In this document: piece after piece, positions 1 through 36,256 of the stretch
Layout of the letters: every line of letters begins with the position of its first letter
Numbering within the stretch: the stretch's first letter is position 1
Origin: a virus
Strand: one strand, 5' to 3'
Length of the DNA: 36,256 nucleotides
IMG/VR virus record: IMGVR_UViG_3300045107_000859
Coordinates: 1 to 36,256 of that record
Made by a program: the position numbers and the translations under genes
Notes under the pieces: model-generated
What the model was told of the DNA's origin: nothing
Databases searched by the model: none
The model's input: only the letters and a program-made list of their open reading frames with translations

Positions 1-279
1 TCATAGCAACTCCTCAATTTTCGCCAGCACCGCGTCGAGTTCGTCGGCGCAGTCAAGCAAACATGCTCCGCACTTTGCATCATGCTCCATTCCAGTTTCA
101 TTGCAGTTCGTGGCAAGGGCAACCCACTCAGCTTGCTTGCCCCTCACCGCCTCCAAGAGTGCCGCCTTGCGCTGGGCCAAATCTTTCTTTGCAGCTTCTT
201 TAGCTTTTTCAGCCATGCGGAACCCCTGCCCAAGTCCCTTCGAGTACGCTTTGTCTTCTTTCGTCGGCATTAGGCTCAT
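1..279 (-). CDS. Small hypothetical protein, 92 aa
   Basis: Not recognised. The reading frame is complete: the TGA stop is at the window edge and the ATG at 277-279 is preceded by GAGG seven bases upstream. The product is charged and alanine-rich and probably mostly helical in its first half. Four cysteines lie in the second half (CN, then CGAC and LDC), so metal or disulfide binding is possible. It is the last gene visible in the leftward early operon. A downstream in-frame ATG at 270 is an alternative start. The upstream coding-like tail at 276-360 ends in an ATGA overlap with this start, which supports translational coupling. Confidence 0.6.
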   Translation of the reverse strand: MSLMPTKEDKAYSKGLGQGFRMAEKAKEAAKKDLAQRKAALLEAVRGKQAEWVALATNCNETGMEHDAKCGACLLDCADELDAVLAKIEELL

Positions 280-360
280 TCGTATTCCTCTTCCGGTTTA
301 TAGCTACGGTCTATTGCTCCGTTCGGGTCATCAAAATCAAGATCGGAACTGCCCTTTCAT
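276..360 (-). pseudogene. Tiny ORF interrupted by an apparent +1 shift
   Basis: Read leftward, AAAAGGAGG is followed directly by ATG AAA GGG CAG, which stops after seven codons. If one G of GGG is skipped, the frame continues as M-K-G-S-S-D-L-D-F-D-D-P-N-G-A-I-D-R and on to a TGA that overlaps the ATG of the next gene (ATGA). The acidic, protein-like tail and the coupling overlap suggest a real peptide of about 27 aa. It is either broken by a one-base insertion or assembly error, or read by frameshifting. The zero-length spacer between the Shine-Dalgarno and the ATG is odd. Confidence 0.35.
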
Positions 361-367
361 CCTCCTT

Positions 368-1099
368 TTAGGCTTCTGCTAGTTTTTTCATATCTGCCAT
401 TGCTTCTTCATTTGAATCAAAAAACCTGCATGGGTTAAATTTTCGGGATGTATCACTAGCATCGTAAATTAGCTGCGCTGCTAGCAAAGGCCCGAAAAAT
501 TCCTCCAGTTTCTTGCCTGCTTCTCCCGCCAGCGTGATTACCCAACCACCTCGGCAGTGCGTCGTATTGCAGGTATGCCAATTGCCCATCTCCAGATTGT
601 TTTGTGGTTGAGTTACTGCCGCATATACTGCTTTGTGTATGTCAGGGATGATTGGAATCTGCGGAATGTTTTTTTTAATTCCGCTTAAACCGGAGCAACC
701 GGAGCAACCGGAGCAGCGGGAGCAGCCGGAGCAGCGGGAGCAGCCGGAGCAGCGGGAGCAGTCGGAGCAGCGGGAGCAGCCGGAGCAACCGGAGCAACCG
801 GAGCAGCGGGAGCAGTCGGAGCAGCGGGAGCAGCCGGAGCAGCGGGAGCAGCCGGAGCAACCGGAGCAACCGGAGCAGTCGGAGCAGTCGGAGCAGCGGG
901 AGCAGCCGGAGCAACCGGAGCAACCGGAGCAGTCGGAGCAGTCGGAGCAGCGGGAGCAGTCGGAGCAGCGGGAGCAGCCGGAGCAGTTCGTACAATCTCG
1001 ACAGTCCTTCAAACTGTCGAGAGCCTTCTGGGCTGCTTCCTTTGAACCGAAGTATTCCACCGAACACCTGTTACCATTTGCATCTGTAAGCCAAGTCAT
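368..1099 (-). CDS. Cys-Ser-X tripeptide repeat protein, 243 aa
   Basis: The N-terminal 32 residues form a short lead-in. They are followed by C-R-D, C-T-N and then 33 consecutive tripeptides C-S-[G/R/D], ending L-S-G. The remaining ~105 residues form a separate globular domain containing [16 protein letters not shown], an aliphatic helix (PLLAAQLIY) and a helical end ([15 protein letters not shown]). Similar C-terminal domains occur, as I recall, behind cysteine-rich repeats in other phage hypothetical proteins; the function is unknown to me. A cysteine at every third residue would suit a regular solenoid or a poly-metal or poly-disulfide rod, which is inference. The start has AGGAG six bases upstream. 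A run of eight A residues in coding sense lies exactly at the repeat/C-domain junction. Confidence 0.8.
668..674 (-). other. Candidate slippery heptamer A-AAA-AAC
   Basis: In the Cys-Ser-X gene the codons AAA AAA AAC fit the X-XXY-YYZ pattern. A -1 slip would read about ten more codons to a TGA, giving the repeat domain alone without the C-terminal domain. No downstream structure was identified, so this is only a candidate. Confidence 0.25.
691..987. repeat. 9-bp minisatellite, 33 units
   Basis: The plus strand shows the 9-mer families CGGAGCAAC, CGGAGCAGT, CGGAGCAGC and CGGGAGCAG repeated without interruption for 297 bp. All unit variants keep the minus-strand reading frame Cys-Ser-X, with X limited to Gly, Arg or Asp. 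Unit order is partly patterned (for example D-D-G-G-G-R occurs twice), pointing to expansion by slippage or unequal crossing-over under coding selection. Confidence 0.9.
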
Positions 1100-1138
1100 C
1101 TCTTTCTCCTTTTTTGCCCTACTGGGGGCGTGTTTCTG

Positions 1139-1342
1139 CTAGGTGCGGCGCTTTCGTCCTTCCGCTCGCCAACTCTTCCATCCATTTTCCAAGTAATTCA
1201 TCACATGATTGCGGCAGGCTGCATTTGTAATCCCGCCAGATTGAACGCGATACTCTTCCTTGTTAGGAGAGTGTTTCGTTTTTCCGTTGGCACCCTTTTC
1301 AGCGCAACCACATTCCTTGAAAAACAAGATTTCTTTAGCCAT
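1139..1342 (-). CDS. Small cysteine-containing hypothetical protein, 67 aa
   Basis: Not recognised. The start is well supported by GAGGAG followed by GAGCG and the ATG at 1342. The sequence begins MAKEILFFKECGCAEKG and is strongly basic at the end (RAEGRKRRT). Three cysteines (C11, C13, C43) and lysine/arginine richness suggest nucleic-acid contact, which is inference. It sits between the coiled-coil protein upstream and the Cys-Ser-X gene downstream in the leftward operon. A different frame covering 1201-1422 is a shadow. Confidence 0.6.
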   Translation of the reverse strand: MAKEILFFKECGCAEKGANGKTKHSPNKEEYRVQSGGITNAACRNHVMNYLENGWKSWRAEGRKRRT

Positions 1343-1351
1343 CGCTCCTCC

Positions 1352-1843
1352 TCAAGACTCTTTTCTGGTGCCCTTTGCCTTGCGCTTCTTTGCTGGAAAT
1401 GCCTTGCGCCAGAAATCCTCAAATAGCCGGGTCAGGCGCTGCTCGATTACTTCCAACTGCTTCCCCTGAGCGGCAAGGGCCTTATGCAAGTCAGCTACAT
1501 CTCCTAGCGAAGCCGAGCGTTCTGCCAGCCCCCGCAACTCCGCGAGCACTGCTTCCGTCTGCTTGCCTATCTCTATCTGCCAGTTCGCTACGTCGGCATT
1601 GGCCTTGGCTAGCGACCTAATCTCTTGCAACACCAACTCATGCGCCTGCTTCGCCCAAGCGTCACGCGCCGTCAGTGCGGCGGAGATGGCTGCGAAGTGC
1701 TGCCGCATCTCAGTGAGAATTGCGTTACTCTCGCCAGTCATTGCCATAAGCGGAGCCGAAGAGAGCGATTGCTTGAGCCGCATACAACCCCCCGTAACCG
1801 ATTCGTGATACCCTCCGCATAATCCGCAATATTGCTCGCTCAC
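1352..1843 (-). CDS. Zinc-knuckle and coiled-coil protein, 163 aa
   Basis: The start is taken as the GTG at 1841-1843, four bases after AGGAGG. That GTG overlaps the TGA of the excisionase-like gene (GTGA), so the two are probably translationally coupled. Residues 1-20 contain CGLCGGYHESVTGGC, a zinc-knuckle-like pattern. The middle (about 35-145) is a long amphipathic alpha-helix or coiled coil rich in A, L, E and Q. The end is very basic (KKRKAKGTRKE). The layout suggests an oligomeric nucleic-acid-binding protein; the family is not recognised. The CGGYH motif recurs in the early protein at 7812-8024. Confidence 0.65.
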   Translation of the reverse strand: MSEQYCGLCGGYHESVTGGCMRLKQSLSSAPLMAMTGESNAILTEMRQHFAAISAALTARDAWAKQAHELVLQEIRSLAKANADVANWQIEIGKQTEAVLAELRGLAERSASLGDVADLHKALAAQGKQLEVIEQRLTRLFEDFWRKAFPAKKRKAKGTRKES

Positions 1844-2019
1844 TGGCCCTCCTTTGTACGGCGGGAGTCCAGTTCTGCTTGCGGAATTTGCCACTTCCTG
1901 CCGAGCTTCTTTGCTGGCAGCTTGCCAAGGTAAATCTGCTGGTAGATGTGCGCCAGCGATAGGCCTGTAGCTCGTGCGAACTCGTAAACTCCTACATGTC
2001 CTTTGTGGTTATCGCTCAC
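1840..2019 (-). CDS. Excisionase-family HTH DNA-binding protein, 59 aa
   Basis: This short gene reads V-S-D-N-H-K-G-H and then a MerR-like winged HTH: VYEFARATGLSLAHIYQQIY, followed by LGKLPAKKLGRKWQIPQAEL. This matches the DNA-binding-domain excisionase family (HTH_17 type): a helix-turn-helix, a 'G+LPA.K.GR.W.I' wing and a terminal helix. Members act as phage Xis or as small transcription regulators; with no integrase in view the role is open. The GTG start overlaps the upstream TGA and its own TGA overlaps the next GTG, so it lies in a tightly coupled trio. AAGGGA lies just upstream. Confidence 0.8.
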   Translation of the reverse strand: MSDNHKGHVGVYEFARATGLSLAHIYQQIYLGKLPAKKLGRKWQIPQAELDSRRTKEGQ

Positions 2020-2204
2020 GACTTCCCTTTTGTAAGCGCATCCACTAGCGTTTGGGCCATTTTGATGCGAAACTCGATTTTCTTAACTTGCTCATCGGCT
2101 TGGGCTCGAACCGTGGCGATTTCTTTGCGAAGGGTGCCAATTAGGCGCTGCTTCAGGAAAATCGGCCGCTCAACAGGGGATTCTGCTTTCTTTTCTTTCG
2201 CCAT
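2016..2204 (-). CDS. Small coiled-coil protein, 62 aa
   Basis: Not recognised. The ATG at 2204 has AGGAGG six bases upstream. The whole chain looks like one helix of heptad character (RKEIATVRAQADEQVKKIEF) with a basic N-terminus (MAKEKKAE). Its TGA overlaps the GTG of the excisionase-like gene. It is the first gene after an intergenic gap that holds a promoter-like sequence, so the block of this gene, the HTH protein and the zinc-knuckle protein may also be transcribed separately. Confidence 0.6.
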   Translation of the reverse strand: MAKEKKAESPVERPIFLKQRLIGTLRKEIATVRAQADEQVKKIEFRIKMAQTLVDALTKGKS

Positions 2205-2223
2205 TTACTTCCTCCTGCCACTA

Positions 2224-2252
2224 CTTCTACTACTTTACAGTAACCCTGTCAA
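2224..2252 (-). promoter_or_regulatory. Candidate sigma70-type promoter inside the early operon
   Basis: On the minus strand TTGACA (2247-2252) is followed after 17 bases by TAGAAG (2224-2229). The -35 box is perfect and the -10 matches at four of six positions. It lies in one of the few gaps between genes here. The spacer holds the dyad TACT-GTAA-AGTA, a possible operator. Confidence 0.45.
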
Positions 2253-2270
2253 GAGAATTCCGCTACCCCG

Positions 2271-2459
2271 TTACCGCCCTTGCTGCCGCCGAAAATTCAA
2301 ACAGGCTCTCACTTGCGCTCGCGTTATCTCCCATTTCTCCATGCACCACTTAATTCCGTGGATTCTGGCATTGTCCCGTATCAAATAGACCGGAAGTCTC
2401 CTTCCACGAATACAATAAGCCCCGCTCATAATCTGCTTGTTGCGCGAAATTAGGCTCAT
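2271..2459 (-). CDS. DUF433-like small protein, 62 aa
   Basis: From the ATG at 2459 (AGGAGG three bases upstream) the protein reads MSLISRNKQIMSGAYCIRGR, then RLPVYLIRDNARIHG and ends with WEITRAQVRACLNF. This is the DUF433 layout: 'I..dp.i..G.pvirGtRipV..i' followed by a helix-turn-helix-like end. DUF433 proteins resemble antitoxins of VapB type and are often paired with PIN toxins. No toxin gene is visible next to it, so here it may be a stand-alone DNA-binding regulator. A longer reading with 30 extra N-terminal residues lacks a Shine-Dalgarno sequence. Confidence 0.65.
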   Translation of the reverse strand: MSLISRNKQIMSGAYCIRGRRLPVYLIRDNARIHGIKWCMEKWEITRAQVRACLNFRRQQGR

Positions 2460-2496
2460 ACTCCTCCTTGCTGCCGCTCTGCCCACACGCCCGAGC

Positions 2497-3111
2497 TCAC
2501 TGCCTGCCGCGCCATTCTTTTTCCTTCGCCATGCGCCGTCTGACCTCAAGCGGTATGGACATAAACATCGCTTCCAGTTCTTCCTTTGAACGGGCTACGG
2601 GAGATAGTCCGCTCTGCCTGTCTTTTTCGTCTTGTTTGATTTTTTCTTGCAGCCAATTCTCGTATCCGCTCAGGTCGTATTCTTGGTCTGGAGCCGCAGG
2701 TGGAATCCATATCTCACGCTCTGGTTTTTCTTTAGGTTCCAAGATTTCTTTTAGCTTCTGTGAGTACTCAAGGGCGGCTTCCCTTTCCTCTTGAGAAATT
2801 TCCGGGTACCGCACTGCCGTTCCATGAAAGCACTCCTCTGCGATTAGTTCAGCCTGCTCACGTATCTCTGCCGGCGTCGGGCGGAACTTGCAGGACTTTG
2901 CCGCCCGCATGAACGCCTTGTGCAGTGTTTCCGGCTTTATGTCCTTCAGTGATTGCACGTAGAGGAGGGCCATCTCTTCGGTTATCTCCTCGCGGTAGGT
3001 CTGAGCGTAGAGCGTCAGCCAGTCCGCTACGATGGCCGAGTGCCCTTTCGATTGCTTGCTGGCTCCGCTCTGCTCGTTGTTGTTCTCTGCTAGTTGCCTG
3101 TCGTGTGCCAT
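2497..3111 (-). CDS. Putative replication (helicase-loader/P-like) protein, 204 aa
   Basis: The ATG at 3111 (MAHDRQLAENNNEQ) has GGAG seven bases upstream; an ATG directly before it is an alternative. Residues ~25-80 read as a helical domain (IVADWLTLYAQTYREEITEE, then a segment ending FRPTPAEIRE). This has the pattern of phage replisome-organiser or lambda-P-like helicase-loading proteins: a helical domain ending in a 'P.P.EI/F' motif. The rest is charged and ends RRRMAKEKEWRGRQ. Its position directly after the initiator gene matches the O-P pair of lambdoid phages. Its first ~250 bases overlap the end of the initiator frame. The family call is by pattern only. Confidence 0.55.
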   Translation of the reverse strand: MAHDRQLAENNNEQSGASKQSKGHSAIVADWLTLYAQTYREEITEEMALLYVQSLKDIKPETLHKAFMRAAKSCKFRPTPAEIREQAELIAEECFHGTAVRYPEISQEEREAALEYSQKLKEILEPKEKPEREIWIPPAAPDQEYDLSGYENWLQEKIKQDEKDRQSGLSPVARSKEELEAMFMSIPLEVRRRMAKEKEWRGRQ

Positions 3112-3814
3112 CATTTTTCTCCGGCGCCTCCTTCCAGCGACGCTTGTTGAGCCACGTCGAGGGATAGGGAATCTTTTCAGGGTCAGACCATTGCTCGGTT
3201 GCCTTCCACTTCTCCAGTCCGGCCAATACCTCTCCGAGATGTCCATCACAGAGTCCTTTCACCCAAGACTTGAGCGCTTCCTGCTTATCGACCTTTTTGG
3301 GGTAGGCTTGCCAAAACTCGTGGAATTGCGGTGACCCTAGCGCAACCGCAGCGGGGTATGCTGCGGAAGGGTTTTGATGCTTACTGCTTTCTGCATACTG
3401 CATACTGCATGGGCTAACATTGCTAACAGGTGCTAACTTCTTGGCCTTCGAGCGTCTGTTAGCCATAAGGACGCGCTGATATTCTCGGCGCTCTTCCTCG
3501 GAACGTATCTTGCGATACTTGTCGTAATTGACGAGCTTCCAACCCCATGCCCGATGTTCGTCAAGTAGAACAATCCTGCGTCCTTCAAGTTCAGGGCTAC
3601 GGCTTTCCGGGTCGGGCTTTGCCAGCTCCTCGATGCCACGCTTGATAATTTCTAACGGGATGGTAGTGCGGCGTGAAATGGCATCGGCAGTCATGTCAAC
3701 TTCACCGTGCCGATTAGCGAGAACGATTAACTGCTGGAAGGTAACGAGAGCTTCCCACGGGCCACGGCTGGCCAAAGTACCTTCATACATCTGAGTGAAA
3801 ATCTTACCGTACAA
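2858..3814 (-). CDS. Phage replication initiator-like protein (lambda O-like), 318 aa as read
   Basis: The start is TTG at 3812-3814 with AGGAG six bases upstream. Residues 1-115 (YGKIFTQMYEGTLASRGPW, VDMTADAISRRTTIPLEII, later LVNYDKYRKIRS) form the winged-helix domain typical of phage replication proteins. A second domain begins with the FHEFWQAYPKKVDKQEALK motif (~residue 165) and ends at PYPSTWLNKRRWKEAP (~230), the usual terminus of this class. The last ~85 residues are low-complexity and basic, overlap the next gene in another frame, and look like read-on rather than selected protein. Candidate origin repeats lie in the linker at codons ~117-144. An O-like role, binding the origin and recruiting the helicase loader, is inferred. 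Confidence 0.7.
   Translation of the reverse strand: MYGKIFTQMYEGTLASRGPWEALVTFQQLIVLANRHGEVDMTADAISRRTTIPLEIIKRGIEELAKPDPESRSPELEGRRIVLLDEHRAWGWKLVNYDKYRKIRSEEERREYQRVLMANRRSKAKKLAPVSNVSPCSMQYAESSKHQNPSAAYPAAVALGSPQFHEFWQAYPKKVDKQEALKSWVKGLCDGHLGEVLAGLEKWKATEQWSDPEKIPYPSTWLNKRRWKEAPEKNDGTRQATSREQQRAERSQQAIERALGHRSGLADALRSDLPRGDNRRDGPPLRAITEGHKAGNTAQGVHAGGKVLQVPPDAGRDT
3381..3463. repeat. Candidate replication origin: tandem heptamers and GCTAAC iterons
   Basis: On the plus strand four tandem heptamers of the form [T/A][T/A][T/A]CTGC occupy 3381-3408 (TTACTGC, TTTCTGC, ATACTGC, ATACTGC). They are followed by three direct GCTAAC copies at 3413, 3422 and 3432 (spacing 9 and 10) and an inverted copy GTTAGC at 3458-3463. 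They fall in the linker between the two domains of the initiator-like gene, as lambda ori does inside gene O. The near-helical spacing suggests one protein bound per turn. Confidence 0.6.
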
Positions 3815-3832
3815 GTCATGCTCCTAACACAA

Positions 3833-3845
3833 GCTAACTGTTAGC
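3833..3845. promoter_or_regulatory. Palindromic iteron GCTAACTGTTAGC ahead of the initiator gene
   Basis: A perfect 6-bp inverted repeat around one base, built from the same GCTAAC word as the origin-like repeats. It lies about 20 bases upstream of the initiator TTG start. It could be an autoregulatory operator for the initiator, or a small hairpin in the mRNA leader. Confidence 0.45.
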
Positions 3846-3852
3846 AGCAAAC

Positions 3853-4203
3853 TTACTTCTTCCCATCCCCGGCGTCAAGAGGAGATTTTAGCCACTCCTC
3901 TCGTATTCCTTTTGGCCCCCAGCCATGCACAACGACTCTGCCAGCCTTCAGCCATTCCCACGCAATGGGAGACTTCCATATCTTAGAGATGCGCGCCCCG
4001 AAGTTTTCCCAACTTGTCGTTTGGCATAGCACTACCTGCCCCGGCTTAAAAGCGAGAATGTCCGCAAACCCCAGCAAGTCCTGGCGCACGCCAGCATGGG
4101 CGTTCCAGTGCTCCACTACCACGGCGATATAACCGGACTTGCGCAGATAGTCGAGCGAGAGTTCCGTAGGGGATTTACCTTTCGGCTTGCGGGGCTGCTT
4201 CAT
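3853..4203 (-). CDS. PD-(D/E)xK-like nuclease fold protein, 116 aa
   Basis: The start is the ATG at 4201-4203, which overlaps the upstream TGA (ATGA). The core reads SPTELSLDYLRKSGY, then RQDLLGFADILAF, then QVVLCQTTSW and KSPIAWEWLKAGRVVVHGWG. This has the order of a small restriction-endonuclease fold: a helix, D-[I/L]-x(n)-D, then a strand. Where most nucleases have E-x-K, this protein has Q-T-T. As I recall, related phage proteins also have Q-x-T here, so the site may be altered or inactive rather than mutated. A role in resolving or processing recombination intermediates is inferred from its place near ERF and YqaJ. Confidence 0.5.
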   Translation of the reverse strand: MKQPRKPKGKSPTELSLDYLRKSGYIAVVVEHWNAHAGVRQDLLGFADILAFKPGQVVLCQTTSWENFGARISKIWKSPIAWEWLKAGRVVVHGWGPKGIREEWLKSPLDAGDGKK

Positions 4204-4427
4204 GGCCGCAGTTCCTTTGCCATCTGCCGACCAAGCTGCTCTATACGGTTTAGGTGCCATTCCTGAATACGTGGCCCAATGCGCGCCAGAATCACGCCAC
4301 GTTCCAGTGGATTAAGAAACAAACTGTTGCGTCCGGCAGGGTGATATGAGCATGGCGTTGCCACCTCCTTTGTAAGCAAAACATCCAAATCGCTAAGTAG
4401 CTTCTGCATATCGTCCAATTCGCTCAT
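4200..4427 (-). CDS. Small helical hypothetical protein, 75 aa
   Basis: Not recognised. The ATG at 4425-4427 overlaps the TGA of the upstream gene (ATGA) and its own TGA overlaps the next ATG. GGGGGC lies three bases before the start. The sequence (MSELDDMQKLLSDLDVLL, later RIEQLGRQMAKELRP) predicts helices at both ends with a short central segment containing one cysteine. Its role is unknown; it belongs to the coupled micro-gene chain between the HNH nuclease and the PD-(D/E)xK-like protein. Confidence 0.6.
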   Translation of the reverse strand: MSELDDMQKLLSDLDVLLTKEVATPCSYHPAGRNSLFLNPLERGVILARIGPRIQEWHLNRIEQLGRQMAKELRP

Positions 4428-4582
4428 CTTGCCCCCAAGTACTTCTGGACGATCATGCGCCAGCGCAGGCCATGCTGGATGCCATGCTCGCGGCGCTTCC
4501 GCATCCACAGACGCTTTTTGCGCTTGTTCTCCGGCCTCGCGTTGTAGGCTTTCATGTACTTGCGGTAGTAGTCTGAGCTCAT
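4424..4582 (-). CDS. Small strongly basic protein, 52 aa
   Basis: Not recognised. It starts MSSDYYRKYMKAYNARPENK and continues RKKRLWMRKRREHG, so about a third of the residues are Lys or Arg, with Tyr/Trp spaced along a probable helix. This suggests nucleic-acid binding. The ATG at 4580-4582 has GGAG nine bases upstream and overlaps the TGA of the 36-aa gene before it. A longer frame to 4651 has no ribosome-binding site. Confidence 0.55.
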   Translation of the reverse strand: MSSDYYRKYMKAYNARPENKRKKRLWMRKRREHGIQHGLRWRMIVQKYLGAR

Positions 4583-4689
4583 GACATAAAACTCCAGTGG
4601 CCCCAGCCTTCGATGCTCTTGAAGTACTTCCAGCGGCCCAGAATCCACCACTCGCCTTGTGCGTTCCTGCTAACCAATCTGAATTTCAT
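4579..4689 (-). CDS. Tryptophan-rich micro-protein, 36 aa
   Basis: This very short gene reads MKFRLVSRNAQGEWWILGRW and then KYFKSIEGWGHWSFMS. Five tryptophans in 36 residues is striking, and the strand-turn pattern suggests a small beta-hairpin protein. Both ends are ATGA overlaps with neighbouring genes, which is strong evidence that the frame is used. No family is recognised. Confidence 0.6.
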   Translation of the reverse strand: MKFRLVSRNAQGEWWILGRWKYFKSIEGWGHWSFMS

Positions 4690-5069
4690 TCCGCGTTTCC
4701 TTTCGTCCAATGTAGCGTTCTGGCATGTCTTGCCTGATGACAACGGCGGCAGGAAGCACGCAAGTTCTCAAAGGAATCGTCGCCGCCTTTCGATCTTGGC
4801 GGCTCATGGTGCATCTCAAACGTCTCCCATGAGATATTGCGCTGACAGGTCATCTTTGCAAGGTCGCCTTTGAGCGGCATCTCGCAAAATCCCTTGCTGC
4901 GCTCAAACACCCGCAACCGCATGTGCTCCATGTCTTTTCCAAACCTAAACTCTTTCCCGGCGAACGTGACGTAGCTCTTGGGATTGAAAAAGCCCATGCG
5001 CTTGGTGGCTTCTTTGTCCTTATGGTTACGCAGAGCCAAGAGATTCCTCCAAGCGTTCTTCGAGGTCAT
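4686..5069 (-). CDS. HNH endonuclease, 127 aa
   Basis: The C-terminal half carries an HNH motif: F-E-M-H87-H88-E-P-P, then N102 in FENLRASCRRCHQARH, with C107/C110 and H111/H115 able to hold zinc. C62 and C75 may form the other half of the zinc site. The N-terminal half (NPKSYVTFAGKEFRF) is not recognised. The ATG at 5067-5069 lies 44 bases inside the upstream YqaJ-like gene with only GAAGG three bases upstream, so the start is less certain. Its position inside the ERF/YqaJ recombination block, coupled to its neighbours, argues for a built-in recombination or packaging nuclease rather than a free homing element. Confidence 0.75.
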   Translation of the reverse strand: MTSKNAWRNLLALRNHKDKEATKRMGFFNPKSYVTFAGKEFRFGKDMEHMRLRVFERSKGFCEMPLKGDLAKMTCQRNISWETFEMHHEPPRSKGGDDSFENLRASCRRCHQARHARTLHWTKGNAE

Positions 5070-5712
5070 CGGCCTTCAGGGTAACAAGCGTGGCCTTTTC
5101 GAGCTTCTTGACCTGCTCGACGCACTCCCAAAGGAACTTCTCGACCTCGGCTTCCATCTCGGCAATTCGCTTATCGTCTCTTGGGAATCGCCGAATGAAG
5201 AGCTGGAACTTCTTCGGTAGTCGAGGGTCATAGGAAACGAAGTCGCACCACTGGCGTTCCGCACAAGCCATCTCTGCGAGCATTTGCCAATGATATTCAA
5301 CAGGTACAACTCCTGCATTGATGTATTCTAGGTGAGTGGCCGTCGTGGGGCATTTGAACTCCACACAGCCATCAGGACTAATCAAACCGTCTGGCGAGGC
5401 TCCAAAACGTGCCACGCGCTCATGGATTGCGAACCCACCAGGTTCAACTACCTCGCCAAGAGCGACTTCGTAGGCATTTCGGGCGTAGATTTCGTTGTCC
5501 AAACCCCATACCATCGCGGGCGAAACGTAATGGTCGGTGGCCCTCCCTGTGAGCATTTCGCAGATGATTTCCGTCTTGTAAGCGCGCCTAGCAGCCGATT
5601 CCCCGCCATTCTTGAGCTTGGACATCAGATCTGGCATTCGGCTCGCCGTAACCGCTCCTATTCGCATTTGGAGCCATTCTACGGAGCCTTGTTCAACGTC
5701 CACGATAGCCAT
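5026..5712 (-). CDS. YqaJ-like viral recombinase/exonuclease, 228 aa
   Basis: The protein has the lambda-exonuclease/YqaJ core: QGSVEWLQMRIGAVTASRM at 8-26, E74 in GLDNEIYAR, D108 in GASPDGLI and E118-x-K120 in VEFKCPTT, the metal-binding PD-(D/E)xK residues. A helical C-terminal segment (EMEAEVEKFLWECVEQVKK) follows. Family members digest one strand of double-stranded DNA ends and hand single strands to an annealase, here the ERF protein encoded immediately upstream. The ATG at 5710-5712 shares a base with the ERF stop (TAATG), so the pair is coupled. The length is usual for the family. Confidence 0.88.
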   Translation of the reverse strand: MAIVDVEQGSVEWLQMRIGAVTASRMPDLMSKLKNGGESAARRAYKTEIICEMLTGRATDHYVSPAMVWGLDNEIYARNAYEVALGEVVEPGGFAIHERVARFGASPDGLISPDGCVEFKCPTTATHLEYINAGVVPVEYHWQMLAEMACAERQWCDFVSYDPRLPKKFQLFIRRFPRDDKRIAEMEAEVEKFLWECVEQVKKLEKATLVTLKADDLEERLEESLGSA

Positions 5713-6452
5713 TAGCCGATTTCCGCCTTTCTCTTGTTCTTGGCCTGAATCAGCTTTGCCATAGCGTCTTTGTCGTTCACCTCGGCAGCCTCGTTGAACG
5801 CTTTACCAAAGACTTTCTTGAGGTCATCTTGGGTCTCAACCTCGGTAATCTGGCGCAGGTACTCATCGAGCTTCGCGGCTTCGCCTTCGTCGCGTTCTGG
5901 GGCCACTCCGTCAGTGTCATTAGCGGCTGCCAGCCCGCAGGCAGCGAGAAGCGTGTACCGCTGCAAGTAGGTCACGGTACTACCAATAGCCTGAACCGCA
6001 TTTTTGCTACCAGACGTGTCGGGATTGCCCATGAGCTGCGTTGACTCGCTGTGCCCCATTTCGTGGGTGAGCACGCAAGAAACTGCAATTACGCCGTCCT
6101 GCTGATTCACCTTCCATGCGTGACTGATACCTACGTCACTGAGAGCCTTCGTCACGACGTCGCACACATGGTCTAGCGTGGCATGTTTGTAGAGGGTGTT
6201 CCCGAACTCCACTTTTTTGTTCTTGGTAATTTCAGGCGGATTGGCTTTGAACTTACGCATGGCAGCGTTGAAAGCCATCTTCGCTTCGTTGGCTTGCCAG
6301 CGCTCCTGCAAGTCCATGAGCTTCCCAAGTTTCTCGACATCGGCACCCTGCTGGACTGCAATTTGCAGCAACTCAATCGGCGTTAGTGCTCCAGATGCTT
6401 CCTTTTGCGGCACAATCTCAAATTCCTTCACTTCCGGCGTGGTATCGCTCAT
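5712..6452 (-). CDS. erf: ERF-family single-strand annealing protein, 246 aa
   Basis: The start is the ATG at 6450-6452 (MSDTTPEVKEFEI) with GGAG five bases upstream, overlapping the upstream TGA. Residues ~50-180 carry the ERF core: LQERWQANEAKMAFNAAMRK, KHATLDHVCDVVTKALSDVG, then SHAWKV and GSTVTYLQRYTLLAACGL, which ends in the conserved 'R+..l....G.a...D.D' segment. ERF proteins form rings that anneal complementary single strands during phage recombination and circularisation. The remaining ~65 residues are helical and charged. The partner exonuclease follows directly. Confidence 0.9.
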   Translation of the reverse strand: MSDTTPEVKEFEIVPQKEASGALTPIELLQIAVQQGADVEKLGKLMDLQERWQANEAKMAFNAAMRKFKANPPEITKNKKVEFGNTLYKHATLDHVCDVVTKALSDVGISHAWKVNQQDGVIAVSCVLTHEMGHSESTQLMGNPDTSGSKNAVQAIGSTVTYLQRYTLLAACGLAAANDTDGVAPERDEGEAAKLDEYLRQITEVETQDDLKKVFGKAFNEAAEVNDKDAMAKLIQAKNKRKAEIG

Positions 6453-6601
6453 GCTTTCTCCGTTTCTTTTTCTGCTAGGCGTTGCACGCGGTAGCTGATT
6501 TCCTGCCATTCTTCCTTCGTAAGCGGTTCTTCGCGGTACGGGCGCTTAACGACCTGCGTGATTATGTCGGCAACGGCTTCCCATGCTAGTGTTGGTTTGA
6601 T
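6449..6601 (-). CDS. Small hypothetical protein with likely AUC start, 50 aa
   Basis: The frame KPTLAWEAVADIITQVVKRP, then PYREEPLTKEEWQEISYRV, is clearly protein-like and its TGA overlaps the ERF start. No ATG, GTG or TTG lies where expected. Instead GGAGG at 6609-6613 is followed, after six bases, by ATC at 6599-6601. The nearest canonical start, ATG at 6638-6640, has no Shine-Dalgarno and would overlap the upstream gene by 55 bases. I prefer AUC but cannot exclude the ATG, which gives 63 aa. No family is recognised; a short helical protein is predicted. Confidence 0.5.
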   Translation of the reverse strand: MKPTLAWEAVADIITQVVKRPYREEPLTKEEWQEISYRVQRLAEKETEKA

Positions 6602-6780
6602 ACGGCACCTCCAGTTAGGCGTTGAATCTCGGCCTCGCATTGGGCAAGTTCTTTTTTGGATTCTTCAAACTGCCCTACAAGCCGTAGAATCTCTGCCAGC
6701 ATCTTGCGCTGCTCCCGTACAAGATAGGTGCGGAAGTCCTGGGTAGCCCGCAGTTCGGTAAGCTCAATCGGTTCGTTCAT
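6586..6780 (-). CDS. Small coiled-coil hypothetical protein, 64 aa
   Basis: Not recognised. It starts MNEPIELTELRATQDFRTYL and continues as a long helix with heptad character (LAEILRLVGQFEESKKELAQ). The ATG at 6778-6780 overlaps the TGA of the membrane-protein gene upstream. AGGA lies eleven bases before the ATG but only eight before an ATT codon directly in front of it, so ATT is a possible alternative start. Confidence 0.55.
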   Translation of the reverse strand: MNEPIELTELRATQDFRTYLVREQRKMLAEILRLVGQFEESKKELAQCEAEIQRLTGGAVSNQH

Positions 6781-6980
6781 AATGAAAGCATTCCTATCAC
6801 AAAGGCAGCAACGGCAAGAGACCAAAAGACAATCTTGGCAAAGAACCAAAGCAGGCGCTTCCCGCTTACAAAGACAGGCTTTTCGTCGCTGAGCATACGA
6901 GCAATAGCGGCTTCATCGGCCTTGCGCTGCTCTTCCACTTCATCCAGAAAGGCTTGGTAGGACGTGCGTGGTTCTCTCAT
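6777..6980 (-). CDS. Tail-anchored membrane protein, 67 aa
   Basis: The first 40 residues are hydrophilic and helical (MREPRTSYQAFLDEVEEQRK). Residues 43-67 form one strong membrane segment at the very C-terminus (LLWFFAKIVFWSLAVAAFVI), so the product should be anchored with its N-terminus in the cytoplasm. Both ends are ATGA overlaps. Small early membrane proteins of this shape are often involved in superinfection exclusion or host modulation, but nothing specific is recognised. Confidence 0.6.
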   Translation of the reverse strand: MREPRTSYQAFLDEVEEQRKADEAAIARMLSDEKPVFVSGKRLLWFFAKIVFWSLAVAAFVIGMLSL

Positions 6981-7375
6981 CGGTTCCCTCCCATTGCTTC
7001 AAACTTCTGCTCAGTGCAAACACCACAGAATCTTACTTGGCCTACAAAAGCTGGATTGCGTTCAGACGCATCGGCAACATGGCCGCAATCGAGAGAGCTA
7101 CGTCCATCGGCATGAACTTCCAGTACGCGGTTATAGGTAACGGAATCGCCCCACATTTCGCGGGTAAGAATCTCGCTTCCGCGCATTGGGCGAGGTTTGT
7201 TTAGGCGGGTGAATTTGGCAGCAGCAACCTCGAAAGTAAGCGGCTGAATGGCCCTGTAGTGCCGCAAAAGGGCTAATTGCAGCGGGTCACGCTCCATGTC
7301 ATCGTCTTCGCGGTCGTCCGGCTCATTACAGCCAGAACGGGCTTCCATTTCGTTCAAAAACATATCCTCAGGCAT
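6977..7375 (-). CDS. Zinc-ribbon-like hypothetical protein, 132 aa
   Basis: The start is set at the ATG 7373-7375 (MPEDMFLNEMEARSGCNEPD), which has GGGAG seven bases upstream. A longer reading extends 58 residues into the HNH gene and lacks a ribosome-binding site. The C-terminal part has DCGHVADASERNP and then FCGVCTEQKF, a C-x-H...C-x-x-C set suited to one zinc ion. The middle contains a basic stretch (FTRLNKPRPMRGSEI). Function unknown. The gene overlaps the HNH homing gene by eight bases, which suggests that the HNH gene inserted ahead of it. Confidence 0.6.
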   Translation of the reverse strand: MPEDMFLNEMEARSGCNEPDDREDDDMERDPLQLALLRHYRAIQPLTFEVAAAKFTRLNKPRPMRGSEILTREMWGDSVTYNRVLEVHADGRSSLDCGHVADASERNPAFVGQVRFCGVCTEQKFEAMGGNR

Positions 7376-7781
7376 TTTTATGCTCCCTTTTCCACATTCT
7401 TCCGCATGTCCTGCAACTTCTTCCCCAGCTATGGTTATATGTGTTTTTCTTGTCGAACGGATGGCCGCGCTTGCAGTGATTCTTGCGAGCATTGATTGCA
7501 GGAGGGCTGATTCCGCGCAACACATTAACGCTACTAGTGACAGCTTCAAGATGTTCTGGATTTACGCAAGCCCGATTGCGACAAAGATGGTCAATCGTTA
7601 AGCCAGCAGGGATAGGGCCCTTGTGAATCTGGTACGAAACGCGATGAGCGCATAGAGGCTTTTTGTGAAAGAAAAGCCGCCCATATCCAGAACCAACTTT
7701 CTTGGTTCCCTTCCACAGCCAGCAGGTCTTGGTTTTCTCAACGAACTTCCAAAACCTAGCTTCAAGAGGCCGATTGTCCAC
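7368..7781 (-). CDS. HNH homing endonuclease, 137 aa
   Basis: The protein has the HNH_3 layout: CWLWKGTKKVGSGYGRLF at 20-37, AHRVSYQIHKGPIPAG, then D64-H65-L-C in LTIDHLCRNRACVNPEHL with N74 and H77. A C-terminal zinc ribbon (C103, H107, C123, C126) completes it. This is the classic free-standing phage homing endonuclease, which cuts alleles lacking it. The start is GTG at 7779-7781 with GGAG five bases upstream. It sits between two small hypothetical genes without an obvious operon role, as expected for a selfish insertion. Confidence 0.88.
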   Translation of the reverse strand: MDNRPLEARFWKFVEKTKTCWLWKGTKKVGSGYGRLFFHKKPLCAHRVSYQIHKGPIPAGLTIDHLCRNRACVNPEHLEAVTSSVNVLRGISPPAINARKNHCKRGHPFDKKNTYNHSWGRSCRTCGRMWKREHKNA

Positions 7782-7811
7782 GCTCTCTCCTTTGTTTGGC
7801 GCTGCGAGGTG

Positions 7812-8024
7812 CTAGGCCCTGTCCGCGTTCAGCGTATCTACTGCGAATGGGGAGCAATCGCCACGATGCATGTATGGCCGCACGCAGGTCGCAGAGCATG
7901 TCCTATTGGACGGCTGGCCAGCGGCGTAGAACCAAGCATTAAAATCCGTCCATCGTTTTGGACAATCCGCCTTAGCGTGATACCCACCGCAGTCGCAAAG
8001 AATAACTATAGGCTTGTTTTGCAT
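7812..8024 (-). CDS. Small cysteine/histidine-rich protein, 70 aa
   Basis: Six cysteines and two histidines in 70 residues. ILCDCGGYHAKADCPKRW forms a zinc-knuckle-like C-x-C-x3-H-x4-C, and a second set lies in RTCSATCVRPYMHRGDCS. The CGGYH word also occurs in the protein encoded at 1352-1843. GAAGGAG lies seven bases before the ATG. Metal-dependent nucleic-acid or protein binding is likely; no family is recognised. Confidence 0.6.
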   Translation of the reverse strand: MQNKPIVILCDCGGYHAKADCPKRWTDFNAWFYAAGQPSNRTCSATCVRPYMHRGDCSPFAVDTLNADRA

Positions 8025-8069
8025 CTCATCTCTCCTTCTCTAGCCTATTCTGCGCTGGCCTAGTGGCGC

Positions 8070-8240
8070 TTACCGCTGAGCCAATTCCTGTTTGACTACC
8101 TCTGCCCGCTTCGCCCAAACGAAATGGCGCTTACTGCCGGAATAGGCCGCGTTTCCTTCGGCTTGAGCGAGCAATCCTTCCAATACCCATTTAGTGCAGA
8201 GCTTGAGTCTTTCTGGCGACCATTTCGAGAAGCGTTTCAT
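8070..8240 (-). CDS. First early-operon protein, basic helical, 56 aa
   Basis: The start is the ATG at 8238-8240 (MKRFSKWSPERLKLCTKWVL) with GAAGGGA seven bases upstream. The remainder (EGLLAQAEGNAAYSGSKRHF, then VWAKRAEVVKQELAQR) is basic and helical. As the first gene after the leftward promoter it would be the earliest expressed. It is not recognised; an early regulatory or host take-over role is a guess from position only. Confidence 0.6.
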   Translation of the reverse strand: MKRFSKWSPERLKLCTKWVLEGLLAQAEGNAAYSGSKRHFVWAKRAEVVKQELAQR

Positions 8241-8296
8241 TTCATTTCCCTTCTGCGCTGGCAGGTGCGCTAGGAATCTACTGCCTGACAGGAGCC

Positions 8297-8325
8297 AATG
8301 TCGCACGACTATACAAATCTGTCAA
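8297..8325 (-). promoter_or_regulatory. Leftward early promoter
   Basis: Minus-strand TTGACA at 8320-8325, a 17-base spacer and GACATT at 8297-8302. The -35 is perfect and the -10 weak (three of six). The predicted start near 8290 leaves a leader of about 50 bases with the GAAGGGA site of the first early gene. Confidence 0.55.
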
Positions 8326-8336
8326 GAAGAAAAAAG

Positions 8337-8344
8337 TACTAGTA
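8337..8344. promoter_or_regulatory. Candidate operator TACTAGTA
   Basis: A perfect 8-bp palindrome, imperfectly extended to ten bases as GTACTAGTAT, in the space between the two divergent promoters. This is the natural place for the HTH regulator encoded at 8391 to bind and control both directions. No second copy was found nearby, so confidence is low. Confidence 0.3.
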
Positions 8345-8356
8345 TCAACTTTTCTG

Positions 8357-8384
8357 TTGCAATCGCTCTACAATGGTGTATTGT
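8357..8384 (+). promoter_or_regulatory. Rightward promoter giving a leaderless regulator mRNA
   Basis: TTGCAA (8357-8362), a 16-base spacer, and TATTGT (8379-8384). Both boxes match consensus at four of six positions. The base seven after the -10 box is 8391, the A of the regulator ATG, and no Shine-Dalgarno precedes that ATG. A leaderless transcript, as for lambda cI from PRM, is inferred. AACTTTTC at 8347-8354 just before the -35 resembles the decamers ahead of the promoter at 11109. Confidence 0.4.
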
Positions 8385-8390
8385 GTGAGT

Positions 8391-8570
8391 ATGGACAAAG
8401 AGATTCTGAAGCGAGAGATTAAAAAGCGAGGCGGGGCGACGGCCGTATCGAAGGCTCTTGGCGTATCGGCGTGTGCGGTGTTTTTTTGGCAGAGCGGCAA
8501 GCGCAGGCCAAGCGATAAGTTATTGAATTATCTAGGCTTAAAAAGAGTTGAGAAGCTGGTGCGAGCCTAG
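8391..8570 (+). CDS. Cro/YdaS-like HTH regulator, 59 aa
   Basis: The sequence MDKEILKREIKKRGGATAVS, then KALGVSACAVFFWQSGKRRP, is a small lambda-repressor-fold helix-turn-helix. 'GGATAVSKALGVSACAVFFW' forms helices 2-3 and 'SGKRRPSDK' the following turn, as in YdaS/Cro-type phage regulators. There is no C-terminal dimerisation or cleavage domain, so it resembles Cro more than CI. It is divergent from the early operon and presumably represses one or both promoters between them. A reading from the ATG at 8373 adds six residues, also without a Shine-Dalgarno. Confidence 0.75.
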   Translation: MDKEILKREIKKRGGATAVSKALGVSACAVFFWQSGKRRPSDKLLNYLGLKRVEKLVRA

Positions 8571-8586
8571 CTAGGGGAGTGAGAAA

Positions 8587-8791
8587 ATGAGCGAGAGCTT
8601 CGGCGTAATCCATCCTAGGAGTCCAATTATTCGATGATAGGGCTTGGCGCATTGGGTTTAGAGTTGTGGCGCACATTGCTCAAGGTGAAGCGCGAGAACG
8701 AGAGGCATTAGCCAAAGTGCATGAAGCAGATATTTCGTTTGTTCGCGGTCAGTTAGCAGAGATTCGCAAAACTCTAGAAGAATTGGCTTGA
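8587..8791 (+). pseudogene. Small ORF with an internal +1 frameshift, ~67 aa
   Basis: GGGGAG and an ATG at 8587 start MSESFGVI, but this frame stops at codon 17. From about base 8610 another frame gives a convincing sequence: VQLFDDRAWRIGFRVVAHIA, QGEARERE, then DISFVRGQLAEIRKTLEELA and TGA at 8789-8791. That frame follows a TAA and has no usable start of its own. A single missing or extra base near 8608-8612, or a programmed +1 shift, would join the two. The product would be a small amphipathic helical protein next to the regulator; no family is recognised. Confidence 0.45.
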
Positions 8792-8873
8792 CCCAAGCAG
8801 CAAATAGGAGACGCAAGTGCAAGGCATTTCTTTCAGCCTAGTACCATAACTCAGCAAATATCCAAAAATACTC

Positions 8874-8902
8874 TTGAAAACCCATCCAAACCCTAGTATT
8901 TA
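8874..8902 (+). promoter_or_regulatory. Weak candidate late promoter before the terminase genes
   Basis: TTGAAA (8874-8879), 17 bases, TATTTA (8897-8902), in the gap 8792-8911 that otherwise shows no gene. The small-terminase ATG at 8912 has no Shine-Dalgarno and lies only three bases past the predicted start, so this could be a further near-leaderless message. The -10 match is poor. Confidence 0.25.
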
Positions 8903-8911
8903 TCGAAATGT

Positions 8912-9184
8912 ATGCCTAGACCTGCAGGCTCTAAGAACAAAGCGACTCTCGCAGCGGAAGCGTTTATCCGTCAGGTCGAATTAGCTCTCAAGCGCGGCGA
9001 ATCAGAAGAGACTTTGGTGAATCTGACTTGCAGGGCACTCACCGACAAAAAGAATCCCATGATTGGATTCGCGGCGTTAAAGCAAGTTCTCGAAATGAAG
9101 TTCGGCAAGCCAAAGCAAACAAGCGAATTAACAGGCGAAGGTGGCGGCGCTATCGTTGTGAAAGTGCAGCATGTTGGGAACTGA
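8912..9184 (+). CDS. terS: Terminase small subunit-like protein, 90 aa
   Basis: The N-terminus MPRPAGSKNKATLAAEAFIR, with basic residues followed by a helix, resembles the DNA-binding end of small terminase-like proteins of the 'GRPKGSKN' type. It continues with two helices (LVNLTCRALTDKKNPMIGFA, then ALKQVLEMKFGKPKQ). It lies directly before and overlaps the large terminase by 14 bases, which is the main evidence. It would recognise the packaging site and load the large subunit. At 90 aa it is on the short side. No Shine-Dalgarno is seen. Confidence 0.6.
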   Translation: MPRPAGSKNKATLAAEAFIRQVELALKRGESEETLVNLTCRALTDKKNPMIGFAALKQVLEMKFGKPKQTSELTGEGGGAIVVKVQHVGN

Positions 9185-10724
9185 AATAAGCATTTCCCTC
9201 CAGCCTAAACAGTCCCAACTCTACAAGCTCTGGAACGACTCTGAAACAACACGCATAGGCTTTGGCGGAGCAAGAGGGGGAGCAAAGTCAGGCGGCGGCA
9301 GACGATGCATGTTGCTCAGAAGGCTTGAATATCCCAATACAACAGGCTTAATCCTCAGGCGAACCTACCCAGAACTGTATCGCTCGCACATCGTTAAGAT
9401 GTTTGAGGAGTTTCCGATCACTCGGTCCTGGTGGAATGAGCAGCGCAAGGAAATGGCAGCTCCTAACGGTAGCCGTTTGTTCTTTGGCTCGGCAGAGCAC
9501 GAAAAGGACATGGCGGGCTTCTATTCTGCTGAGTACGCAGACATTATGGTGGATGAGGCGCAAGAGTTCAGCCAGGACGAACTAGAGAAGCTGACAGGCT
9601 CAAATCGTTGCACATCTAATCGGAAAATCGTGCCCAAGATGGTCTACACGTTCATGCCGGGGCTTTCCGAGGCAGGAATTCCGCCAAAAGGCCTCAACTA
9701 CCTGAAAAGAGTCTTTCCTGACAATCAGTTGAGAGCAGAAGAGTTAAAAGAGAAATGGGCGTTCATCCAAGCCTTTGCTTGGGATAACGTTGAATGGGCG
9801 AGAAACGCTTTAGAGCAAGATGGCGTAACAGAGAAGCAGTTCTATAGATGGGATGAGGACAAGCGCAGAGAGTATTTCATTGGGCGTACCAAGTTCGGCG
9901 CTACGCTTTCGGCCCTGACAAATCAGTATCTTAGAGAGGCCTGGCTATATGGCAAGTGGGGAACGTTTGAAGGGCAATACTTCCAGAACTTCCGCTGGGA
10001 GAAAGACACGGTAGACCCGAAAGACATAACTATCGAGCCGTGGCATAAACGATGGATTAGCTGCGATTGGGGCTTTGACCATCCGGCAGTCGTTCACTGG
10101 CACGCGCAGGACCAAGATGGAACGGTTACGACGTACAGGGAGTTTTGGAGCCGTGGACTAGGAGAAGCGGAGCTAGGCCGGGAGATTGGCAGGCGGTCAG
10201 GAAATGAGGAAATTAAGGCTTTCCATATGAGTTGGGACGCATTCGGAAAGCTGTCTAAGGACACGCGCAGGCCGATTACCGAGATGATAGCAAATGAGTT
10301 GCCGGACAATGTGCCTTATCCCACTCCAGCAGATGCTTCTCCAGGGACAAGGATTTCCGGCTGGAGATTGATGCACCAACTTATTGACGCTGGCCAATGG
10401 AAGATTAGCCGCGAGTGCCCTAAACTGATTGAATGCCTGCCAACACTGGTGCGCGACATGCAGCGCAACTCTGAGGACGTGCTAAAGGTAGACTTCAGCG
10501 ATAGTTACATCGGGGATGATCCGGCAGATTGTGCACGGTATGGATTGGCCGAAGAGCGTATTACGGTGGTTGGGAAACCCGCTAGCCTTCGCATTAAAGA
10601 GCGGTTAGATTCCCTACCAGATGAGCAGGCAAAGTACATGCAGTACCATAAAATCACCGCAGAAGAGCGCAAGAAGTCTCCGCAGCCCTTCGCTATCAAA
10701 AGACACTGGAGGTTCAGCCGATGA
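9171..10724 (+). CDS. terL: Terminase large subunit, 517 aa
   Basis: An ATPase-nuclease of full length. Walker A is GARGGAKS at 33-40 (the alanine before K39 is common in terminases). Walker B is ADIMVDEAQEF with D128 and E129. The nuclease domain begins at WISCDWGFDHP with D299 and D303; a further acidic site, DDPADCARYGLA, lies near residue 450. The C-terminal ~40 residues are basic. The enzyme pumps DNA into the prohead through the portal encoded downstream and cuts the concatemer. It overlaps the small subunit at its start, and its TGA overlaps the next ATG. Confidence 0.93.
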   Translation: MLGTEISISLQPKQSQLYKLWNDSETTRIGFGGARGGAKSGGGRRCMLLRRLEYPNTTGLILRRTYPELYRSHIVKMFEEFPITRSWWNEQRKEMAAPNGSRLFFGSAEHEKDMAGFYSAEYADIMVDEAQEFSQDELEKLTGSNRCTSNRKIVPKMVYTFMPGLSEAGIPPKGLNYLKRVFPDNQLRAEELKEKWAFIQAFAWDNVEWARNALEQDGVTEKQFYRWDEDKRREYFIGRTKFGATLSALTNQYLREAWLYGKWGTFEGQYFQNFRWEKDTVDPKDITIEPWHKRWISCDWGFDHPAVVHWHAQDQDGTVTTYREFWSRGLGEAELGREIGRRSGNEEIKAFHMSWDAFGKLSKDTRRPITEMIANELPDNVPYPTPADASPGTRISGWRLMHQLIDAGQWKISRECPKLIECLPTLVRDMQRNSEDVLKVDFSDSYIGDDPADCARYGLAEERITVVGKPASLRIKERLDSLPDEQAKYMQYHKITAEERKKSPQPFAIKRHWRFSR

Positions 10725-11071
10725 TGCCTTGCATAGTTGCGTTATTCCTAGTACCGCCAAAGCCCGCACCAAAGGTTCATAAGCCTGCGATTGTGCTCAA
10801 TCTGGCACTAACAGGAATAGCGACTTGGGACGGTTATCAAACGCGGCAGAGCATCAAAGCTGGTGCCCATGAAGTAGACCCAATCGCCAGAGTGTTTATC
10901 GGCCCTAAACCTACATGGGCAAGAATGGCTCCGTTTGGAGCTGCAGAGGTAATCGGCTCGGCATGGCTGGCTACGAAGATGCGAAACTCGAAGCGTTGGC
11001 GCAGAGTTTGGTGGGTGCCACAAGTAGCGTTAATCGGCGCTCATGCTTACGGGATTGCTTCGAGCAGGTAA
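10721..11071 (+). CDS. Multi-pass membrane hypothetical protein, 116 aa
   Basis: The start overlaps the terminase stop (ATGA). Hydrophobic stretches at about 3-13, 22-37 and 70-85, plus a fourth near 98-112 (VPQVALIGAHAYGI), suggest three or four membrane passes. Between the second and third is a polar loop with HEVDPIARVFIGPKP, reminiscent of small bacterial membrane proteins with a conserved 'E.nP' motif. Function unknown. Its place between terminase and head genes does not fit the usual lysis position, so holin activity is only one possibility. Confidence 0.5.
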   Translation: MMPCIVALFLVPPKPAPKVHKPAIVLNLALTGIATWDGYQTRQSIKAGAHEVDPIARVFIGPKPTWARMAPFGAAEVIGSAWLATKMRNSKRWRRVWWVPQVALIGAHAYGIASSR

Positions 11072-11107
11072 CATTTCTACCCAATTTGTAACCTTTCGTA
11101 ACTTTTC
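11068..11107 (+). repeat. Three phased decamers GTAAC[A/C/T]TTTC
   Basis: Copies at 11068-11077, 11088-11097 and 11098-11107 start 20 and 10 bases apart, so all face the same side of the helix. The last copy ends one base before the -35 box at 11109. The arrangement suits an activator that contacts RNA polymerase. A related AACTTTTC lies two bases before the -35 box of the regulator promoter at 8357. Confidence 0.55.
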
Positions 11108-11108
11108 C

Positions 11109-11138
11109 TTGACAAGGCACTAGAACTAGCCGTACTTT
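11109..11138 (+). promoter_or_regulatory. Candidate activated promoter with a leaderless start
   Basis: TTGACA (11109-11114), 18 bases, TACTTT (11133-11138). The predicted first transcribed base is 11145, the A of the next gene's ATG, and no Shine-Dalgarno precedes it. The long spacer, the weak -10 and the phased upstream repeats all suggest dependence on an activator. Confidence 0.5.
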
Positions 11139-11144
11139 ACGCGC

Positions 11145-11402
11145 ATGGGCCGCATTGCGTCCTGGCTGACACAAATAGTCAAAGGCCGTTATACCTGCTA
11201 TCTGGAGCAGGAGCTTGAGCGTACTAGAACTGAATTGCGCCAGTGGCAAGGAATCTTTTTGACGCATGAGGGCCTTCCCAAGCTAGACCCTTCCGTTCCC
11301 CGGCCACTTCCCAAGATGAGCAATCGTATGTTGCCGAGCCAGCTCAGGCAGAAGCTAGAGGCTTTTACTCTGCCAAAGGAGAAGCCGAGTGGCAGCGCGT
11401 AA
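11145..11402 (+). CDS. Small hypothetical protein, 85 aa
   Basis: Not recognised. It starts MGRIASWLTQIVKGRYTCYL and continues with a charged helix (EQELERTRTELRQWQGIF) and a proline-rich part (LPKLDPSVPRPLPK). It is the first gene after a well-formed promoter and begins where transcription is predicted to begin, so it probably uses a leaderless mRNA. Its end overlaps the AT-hook peptide gene by 14 bases. Confidence 0.55.
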   Translation: MGRIASWLTQIVKGRYTCYLEQELERTRTELRQWQGIFLTHEGLPKLDPSVPRPLPKMSNRMLPSQLRQKLEAFTLPKEKPSGSA

Positions 11403-11475
11403 ACCAGGAAGGCCGAAAAAGGATTTGCCGCCTAAAAAGGTATTGGCGGCGTTAGTGAGAGAACTGAAAGCGTGA
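11389..11475 (+). CDS. AT-hook-like micro-protein, 28 aa
   Basis: From the GTG at 11389, with AAAGGAG seven bases upstream, the frame reads V-A-A-R-K-P-G-R-P-K-K-D and then LPPKKVLAALVRELKA before a TGA. K-P-G-R-P-K-K is an AT-hook-type minor-groove binding motif; the rest is a short amphipathic helix. The overlap with the preceding gene and the good ribosome-binding site support translation. It is too short for a family call. Confidence 0.5.
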   Translation: MAARKPGRPKKDLPPKKVLAALVRELKA

Positions 11476-11487
11476 TGGGGAGAAAGC

Positions 11488-11730
11488 ATAGCACCGAACA
11501 TGCACATTGACAGCGTACTTGTGAATCTTGATGGCTCTATGACCATCAGCTTGCAGGAGTTTCTTAACCCGACAGTGGCAGCGACTTTTGTAGGGGCAAC
11601 GCCGAGCGTTCAGGTAACGAATCCGAATCCTTCGCAGCTCAACATCGTTTTGACGCTGACGCCGGCCGCTCCGATTGCGGAACAGACTTTGCAGCCGGAC
11701 GCTGGTGGTTCGGCGAGCGTGGATGGCTAA
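11488..11730 (+). CDS. Hypothetical virion-associated protein with likely AUA start, ~80 aa
   Basis: The ATG at 11500 has no Shine-Dalgarno at the right distance. GGGGAG at 11477-11482 is five bases before ATA (11488-11490), which gives M-A-P-N in front of MHIDSVLVNLDGSMTISLQE. The protein is beta-rich and threonine/valine-rich (VQVTNPNPSQLNIVLTLTP), resembling small head-decoration or tail proteins; no family is recognised. Its TAA overlaps the ATG of the LAGLIDADG gene (TAATG), and its last codons lie inside the flanking direct repeat of that element. Confidence 0.5.
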   Translation: MAPNMHIDSVLVNLDGSMTISLQEFLNPTVAATFVGATPSVQVTNPNPSQLNIVLTLTPAAPIAEQTLQPDAGGSASVDG

Positions 11731-11734
11731 TGCC
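11717..11734 (+). repeat. Left flanking repeat of the LAGLIDADG element
   Basis: This 18-mer matches 12002-12019 at 14 of 18 positions: GCGTGG at the left and TAATGCC at the right are identical. Both copies contain a TAATG stop/start junction in the same relation to the reading frame. Confidence 0.5.
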
Positions 11735-11993
11735 AATAACCGACCAATGGCTGGCTGGTTTCTTTGACGGTGAAGGATGTGTCAACATTACCGTTGCAGG
11801 AAAGCATAGGCGTTGCATCCTTCGGCTTTATGTTGTGAATACGGATTATTCTTTATTGCAGGAAATCCAGAAAGAATATGGTGGACAGCTTTATAGGAGA
11901 AATTCTTCTATAAAGAATTGGAAACCCTATTGCAATCTTGCTTGGACTAATTCCCAGGCAGAAAAACTACTGGAACATATCGGCCGTCCTTAA
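11730..11993 (+). CDS. Short, probably truncated LAGLIDADG homing endonuclease, 87 aa
   Basis: The first residues (ITDQWLAGFFDGEGCVNITV) carry the LAGLIDADG helix with D13 and E15 as catalytic acidic residues. The following strand-turn-strand section (RCILRLYVVNTDYSLLQEIQ) and the W-x-x segment (CNLAWTNSQAEKLLEHI) are as in single-motif phage enzymes. Those usually run about 140-170 residues; this one stops just after LLEHIGRP, where relatives continue into a basic helix. It is therefore shortened and may be inactive. It sits between imperfect 18-bp direct repeats and interrupts a chain of small head genes. Confidence 0.75.
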   Translation: MPITDQWLAGFFDGEGCVNITVAGKHRRCILRLYVVNTDYSLLQEIQKEYGGQLYRRNSSIKNWKPYCNLAWTNSQAEKLLEHIGRP

Positions 11994-12001
11994 CAAGAAA
12001 G

Positions 12002-12019
12002 GCGTGGCCGCTTAATGCC
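12002..12019 (+). repeat. Right flanking repeat of the LAGLIDADG element
   Basis: Partner of 11717-11734. Just upstream, the frame ending N-K-K-G-V-A-A-stop overlaps the next ATG as TAATG. It looks like the displaced end of the gene upstream of the insertion, or a duplicated junction. Confidence 0.45.
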
Positions 12020-12188
12020 TTATGACCAAGTTTTCGATAAATTCAAAAGCGGGAATCTTCATTCTGGTTCAAAGAAGGGGCCGCAAGTAACGAATCGAAA
12101 ACAGGCTATTGCCATATTTATGAGTGAGAAGCGCAAAGCACAAGGCAGAAATCCTGAGTACCAAAGCAAGAAAGGCTTTCGGATATGA
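12015..12188 (+). CDS. DUF6496-like small phage protein, 57 aa
   Basis: The sequence MPYDQVFDKFKSGNLHSGSK, then KGPQVTNRKQAIAIFMSEKR, follows the pattern of a widespread small phage protein with 'v...fk.g.LhSGSk.GP.V..rkQAiAI..SE' (DUF6496, from memory). Function is not established; it is often encoded among head genes. It is very basic. The start is fixed by the TAATG junction and the end overlaps the next ATG (ATGA). Confidence 0.7.
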   Translation: MPYDQVFDKFKSGNLHSGSKKGPQVTNRKQAIAIFMSEKRKAQGRNPEYQSKKGFRI

Positions 12189-12373
12189 GCATACACATCA
12201 AGCCGAGTCGCCGTGGCCTATTCACGAAGAAAGCTCATGCCGCTGGCAAATCAGTGCAGGAGTATGCCTCTGAGAAGGCTGGTGCTGGCGGGACGCTAGG
12301 CAAAGAAGCCAACTTCGCAAGGATGGCAAAGCGCCACTGGAAGCCACTAAAGAAAAAGGGTTTTTCCATATGA
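12185..12373 (+). CDS. Small basic phage protein, 62 aa
   Basis: MSIHIKPSRRGLFTKKAHAA and GGTLGKEANFARMAKRHWKP match the 'MSIHIK.S.+GL.' class of short proteins that accompany the preceding gene in many podovirus-like genomes. The central part (GKSVQEYASEKAGAG) is probably a helix. Function unknown; a minor capsid or DNA-associated role is a guess. Its ATG overlaps the preceding TGA. Confidence 0.6.
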   Translation: MSIHIKPSRRGLFTKKAHAAGKSVQEYASEKAGAGGTLGKEANFARMAKRHWKPLKKKGFSI

Positions 12374-12400
12374 GCAACCGTAAGTTACCAGTGAGGGCGA

Positions 12401-12763
12401 ATGGCACAAGTTAACGCATTACCCGTTGGATTTGTCGGGCCAATCACAGGGGCACTAACGACTACCGGCGCATCGGCTGTGCTCTTCACGATGAGCACGA
12501 TTACGGATGGGCAGGACAAGACGCTTTGGCTTGGAGCAATCGGTGCAGGTGCGGTCCCCACTGCTCTCACCGTAGACCTTGAGGTTTCCTTCGATGGGCA
12601 GCTTACCTGGCAAAAGCTGCAGACCGGAATTGCCCTTGTAGCCACTACAGTAGCTACTCCCCAGAAGATCATTAACGCGCCTCGCGGCTTGCCAATGAGG
12701 CTTAACGCAACGACTTTGACGCTTGGCTCTGCGTCGAGCATTACTGTTTACGGAGTCTGCTAA
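12401..12763 (+). CDS. Small beta-rich virion-like protein, 120 aa
   Basis: Not recognised by family. Threonine, alanine and valine dominate (VNALPVGFVGPITGALTTTG) with strand-like segments throughout and W-x-x-L near the middle (LTWQKLQTGIALV). Such composition is usual in capsid decoration or tail proteins. It shares its general character with the protein at 20256-20600. GAGG lies four bases before the ATG. Its TAA overlaps the likely ATC start of the portal gene. Confidence 0.5.
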   Translation: MAQVNALPVGFVGPITGALTTTGASAVLFTMSTITDGQDKTLWLGAIGAGAVPTALTVDLEVSFDGQLTWQKLQTGIALVATTVATPQKIINAPRGLPMRLNATTLTLGSASSITVYGVC

Positions 12764-15147
12764 TCACCAACCCGACGACACTTACGGGGCAGGAACCTGT
12801 TCAGCAAGAACAGGCACAGATTGACCCTAACAATCTGCCGCGTGAACTTTGGTACCCGCTCTGGCAATTGCTTGTTGATCTTGAACGTATAGATGACATT
12901 CCACGCAGGGAAGAAGTAAAGCTGATTCTCCAGCGAAGGCTTTATATGCGCGGAGAGCAGTACTGGTGGTACAACAACGATTCCGCTGCATGGTATCCGC
13001 CGAATGTCATGCCGGTGGGATTTGACGCGAACGATGCGGCTGTCTCGAACTTCCGCAACGTGACAAACATCTTTCAGGCTACGGGGCTGTCCCTGTCTTC
13101 CGTCATCACCCAGAACAACACGCGCTCTCAATTCTTCCCTGTAAAGGCTTCTGACCCGCAAGACGTAGCGACGGCAAAGAACGCTTCCAAGTTCGTTGAC
13201 CAACTGCACAGGCAGAATGACTGGCCGAAGCGCATGGATGAAGCTGGATACTTCATGTGTACGGATGGGTATTTCGCTGGCCACGTTCGCTATATCAGCG
13301 ATGGCGATAAATTTGGGTACGATGAACGCGACATCCTCGCTCCGGTAGAAGTCCCGATTGGGCAGGCTACCGTCTCGTGCCCAACCTGTGGCTATGAAGC
13401 GGAAGGCTCGGTAGACGCGCAGCCGACTTGCCCCGATTGCGGCCAGCCGCTCATAGAGAATCCTCCCCCAACGACTACGGCACTACAGACAGTAGGAACG
13501 GCACAGATTCCGAAAGGACAGGAAGTAGTTTCGATTGTTCCAGCACTCCAGCTTCGCAGAACGGCTTATGCGGATGAGCAGGCCGATTTTCTGTATATGG
13601 ACTGGGTAACGGATATAGACAAATCCGTGGCGATTGCGACTTACCCGGAGAAGGAAGACTTACTTGCCGGAACGACAGGCGGAGACGATGCAGGAACGGC
13701 TGCAAGTTATGAACGAATCGCGCGAAGGCTTCTGTATTTAGGCACGGGAAGGCATTCAGGGGTAACGCTTGAAGGACTGGGAACATTTCAGCGGGCATGG
13801 ATACGGCCAAAAGCGTTTTTCAGGATTCAGGATAAGATGCTACGAGCGCAGTATCTCCAGATGTATCCAAAGGGCGTCAAGATTGTTTTCTACAATGGCC
13901 AGTATTGCGAATCAAAAGCGGAAAGCATGGATGAGGCATGGGAATCCATGCAGACGATGCCCGGAGAAGGGGCAATCCGGGAGACGCTAATCAGTTCCAT
14001 TCTTCCGATTCAGGACCAGCTCAACGACTGCACGAATCTTCTCTTTGAAATCTGCATGAACGGAGTTCCAGAAGGATTTGCTGCATCGGATTTGCTGGAC
14101 TTTGAGGCGAGAAACGAACAGACAGCCACGGCGGGAAACGTTACTCCCGTAACCCTGGCTCCGAATCAGGCAATCGGGCAGAAGCTCATGTTCACTCCTG
14201 CCGTTGAGCCTTCGATGGCGATGATGAAGTACATTGACATGCTCCTGAACGCCATTCCTCAGTTTCTCTCAGGCAATTATCCGGCTCTTTTCGGTGGCGA
14301 TACAGGCTCAAACGACACAGCGGCAGGCATTGCGATTCAACGAAATCAGGCAATGGGGAGAATTGGACGTGTCTGGAGGAATTTCCAGCAATTCCTGGCA
14401 AATCTCGATGCAAAAGCGGTGAAATGCTTTGCAAATAACCGCACCGAGGATATGGAACTGGCAAGCAAGGGAGCGACAGGAGAATTTGATACGGATTTTG
14501 TCCGCTTGGAGGATATGCAGGGGAACGTCATCGCCTATCCAGAGGTAGATGCTCAATTCCCGGTACTTGAGGCGGATGTTCGGTCTCTCTTGCTCAGTAT
14601 GTTCAACGGAGGCAATCCTGTCTTTCTGCAAACCATTGCCACGCCGAAGAATCTTGAATATCTCTTCAGAATGATGGGCATTTCGGATGTAGAGATTCCC
14701 GGAGAGCAGCAGCGCAAGAAAACCAACATGGATATTGCCCAGCTTTCGCAAGAACAGCCGCAACCAGGGCAGCCGGGAGTTGACCCGCAGACAGGCCAGC
14801 AAACTCCGCCGCAACCTGTTCCAAGCGTCAAGCCTGACCCGAACATAGACGATTTAAAAGTAGCGGCGCAAACGGCAAAAGCGTGGCTTATCAGCGACAA
14901 GGGACTTGAAGTAAAACAGGCAAACCCTGCCGGATATATCAACGTGTATCTCTTTGCAAAAGCCTGTCAGATGATGGAAAAGCAGCAGGAATTGCAGCAG
15001 GCAGCAGCAGCGATGGCCATGCAGGGCCAAGGACCGCTCAACGACCTTGCTGGCGCAGAGGCGATGGTTCCACCTCCGCATCAGCAACCACAGCCAAAAG
15101 GAGCACCAGCTTCGCCCGCTTCAAAAGGCGCAGCTCCTGCGGCTTAA
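12763..15147 (+). CDS. Portal protein with likely AUC start, ~794 aa
   Basis: The 12-subunit channel at the capsid vertex. Typical features: an N-terminal helical part (LERIDDIPRREEVKLILQRR), 'YMRGEQYWWYN', an N-rich stem region (FRNVTNIFQATGLSLSSVIT) and a C-terminal Q/P/A-rich tail. Residues 206-226 hold an inserted zinc ribbon (C206-x2-C209 ... C223-x2-C226). The frame is open back to a TAA upstream, with no ATG, GTG or TTG before TTG 12868, which has no Shine-Dalgarno and would cut into the conserved start (LPRELWYPLWQLLVDL). GGAG at 12752-12755 and a TAATC overlap point to ATC at 12763. It would load the terminase during packaging. Confidence 0.85.
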   Translation: MTNPTTLTGQEPVQQEQAQIDPNNLPRELWYPLWQLLVDLERIDDIPRREEVKLILQRRLYMRGEQYWWYNNDSAAWYPPNVMPVGFDANDAAVSNFRNVTNIFQATGLSLSSVITQNNTRSQFFPVKASDPQDVATAKNASKFVDQLHRQNDWPKRMDEAGYFMCTDGYFAGHVRYISDGDKFGYDERDILAPVEVPIGQATVSCPTCGYEAEGSVDAQPTCPDCGQPLIENPPPTTTALQTVGTAQIPKGQEVVSIVPALQLRRTAYADEQADFLYMDWVTDIDKSVAIATYPEKEDLLAGTTGGDDAGTAASYERIARRLLYLGTGRHSGVTLEGLGTFQRAWIRPKAFFRIQDKMLRAQYLQMYPKGVKIVFYNGQYCESKAESMDEAWESMQTMPGEGAIRETLISSILPIQDQLNDCTNLLFEICMNGVPEGFAASDLLDFEARNEQTATAGNVTPVTLAPNQAIGQKLMFTPAVEPSMAMMKYIDMLLNAIPQFLSGNYPALFGGDTGSNDTAAGIAIQRNQAMGRIGRVWRNFQQFLANLDAKAVKCFANNRTEDMELASKGATGEFDTDFVRLEDMQGNVIAYPEVDAQFPVLEADVRSLLLSMFNGGNPVFLQTIATPKNLEYLFRMMGISDVEIPGEQQRKKTNMDIAQLSQEQPQPGQPGVDPQTGQQTPPQPVPSVKPDPNIDDLKVAAQTAKAWLISDKGLEVKQANPAGYINVYLFAKACQMMEKQQELQQAAAAMAMQGQGPLNDLAGAEAMVPPPHQQPQPKGAPASPASKGAAPAA

Positions 15148-15156
15148 GGAGAAAGA

Positions 15157-16431
15157 ATGGCAACAGCAGTCGTAACACCACCAGCCGACACTCTTGAGCA
15201 GAAGTTTGCCAAGATTGAAAGCGCAGCGCCAAGTGCGGGTGCTGAAGAAGTTGTGCCGCCGCCAAGCACAGAAACGCCTGATACACCTCCGGCAGCGGTG
15301 CCGGGGCAGGAAACTCCTGCTGAAAAACCGGATGAGGGCGTGGAAGAAACAGAAGTTGATTTGGATGCAGCGCCGGAAACCGTTGGAGACTTTGCCAAAT
15401 ACAAGCATTTGTTTAAGGACCAACCAGAACTTAGACAGATACTTGGACAACACAAAGCCTACACGGAGATGCGTGGCGAACAGCCGTGGGAAGAGTTCAA
15501 ACAAATCCACGAGCGCGTTCCTACGCTAGCAGATGCGGAGAGACTGGTAGAGGAAAGCGAAAATGCACGGGAATTTGGACGGATGTACCGCGAAGACCCT
15601 GTGCAGTTTATTTCTTCTCTCAAGGAATCCGACACCAATGCGTTTACCAGGCTGGTATCCGACTTGCCGCAGATTCTTGCAAAAGTGGATGTAAGCGCCT
15701 GGAAAGAGCAGGCAGCATCCTACGTTGACCCTGTGCTCAACAACCTTTACAGGTTTGCGACACAGGAGAAGAACGAGGCATTGCAGCAGGCAGTTCAGCT
15801 TGTGGCTCAGGCTTGCGGGATTACTCCGGGACGTAGCGTAGCTCCGGCGAACAATCCCGAAGTGGAAGAGCTGCGGCGGCAACTGCAGGAAAAGAATCAA
15901 GCGGAAGGACAACAGGCATTTGAATCGTTCTGGTCACAGACGGACAATGCGGTAATTGAAAATGCGGTCACGGAAATTGAAGCCACCCTTAAAAAGGCGG
16001 CTCCGAACGCGACAGCGGCTCAATTAAAGCGCATGGTTCAGGAAGTGTATCAAGGAACGATTTCGGCGCTTGGCTCTCAGCCTCAATTCGTTGCCCAGAT
16101 GGACAGTTACCGTCAAAGCGCGATGAAAGGCAAGCAGAGCATTTCTGACCACAATGCCATCGTTGATTTCGCCACAAAGCGGGCAAAGCTCGTTATTCCG
16201 CGAGTGGCGCGAGATATTGCAAGCGAATGGAACAAATCCATTTTGCAGACGAGCACAGCAACTACGCAGCAAAAACAGGCAATCGCCGCAAAGACAAAGG
16301 ATGTAGGAGCAGGACCACAGGCCACGACTTCTGCCGCAGCAGCCGCGCCGAAGAGCGGTAAACGCACAGCAGCGGATGTATGGCGCGAATTGGAATCCGG
16401 GAACTACGTCAAACCAGCAGCACGGGTTTAG
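15157..16431 (+). CDS. Scaffolding protein, 424 aa
   Basis: It lies between portal and capsid. Acidic, proline-rich N-terminus (EEVVPPPSTETPDTPPAAVP), a mostly helical middle with coiled-coil character (EVEELRRQLQEKNQAEGQQA), and a basic C-terminal end (PKSGKRTAADVWRELESGNY) of the helix-loop type that binds capsid subunits. Scaffolds of this composition guide procapsid assembly and leave or are degraded before packaging. No protease motif is seen. GGAGAAAGA precedes the ATG. Confidence 0.75.
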   Translation: MATAVVTPPADTLEQKFAKIESAAPSAGAEEVVPPPSTETPDTPPAAVPGQETPAEKPDEGVEETEVDLDAAPETVGDFAKYKHLFKDQPELRQILGQHKAYTEMRGEQPWEEFKQIHERVPTLADAERLVEESENAREFGRMYREDPVQFISSLKESDTNAFTRLVSDLPQILAKVDVSAWKEQAASYVDPVLNNLYRFATQEKNEALQQAVQLVAQACGITPGRSVAPANNPEVEELRRQLQEKNQAEGQQAFESFWSQTDNAVIENAVTEIEATLKKAAPNATAAQLKRMVQEVYQGTISALGSQPQFVAQMDSYRQSAMKGKQSISDHNAIVDFATKRAKLVIPRVARDIASEWNKSILQTSTATTQQKQAIAAKTKDVGAGPQATTSAAAAAPKSGKRTAADVWRELESGNYVKPAARV

Positions 16432-16460
16432 TTTTTAGCGGGATGCCAAAAGGAGAATAA

Positions 16461-17750
16461 ATGGCTTCAGTTGAAGCAAACGTTCAAGGTCTAGAACGTG
16501 AGCTGATTATTTATAAGGATGGCATCCCCGAACTTCTGGAGATGGATTCGCCGCTATACAACATGATGGAAAGGCAGGAAGCCGACCCAGCCTCGAACCG
16601 TCCAACACGTATTCCGTTGCTGGTTTCAGTGGGCGGCACTTTCCAGCAGGTTTCTATGGACGGCGGCTCCGTTGGCGATACCGGAGGCCCTGTGTGGCAG
16701 ACCGCTACACTGACTCCGTTCTACTACACGTCAGGTTTCAGCTACACCTTGCTTGCGAAGTATGCAACAACGGGGGCGGAACGCGGCGTGAAATCGGCAA
16801 CGGGCGAAGTAATGCGTCTGGCAGTGAGGTACTTCAAGGCGCAACTTGACACACTGATGAACACGGCGGGCAACGGCGTAATCGGTACGATTACTTCGGC
16901 AGGCCCTCCGCTGACGATGACTACGGACGGTTTCAAGGAGCAGATGGTCTTTGTTGGGCAGAACGTGCAGGTTTACAACGCTGCATTGACTACCAACCGA
17001 GGCTCTTCCACCGTAACGGCGTTTGACCCTGTTGGTCACACGATTACGCTTGCGGCCAATCCGGGCGGCACTACGGCAACGGACGTTCTCGTTATAGGCG
17101 GTCTCTCTGGTGCGCTTACAGCACAGTCTTCTCTCTTCGGCATCCAGTATCATCAGTCGGACGCGACTTCTGGTACTTGGCTCGGCCTGAATAGAGCGAC
17201 TGTTCCGCAAGTTGTCACTCCGTCTATCAATGCCAACTCTGCTGTTCTGACGACTGGCATGATTCGCGGCGCTTTGAACAGAATCCGTATCAACGAAGGC
17301 GACAATTTCTTTAATACGGAAATGACCAAGCTGACTGCGTACATGCACCCGTCGCAGGCGGACTCTTACGAGTCCATTGCATTGCTCATCAGCAACATCT
17401 GGAAAGACCCAACAGGGAACCAGAACGTTGACTTGATGTTTAACAATCAGAGCGGACTCAAGATGTCCAACGTTCCTGTAGTTCAGTCCATCCACCAAGA
17501 CCGCACAAGAATTGATTTCCTGTGCCTCGGTTATTGGGGACGGATTGTTGCTACGGACACGGGCTTTTTCACCATCGATGACAAGATTATCTGGCCGAAG
17601 ATTGATACTTCGACGGTTCCAGGCGGTCTGCTTGCCACAGAGCAGTTCTGGCTGAAGGCCGGAATCCAGATGTATAACCGCAATCCTTATGGTTCGAGCT
17701 ACATCAAGAACCTTGGATTGCCGCTGATTGGTTCCAGCTCCATCTACTAA
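16461..17750 (+). CDS. Major capsid protein (HK97-like fold), 429 aa
   Basis: Position after the scaffold, strong ribosome-binding site (AGGAGAATAA), and an HK97-type pattern. There is an N-terminal arm (LERELIIYKDGIPELLEMDS), a segment like an E-loop (FQQVSMDGGSVGDTGGPVWQ), and a long middle containing a small beta insertion (RGSSTVTAFDPVGHTITLAA). A spine-like helix follows (GMIRGALNRIRINEGDNFFN), then a P-domain/A-domain end (VDLMFNNQSGLKMSNVPVVQ). No N-terminal prodomain is visible. It forms the icosahedral shell around the portal and scaffold. Confidence 0.85.
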   Translation: MASVEANVQGLERELIIYKDGIPELLEMDSPLYNMMERQEADPASNRPTRIPLLVSVGGTFQQVSMDGGSVGDTGGPVWQTATLTPFYYTSGFSYTLLAKYATTGAERGVKSATGEVMRLAVRYFKAQLDTLMNTAGNGVIGTITSAGPPLTMTTDGFKEQMVFVGQNVQVYNAALTTNRGSSTVTAFDPVGHTITLAANPGGTTATDVLVIGGLSGALTAQSSLFGIQYHQSDATSGTWLGLNRATVPQVVTPSINANSAVLTTGMIRGALNRIRINEGDNFFNTEMTKLTAYMHPSQADSYESIALLISNIWKDPTGNQNVDLMFNNQSGLKMSNVPVVQSIHQDRTRIDFLCLGYWGRIVATDTGFFTIDDKIIWPKIDTSTVPGGLLATEQFWLKAGIQMYNRNPYGSSYIKNLGLPLIGSSSIY

Positions 17751-17764
17751 TCTTTAGCGGCTTA

Positions 17765-17787
17765 GGGGCTGAGCCGGAATCAGCCCC
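17765..17787 (+). terminator. Hairpin between the capsid gene and the next gene
   Basis: GGGGCTGA (17765-17772) pairs perfectly with TCAGCCCC (17780-17787) around a seven-base loop. There is no U-run after it, so it is not a standard intrinsic terminator. It ends eight bases before the next ATG, where a Shine-Dalgarno should be. It could protect the 3' end of the capsid message or throttle translation of the next gene. Confidence 0.45.
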
Positions 17788-17795
17788 ACCAAAAC

Positions 17796-18428
17796 ATGAG
17801 AGTGCCTGAACATATCCAGAAGAGAGTTGCAGAGCGTGGCGGCTATGCCGATGATGGCAGACCTATCTTCCGAATTGTGTGGGGCGGAAATCGTTTCACG
17901 TATATCGGAGGCCGTTGGAAGAAGTTCGATGACCACGGCAATTGTACCGGCGAATGGATTGGCACAAAGAAAGTCTTGAAGCATCCTGAAGCGAAAGACC
18001 GCTACATCTTGGAAGTTCTCTGCCCTGCCGAGAACTATGGCTCTGAAGCGGTTTGGGATGCGATGTTTACGGAATGGATTGACGGCATCCGTGTAGAAAC
18101 AATGGGGCCGTTTCCTCGTAACGGTGAATACGAAGTCGTTAAAGTCATCGAACGCGAGTATCGGGATTCCAAGGGCGTTACATGGAAGAGGGAGTTTGTT
18201 CCGCTGACGGCGACTATCTGCGATGCCATTGTGGATACAGCAGTAAGGAACAGGGACCTTCCCGAACGCATTAAGAAAGAAGCGAAGCGGGCACAATTCG
18301 CGGAGCAGGAAAAGCAACAGGAAGTGAATCTCTGCGAGAAAATCAGGAAGATTGAAACACAAGTGGAGTGGATGAAGAATCCACATGTAGCCGTGCCGAC
18401 AGAATTTGAAGTCTCGAAATACAGCTAG
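17796..18428 (+). CDS. Hypothetical head-region protein, 210 aa
   Basis: Not recognised. The N-terminus (MRVPEHIQKRVAERGGYADD, then FRIVWGGNRFTYIGGRWKKF) is beta-rich with several aromatic residues. A central segment (YRDSKGVTWKREFVPL) and a helical, charged C-terminal third (EQEKQQEVNLCEKIRKIETQ) follow. Comparable proteins sit after the capsid gene in other soil podovirus-like genomes, so a head-completion or connector role is likely but inferred. No Shine-Dalgarno; the hairpin above occupies that place. Confidence 0.5.
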   Translation: MRVPEHIQKRVAERGGYADDGRPIFRIVWGGNRFTYIGGRWKKFDDHGNCTGEWIGTKKVLKHPEAKDRYILEVLCPAENYGSEAVWDAMFTEWIDGIRVETMGPFPRNGEYEVVKVIEREYRDSKGVTWKREFVPLTATICDAIVDTAVRNRDLPERIKKEAKRAQFAEQEKQQEVNLCEKIRKIETQVEWMKNPHVAVPTEFEVSKYS

Positions 18429-18578
18429 GAAAGGTGTTCTTTTTCATGGCAAATTCAGCAAAGCCACATCACGGAAAAGGCAAAGATTTTGCTTTATAGA
18501 ATTCAGAAAGGTACTTTGTTTTTTTGCAAGAATTACAGACTCTAATTTTCATTACTCAACTATATAAGGAGAACTACT
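18429..18578 (+). other. AT-rich intergenic region with weak terminator-like structures
   Basis: This is the largest gap between the late genes. It holds a possible 17-codon ORF at 18446-18499 (MANSAKPHHGKGKDFAL, AAAGGTG nine bases upstream). A small hairpin of GCAAA/TTTGC type lies near 18480-18494. A short AAAG/CTTT stem is followed by seven T residues (to about 18526), which could be a leaky terminator. TATATAAGGAG precedes the next gene, giving a ribosome-binding site but no convincing -35 box. Confidence 0.35.
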
Positions 18579-19253
18579 GTGGCGTCAGTTCAGATTTGCA
18601 ACACTTCGCGGGAAGAAATTATCCTTCCTCGCAGGACGTACAATGTGCTTGGCTGGAGGATTCCTGCTTGTCCGGCAGATAAACCCTTCACCAGCATTGT
18701 AATTAACGACCAAATTGACGTGAAGAAGGTCTACGTCACGTACAGCGAATCAGAAGCGGAGAAGATTCCCGTTCCTATTCCCACGGATCAGATCGTCGCG
18801 GATTATTTCGGCAATGAAAAGCTGAAGCAAAAAGGCTGTTTTGTCTGCGCTCCTGACCATATTCCCACGGAGAAAGAAGTTACGGAGGCCCGCAATACTA
18901 GAATCAAATGGCTGCAAGGGCTTGTTGAGGCGGGCGACAAGGAATTCATGCGGACGCATAAGGTGGATGAGATTCCAGACTTCTGCAAAACTGCCGTGAC
19001 CGAACTTGGCCTTAAGAGAGAATGGGCGGTCGTTGCGCCTCCGCCAATGACGGAATGTCCTGCTTGCGGAGAGCGGATAAATGTTGGAGTGGCTATCTGC
19101 AAATCTTGCCATGCCATACTCCGCAAGGATAAGGCGATTGAGTTTGGTCTAATTGAGGCTGATGAAGAAGAGCCAGTTAAGGCGCGGGCTGGACGACCAA
19201 AGAAAAAGACCGTTCCTGAACAAGATATTGAAGGGCCAATCGGAGGGATTTAA
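18579..19253 (+). CDS. Zinc-ribbon structural-region protein, 224 aa
   Basis: GTG start with AAGGAG seven bases upstream. The N-terminal half is beta-rich (ASVQICNTSREEIILPRRTY). The middle is helical (EARNTRIKWLQGLVEAGDKE). Then comes a zinc ribbon, CPACGERINVGVAICKSCHA, at ~167-186, and the end has an AT-hook-like RAGRPKKK. Proteins of this mixed type occur in phage head-tail regions, but the function is not known to me. Together with the portal ribbon it is the second zinc site among the putative virion proteins. Confidence 0.5.
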   Translation: MASVQICNTSREEIILPRRTYNVLGWRIPACPADKPFTSIVINDQIDVKKVYVTYSESEAEKIPVPIPTDQIVADYFGNEKLKQKGCFVCAPDHIPTEKEVTEARNTRIKWLQGLVEAGDKEFMRTHKVDEIPDFCKTAVTELGLKREWAVVAPPPMTECPACGERINVGVAICKSCHAILRKDKAIEFGLIEADEEEPVKARAGRPKKKTVPEQDIEGPIGGI

Positions 19254-20213
19254 TTGCCCGTTCTTGCTACATCTGCTTTTCCTCTCGTGAGCGAGTGCCT
19301 GCAACTTACGCGGGCACTCCTCATGGACAGCGATATTCCATTCACGGTGACGATTCCGCCATCGGGAGCGGTGCGAACGCTATCGAGCTTGGCGACGATT
19401 ACGACAAATTCCGCGCATAACCTGCAAGTCGGAAATATCGTACAGGTGCAGAGTGTTACAGATTCCAGTTTCAACGGAACGCAGACCGTAACGGCAGTTC
19501 CTACTTCAACGACGTTTCAATATACGAGTAGCGGAGCAAATGTAACGAGCGGAAATGGAATCGTTTCTCCTGTAGTGCAGGGGGATTGGGCAACGGACAC
19601 CGTTTTGCTTCCCTTGGCGAATAAGGCGTACCGAAAGGTACAAAGTCGATTGCAGGAAAATGGCAGCAAGACGATGAGCAGCGAGATTTATACCACTCTT
19701 GCTGCGAATGCGACTCAATATAGCGATACGACGAATCCATCGCTTCCAGCAGACTTCCTTGCTCCGAGAGATTTATCGGAAAGAATCTCAGGCTCAGGGC
19801 TTGCTTACGTTCCTATGCGGCAAGTGAACGTCATTCCCAGTTTCCCTGATGGAACGACGCTTCAGGTTAACGGAGTTTATGCGTGGTTCGAGGATGGAAT
19901 TTATCTGCCCGGTTCCGTAAATGCGATGGATATACGGCTTCGCTATTTTGTGGCTTTCCCGGATGTATCGGATGGAACAGGCCAATTCACGATTCGCGGC
20001 TGCCAAGATGCGATTGCGACCTATACGGCGTTTCTGGCTGCCAATTCCAGAGGTTCAGGAAATGCAAGCATTTTCCTCGGCATGTTCAACGAGGATATGA
20101 AGGAATTGCTCAATCTGCAGGCTCATGCAAGGAATTACCTTGTAGGGAGACGCAGAGCGAACAATGTAGGGCGTGGCTCAGGACGTTTCTGGGGCACAGG
20201 TAGAGTTTGGTGA
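19254..20213 (+). CDS. Head-tail connector/adaptor-like protein with beta insertion, 319 aa
   Basis: TTG start with GGAGGG six bases upstream, joined to the previous stop (TAATTG). The helical frame (ATSAFPLVSECLQLTRALLM, VLLPLANKAYRKVQSRLQEN, CQDAIATYTAFLAANSRGSG) matches adaptor proteins that form a ring under the portal. Residues ~39-103 are a threonine/valine-rich beta module (TTNSAHNLQVGNIVQVQSVT, then FNGTQTVTAVPTSTTFQY) inserted into the first helix region. Related modules are in the proteins at 20603 and 27025. The basic C-terminus (RRRANNVGRGSGRFWGTGRVW) may contact DNA or portal. Confidence 0.6.
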   Translation: MPVLATSAFPLVSECLQLTRALLMDSDIPFTVTIPPSGAVRTLSSLATITTNSAHNLQVGNIVQVQSVTDSSFNGTQTVTAVPTSTTFQYTSSGANVTSGNGIVSPVVQGDWATDTVLLPLANKAYRKVQSRLQENGSKTMSSEIYTTLAANATQYSDTTNPSLPADFLAPRDLSERISGSGLAYVPMRQVNVIPSFPDGTTLQVNGVYAWFEDGIYLPGSVNAMDIRLRYFVAFPDVSDGTGQFTIRGCQDAIATYTAFLAANSRGSGNASIFLGMFNEDMKELLNLQAHARNYLVGRRRANNVGRGSGRFWGTGRVW

Positions 20214-20255
20214 GCCAAACAAATAGCCGTATCTCGCGGCAGAAAAGGTGGAATC

Positions 20256-20600
20256 ATGGCGGCAGCAGCGACGGTAACAAAAAAGAAATACGACGGTAAA
20301 CAGTTGTGGGTTTATGGCACAGTAGCTCTTTCAGGAAGCTATACGCAGGGCGGAGATACGCTGAGCCTCGCGGGGATTGGCATTCAATCTTCTTTGGTTC
20401 CGTTTGCCATGCAGTTTGAAAGTCAGGCAGGAACGGCGGCTCAAGCTATCAACCAATATACATGGGTTCCAGGAACTACACAGGCTAACGGTAAAATCCG
20501 TTGCTTCATTGGCGCAGTTGCCGAGCTTGCTGCTGGCGCTTACCCGGCAGCGGCTACAGGCGACACTATCAGTTTCATGGCACAGTTTGATTTGAGGTAA
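20256..20600 (+). CDS. Small beta-rich virion-like protein, 114 aa
   Basis: Not recognised. It starts MAAAATVTKKKYDGKQLWVY and is then almost wholly strand-like (TVALSGSYTQGGDTLSLAGI). AGGTGG lies four bases before the ATG. Composition and size suit a head-decoration or tail-tube-associated protein, and its place between the adaptor and the large tail protein supports a virion role. Confidence 0.5.
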   Translation: MAAAATVTKKKYDGKQLWVYGTVALSGSYTQGGDTLSLAGIGIQSSLVPFAMQFESQAGTAAQAINQYTWVPGTTQANGKIRCFIGAVAELAAGAYPAAATGDTISFMAQFDLR

Positions 20601-20602
20601 GT

Positions 20603-23563
20603 TTGGGCCTAGACGGACACAATCCGCAAAGCATCAGGAATTTTGGCGGGCTGTACACTTTAACAGACCCAACGAATTTGCCTGTTTGGGCTTCGCCTAA
20701 TTGCCAGGATGTAGAATTCTATCCGGGGCTTGTGAAAACTCGCCCCGGACTTACTTCTGTCTTTGGTACATTTGGGCCGAACGCTCAATGCAACTACACC
20801 AAAACATACATTGATTCGCAGGAGTTCATTCGTACGCTGATTTTCTATTCAGGCGGTGGCCTATCTGGTGGGGCGACTCTCAGGAAGGAAGACGTAGCGA
20901 CGGGCACGCTTTCTAATATCGCCACAAACCTTCTTTCTTCCTATTGCAACTCCACTTCTCTTTTTTCAAGAGAGTACATGGCATTCAGCGACGGGAAATT
21001 TGGCGTAGACCTTCCTCGCCAATTCGATGATTCAACCGGAACAAACATATTCGACAGAGTAAGCCAGGTTGGGCCGGGAGCGCCTCCTTCGGCAACCGAA
21101 GAAAATATCAGTGCGCCTATCGCTGCGTCGCCTACTGGACTCGTTCCGCTCAATCAGGCAATCGTTGCGTCTCCAAACGGACTGTCTGAAAGCGGAAACG
21201 TTGTTACCGTAACACTGACCGCAGACTTCCTGATTCAAGCTACAAAGCAAATAGTTTTTTCGGGAGACACTGTAAAAATCACAGGAGCCGGAGTCGGGGG
21301 CTACAACGGAACATGGGTAGTAGCTTCTGTTATCAATGCCCGTCAATTTACGTTTATCAATACCACGACGGGACTAGCTAATTCAGGCAATGGAACCCTT
21401 CAGACTTCGCTTGTAGTGATTACCTCTACCGCTACCCTGCCAGCCCAATTCGCCCAATCGGGTGTAGGAACTTCGGTTGCGATTACAGGCGCAACCAGCG
21501 GAACGTATAACACAACTTACACGATTCGATTTGTGCAGGCAGCTTCCACGGGATTTACGGCATTGGGGCCTCAGGCCATTCTAGGAATGGCGGCATCTGG
21601 TGGCGGCACGGTGGCTCTTAGTGGAAATATCATTGCTGGAAAACATGGCGTAACAGTGATGTTCGTAAACCGCGAAGGCTACATTACGGAACCAGCGCCT
21701 CCGGTTTATTACACGGCATCAGGGAGCAAGAGAGTCATTCTTGCAAACATCCCTATCGGCCCTCCGAATATCGTTGCACGCATCGTTGCGTTTACACCTA
21801 TCAGTTCCACCAGCTTTTTCTACGACACGGGAACGAATCAAACCATTCCCAACAGCGAAATGGTCATCAACGATAACACAACTACCACGGCAGTATTCGA
21901 CTTCACGGATGACTTGCTCGAAGCAGGCACAAACGTAGATGACTTGTTTGACCTGGTAGAACTGGCACCAGCGGCAGGCGTGACTTCTTATTCTTCCAGA
22001 CTCTTCTGGTGGGGCGAACGCAACAAAGTTCAGAACTTTCTTAATCTTACCTTTGACGGCGGGTTTACCCAATCAGGAACGATTTACCCTTTGGGTTGGA
22101 TTCCTGATTCCACGAATTATGCAGGGGGTGGGCTGGCTTCCGCTGCTGTTTCAGGACAAGCATATTCGATTACAGGAGATGGTGCCACGGCAATCAGAGG
22201 ACTCATGGCCCAATCAGCCTATCAGGATGCGTTTGGCGACCCGATTATTGCGGTGAACACAGCCTATTCGGTTCGTGTCCGTGTCATGGATGGAGGCGGC
22301 GGAATTATCACCCCACTTCCCAATCTGCAAATCGAATTGAATAGCGTGAGCACGGGTCTAAATTCCAAATTCACGCTTAATCTCGCCGGAGCTACACTGT
22401 CCAATTCTCACTTCGCAGAATACACAGGTTCTCTTATCGCGGCGCAGAGTTCTATTCCCAGCGATTTGCAGCTAAGAATCTATATTGACAACACTCTTGG
22501 GAATGGCGAACAGATTTTTATAGATAACATCGAGATTTACCCGACAAACCAGCCCTATTTGGCGACTCAGGTCAGAGCTTCAAAGGTGGAAGACCCTGAG
22601 AGTTATTCCGGCATAGATGGGTTTTTGCTTCCTGCTCCTGAGAATGGGCAACGAGTGACGAACTGTTTTGTCATCCGAAACATTCTCTACATAGTGAAAG
22701 AGCGAAGTCTCTATGCTACGCAGGATGACGGTGTTTCTGAGCCTGCGAACTGGTCGATTCAGGAGATTTCTTCCAAAGTAGGGACATTCTCGGTTAAAGG
22801 TGTTGGATTGGGCGATGAATGGGCCGTTATCGCTGCGGAGTCTGGACTCTGGTACTTCACTGGCGGATTAATCGCGGAAGACAACAAACTCTCCAAAGAG
22901 ATTCAGCCTACTTGGGACTCGATTAACTGGACGTATGGGCATCTCATTTCGGTAGCAGTAGACACGCAAAGGAAAAGAATTTATGTTTCCGTGCCTTACG
23001 GCTCATCCACTGTCCCGAATAAGGTTCTAACGCTCGATTACACGGAAGGTTTCGGAGAATTGCAGGAAGGAATCGGCAGAAAATGGTGTCCGTGGTCGAT
23101 TTCGGCTGCTTCTGTTGCTCTGATTCAGAGAAATGACCTGACGCTTAAGGTTTTCTTCGGAAACAGCAATAACAATGGCCGTGTCTTCCAGCTAGATACG
23201 ACTGGTTCGGTTTACAACGACGTTTTGACGGGCATCGACTCGTTCTGGCAATCAGGATTTTTTCAAGCGCCAGTCAGGCAGAATTTCGGGTATTTAAGCG
23301 GAAATATAGTAGGCTCTGGAAGTATGTCGCTTAGTTTATACAGGGGCGACATGACGAACGTAACGGCAATTCGAGGGTGGTTGATGAATCTTCTGGGCTA
23401 TACCAACATGGAGAGAACGATTCAGAAGCAAGGTTTCAGAATGAGCGTGAAGTTTGAATGCACGGCGTTGGCTATTCCCAGTCAGCAGTATTTCAGCATG
23501 CAAGGCGTGGATATTTGGACAGCTCCGGCAGTTTGGGCACCCGTGAGAGGTGTAAATGCCTAA
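20603..23563 (+). CDS. Large tail hub/stabilisation-like protein, 986 aa
   Basis: TTG start with GAGG five bases upstream. The start (GLDGHNPQSIRNFGGLYTLT, NCQDVEFYPGLVKTRPGLTS) is the 'list of parameters' opening of podoviral tail tubular or DNA-stabilisation proteins, here followed by strand repeats. Residues ~197-267 (TVKITGAGVGGYNGTWVVAS) and ~271-340 (VAITGATSGTYNTTYTIRFV) are two copies of the beta module also found in the adaptor. The C-terminal half (NCFVIRNILYIVKERSLYAT, EWAVIAAESGLWYFTGG) looks like a beta-propeller. It probably plugs the portal and forms the tail hub. Confidence 0.6.
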   Translation: MGLDGHNPQSIRNFGGLYTLTDPTNLPVWASPNCQDVEFYPGLVKTRPGLTSVFGTFGPNAQCNYTKTYIDSQEFIRTLIFYSGGGLSGGATLRKEDVATGTLSNIATNLLSSYCNSTSLFSREYMAFSDGKFGVDLPRQFDDSTGTNIFDRVSQVGPGAPPSATEENISAPIAASPTGLVPLNQAIVASPNGLSESGNVVTVTLTADFLIQATKQIVFSGDTVKITGAGVGGYNGTWVVASVINARQFTFINTTTGLANSGNGTLQTSLVVITSTATLPAQFAQSGVGTSVAITGATSGTYNTTYTIRFVQAASTGFTALGPQAILGMAASGGGTVALSGNIIAGKHGVTVMFVNREGYITEPAPPVYYTASGSKRVILANIPIGPPNIVARIVAFTPISSTSFFYDTGTNQTIPNSEMVINDNTTTTAVFDFTDDLLEAGTNVDDLFDLVELAPAAGVTSYSSRLFWWGERNKVQNFLNLTFDGGFTQSGTIYPLGWIPDSTNYAGGGLASAAVSGQAYSITGDGATAIRGLMAQSAYQDAFGDPIIAVNTAYSVRVRVMDGGGGIITPLPNLQIELNSVSTGLNSKFTLNLAGATLSNSHFAEYTGSLIAAQSSIPSDLQLRIYIDNTLGNGEQIFIDNIEIYPTNQPYLATQVRASKVEDPESYSGIDGFLLPAPENGQRVTNCFVIRNILYIVKERSLYATQDDGVSEPANWSIQEISSKVGTFSVKGVGLGDEWAVIAAESGLWYFTGGLIAEDNKLSKEIQPTWDSINWTYGHLISVAVDTQRKRIYVSVPYGSSTVPNKVLTLDYTEGFGELQEGIGRKWCPWSISAASVALIQRNDLTLKVFFGNSNNNGRVFQLDTTGSVYNDVLTGIDSFWQSGFFQAPVRQNFGYLSGNIVGSGSMSLSLYRGDMTNVTAIRGWLMNLLGYTNMERTIQKQGFRMSVKFECTALAIPSQQYFSMQGVDIWTAPAVWAPVRGVNA

Positions 23564-23741
23564 TCCAATCATTAAACGGCTGCAACTGAACAACATTCCC
23601 ATTCTCAAAGCTCAATATCCGGGCGTGCATGAGGATTTGCAGAAGACGCAGACCAGAATCAATCAGCTTACAACTGTACTGGAAGCGGTAGCGGCGGCAA
23701 CAAACATAGACATTAAGAAGCTCTTGGGGAGCACGGAATGA
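23556..23741 (+). CDS. Small hypothetical tail-region protein, 61 aa
   Basis: Not recognised. MPNPIIKRLQLNNIPILKAQ, then a helical section (LQKTQTRINQLTTVLEAVAA). It overlaps the preceding gene by eight bases and its stop overlaps the next ATG (ATGA), so the three are coupled. A chaperone or minor virion role is possible. Confidence 0.55.
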   Translation: MPNPIIKRLQLNNIPILKAQYPGVHEDLQKTQTRINQLTTVLEAVAAATNIDIKKLLGSTE

Positions 23742-24331
23742 GCTATCTAGGGCCTACTTTTGGAAATTTAGGCAATCGGACTGGCGTTCAACAGGGAATT
23801 ACTTCCCAGTCGCAGAATCTCGGCAGGCAGGCAGGCCAAGCAGCAGGGCAGCGCTCTTCTGAGTATGGCGCTCTGATGCCAGGATTCAGTAGCCTTCTGA
23901 ATTCCGGTTATTCCGATGCGGAAAAGTCAGCTATCAACCAGAGCACTCTTGGAGCAATCAATGCGAACTACGGAGCGGCCAACGATGCTGCTGCTAGAAG
24001 AATGGCCAGAACGAATAACTCAGCGGGATTCGGCTCTTTCCTGAAAAGTTCTTCGATGAACCGCTGGAAAGATTTGGCGAGCCAGAATTTGCAGAATCAG
24101 AAAGATTTTGCCGACGAGTCTTTACGCAGAAAGATGCTAGGGTTGCAGGGCATTGCAGGACTCTACGGTATTGATACCAGTTTCCTGAATAGTTTGAATG
24201 CAGACCAGAATCAGCTTGTTTCTAATGCAACGAATCTTTACGGAATCACCAAAGGACACCCAGGATTCCTGGACAGCCTTTCTCAGTCTCTTGGTTCTGG
24301 GCTTGGTCAGGCTATTGCTGGACTTATTTAG
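23738..24331 (+). CDS. Probable internal virion/ejection-type protein, 197 aa
   Basis: Rich in Gly, Ala, Ser, Asn and Gln: GNLGNRTGVQQGITSQSQNL at the start, helical SAINQSTLGAINANYGAAND in the middle, and a hydrophobic glycine-rich end (SQSLGSGLGQAIAGLI). Podoviral pilot proteins injected with the DNA have this type of composition. It is not assigned to a named family. The next two genes have related character, suggesting a set of three or four ejected proteins. Confidence 0.45.
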   Translation: MSYLGPTFGNLGNRTGVQQGITSQSQNLGRQAGQAAGQRSSEYGALMPGFSSLLNSGYSDAEKSAINQSTLGAINANYGAANDAAARRMARTNNSAGFGSFLKSSSMNRWKDLASQNLQNQKDFADESLRRKMLGLQGIAGLYGIDTSFLNSLNADQNQLVSNATNLYGITKGHPGFLDSLSQSLGSGLGQAIAGLI

Positions 24332-24340
24332 GAGAAACGG

Positions 24341-24616
24341 ATGTTTCAATCTTTCTTGAATATAAAACGGCCAGGAATGGGAATGCCCGATGAACACGGG
24401 ATAGACATGGGCCAGACCGACTATGGTGACGGCAGCATGGGTAGCCTTTTGGATGCAGGCCAACCTTCAGCCCCCAATGCGAAACAGATGTTTCTCGGTG
24501 GCATAAAGAACAATCAAGGTAAGGCAGGAAGCTTGCTTCTGAAAGGATTGTCCGGATTTGCTGGTTCTGGTGGGTTTATGGGTGGTTTGGGCAACGTGGC
24601 ATCATTTCTGATTTGA
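24341..24616 (+). CDS. Small Gly/Met-rich protein, probably virion, 91 aa
   Basis: Not recognised. It starts MFQSFLNIKRPGMGMPDEHG and has a glycine-rich, hydrophobic C-terminus (KGLSGFAGSGGFMGGLGNVA) like the end of the preceding protein. AGGAG lies six bases before the ATG. A membrane-interacting peptide of the ejection apparatus is plausible from composition and place. Confidence 0.5.
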   Translation: MFQSFLNIKRPGMGMPDEHGIDMGQTDYGDGSMGSLLDAGQPSAPNAKQMFLGGIKNNQGKAGSLLLKGLSGFAGSGGFMGGLGNVASFLI

Positions 24617-24623
24617 GGACTGT

Positions 24624-26039
24624 ATGGCTCTATTGAGGAAATACAACCCGGATGCTTTTGCAGGAGCGGCTAATTCTTGGTCGCAAATGCCGATTTCACC
24701 AGACTATGAACCGGACAACTCTCCCGTGGCTCCCGATATTACGCCGACAAATGCCCGCAGTTCCGTTTCTGCGCTCACTCCTTCTATTTCGGCATCACAA
24801 CCCGACGTAGTGAGAGATATTTACCAGCCGCAGCTAAGAGACATAAGTTCACGTCTGCAAGATGCTTATACGCCGCCAGATGTAGGAACAGGCGGCAAGA
24901 TTCGGCAAATCTTTGGTGCCCTTGTCTCGCAGCGAAATCCTCAGCTTGGAGCCATTATCAGCGGAGACTTCGGGCGTATGAGGCAAATCAACGCACTTCA
25001 GAACCAGTACAAGCTGATTGAAGATGCAATCGCTCAGAATCGCGCAACGAACATGAATCAGTTTGATATTGCACAGAGGATTGCGAATCTAAACAAAACT
25101 CAGGCCGAAACAGAACGTATTCCAGTCCAGCAAAAACTTGAACAAGCACAGGCCGAAGCCGCTAATTACAAGGAAGACCCGAATCTAGGTTTGATTGACC
25201 TTAGAACCAAACAGCCCGTGAATGACACAGCATTAGCTCCTCTTTCGCAAGCCGAAGCCGATGTTCTTGGAAAGAACGCTGGCGATAGAGTTCCCCTAAA
25301 ACTAAAGAACACAGCAAATGAAATAGCTATGCGTGGTCACACAACGTTGAACACAGAAGAGGGAGTTTTTGACTACAACAGGCAGTCTGGAGAAAAAACA
25401 CGCCTCGGCTCTAACCCGAAGATGATGTTTGCTCCAGAGAATCGCATTGTAGCTGCTGGAATGGACCCTGATAATCCTGGTGCATTGACTTATGTTCATG
25501 CGGGAGATGCATTGAAACAAGGCGCAGCGGCTCCTGGTTCTGCATCCGTCCAAGCCGCTAAGGGAGTTTTGAAGTCTGCGACTAGCGGAAAAATTGGTGA
25601 AGAGGTCAATGCATTCAATACAGCGATTGCTCATGCCGACTTGCTTAATGATGCAGCTAAAGCTCTCAACAATGGGAACGTTCAGGCTCTTAACGGTCTT
25701 AAAAACCAATTCTCTAATGCTTTTGGTTCTTCTGGGCCTGTAACGGCGCAAGCTATTGCCGATGCCTACACGCGAGAAGTGACCAAGATGCTCTCTTCTG
25801 GGCATTTGACCGATGCGGAAATCAGCACGATTGGAAAGACACTTAATCCCAATAAGCAGAATTTGGCGCAGGTTCAGGGAGTGTTGAATGCTTACAAGGC
25901 GCTATCGCAAAGCAAACTCAAGATGCGACAGCAGCAAGTTGAGCAAGGGTTACAAGGGAAAGTTAATTTCCCTGAGAATCAAACTCCAGTTTCTAGCATC
26001 CCAACTTTTTCTGAGTTCCAGAAAGGAAGAACGCAATAG
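24624..26039 (+). CDS. Probable internal virion protein, 471 aa
   Basis: Long helical protein: RDIYQPQLRDISSRLQDAYT and coiled-coil stretches (NKTQAETERIPVQQKLEQAQ, AEAANYKED). A middle section is more globular (NEIAMRGHTTLNTEEGVFDY), and the C-terminal half is a further helical domain (FNTAIAHADLLNDAAKALNN). No enzymatic motif, and in particular no lysozyme or transglycosylase E-x-S pattern. Position after the tail hub and before the fibres matches podoviral ejection proteins. Its TAG overlaps the likely ATA start of the next gene. Confidence 0.5.
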   Translation: MALLRKYNPDAFAGAANSWSQMPISPDYEPDNSPVAPDITPTNARSSVSALTPSISASQPDVVRDIYQPQLRDISSRLQDAYTPPDVGTGGKIRQIFGALVSQRNPQLGAIISGDFGRMRQINALQNQYKLIEDAIAQNRATNMNQFDIAQRIANLNKTQAETERIPVQQKLEQAQAEAANYKEDPNLGLIDLRTKQPVNDTALAPLSQAEADVLGKNAGDRVPLKLKNTANEIAMRGHTTLNTEEGVFDYNRQSGEKTRLGSNPKMMFAPENRIVAAGMDPDNPGALTYVHAGDALKQGAAAPGSASVQAAKGVLKSATSGKIGEEVNAFNTAIAHADLLNDAAKALNNGNVQALNGLKNQFSNAFGSSGPVTAQAIADAYTREVTKMLSSGHLTDAEISTIGKTLNPNKQNLAQVQGVLNAYKALSQSKLKMRQQQVEQGLQGKVNFPENQTPVSSIPTFSEFQKGRTQ

Positions 26040-27028
26040 CAGACGGGCCACAATACGACTACCGAACTGACCCGCAGTTCGTTAAGGCCAATCCATTAGA
26101 CATGGATGCCTACTTGAAGCAGGTTGACCCTGACTATGCTAAAGCCTCATCCAAAGATAGAGCTGCTTACATCAGCCATATCAAAGGGCTAGATGTTCGC
26201 ACTCAGTTTGAAAAAGAGAATGACCCATCTGATGCTGATTTTATAAACAAACAGGAAGCGGGCTATCAAAAAGCTTACAGAAACGAACAAGACAAAAATA
26301 AGATTGTTCTAAGCGATGCTGACGTTGCCACTCTTGGTTTGGGTGGAATTGGAATTGGCCGCACTATCGCCAAACAAGGATTAAAAGCATCCATCGCCCC
26401 AATCACTAAAGGGATTGTAGGAGCCGCAGCAGGAAGCGCCGCAGGTTCCTATGGAGGCAGAGAACTGGGAAAGATTGTAGGACAGCCAGAGGTGGGCGCT
26501 CAAATTGGCGCAACGCTCGGAGGATTGGCCGGGGGATTCTATGGCGGATTTGAGAAAACTCCCGCATTGGGCACTCCCGAAAATCCAGGGTACATGAGCA
26601 AACTACCTACTAGATTACCACCTTCTATGCGTGGTGACCCGTTCGCACCTAAACCGACAGTAGCTGCTCCCGTATGGGAAGCTCCGTCGCACACAGATGT
26701 TTACGGCAGCCCAGAATTTCCGGGGCCATTTAGCCCTGTACCCAATAAGGTTCCTGCACAATTCCGAGGCGACCCGTTCGCACCACCCGCAAGTTCTGGC
26801 GGTGTAGCCCGTTCTGGGCCGGACCCATTTACGCCTTACGAGCGAAACGTGACTGCAGGGCAAGAGCCTTTAATTGTAACTCCTAGCGAAGCGGCAAGTC
26901 TCAATCGATTGCAATCTATCGCTGAACAAAGAGCAAGGGAACGCGGAATGCAGTACGCAGGAGGCGTTAGAACGGCTGGCAAAAACAAGGTAGTTAATCG
27001 CCTATTCCCGCCAAGGACGGACCAATGA
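26036..27028 (+). CDS. Glycine-zipper protein with likely AUA start, 330 aa
   Basis: The sequence upstream of the first ATG (26102) is clearly coding: A-D-G-P-Q-Y-D-Y-R-T-D-P-Q-F-V-K. No canonical start is in frame after the preceding stop. AAGGA followed by ATA at 26036-26038, overlapping the previous TAG (ATAG), marks the expected place. Residues ~125-170 hold a glycine-zipper membrane segment (GIVGAAAGSAAGSYGGRELG, then IGATLGGLAGGFYGGF). The remainder is proline-rich and repeats R-G-D-P-F-A-P twice (SMRGDPFAPKP, QFRGDPFAPPA). Probably the ejected membrane-channel component; inference. Confidence 0.5.
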   Translation: MADGPQYDYRTDPQFVKANPLDMDAYLKQVDPDYAKASSKDRAAYISHIKGLDVRTQFEKENDPSDADFINKQEAGYQKAYRNEQDKNKIVLSDADVATLGLGGIGIGRTIAKQGLKASIAPITKGIVGAAAGSAAGSYGGRELGKIVGQPEVGAQIGATLGGLAGGFYGGFEKTPALGTPENPGYMSKLPTRLPPSMRGDPFAPKPTVAAPVWEAPSHTDVYGSPEFPGPFSPVPNKVPAQFRGDPFAPPASSGGVARSGPDPFTPYERNVTAGQEPLIVTPSEAASLNRLQSIAEQRARERGMQYAGGVRTAGKNKVVNRLFPPRTDQ

Positions 27029-30000
27029 AGAAACGTTTATTTCTGTTGCTTGCCCTGATTTTTCCAGCTCTTGCCTACGGGCAGAACAGTAATTATCAGC
27101 AGATTTTGCTTGGCTCTACAGGCCGTCCTGTAGCCGGAGCGCAAGTTACTATTTGTTCTGCCGGAGCGACGGGGATTCCATGCTCTCCTACGGTAAATAT
27201 CTATAACGCCGATGGGAGCGCGGCCTCCAATCCGATTATCAGCGACAGTCTGGGGAATTGGGGATTCTGGGCGCCTCCGGGAAATTACACCTATACCGTA
27301 ACAGGGCTGAATGTTACCTCTCATGGCCCATTTACGATTTCCCTGCCTTGTATCGTAGGCGCTTCCTGCGCCTCGGCTGGCGGATTGCCGAATAGTTCTG
27401 TAGCTTTTTCCGCCACTCCTTCCTTTGCAGCTTCATCCAATGCCAGCTATTCCATGACGCTGACAGGAAATATCACGGCAATTACGATTACAGGCACGCC
27501 CATCAATGGAAACCTTTTGCGCTTTCAGTTCACGCAGGATGCCACTGGCGGCAGAACGGTTACATGGCCGGGCAATTTCTCCATTCCTACAAGTTTTGCT
27601 TTCAAATCCGTTCCCAATTCAACCAACCGCGTTACTTTTGTCTATGACGGAACGAACTGGCAGATGCTTGAAGACATACCGGACGGAGCACTTGACTATT
27701 CCACGGTGGCTTTTTCTTCTACGCCGACATTCTCCAATGCGCGTTCGGCTGCATTTGATTTCACGCTATCCGGGAATGTAACAAGCTCCACCTTCTCCAC
27801 AACGGGGCGAGCGGGAACAATTTTCAACCTCAATGCGTGCGAAAACGGAACCGGAGGGTTTACGTTTGCCTTCCCCGGCAATGTCACTAACCCTCCGGGA
27901 TTCTCTTTTGATACTGCGGCAGGCCACTGCAACTATCTAACCTATCGCTATAGCGGTTCGGCATGGACTCCTATTTCCACTGGCGGTTCTGGTGGCGGGG
28001 GTGGTACGCCTTGCACGACAACTACAGGTGCCTTGCAAAGGGAACTTGCCGGAGCTTTTGGATGTTCCAATGTTTCTGAATCTGGGACTACCTTGCGCGT
28101 GAATGATGATATTCAGGCAAAAGGGCCGAATCCTTATTTCGACATTACAAATTATGGCGGGTATGTTCAGAACAATAGCTCTATTCAAAATACGACAGCC
28201 AATACCACCGTTTCTTCTACGACCGTTACTCTAGCTTCAGCGATAGATTTTGCCAATGGACAGGGCATCGTGATTAACGGCGCAGGGTCGTTGCCGACGA
28301 TTCCAAACTCTCCGACAGTTGGTACCGTTACGCCTCTTTATGTGACAGGTGGCTCAACTACCCGTTCTTATAAATGGGTTGGAGAGGATTATTCAGGCGG
28401 ACTCAAAGCCGCTGGAACAGCAGGAACGTCTGCCGCTACCGCAGCCACTCTCGGAATCAATACAATCTCTATTACTGGGGTAGTTCGTTCTGGTGGACTG
28501 GATACTTTCACTTGCGCCACAAACTGCAATGTGGCCATAGGCTCTCCTATTCAGATTAGTGGCTTCTCTGGAGGTTCAAATTCAACGGTCAATGGCTCGA
28601 TGACGGTCAATACAATTCCGACTTCCACGACCTTTACCGTTTATGCACAAGGACTTGCAGACTACACAGAATCAGCTTCCGCAACCATGCAAGTAAGGGC
28701 TTGCAATGCTCTTTTTCCTTCAGGAACACTCACTCAGGAAGCAACGGTTCTTCGTTATTGGGTTTATCGGCAAGACAATGGAGCTGGAAATTATAATCTG
28801 GTTGGCGTCGTTCCGGGTCAAGACCCTTTCTATATTGATTGCGGGCAGGGAGTATCAGGTCAGCCGTCTTATGTGCCTTCCACGGCTCCCGCTGCCGATA
28901 TACCGGGCTATCTGGCGACAACCATCGTTTCCGGTGGTGGTACGACTTCTCTCGTGGTAGCGAATGCAGCAGGAACTTCTGTTTCCGGACAAACCGCACA
29001 GCATGATAACTCACAAGTGCTTCGCAATCTTTTGGGAACGGTTTACTCGGCGCATGGCGGAATAATTCGCTTCCCGGTGCTTCCATCCAATAGCACTCTT
29101 TCCTTTCCCTTTAATGCGACTACAAACTTGCAATCAGTTAGTAATTCTACTTCGGCTTCAGTGCGAATCGAAGTAAGCGCAATCACGCTAAATCAACCAA
29201 TAGCGATTTCTCCCAATTCGGAATGGACCGGTATCCCACAGGTAGGCTATGCCTCATTTGGATATTCCACTTACGGAAGCATCGGTGGAGCTGCATCGCC
29301 CATGTTCATCTTTAACACAGCGATGAATAGTTGGGCAAAAGTCAGCAAAATTAAATTCGCTGGTTCTTCTACGGGACATACTTCCATCATTTCCGATGAG
29401 AAAATTGGTGGCGGCGGAAACGTTGGTCTTATTTTTGAAGATGTAGTGTTTTCAGGGAATAACGCCCCTACGGCAATTATCAAGGGCGGTTTCGATTTCT
29501 GGTTCATTCGAGGGCAGGGGTCTGTAAGCGGGTCAGAGAATGCTACATGGTATGCAAGCCCTATCATCAGGCTGACAAACGTTTCGAGCTATGTTACTAC
29601 TTCCGGCTCTCAGCTTCCCGGTAGAATCACGATTGACCACATGAATCTAGCCGGAGGAACAGGCATCCAGTTTGATAATCTTCCAGCTTCCAATGAGGCT
29701 GCGACCATCACAAATGGCGGTCTCAACCTGATTGAGTATTCGGCTTTGCATGAATTATCTGCTGGGCCGCATATCAGGGTAAATACGACTAGCTCCGCTT
29801 ATGGAATCTTCCTGATTGACCCGAACTTTGCCGACCAGACAAACGGTTTGCATCAGCCGATAGTTGAATTGACTGGCACGACTCTTTTCAATCATATTGT
29901 AGTGTCAGGCGCGGTAGCGGGCGGAGGTAATCCAACTATCCTAGGGGGTGGTTCGCAGCTTGGAGCTATATGCCTAAACAACGTATTCACGCAGGGATGC

Positions 30001-32397
30001 GGGCCTTCTCCCAATACGAATATCCAAGGCTCTACGTCTCTTGTAGATGCCGGAGTCTTTCAACTCATAAATGGCGCTTCTATGGGCGCTCAATTGCCTA
30101 ATCCAACAGGAACTTGTACTGCAGTTGTGAGTGCTGGAGGTTCCGTACCGGTAGGCACTCATACCTACGCAATCGCATGGGCAGACAGGAATCCCGTAGT
30201 TTATGGAAACGGAACTGTTCCTTATGCCGGAATAACGCTATTCACGGCCACTTGTTCCGCTACAACTTCTGGAGGCAATCAGACTGTCACGATTACAAGG
30301 CCTTCCATCCCTGCAACGGCTTACGGATGGGTGGTAGCAAGGGATGGAGCGGTAGCGGCTGATGGTGGGGGCGGAGCTTTTACCGTTCCTATCCCTGCCG
30401 CGACTTCCACCTTTGCAGATACGCATAGCTTCACCAGCGGTCAATCGCTTCCGGGAGTCAATACGGCATTTATTTCCAAGGTGGATTCCACCGGAGTAAT
30501 CGGGCCTTTACTGAAAGGCGGAGGACTCGGCGGAAACTCTACGAGCAAAACTGGGAACTACACGCTCCTAGGAACGGATTTCCTCATTTATGCTGACCCC
30601 ACTGGCGGAGCATTTACGATTACGCTGCCTCATGCGATTGCTTCACAGGTATGGTCAGTCATCAATCCCAGTTCCAGTGCGAACGTGCTTACCGTGCAGC
30701 CTGATTCCGGGCTGATTGACGGCTCGGCAAGTACTACGGTTCCAGCCAATGCAGCGAAATTCTTTTCCTGCGATGGAACGAACTGCAGAACCTTGGCGAC
30801 TACAGGTGGGGGCGGTGGAGGGACTGGCACCATCAACAATGCCTCCCAGTATTCGCTTGCCTACTACTCTGCGGCAGGAACAACCAATACGGTCAGCGGA
30901 ATACCTTCTCCTACAACGAATGGCATCTATTCGATGGTTTACAACGTATCCGGTGGCGTAGCTGTTGCACCTTCTACTGCGCTTTCCGGCGTGCCTAAAA
31001 ACGTACAGACGGGCAATTACACGCTTCTCTATTCAGACAGAGCGGGAGATTTGCTCTTCAATTCCTGCACGACGCCGACACTTACCCTTCCGGCTATCTC
31101 AGGGAACCTTGCCTCCAACATGCCGTTCAAGGTGACAAATAACTGCTCCGGGAACCTGACAATTACCGCGACCAGCCCGAATACGATTGACGGCGGAGCG
31201 GCAGGAGGGTCAATTACCCTTTTCCCTGGTTGGGCGGCGTTTATAACGCAAGACAATGCACCTAACTGGTTCTCTCTGAAGTTCCCGACAATCAGCGGCG
31301 TACCAACTTCCTGCACGGCAATTACAGGAAATGCTTCTACGGGTATTCAATGTGCCGTTCTTCCTGTGGTCTCTGGCGTCAATTCGCAGACAGTGACTTA
31401 TACCGCCGTAGCCGGAGACAACGGCAAGATTGTTTCCATGAACGGTTCATCAATTACGCTGAACCTTCCCGCTTCGCCTCCTGCTTCCCCGTGGGGCATA
31501 TTTGTGGAGAATTTGAATGCTTCTACGCTGACCGTAAACAGGAACGGTCTCAACATTGACGGCGTGGCTTCCAATATCACGCTCGCTCAGAATACGGGAT
31601 TATGGGTGACTACGGACGGCTCGAACTATTTCACTTCTAGAGGCGTAGGTTCAGGCTCCGGTGGACTAGGGGACCCTGGAGGTAACGGCATCGTTGTCCG
31701 TACTGCGCTCAATACCACTACGAACCGTTCAATCGCTACGGCAGATTCGACGCATATCACGGTGACGAATGCTGACGGCACGGCAGGCAATCCTACGCTG
31801 GACATTGGGACAAACGTAGTCACGCCGTCCAGCACAAACACGCTTACGAACAAAACTCTGGACGCCGAAGGGACAGGCAACGTAATTACTGTTCCTTTCA
31901 AGATTTATCAGCAGGTAGCGGCTTGCAACAACGCGACGGCTGGCGTCAATCTTGACCTGCCTACCGCAAACGCGCCAACGGCAAACTGCCTGACAGGAAC
32001 GAACACGCAACAGGGGACTCTCGATTTTGGAGATTCAGCCAACACAACGGCGCAATGGGAATACAGGCTGCCTTCGGACTGGTCTGGCAATCTTGACATT
32101 ACGATTGATTGGCTGGTGACGGCTTCTGGCGGCTCTAACGCCGTGAAGTGGACAGTAGCGACGGCTTGTTCGGCTCCTGCTGCTACTTATGACACAGCTT
32201 TTAATACGGCACAGACAATTACCACAAACGTTGGCGCGAATAACAGCATCACCGAATCTACGCAAACCGCTCTAACAACAACAGGATGTTCGGCTGGTAA
32301 CATCCTTCACCTAAAAATAGGCCGCGATACTACGGATACCTTCACTGGAACGGCTCGCCTTTATGGCTTTGAACTAACCCTACGGAGGGCGATGTAA
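27025..32397 (+). CDS. Very large tail-fibre/beta-helix protein with Sec signal peptide, 1790 aa
   Basis: Residues 1-19 (MKKRLFLLLALIFPALAYG) are a typical Sec signal peptide before Q20. Then follow an Ig/carboxypeptidase-like domain (~28-105, GRPVAGAQVTICSAGATG) and two similar modules at ~126 and ~226 (VAFSATPSF, VAFSSTPTF). At ~478-557 there is a beta module like that in the adaptor. A beta-helix-like region (~600-980; FWFIRGQGSVSGSENATWYA) is next. Three ~90-residue modules at ~1175, ~1328 and ~1454 share 'Y-T-L...ITLP...N..LTV...IDG'. The C-terminal ~150 residues (QWEYRLPSDWSGNLDITIDW) form a beta-sandwich-like domain. The architecture is that of a receptor-binding fibre; the signal peptide is unusual for a phage. 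Confidence 0.75.
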   Translation: MKKRLFLLLALIFPALAYGQNSNYQQILLGSTGRPVAGAQVTICSAGATGIPCSPTVNIYNADGSAASNPIISDSLGNWGFWAPPGNYTYTVTGLNVTSHGPFTISLPCIVGASCASAGGLPNSSVAFSATPSFAASSNASYSMTLTGNITAITITGTPINGNLLRFQFTQDATGGRTVTWPGNFSIPTSFAFKSVPNSTNRVTFVYDGTNWQMLEDIPDGALDYSTVAFSSTPTFSNARSAAFDFTLSGNVTSSTFSTTGRAGTIFNLNACENGTGGFTFAFPGNVTNPPGFSFDTAAGHCNYLTYRYSGSAWTPISTGGSGGGGGTPCTTTTGALQRELAGAFGCSNVSESGTTLRVNDDIQAKGPNPYFDITNYGGYVQNNSSIQNTTANTTVSSTTVTLASAIDFANGQGIVINGAGSLPTIPNSPTVGTVTPLYVTGGSTTRSYKWVGEDYSGGLKAAGTAGTSAATAATLGINTISITGVVRSGGLDTFTCATNCNVAIGSPIQISGFSGGSNSTVNGSMTVNTIPTSTTFTVYAQGLADYTESASATMQVRACNALFPSGTLTQEATVLRYWVYRQDNGAGNYNLVGVVPGQDPFYIDCGQGVSGQPSYVPSTAPAADIPGYLATTIVSGGGTTSLVVANAAGTSVSGQTAQHDNSQVLRNLLGTVYSAHGGIIRFPVLPSNSTLSFPFNATTNLQSVSNSTSASVRIEVSAITLNQPIAISPNSEWTGIPQVGYASFGYSTYGSIGGAASPMFIFNTAMNSWAKVSKIKFAGSSTGHTSIISDEKIGGGGNVGLIFEDVVFSGNNAPTAIIKGGFDFWFIRGQGSVSGSENATWYASPIIRLTNVSSYVTTSGSQLPGRITIDHMNLAGGTGIQFDNLPASNEAATITNGGLNLIEYSALHELSAGPHIRVNTTSSAYGIFLIDPNFADQTNGLHQPIVELTGTTLFNHIVVSGAVAGGGNPTILGGGSQLGAICLNNVFTQGCGPSPNTNIQGSTSLVDAGVFQLINGASMGAQLPNPTGTCTAVVSAGGSVPVGTHTYAIAWADRNPVVYGNGTVPYAGITLFTATCSATTSGGNQTVTITRPSIPATAYGWVVARDGAVAADGGGGAFTVPIPAATSTFADTHSFTSGQSLPGVNTAFISKVDSTGVIGPLLKGGGLGGNSTSKTGNYTLLGTDFLIYADPTGGAFTITLPHAIASQVWSVINPSSSANVLTVQPDSGLIDGSASTTVPANAAKFFSCDGTNCRTLATTGGGGGGTGTINNASQYSLAYYSAAGTTNTVSGIPSPTTNGIYSMVYNVSGGVAVAPSTALSGVPKNVQTGNYTLLYSDRAGDLLFNSCTTPTLTLPAISGNLASNMPFKVTNNCSGNLTITATSPNTIDGGAAGGSITLFPGWAAFITQDNAPNWFSLKFPTISGVPTSCTAITGNASTGIQCAVLPVVSGVNSQTVTYTAVAGDNGKIVSMNGSSITLNLPASPPASPWGIFVENLNASTLTVNRNGLNIDGVASNITLAQNTGLWVTTDGSNYFTSRGVGSGSGGLGDPGGNGIVVRTALNTTTNRSIATADSTHITVTNADGTAGNPTLDIGTNVVTPSSTNTLTNKTLDAEGTGNVITVPFKIYQQVAACNNATAGVNLDLPTANAPTANCLTGTNTQQGTLDFGDSANTTAQWEYRLPSDWSGNLDITIDWLVTASGGSNAVKWTVATACSAPAATYDTAFNTAQTITTNVGANNSITESTQTALTTTGCSAGNILHLKIGRDTTDTFTGTARLYGFELTLRRAM

Positions 32398-33149
32398 TGC
32401 TCTCTATCATCCTAGCCTTAGCCTTAATCTTGGCCCCTTCGCAAGAGGTAGGACGCCGCCGCACGCTTTATCCATCTGGGGGTGGAGGAAGTATAGCTTT
32501 CGATGCGGTCTGTTCTGGTTGCTCGTCCAGTGCCGTCCAGACATCAGCCGCTTCTACTACCATAAGCTGGACACATGTTGTAGGTGGAGGGTCTCATCCT
32601 GTTCTGCTTGTGATGCTCTATAAAAATTCAGGAACATGGACTTGTACTTACAATTCCGTTTCCATGACTCAACTTGGTATTCAAGCAGACGGCGCTGGGG
32701 CAGAACAGACAGCCTTATTCATCCTAGTAGGCCCAACTACAGGTTCCCATACCGTCTCCTGCACTTCTAGCGTGAACAACGACTTAGAGGGTGGTTCTAT
32801 CAGCTTTACGGGAGTCAACCAAACAGGGACGGCAGGAACCTCATGGCGCTCGTCCCCACCTTGCGTGAATGACGGTGGAAGCGGGACTTCTAGTATCTCC
32901 AATACAGTAAGCAACGCTGCAAACGGAGATATGGTTGTAGATACGGCAGTCGTATTTAATAACCCTAGCACAACAACGATGACCAAAGGGGCTTCGCAGA
33001 CTCTTGGTTTCTATCAGCATAATGCTTTAGGGAACACGCAGGAGACAGGGGCCAGCTACTTAAGCGCAACAGGGTCAACCACAATGACCTGGAGCATCAC
33101 TGCGTCAAGTTTTTGGGCCAGTTGTGCGGTAGCTCTAATCCCAGGATGA
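32397..33149 (+). CDS. Beta-sandwich surface protein with hydrophobic N-terminus, 250 aa
   Basis: Starts by TAATG overlap with the giant fibre gene. Residues 1-14 (MLSIILALALILAP) are a signal-like hydrophobic stretch but lack basic residues. The rest is rich in Ser, Thr and Gly with paired cysteines (FDAVCSGCSSSAVQTSAAST). It has a pattern common in secreted bacterial beta-sandwich proteins: 'HPVLLVMLYKNSG', 'MTQLG', 'LFILVGPTTGSHTV', and an end like ASSFWASCAVALIPG. A fibre or exported adhesin is inferred. Confidence 0.6.
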   Translation: MLSIILALALILAPSQEVGRRRTLYPSGGGGSIAFDAVCSGCSSSAVQTSAASTTISWTHVVGGGSHPVLLVMLYKNSGTWTCTYNSVSMTQLGIQADGAGAEQTALFILVGPTTGSHTVSCTSSVNNDLEGGSISFTGVNQTGTAGTSWRSSPPCVNDGGSGTSSISNTVSNAANGDMVVDTAVVFNNPSTTTMTKGASQTLGFYQHNALGNTQETGASYLSATGSTTMTWSITASSFWASCAVALIPG

Positions 33150-35023
33150 AACCAATGAGAAAATTTCTATTTGCAGCTTTGCTGATTTTACTTGGGGCCT
33201 TGAATGCGAATGCGGCTTGCACCGGAAGCGGTACCTCTTGGAGTTGTCCTTCGGGAGCGACAACAACTGACATTCAGAACGCTCTGAATAGCGCCACGGA
33301 TGGCGCAACGCTATCCTTTGCGGCTGGCACCTACTCCTGGTCATCCAGGATGAATTTCAGCGTATCGAAGGGCGCAACGCTCATCTGCCCGACGCCGAAT
33401 TGCAACGTGACCATCTCCGGCCAGATTTTCGGCTTTTCAGACCTTACGAACGGCGTCACGACAAACAAACTTTATCGAATTTCAGGCTTCAATTTCACGG
33501 GAAACAACGCTGGGGGCCAGGCTTCTATCTGGTGGGAGCTGAACGGAGCGACGGGCAGAGGCACGGTCAGCGCAACGCGAATTGACCACAATACTTTCAC
33601 CATCAATTCTTCTAGTGGGGAAATGACGATTATGTTTTGCGGTGACACGTCTAGCAACCTCTACTGCTACGGCGTAATAGACCACAATACAATCATTTCT
33701 AATGGTCCTTTTCCTACCGCTCTCTACTTCCCAATCGGCCAGTACGATTCTTCCCCGCCGCTCGCCAATTTCCAAGGAACGGCTAACAACATGTTCCTTG
33801 AGGATAACACCCTAATCACGACGACGAACACGGACATTTCCGGCCCTTGCATGACGGATGCTTGGGGCTGGGCCCCGCTTGTCATCCGGCACAACTCGAT
33901 TACGAACTGCTTGGAAGTGGTTCACGATTTGACGCACGCTGGCGGACCTTCCAACGTCGAGGTCTACAACAACCAGTTTCTCTTCACCACGGCGATGAAC
34001 GGCAGCGGCGCGGAAGATGGCTATCGGATGTTTCACCATCAAGGCGCACAGGTGGAGATTTTTTTCTTCAACACGTTCAAGCCATTAACCGAGCCTCACA
34101 ACGCGGATACCATTTCAGCTTTGGCGAACTATGTGGACGGCGCCTGTAGTAGCTATCCCTGCCTTGGAAATGGTTCTCACGGGCCGCAGCCCGGACGTGA
34201 CAGTGCCGGCGTCTTAAGACCGATTTACGTATGGGGAAACACTGACGTAAACAATAATACTTTGGTGCTTGGCGGAAATGAATCCGCTGGTACTTATGTC
34301 AAAGAGAACCGCGATCTATACAACGACCAGAGCGGGACGGCCCAGACTTCGCCTACATCGCCTTTCAACGGGACGGTTGGAGTGGGATGGGGCACGCTTG
34401 CCAATCGGCCAACGACTTGCACACACTCAAACCCGACGAACCCAACCTTAAGCCCTGCCGATGATGGGCACGGCGGCGTTGGGTATGCGGCAGGGACAAC
34501 GATTGGCACTATAGGTCCTTCATCAGGAGCGGGAGTAGCTGGAGATTATGTCCTCTATGGATGCTCAGCTACTAATACTTGGACCTTATACTATACGCCC
34601 TACACCTATCCGCACCCACTAACTACAGGCGGTGGCGGAACTCCTGCTGTTTCACTGAATCCTTCTGCTCTTTCTTTTGGCAATCAGGCGCAAAACACCC
34701 CCAGTAATGCTTTGACTGTTACGCTCACTAATACTGGAACGGCAACGCTGACGATTACCTCGATTGCTCTTATTACAGGAACGAATTACACGATTTCCGC
34801 CAATACTTGCGGGGCTTCGCTTGGAGCAAGCAGCTCTTGCAATGTTTCGATTGTTTTCACGCCGACTGCGCTGACAACTTTCACGGATACGTTGCGCATT
34901 ACAACTAATGCGGCTTCCAGTCCAGATAATCTTTTGATTTCAGGTAACGGTGTAATTCCCACGGCCCCAGCAAGACAGATGTCAGGACTTCTAAACGCTA
35001 TAGGAAATGTGAGGACACGATGA
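33146..35023 (+). CDS. Secreted beta-helix protein with HYDIN/choice-of-anchor-D domain, ~625 aa
   Basis: ATG at 33146 overlaps the previous TGA; a second ATG at 33155 has AGGA eight bases upstream and starts the clear signal peptide MRKFLFAALLILLGALNANA, cut before ACTG. Then follows a right-handed beta-helix of pectate-lyase type: DIQNALNSATDGATLSFAAG opens it, and repeats such as IDHNTFTINSS, IDHNTIISNG and IRHNSITNCLEVVHDL follow. The last ~120 residues are an Ig-like domain (VSLNPSALSFGNQAQNTPSN, then SSSCNVSIVFTPT) of the choice-of-anchor-D class, abundant in Acidobacteriota exoproteins. It could be a depolymerase-like fibre; catalytic residues were not identified. Confidence 0.7.
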   Translation: MKPMRKFLFAALLILLGALNANAACTGSGTSWSCPSGATTTDIQNALNSATDGATLSFAAGTYSWSSRMNFSVSKGATLICPTPNCNVTISGQIFGFSDLTNGVTTNKLYRISGFNFTGNNAGGQASIWWELNGATGRGTVSATRIDHNTFTINSSSGEMTIMFCGDTSSNLYCYGVIDHNTIISNGPFPTALYFPIGQYDSSPPLANFQGTANNMFLEDNTLITTTNTDISGPCMTDAWGWAPLVIRHNSITNCLEVVHDLTHAGGPSNVEVYNNQFLFTTAMNGSGAEDGYRMFHHQGAQVEIFFFNTFKPLTEPHNADTISALANYVDGACSSYPCLGNGSHGPQPGRDSAGVLRPIYVWGNTDVNNNTLVLGGNESAGTYVKENRDLYNDQSGTAQTSPTSPFNGTVGVGWGTLANRPTTCTHSNPTNPTLSPADDGHGGVGYAAGTTIGTIGPSSGAGVAGDYVLYGCSATNTWTLYYTPYTYPHPLTTGGGGTPAVSLNPSALSFGNQAQNTPSNALTVTLTNTGTATLTITSIALITGTNYTISANTCGASLGASSSCNVSIVFTPTALTTFTDTLRITTNAASSPDNLLISGNGVIPTAPARQMSGLLNAIGNVRTR

Positions 35024-35367
35024 AAGCAGGAAAGTTTTTAATCGCAATATGGTTTCTGGCTACAGTAGGACTAATGTGGTGGGGTCATGCTTCCGTTCAT
35101 GCCCAAACCGCAACAGCGCCTTTTACGATTCAGGCAGCAGGGCCAAGCTCGAATTGCCCCGCTCCTGCAACTGGAATCACGCTTATTTGTTTCACGACGG
35201 ACAAAGGCATGATTCAGAGCATAAACGGGGCGGCATATGTCGCGCCAACTTCCGCTGGCGTCACGAGCTTTAACGGGCAGACTGGAGCCATTACTTATAC
35301 CCCTCCCGCAGCCCCTGTTACGAGTGTCAATGGCAAGACAGGGGCGGTCACTCTTTCGTTGCAGTGA
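35020..35367 (+). CDS. Small secreted fibre-type protein, 115 aa
   Basis: ATG overlaps the preceding TGA. Residues 1-28 are a signal peptide (basic MKAGK, hydrophobic FLIAIWFLATVGLMWWG, A-S-V-H-A before Q29). The C-terminal part repeats a tail-fibre motif: VTSFNGQTGAITYTPPAAP and then VTSVNGKTGAVTLSLQ, the 'SVNG.TGaV.L' sequence seen at the ends of many phage fibres. It may be a fibre tip or a detached fibre end. Confidence 0.65.
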   Translation: MKAGKFLIAIWFLATVGLMWWGHASVHAQTATAPFTIQAAGPSSNCPAPATGITLICFTTDKGMIQSINGAAYVAPTSAGVTSFNGQTGAITYTPPAAPVTSVNGKTGAVTLSLQ

Positions 35368-35405
35368 AAGCTAAGTTGCATTATAAATAACCGGACGGAG
35401 GGCGG

Positions 35406-35666
35406 ATGAACGGACTAAGCGGGTTTGCCTCACAGCATCCTTTCGCGTTGCTCATCGGCTTCTGGGTGTTCTCGAACCTTGTCTCGACAATGCCGTCACC
35501 CAAGTCAGGCGGGTGGACAGACGGCTTGGGCTATGCATGGCTCTTTAATGCCCTGCATGGTCTAAGCGGCACGATTGGCCGCGTTCTCGCCCAATACCCC
35601 GCAACACAAAAACTGACAGGTCAGCAGGTAATAGCGCCTCAGGCAGAGGAGCCGCCTAAGCCTTGA
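35406..35666 (+). CDS. Small membrane protein of the lysis region, 86 aa
   Basis: GGAGGGCGG directly precedes the ATG. One clear membrane segment (FALLIGFWVFSNLVSTMP) and a weaker hydrophobic stretch (LGYAWLFNALHGLSGTIGRV) suggest one or two passes, followed by a proline/glutamate tail. It starts the group of small membrane genes after the fibres, the usual place of holins, but the family is not recognised. Confidence 0.5.
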   Translation: MNGLSGFASQHPFALLIGFWVFSNLVSTMPSPKSGGWTDGLGYAWLFNALHGLSGTIGRVLAQYPATQKLTGQQVIAPQAEEPPKP

Positions 35667-35669
35667 CCC

Positions 35670-35915
35670 ATGTCAGACAATCTCACTCAAATCGGCATTG
35701 GCGGAATCTTTGCCTTGATGGTGATACGCGAAGTATTGGGATTCTTAAAAAAAAAGAACCCTGCTTCTGGTGACAACGGTCACAGCGGAACGATGCCTGT
35801 CAGCTTTTGGCGAGAGCAGTTCCGGCAAATCATCTCGGAAGTTATCAACAATGAATTCAAGACAAGAGATGAGACAATTCGCCGCATCATCAGAGAGGAA
35901 ATAGGAAGGCAGTGA
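35670..35915 (+). CDS. Holin-like protein with possible programmed frameshift, 81 aa
   Basis: A short N-terminus, one membrane helix (IGIGGIFALMVIREVLGFL, residues 8-26), the KKK stop signal and a long amphipathic basic-acidic helix (WREQFRQIISEVINNEFKTR, then RIIREEIGRQ). This is the shape of class III-like holins or XhlA-type lysis proteins. Codons 27-29 sit in a run of nine A residues. A -1 slip would give a 34-residue form with only the membrane helix. The TGA overlaps the next GTG. Its own start lacks a good Shine-Dalgarno. Confidence 0.5.
   Translation: MSDNLTQIGIGGIFALMVIREVLGFLKKKNPASGDNGHSGTMPVSFWREQFRQIISEVINNEFKTRDETIRRIIREEIGRQ
35750..35783 (+). promoter_or_regulatory. Candidate -1 frameshift signal: A-AAA-AAG plus hairpin
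   Basis: The slippery heptamer at 35750-35756 is in the zero frame (AAA AAG), identical to the E. coli dnaX site. The -1 frame then reads E-P-C-F-W and stops at TGA 35771-35773. A perfect 5-bp hairpin GTGAC-AACG-GTCAC follows at 35770-35783. The 13-base distance is longer than ideal, and the upstream Shine-Dalgarno-like stimulator (TTGGGA) is weak. Confidence 0.45.
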
Positions 35916-36130
35916 ATCCCATCTTCCTGCAAATCGCGCTCATCATCACAGGGCAGCTTGTAGGTGCCATCATTACGATTTATTTGGTGCGCTGGCGCAA
36001 GCGGGAAGAAGAGCCAGAAAAGCTCTCAGAGAGAATCGAAGAACTTGCTAAACAGGTAGTGACTTTACGCGGCCAGATAAAGTACATTGAAGGCAGACTT
36101 AACGGTAAATTCTGGAAGAATGAAGCATAA
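35912..36130 (+). CDS. Membrane-anchored coiled-coil (spanin/hemolysin-XhlA-like) protein, 72 aa
   Basis: GTG start with AGGAAGG three bases before and overlapping the preceding TGA. The first ~26 residues are a membrane segment (IFLQIALIITGQLVGAIITI), followed by basic residues (VRWRKREEE) and a coiled coil (LSERIEELAKQVVTLRGQIK, YIEGRLNGK). N-terminal anchor plus coiled coil is the layout of inner-membrane spanin subunits and other lysis accessory proteins. No catalytic domain. Confidence 0.5.
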   Translation: MNPIFLQIALIITGQLVGAIITIYLVRWRKREEEPEKLSERIEELAKQVVTLRGQIKYIEGRLNGKFWKNEA

Positions 36131-36148
36131 GAAAGGCAGGGTAGCTAT

Positions 36149-36256
36149 ATCGGAGGAAGTCCACCACCAAGAGGCAGCGTAGTAGGGATTTTCACGGTTG
36201 CTCGTCAACGCATTGAATCCGATGGCGATGTAATTATCACGGCTCACAGCGAACAT
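36149..36256 (+). CDS. Start of a further gene, truncated by the window edge
   Basis: An open protein-like frame G-G-S-P-P-P-R-G-S-V-V-G-I-F-T-V-A-R-Q-R runs to the window end. Directly upstream it is in frame with the stop of the previous gene. No ATG, GTG or TTG is available, but ATC at 36149-36151 has CAGGG seven bases before it. I therefore mark it as a possible AUC start. Function cannot be told; an endolysin or other lysis gene would be expected near here. Confidence 0.35.
   Translation, partial: MGGSPPPRGSVVGIFTVARQRIESDGDVIITAHSEH

Follow-up and report, generated by a model that had tools for sequence, protein, structure and literature searches.

Four consecutive genes encoding fibre-like proteins, three with Sec-type leaders and one with a weaker hydrophobic start, were identified in a virus contig of 36,256 bases (single virus record IMGVR_UViG_3300045107_000859); the whole contig is referred to here as the window. 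With a probability of about 0.6, these genes encode tail appendages (fibres, spikes or accessories) of a podovirus-like Acidobacteriota phage that would be Sec-exported, cleaved, oxidised in the periplasm and attached to the virion at lysis.

Gene context and host

The late genes of the window include those for a large terminase subunit, a major head protein (phrog_14242) and a 986-aa virion structural protein, among others, followed by the fibre block. The minus-strand early genes include those for YqaJ and ERF recombination proteins. Judged from this gene content, the phage appears to be podovirus-like. The main features are as follows.

20603-23563, plus strand: 986-aa tail protein matching phrog_3287 (virion structural protein); leaderless control and bait for related phages, with relatives in IMG/VR and Acidobacteriota MAGs
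27025-32397, plus strand: fibre 1, 1790 aa, 26 Cys; leader MKKRLFLLLALIFPALAYG before Q, N-terminal anchor-like domain and long Cys-rich fibre; signal-peptide score 14.2
27025-27081, plus strand: predicted 19-aa Sec leader of fibre 1 with A-Y-G/Q cleavage site; ATGA-coupled start, AAGGA upstream
27085-27318, plus strand: mature N-terminal domain (N-domain) of fibre 1, transthyretin/Ig-like fold, two conserved Cys (profile A2); homologous to N-domains of leaderless tailspikes and tail proteins
32397-33149, plus strand: protein 2, 250 aa, 6 Cys, minor-tail-like (phrog_553 minor tail protein, E 6e-6); weak hydrophobic leader MLSIILALALILAPS followed by QEVG
33146-35023, plus strand: protein 3, 625 aa, 14 Cys; leader MKPMRKFLFAALLILLGALNANA before A, C-terminal HYDIN/choice-of-anchor D domain (Pfam PF22544; NF012200 choice_anch_D, E 8e-14); signal-peptide score 13.9
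35020-35367, plus strand: protein 4, 115 aa, 2 Cys; leader MKAGKFLIAIWFLATVGLMWWGHASVHA before Q, C-terminal VTSVNGKTGAVTL fibre motif; signal-peptide score 10.2
35406-36130, plus strand: three small ORFs (86, 81 and 72 aa) that contain hydrophobic segments and lie immediately downstream of the fibre block; candidate lysis genes, with weak holin PHROG matches for the third ORF

Many soil viral contigs encode relatives of the 986-aa protein, as do 34 genome loci that are almost exclusively from Acidobacteriota MAGs; the host is therefore very probably an acidobacterium. A tblastn search with this protein against cultured phages gave no match. One MAG labelled Patescibacteria (L071) contains a phage region of the Acidobacteriota-phage type and is probably misbinned.

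The fibre genes lie in the late structural region near tail genes and the candidate lysis genes, where tailspike and tail-fibre genes are expected. The three small ORFs may form a cassette for lysis, and the window contains no recognisable endolysin gene. A leaderless 319-aa protein (19254-20213) has a weak tail-fibre match and could in principle be the receptor-binding protein, which counts against the exported-fibre reading.

Leaders of the four fibre genes

The starts of genes 1, 3 and 4 are coupled by ATGA overlaps and that of gene 2 by TAATG, and Shine-Dalgarno-like motifs precede gene 1 (AAGGA) and gene 2 (GGAGGG), so the N-termini of the four proteins are secure. The coordinates given in an earlier sequence-only reading hold except for the third gene, which starts at the coupled ATG 33146, overlapping the stop of gene 2, and not at TTG 33113, the mechanical ORF start.

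Signal peptides were evaluated with a rule-based score, for which four secreted proteins of E. coli served as controls (10.4-13.1). The score overlooks some evident leaders (scores of 8-10), and the leader rates given here are thus lower bounds. The Sec-type leaders that the sequence-only reading had proposed for the 1790-aa fibre, the beta-helix/HYDIN protein and the 115-aa protein were recovered with scores of 14.2, 13.9 and 10.2, respectively, whereas the other, upstream structural genes of the window score 8.3 or less. The products of the genes at 27025, 33146 and 35020 have a basic n-region, a hydrophobic h-region and small residues at -3 and -1, as expected of Sec substrates cleaved by signal peptidase I (SPase I); gene 2 shows this pattern weakly. 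For the N-domain proteins described below, a lipoprotein (SPase II) signal with a lipobox Cys at +1 was ruled out, since +1 is Gln in 66/66.

Protein 2 fails the signal-peptide rule through the absence of a basic n-region, although a possible APS/Q site is present. Its start had fairly been called weaker, and its relatives L132 (score 10.6) and L134 (9.9) have better leaders; a third relative, L133, is leaderless, with the conserved domain at its very start. AlphaFold modelled protein 2 poorly (pLDDT 59), and a fold search with this model gave no informative match. Fibre 1 has mosaic homologues in about 30 related loci. Protein 3 is probably a beta-helix from the look of its sequence, and a short-pattern search recovered no relatives. 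Protein 4 has leadered relatives in L135 and L139, and leaderless fibre proteins with the VTSVNGKTGAVTL motif occur elsewhere.

A leadered N-domain family

A search for the leader in homologous fibre genes of related phages, as the sequence-only reading had advised, identified a large family. A profile HMM of the mature domain only was searched in all ORFs of about 120 related sequences, replacing a fibre-composition filter that was biased towards already-leadered proteins. This search gave 75 non-redundant hits, and 66 distinct leadered fibres were found among the N-domain proteins of these loci. Their mature parts have in common the consensus AQ/GSRxDxIVxGxxGxPxxGATVxVC...PCSPLAxIYSD...NPxxxDGLGNYxFYAxPGxY.

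When the 66 leadered proteins were aligned by anchoring on the mature domain, the residue at -1 was A in 40, G in 25 and S in 1, and that at -3 was A in 45 and otherwise another small or aliphatic residue. Position -2 is variable, and position +1 is Gln in 66/66. The leader rule (score 10) was passed by 41/59 N-domain ORFs and by 24/566 other phage ORFs (Fisher p = 4e-33); shuffled leaders passed in 7.8% of cases. Across tens of phages the leader anatomy is conserved and the leader sequence varied. The leaders of two Acidobacteriota genomes themselves often end in A-x-A/Q, like those of the phages. The N-domain is carried by 4/297 Acidobacteriota genomes.

Leaderless homologues, which the sequence-only reading had named as evidence against its own proposal, do exist in other phages, but in these the conserved sequence sets in where the mature protein would start. 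This fits a modular leader placed before a virion anchor and not a wrongly called start. Eight of the 75 hits, from the most distant phages, are leaderless, with the conserved part at the extreme N-terminus; in the stretch read, seven of them contain 0 or 1 Cys and the one in L109 contains 7.

A second, different N-domain is leadered in L131, a prophage-like segment of an Acidobacteriota genome, and the phage matches listed for it begin after the leader cleavage site. All eight checked phage relatives of this type (8/8, cultured or environmental) are leaderless, and their first residue lies no more than a few positions from the mature N-terminus; tail spikes annotated in Xanthomonas, Shewanella and Pseudoalteromonas phages are among them.

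Several side observations were made in these loci. In the distant group, L106, L108, L110, L112, L113, L115 and L116 encode at about 5.2-7.2 kb an N-domain without a leader and almost without Cys. Several contigs of this L106-L116 group encode leadered proteins downstream, a natural within-group contrast. Two leadered proteins of about 230 aa (L108 at 18413 and L110 at 17058) have a common STIPPMPAAPQFDPTSVI segment; they are not obviously fibres and recur in distant relatives. A prophage-like segment of the Acidobacteriota genome G245 (L165, 15592-19998, and L166, 50-4680) contains a tight group of three leadered fibre-like genes, after which come genes resembling membrane acyltransferases.

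Cysteine content and parity

The four window proteins contain 26, 6, 14 and 2 Cys, respectively. Cys makes up 2.08% of leadered fibres compared with 0.51% of large proteins without a leader encoded at the same loci (p = 1e-19). The Cys count is even in 67/75 leadered proteins and in 36/39 clusters (p = 4e-8), whereas it is even in 410/937 leaderless proteins; larger leaderless clusters with two or more Cys are mildly even (79/125). High and even Cys counts are expected of disulphide-bonded proteins folded outside the cytoplasm.

Parallels in cultured phages

Tunturi_1 and Tunturi_2 are podophages of Tunturiibacter psychrotolerans X5P2 (PMC11924767). Both have leaders on gp12, gp13, gp14 (tail spike), gp16 and gp17 (virion structural protein), i.e., on five of six consecutive tail genes. 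These proteins contain 20, 10, 21, 2 and 32-34 Cys, respectively; gp12 was read in Tunturi_1 alone, and the total of 21 in gp14 of that phage is odd. The predicted mature proteins begin at Q20 in gp12 and gp13 and at Q19 in gp16 and gp17. The portal, major head and tail proteins are leaderless. In the siphophage Tunturi_4, leaders are present on two tail or structural proteins, gp113 and gp114, and gp114 is 47% identical to gp17 of Tunturi_1, with 19/20 Cys shared. A text search of the isolation paper (PMC11924767) found no mention of signal peptides.

Tunturi_1, 2 and 4 resemble the window phage in their consecutive leadered, Cys-rich tail spike or structural proteins but their sequence similarity to the window proteins is distant or absent. 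Tunturi_3 (L186, 7573-29886), an Acidobacteriota podophage, infects the strain of Tunturi_1 and 2 and serves as an internal control and as a limit to the rule. Its fibre-like proteins are leaderless and mostly Cys-poor, so the leadered trait goes with the phage lineage and is not imposed by the host.

Homology and fold of the mature N-domain

In profile searches the N-domain matched two leaderless proteins, the tail spike of Sulfitobacter phage phiGT1 (E 9e-10) and the tail protein of Marinomonas phage P12026 (E 3e-11), and these matches establish its homology to tailspike N-domains; those to tailspike N-domains in the PDB are weak. An AlphaFold model of the domain (pLDDT 84) was closest in a fold search to the Pan3 tail spike (Z 8.9), followed by that of Pam1 (8.3) and the P22 head-binding domain (8.2). 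Nearly equal Z values were obtained for CnaB, pilin and carboxypeptidase domains of the cell surface; the fold alone is not specific for tailspike anchors.

Some family members weakly match Pfam Dioxygenase_C, and the profile weakly matches 9yh9, a catechol 1,2-dioxygenase from a soil phage survey. The fibre N-domains could pass for metabolic genes in soil viral annotation.

Alternative explanations

The main rival, considered unlikely, is that the fibres are exported without being virion parts and act as secreted or envelope-associated depolymerases or adhesins, for example in clearing surface polysaccharide or blocking superinfection. Strong leaders and Cys parity would fit such proteins, the beta-helix and choice-of-anchor passengers are exoprotein-like, and the Pfam match of the N-domain is CarboxypepD_reg, under the gathering score. 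However, the N-domain homologues are the N-termini of annotated tail proteins and spikes of cultured phages, a kinship that favours a virion role, as far as homology can indicate function. The genes also lie between virion genes and candidate lysis genes, and, apart from a 124-aa tail-fibre protein, leaderless candidates for a spike are few in Tunturi_1 and 2.

It is quite improbable that host exoprotein genes were captured together with leaders that are now functionless, as the sequence-only reading had offered as an alternative. Host leaders look like those of the phages, and capture may explain some C-terminal passengers, such as the beta-helix with a choice-of-anchor D domain. It does not explain leaders that precede phage anchor-type domains, retain their anatomy in tens of phages despite varied sequence, and are kept on homologous passengers by unrelated podo- and siphophages. 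Hydrophobic N-termini throughout the main clade would also suit an uncleaved segment retained on a virion protein as a tail plug or membrane anchor. This last explanation is highly improbable given the perfect -3/-1/+1 pattern for SPase I in 66/66 proteins, the short h-regions, the leaderless homologues that start at the mature N-terminus and the disulphide-like Cys parity, which implies an oxidising compartment.

Several observations weigh against exported virion fibres themselves: Tunturi_3 indicates that the route is not required by the host, the leader of protein 2 is poor, the N-domain fold is unspecific and the Cys count of gp14 is odd.

Comparison with known systems

The tailspikes of P22 (gp9), Sf6 (gp14), the cyanophages Pam1 and Pan3, and phiGT1 resemble the window fibres in having an N-terminal Ig/TTL-like anchor followed by beta-rich receptor-binding or enzymatic parts, and in being encoded after tail and ejection genes. 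A leaderless cytoplasmic N-terminus is usual for podovirus tailspikes and tail fibres, and those examined are leaderless, whereas the window group has a Sec leader before the domain and a high, even Cys content. Coat proteins of Inoviridae (e.g., M13 G3p) are likewise Sec-dependent preproteins, and they are virion proteins. Inoviruses, however, assemble at the membrane, whereas the window belongs to a dsDNA phage with terminase and capsid genes and otherwise leaderless structural proteins. An exported coat protein of a filamentous ssDNA phage was ruled out by the large terminase and the major head protein. Surface morons of the lambda Lom type are also phage-encoded and have signal peptides, and Lom lies near tail-fibre genes; Lom is a small outer-membrane beta-barrel, unlike the window proteins, long fibres that carry virion-type N-domains.

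In tailed phages, synthesis and attachment of tail fibres are understood to take place in the cytoplasm. The literature searched, which left out most subscription journals and preprints, contained no report of such fibres bearing Sec leaders or signal peptides.

Proposed export and assembly route

In the route proposed for exported virion fibres, the preproteins would pass through the host Sec translocon and be cut by signal peptidase I just before the glutamine. Disulphides would form and the fibres trimerise in the periplasm. Heads and tails would be assembled in the cytoplasm, and once lysis brings the contents of both compartments together, the fibres would dock via their N-terminal anchor-type domain. 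Late docking is plausible, since tailspike addition is the last step in P22 assembly and also succeeds in vitro with tailless heads.

Export, proposed by the sequence-only reading, is well supported at the level of sequence by the SPase I site, the even and high Cys counts, the host-type leaders and the parallels in cultured phages. That the proteins are actually exported and cleaved in the cell, form disulphides and attach to virions upon lysis is inferred. On balance, the comparisons lean towards a lineage-spanning group of tailed phages with virion assembly divided between two compartments, in which heads and tails made in the cytoplasm are combined at or after lysis with disulphide-bonded receptor-binding proteins exported to and matured in the periplasm.

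If this is true, Sec-exported, disulphide-bonded receptor-binding proteins would represent a new assembly route for tailed phages. The route would explain the long Cys-rich fibres of soil phages, and secreted-looking enzymes of soil viral contigs may be tail parts and not auxiliary metabolic genes.
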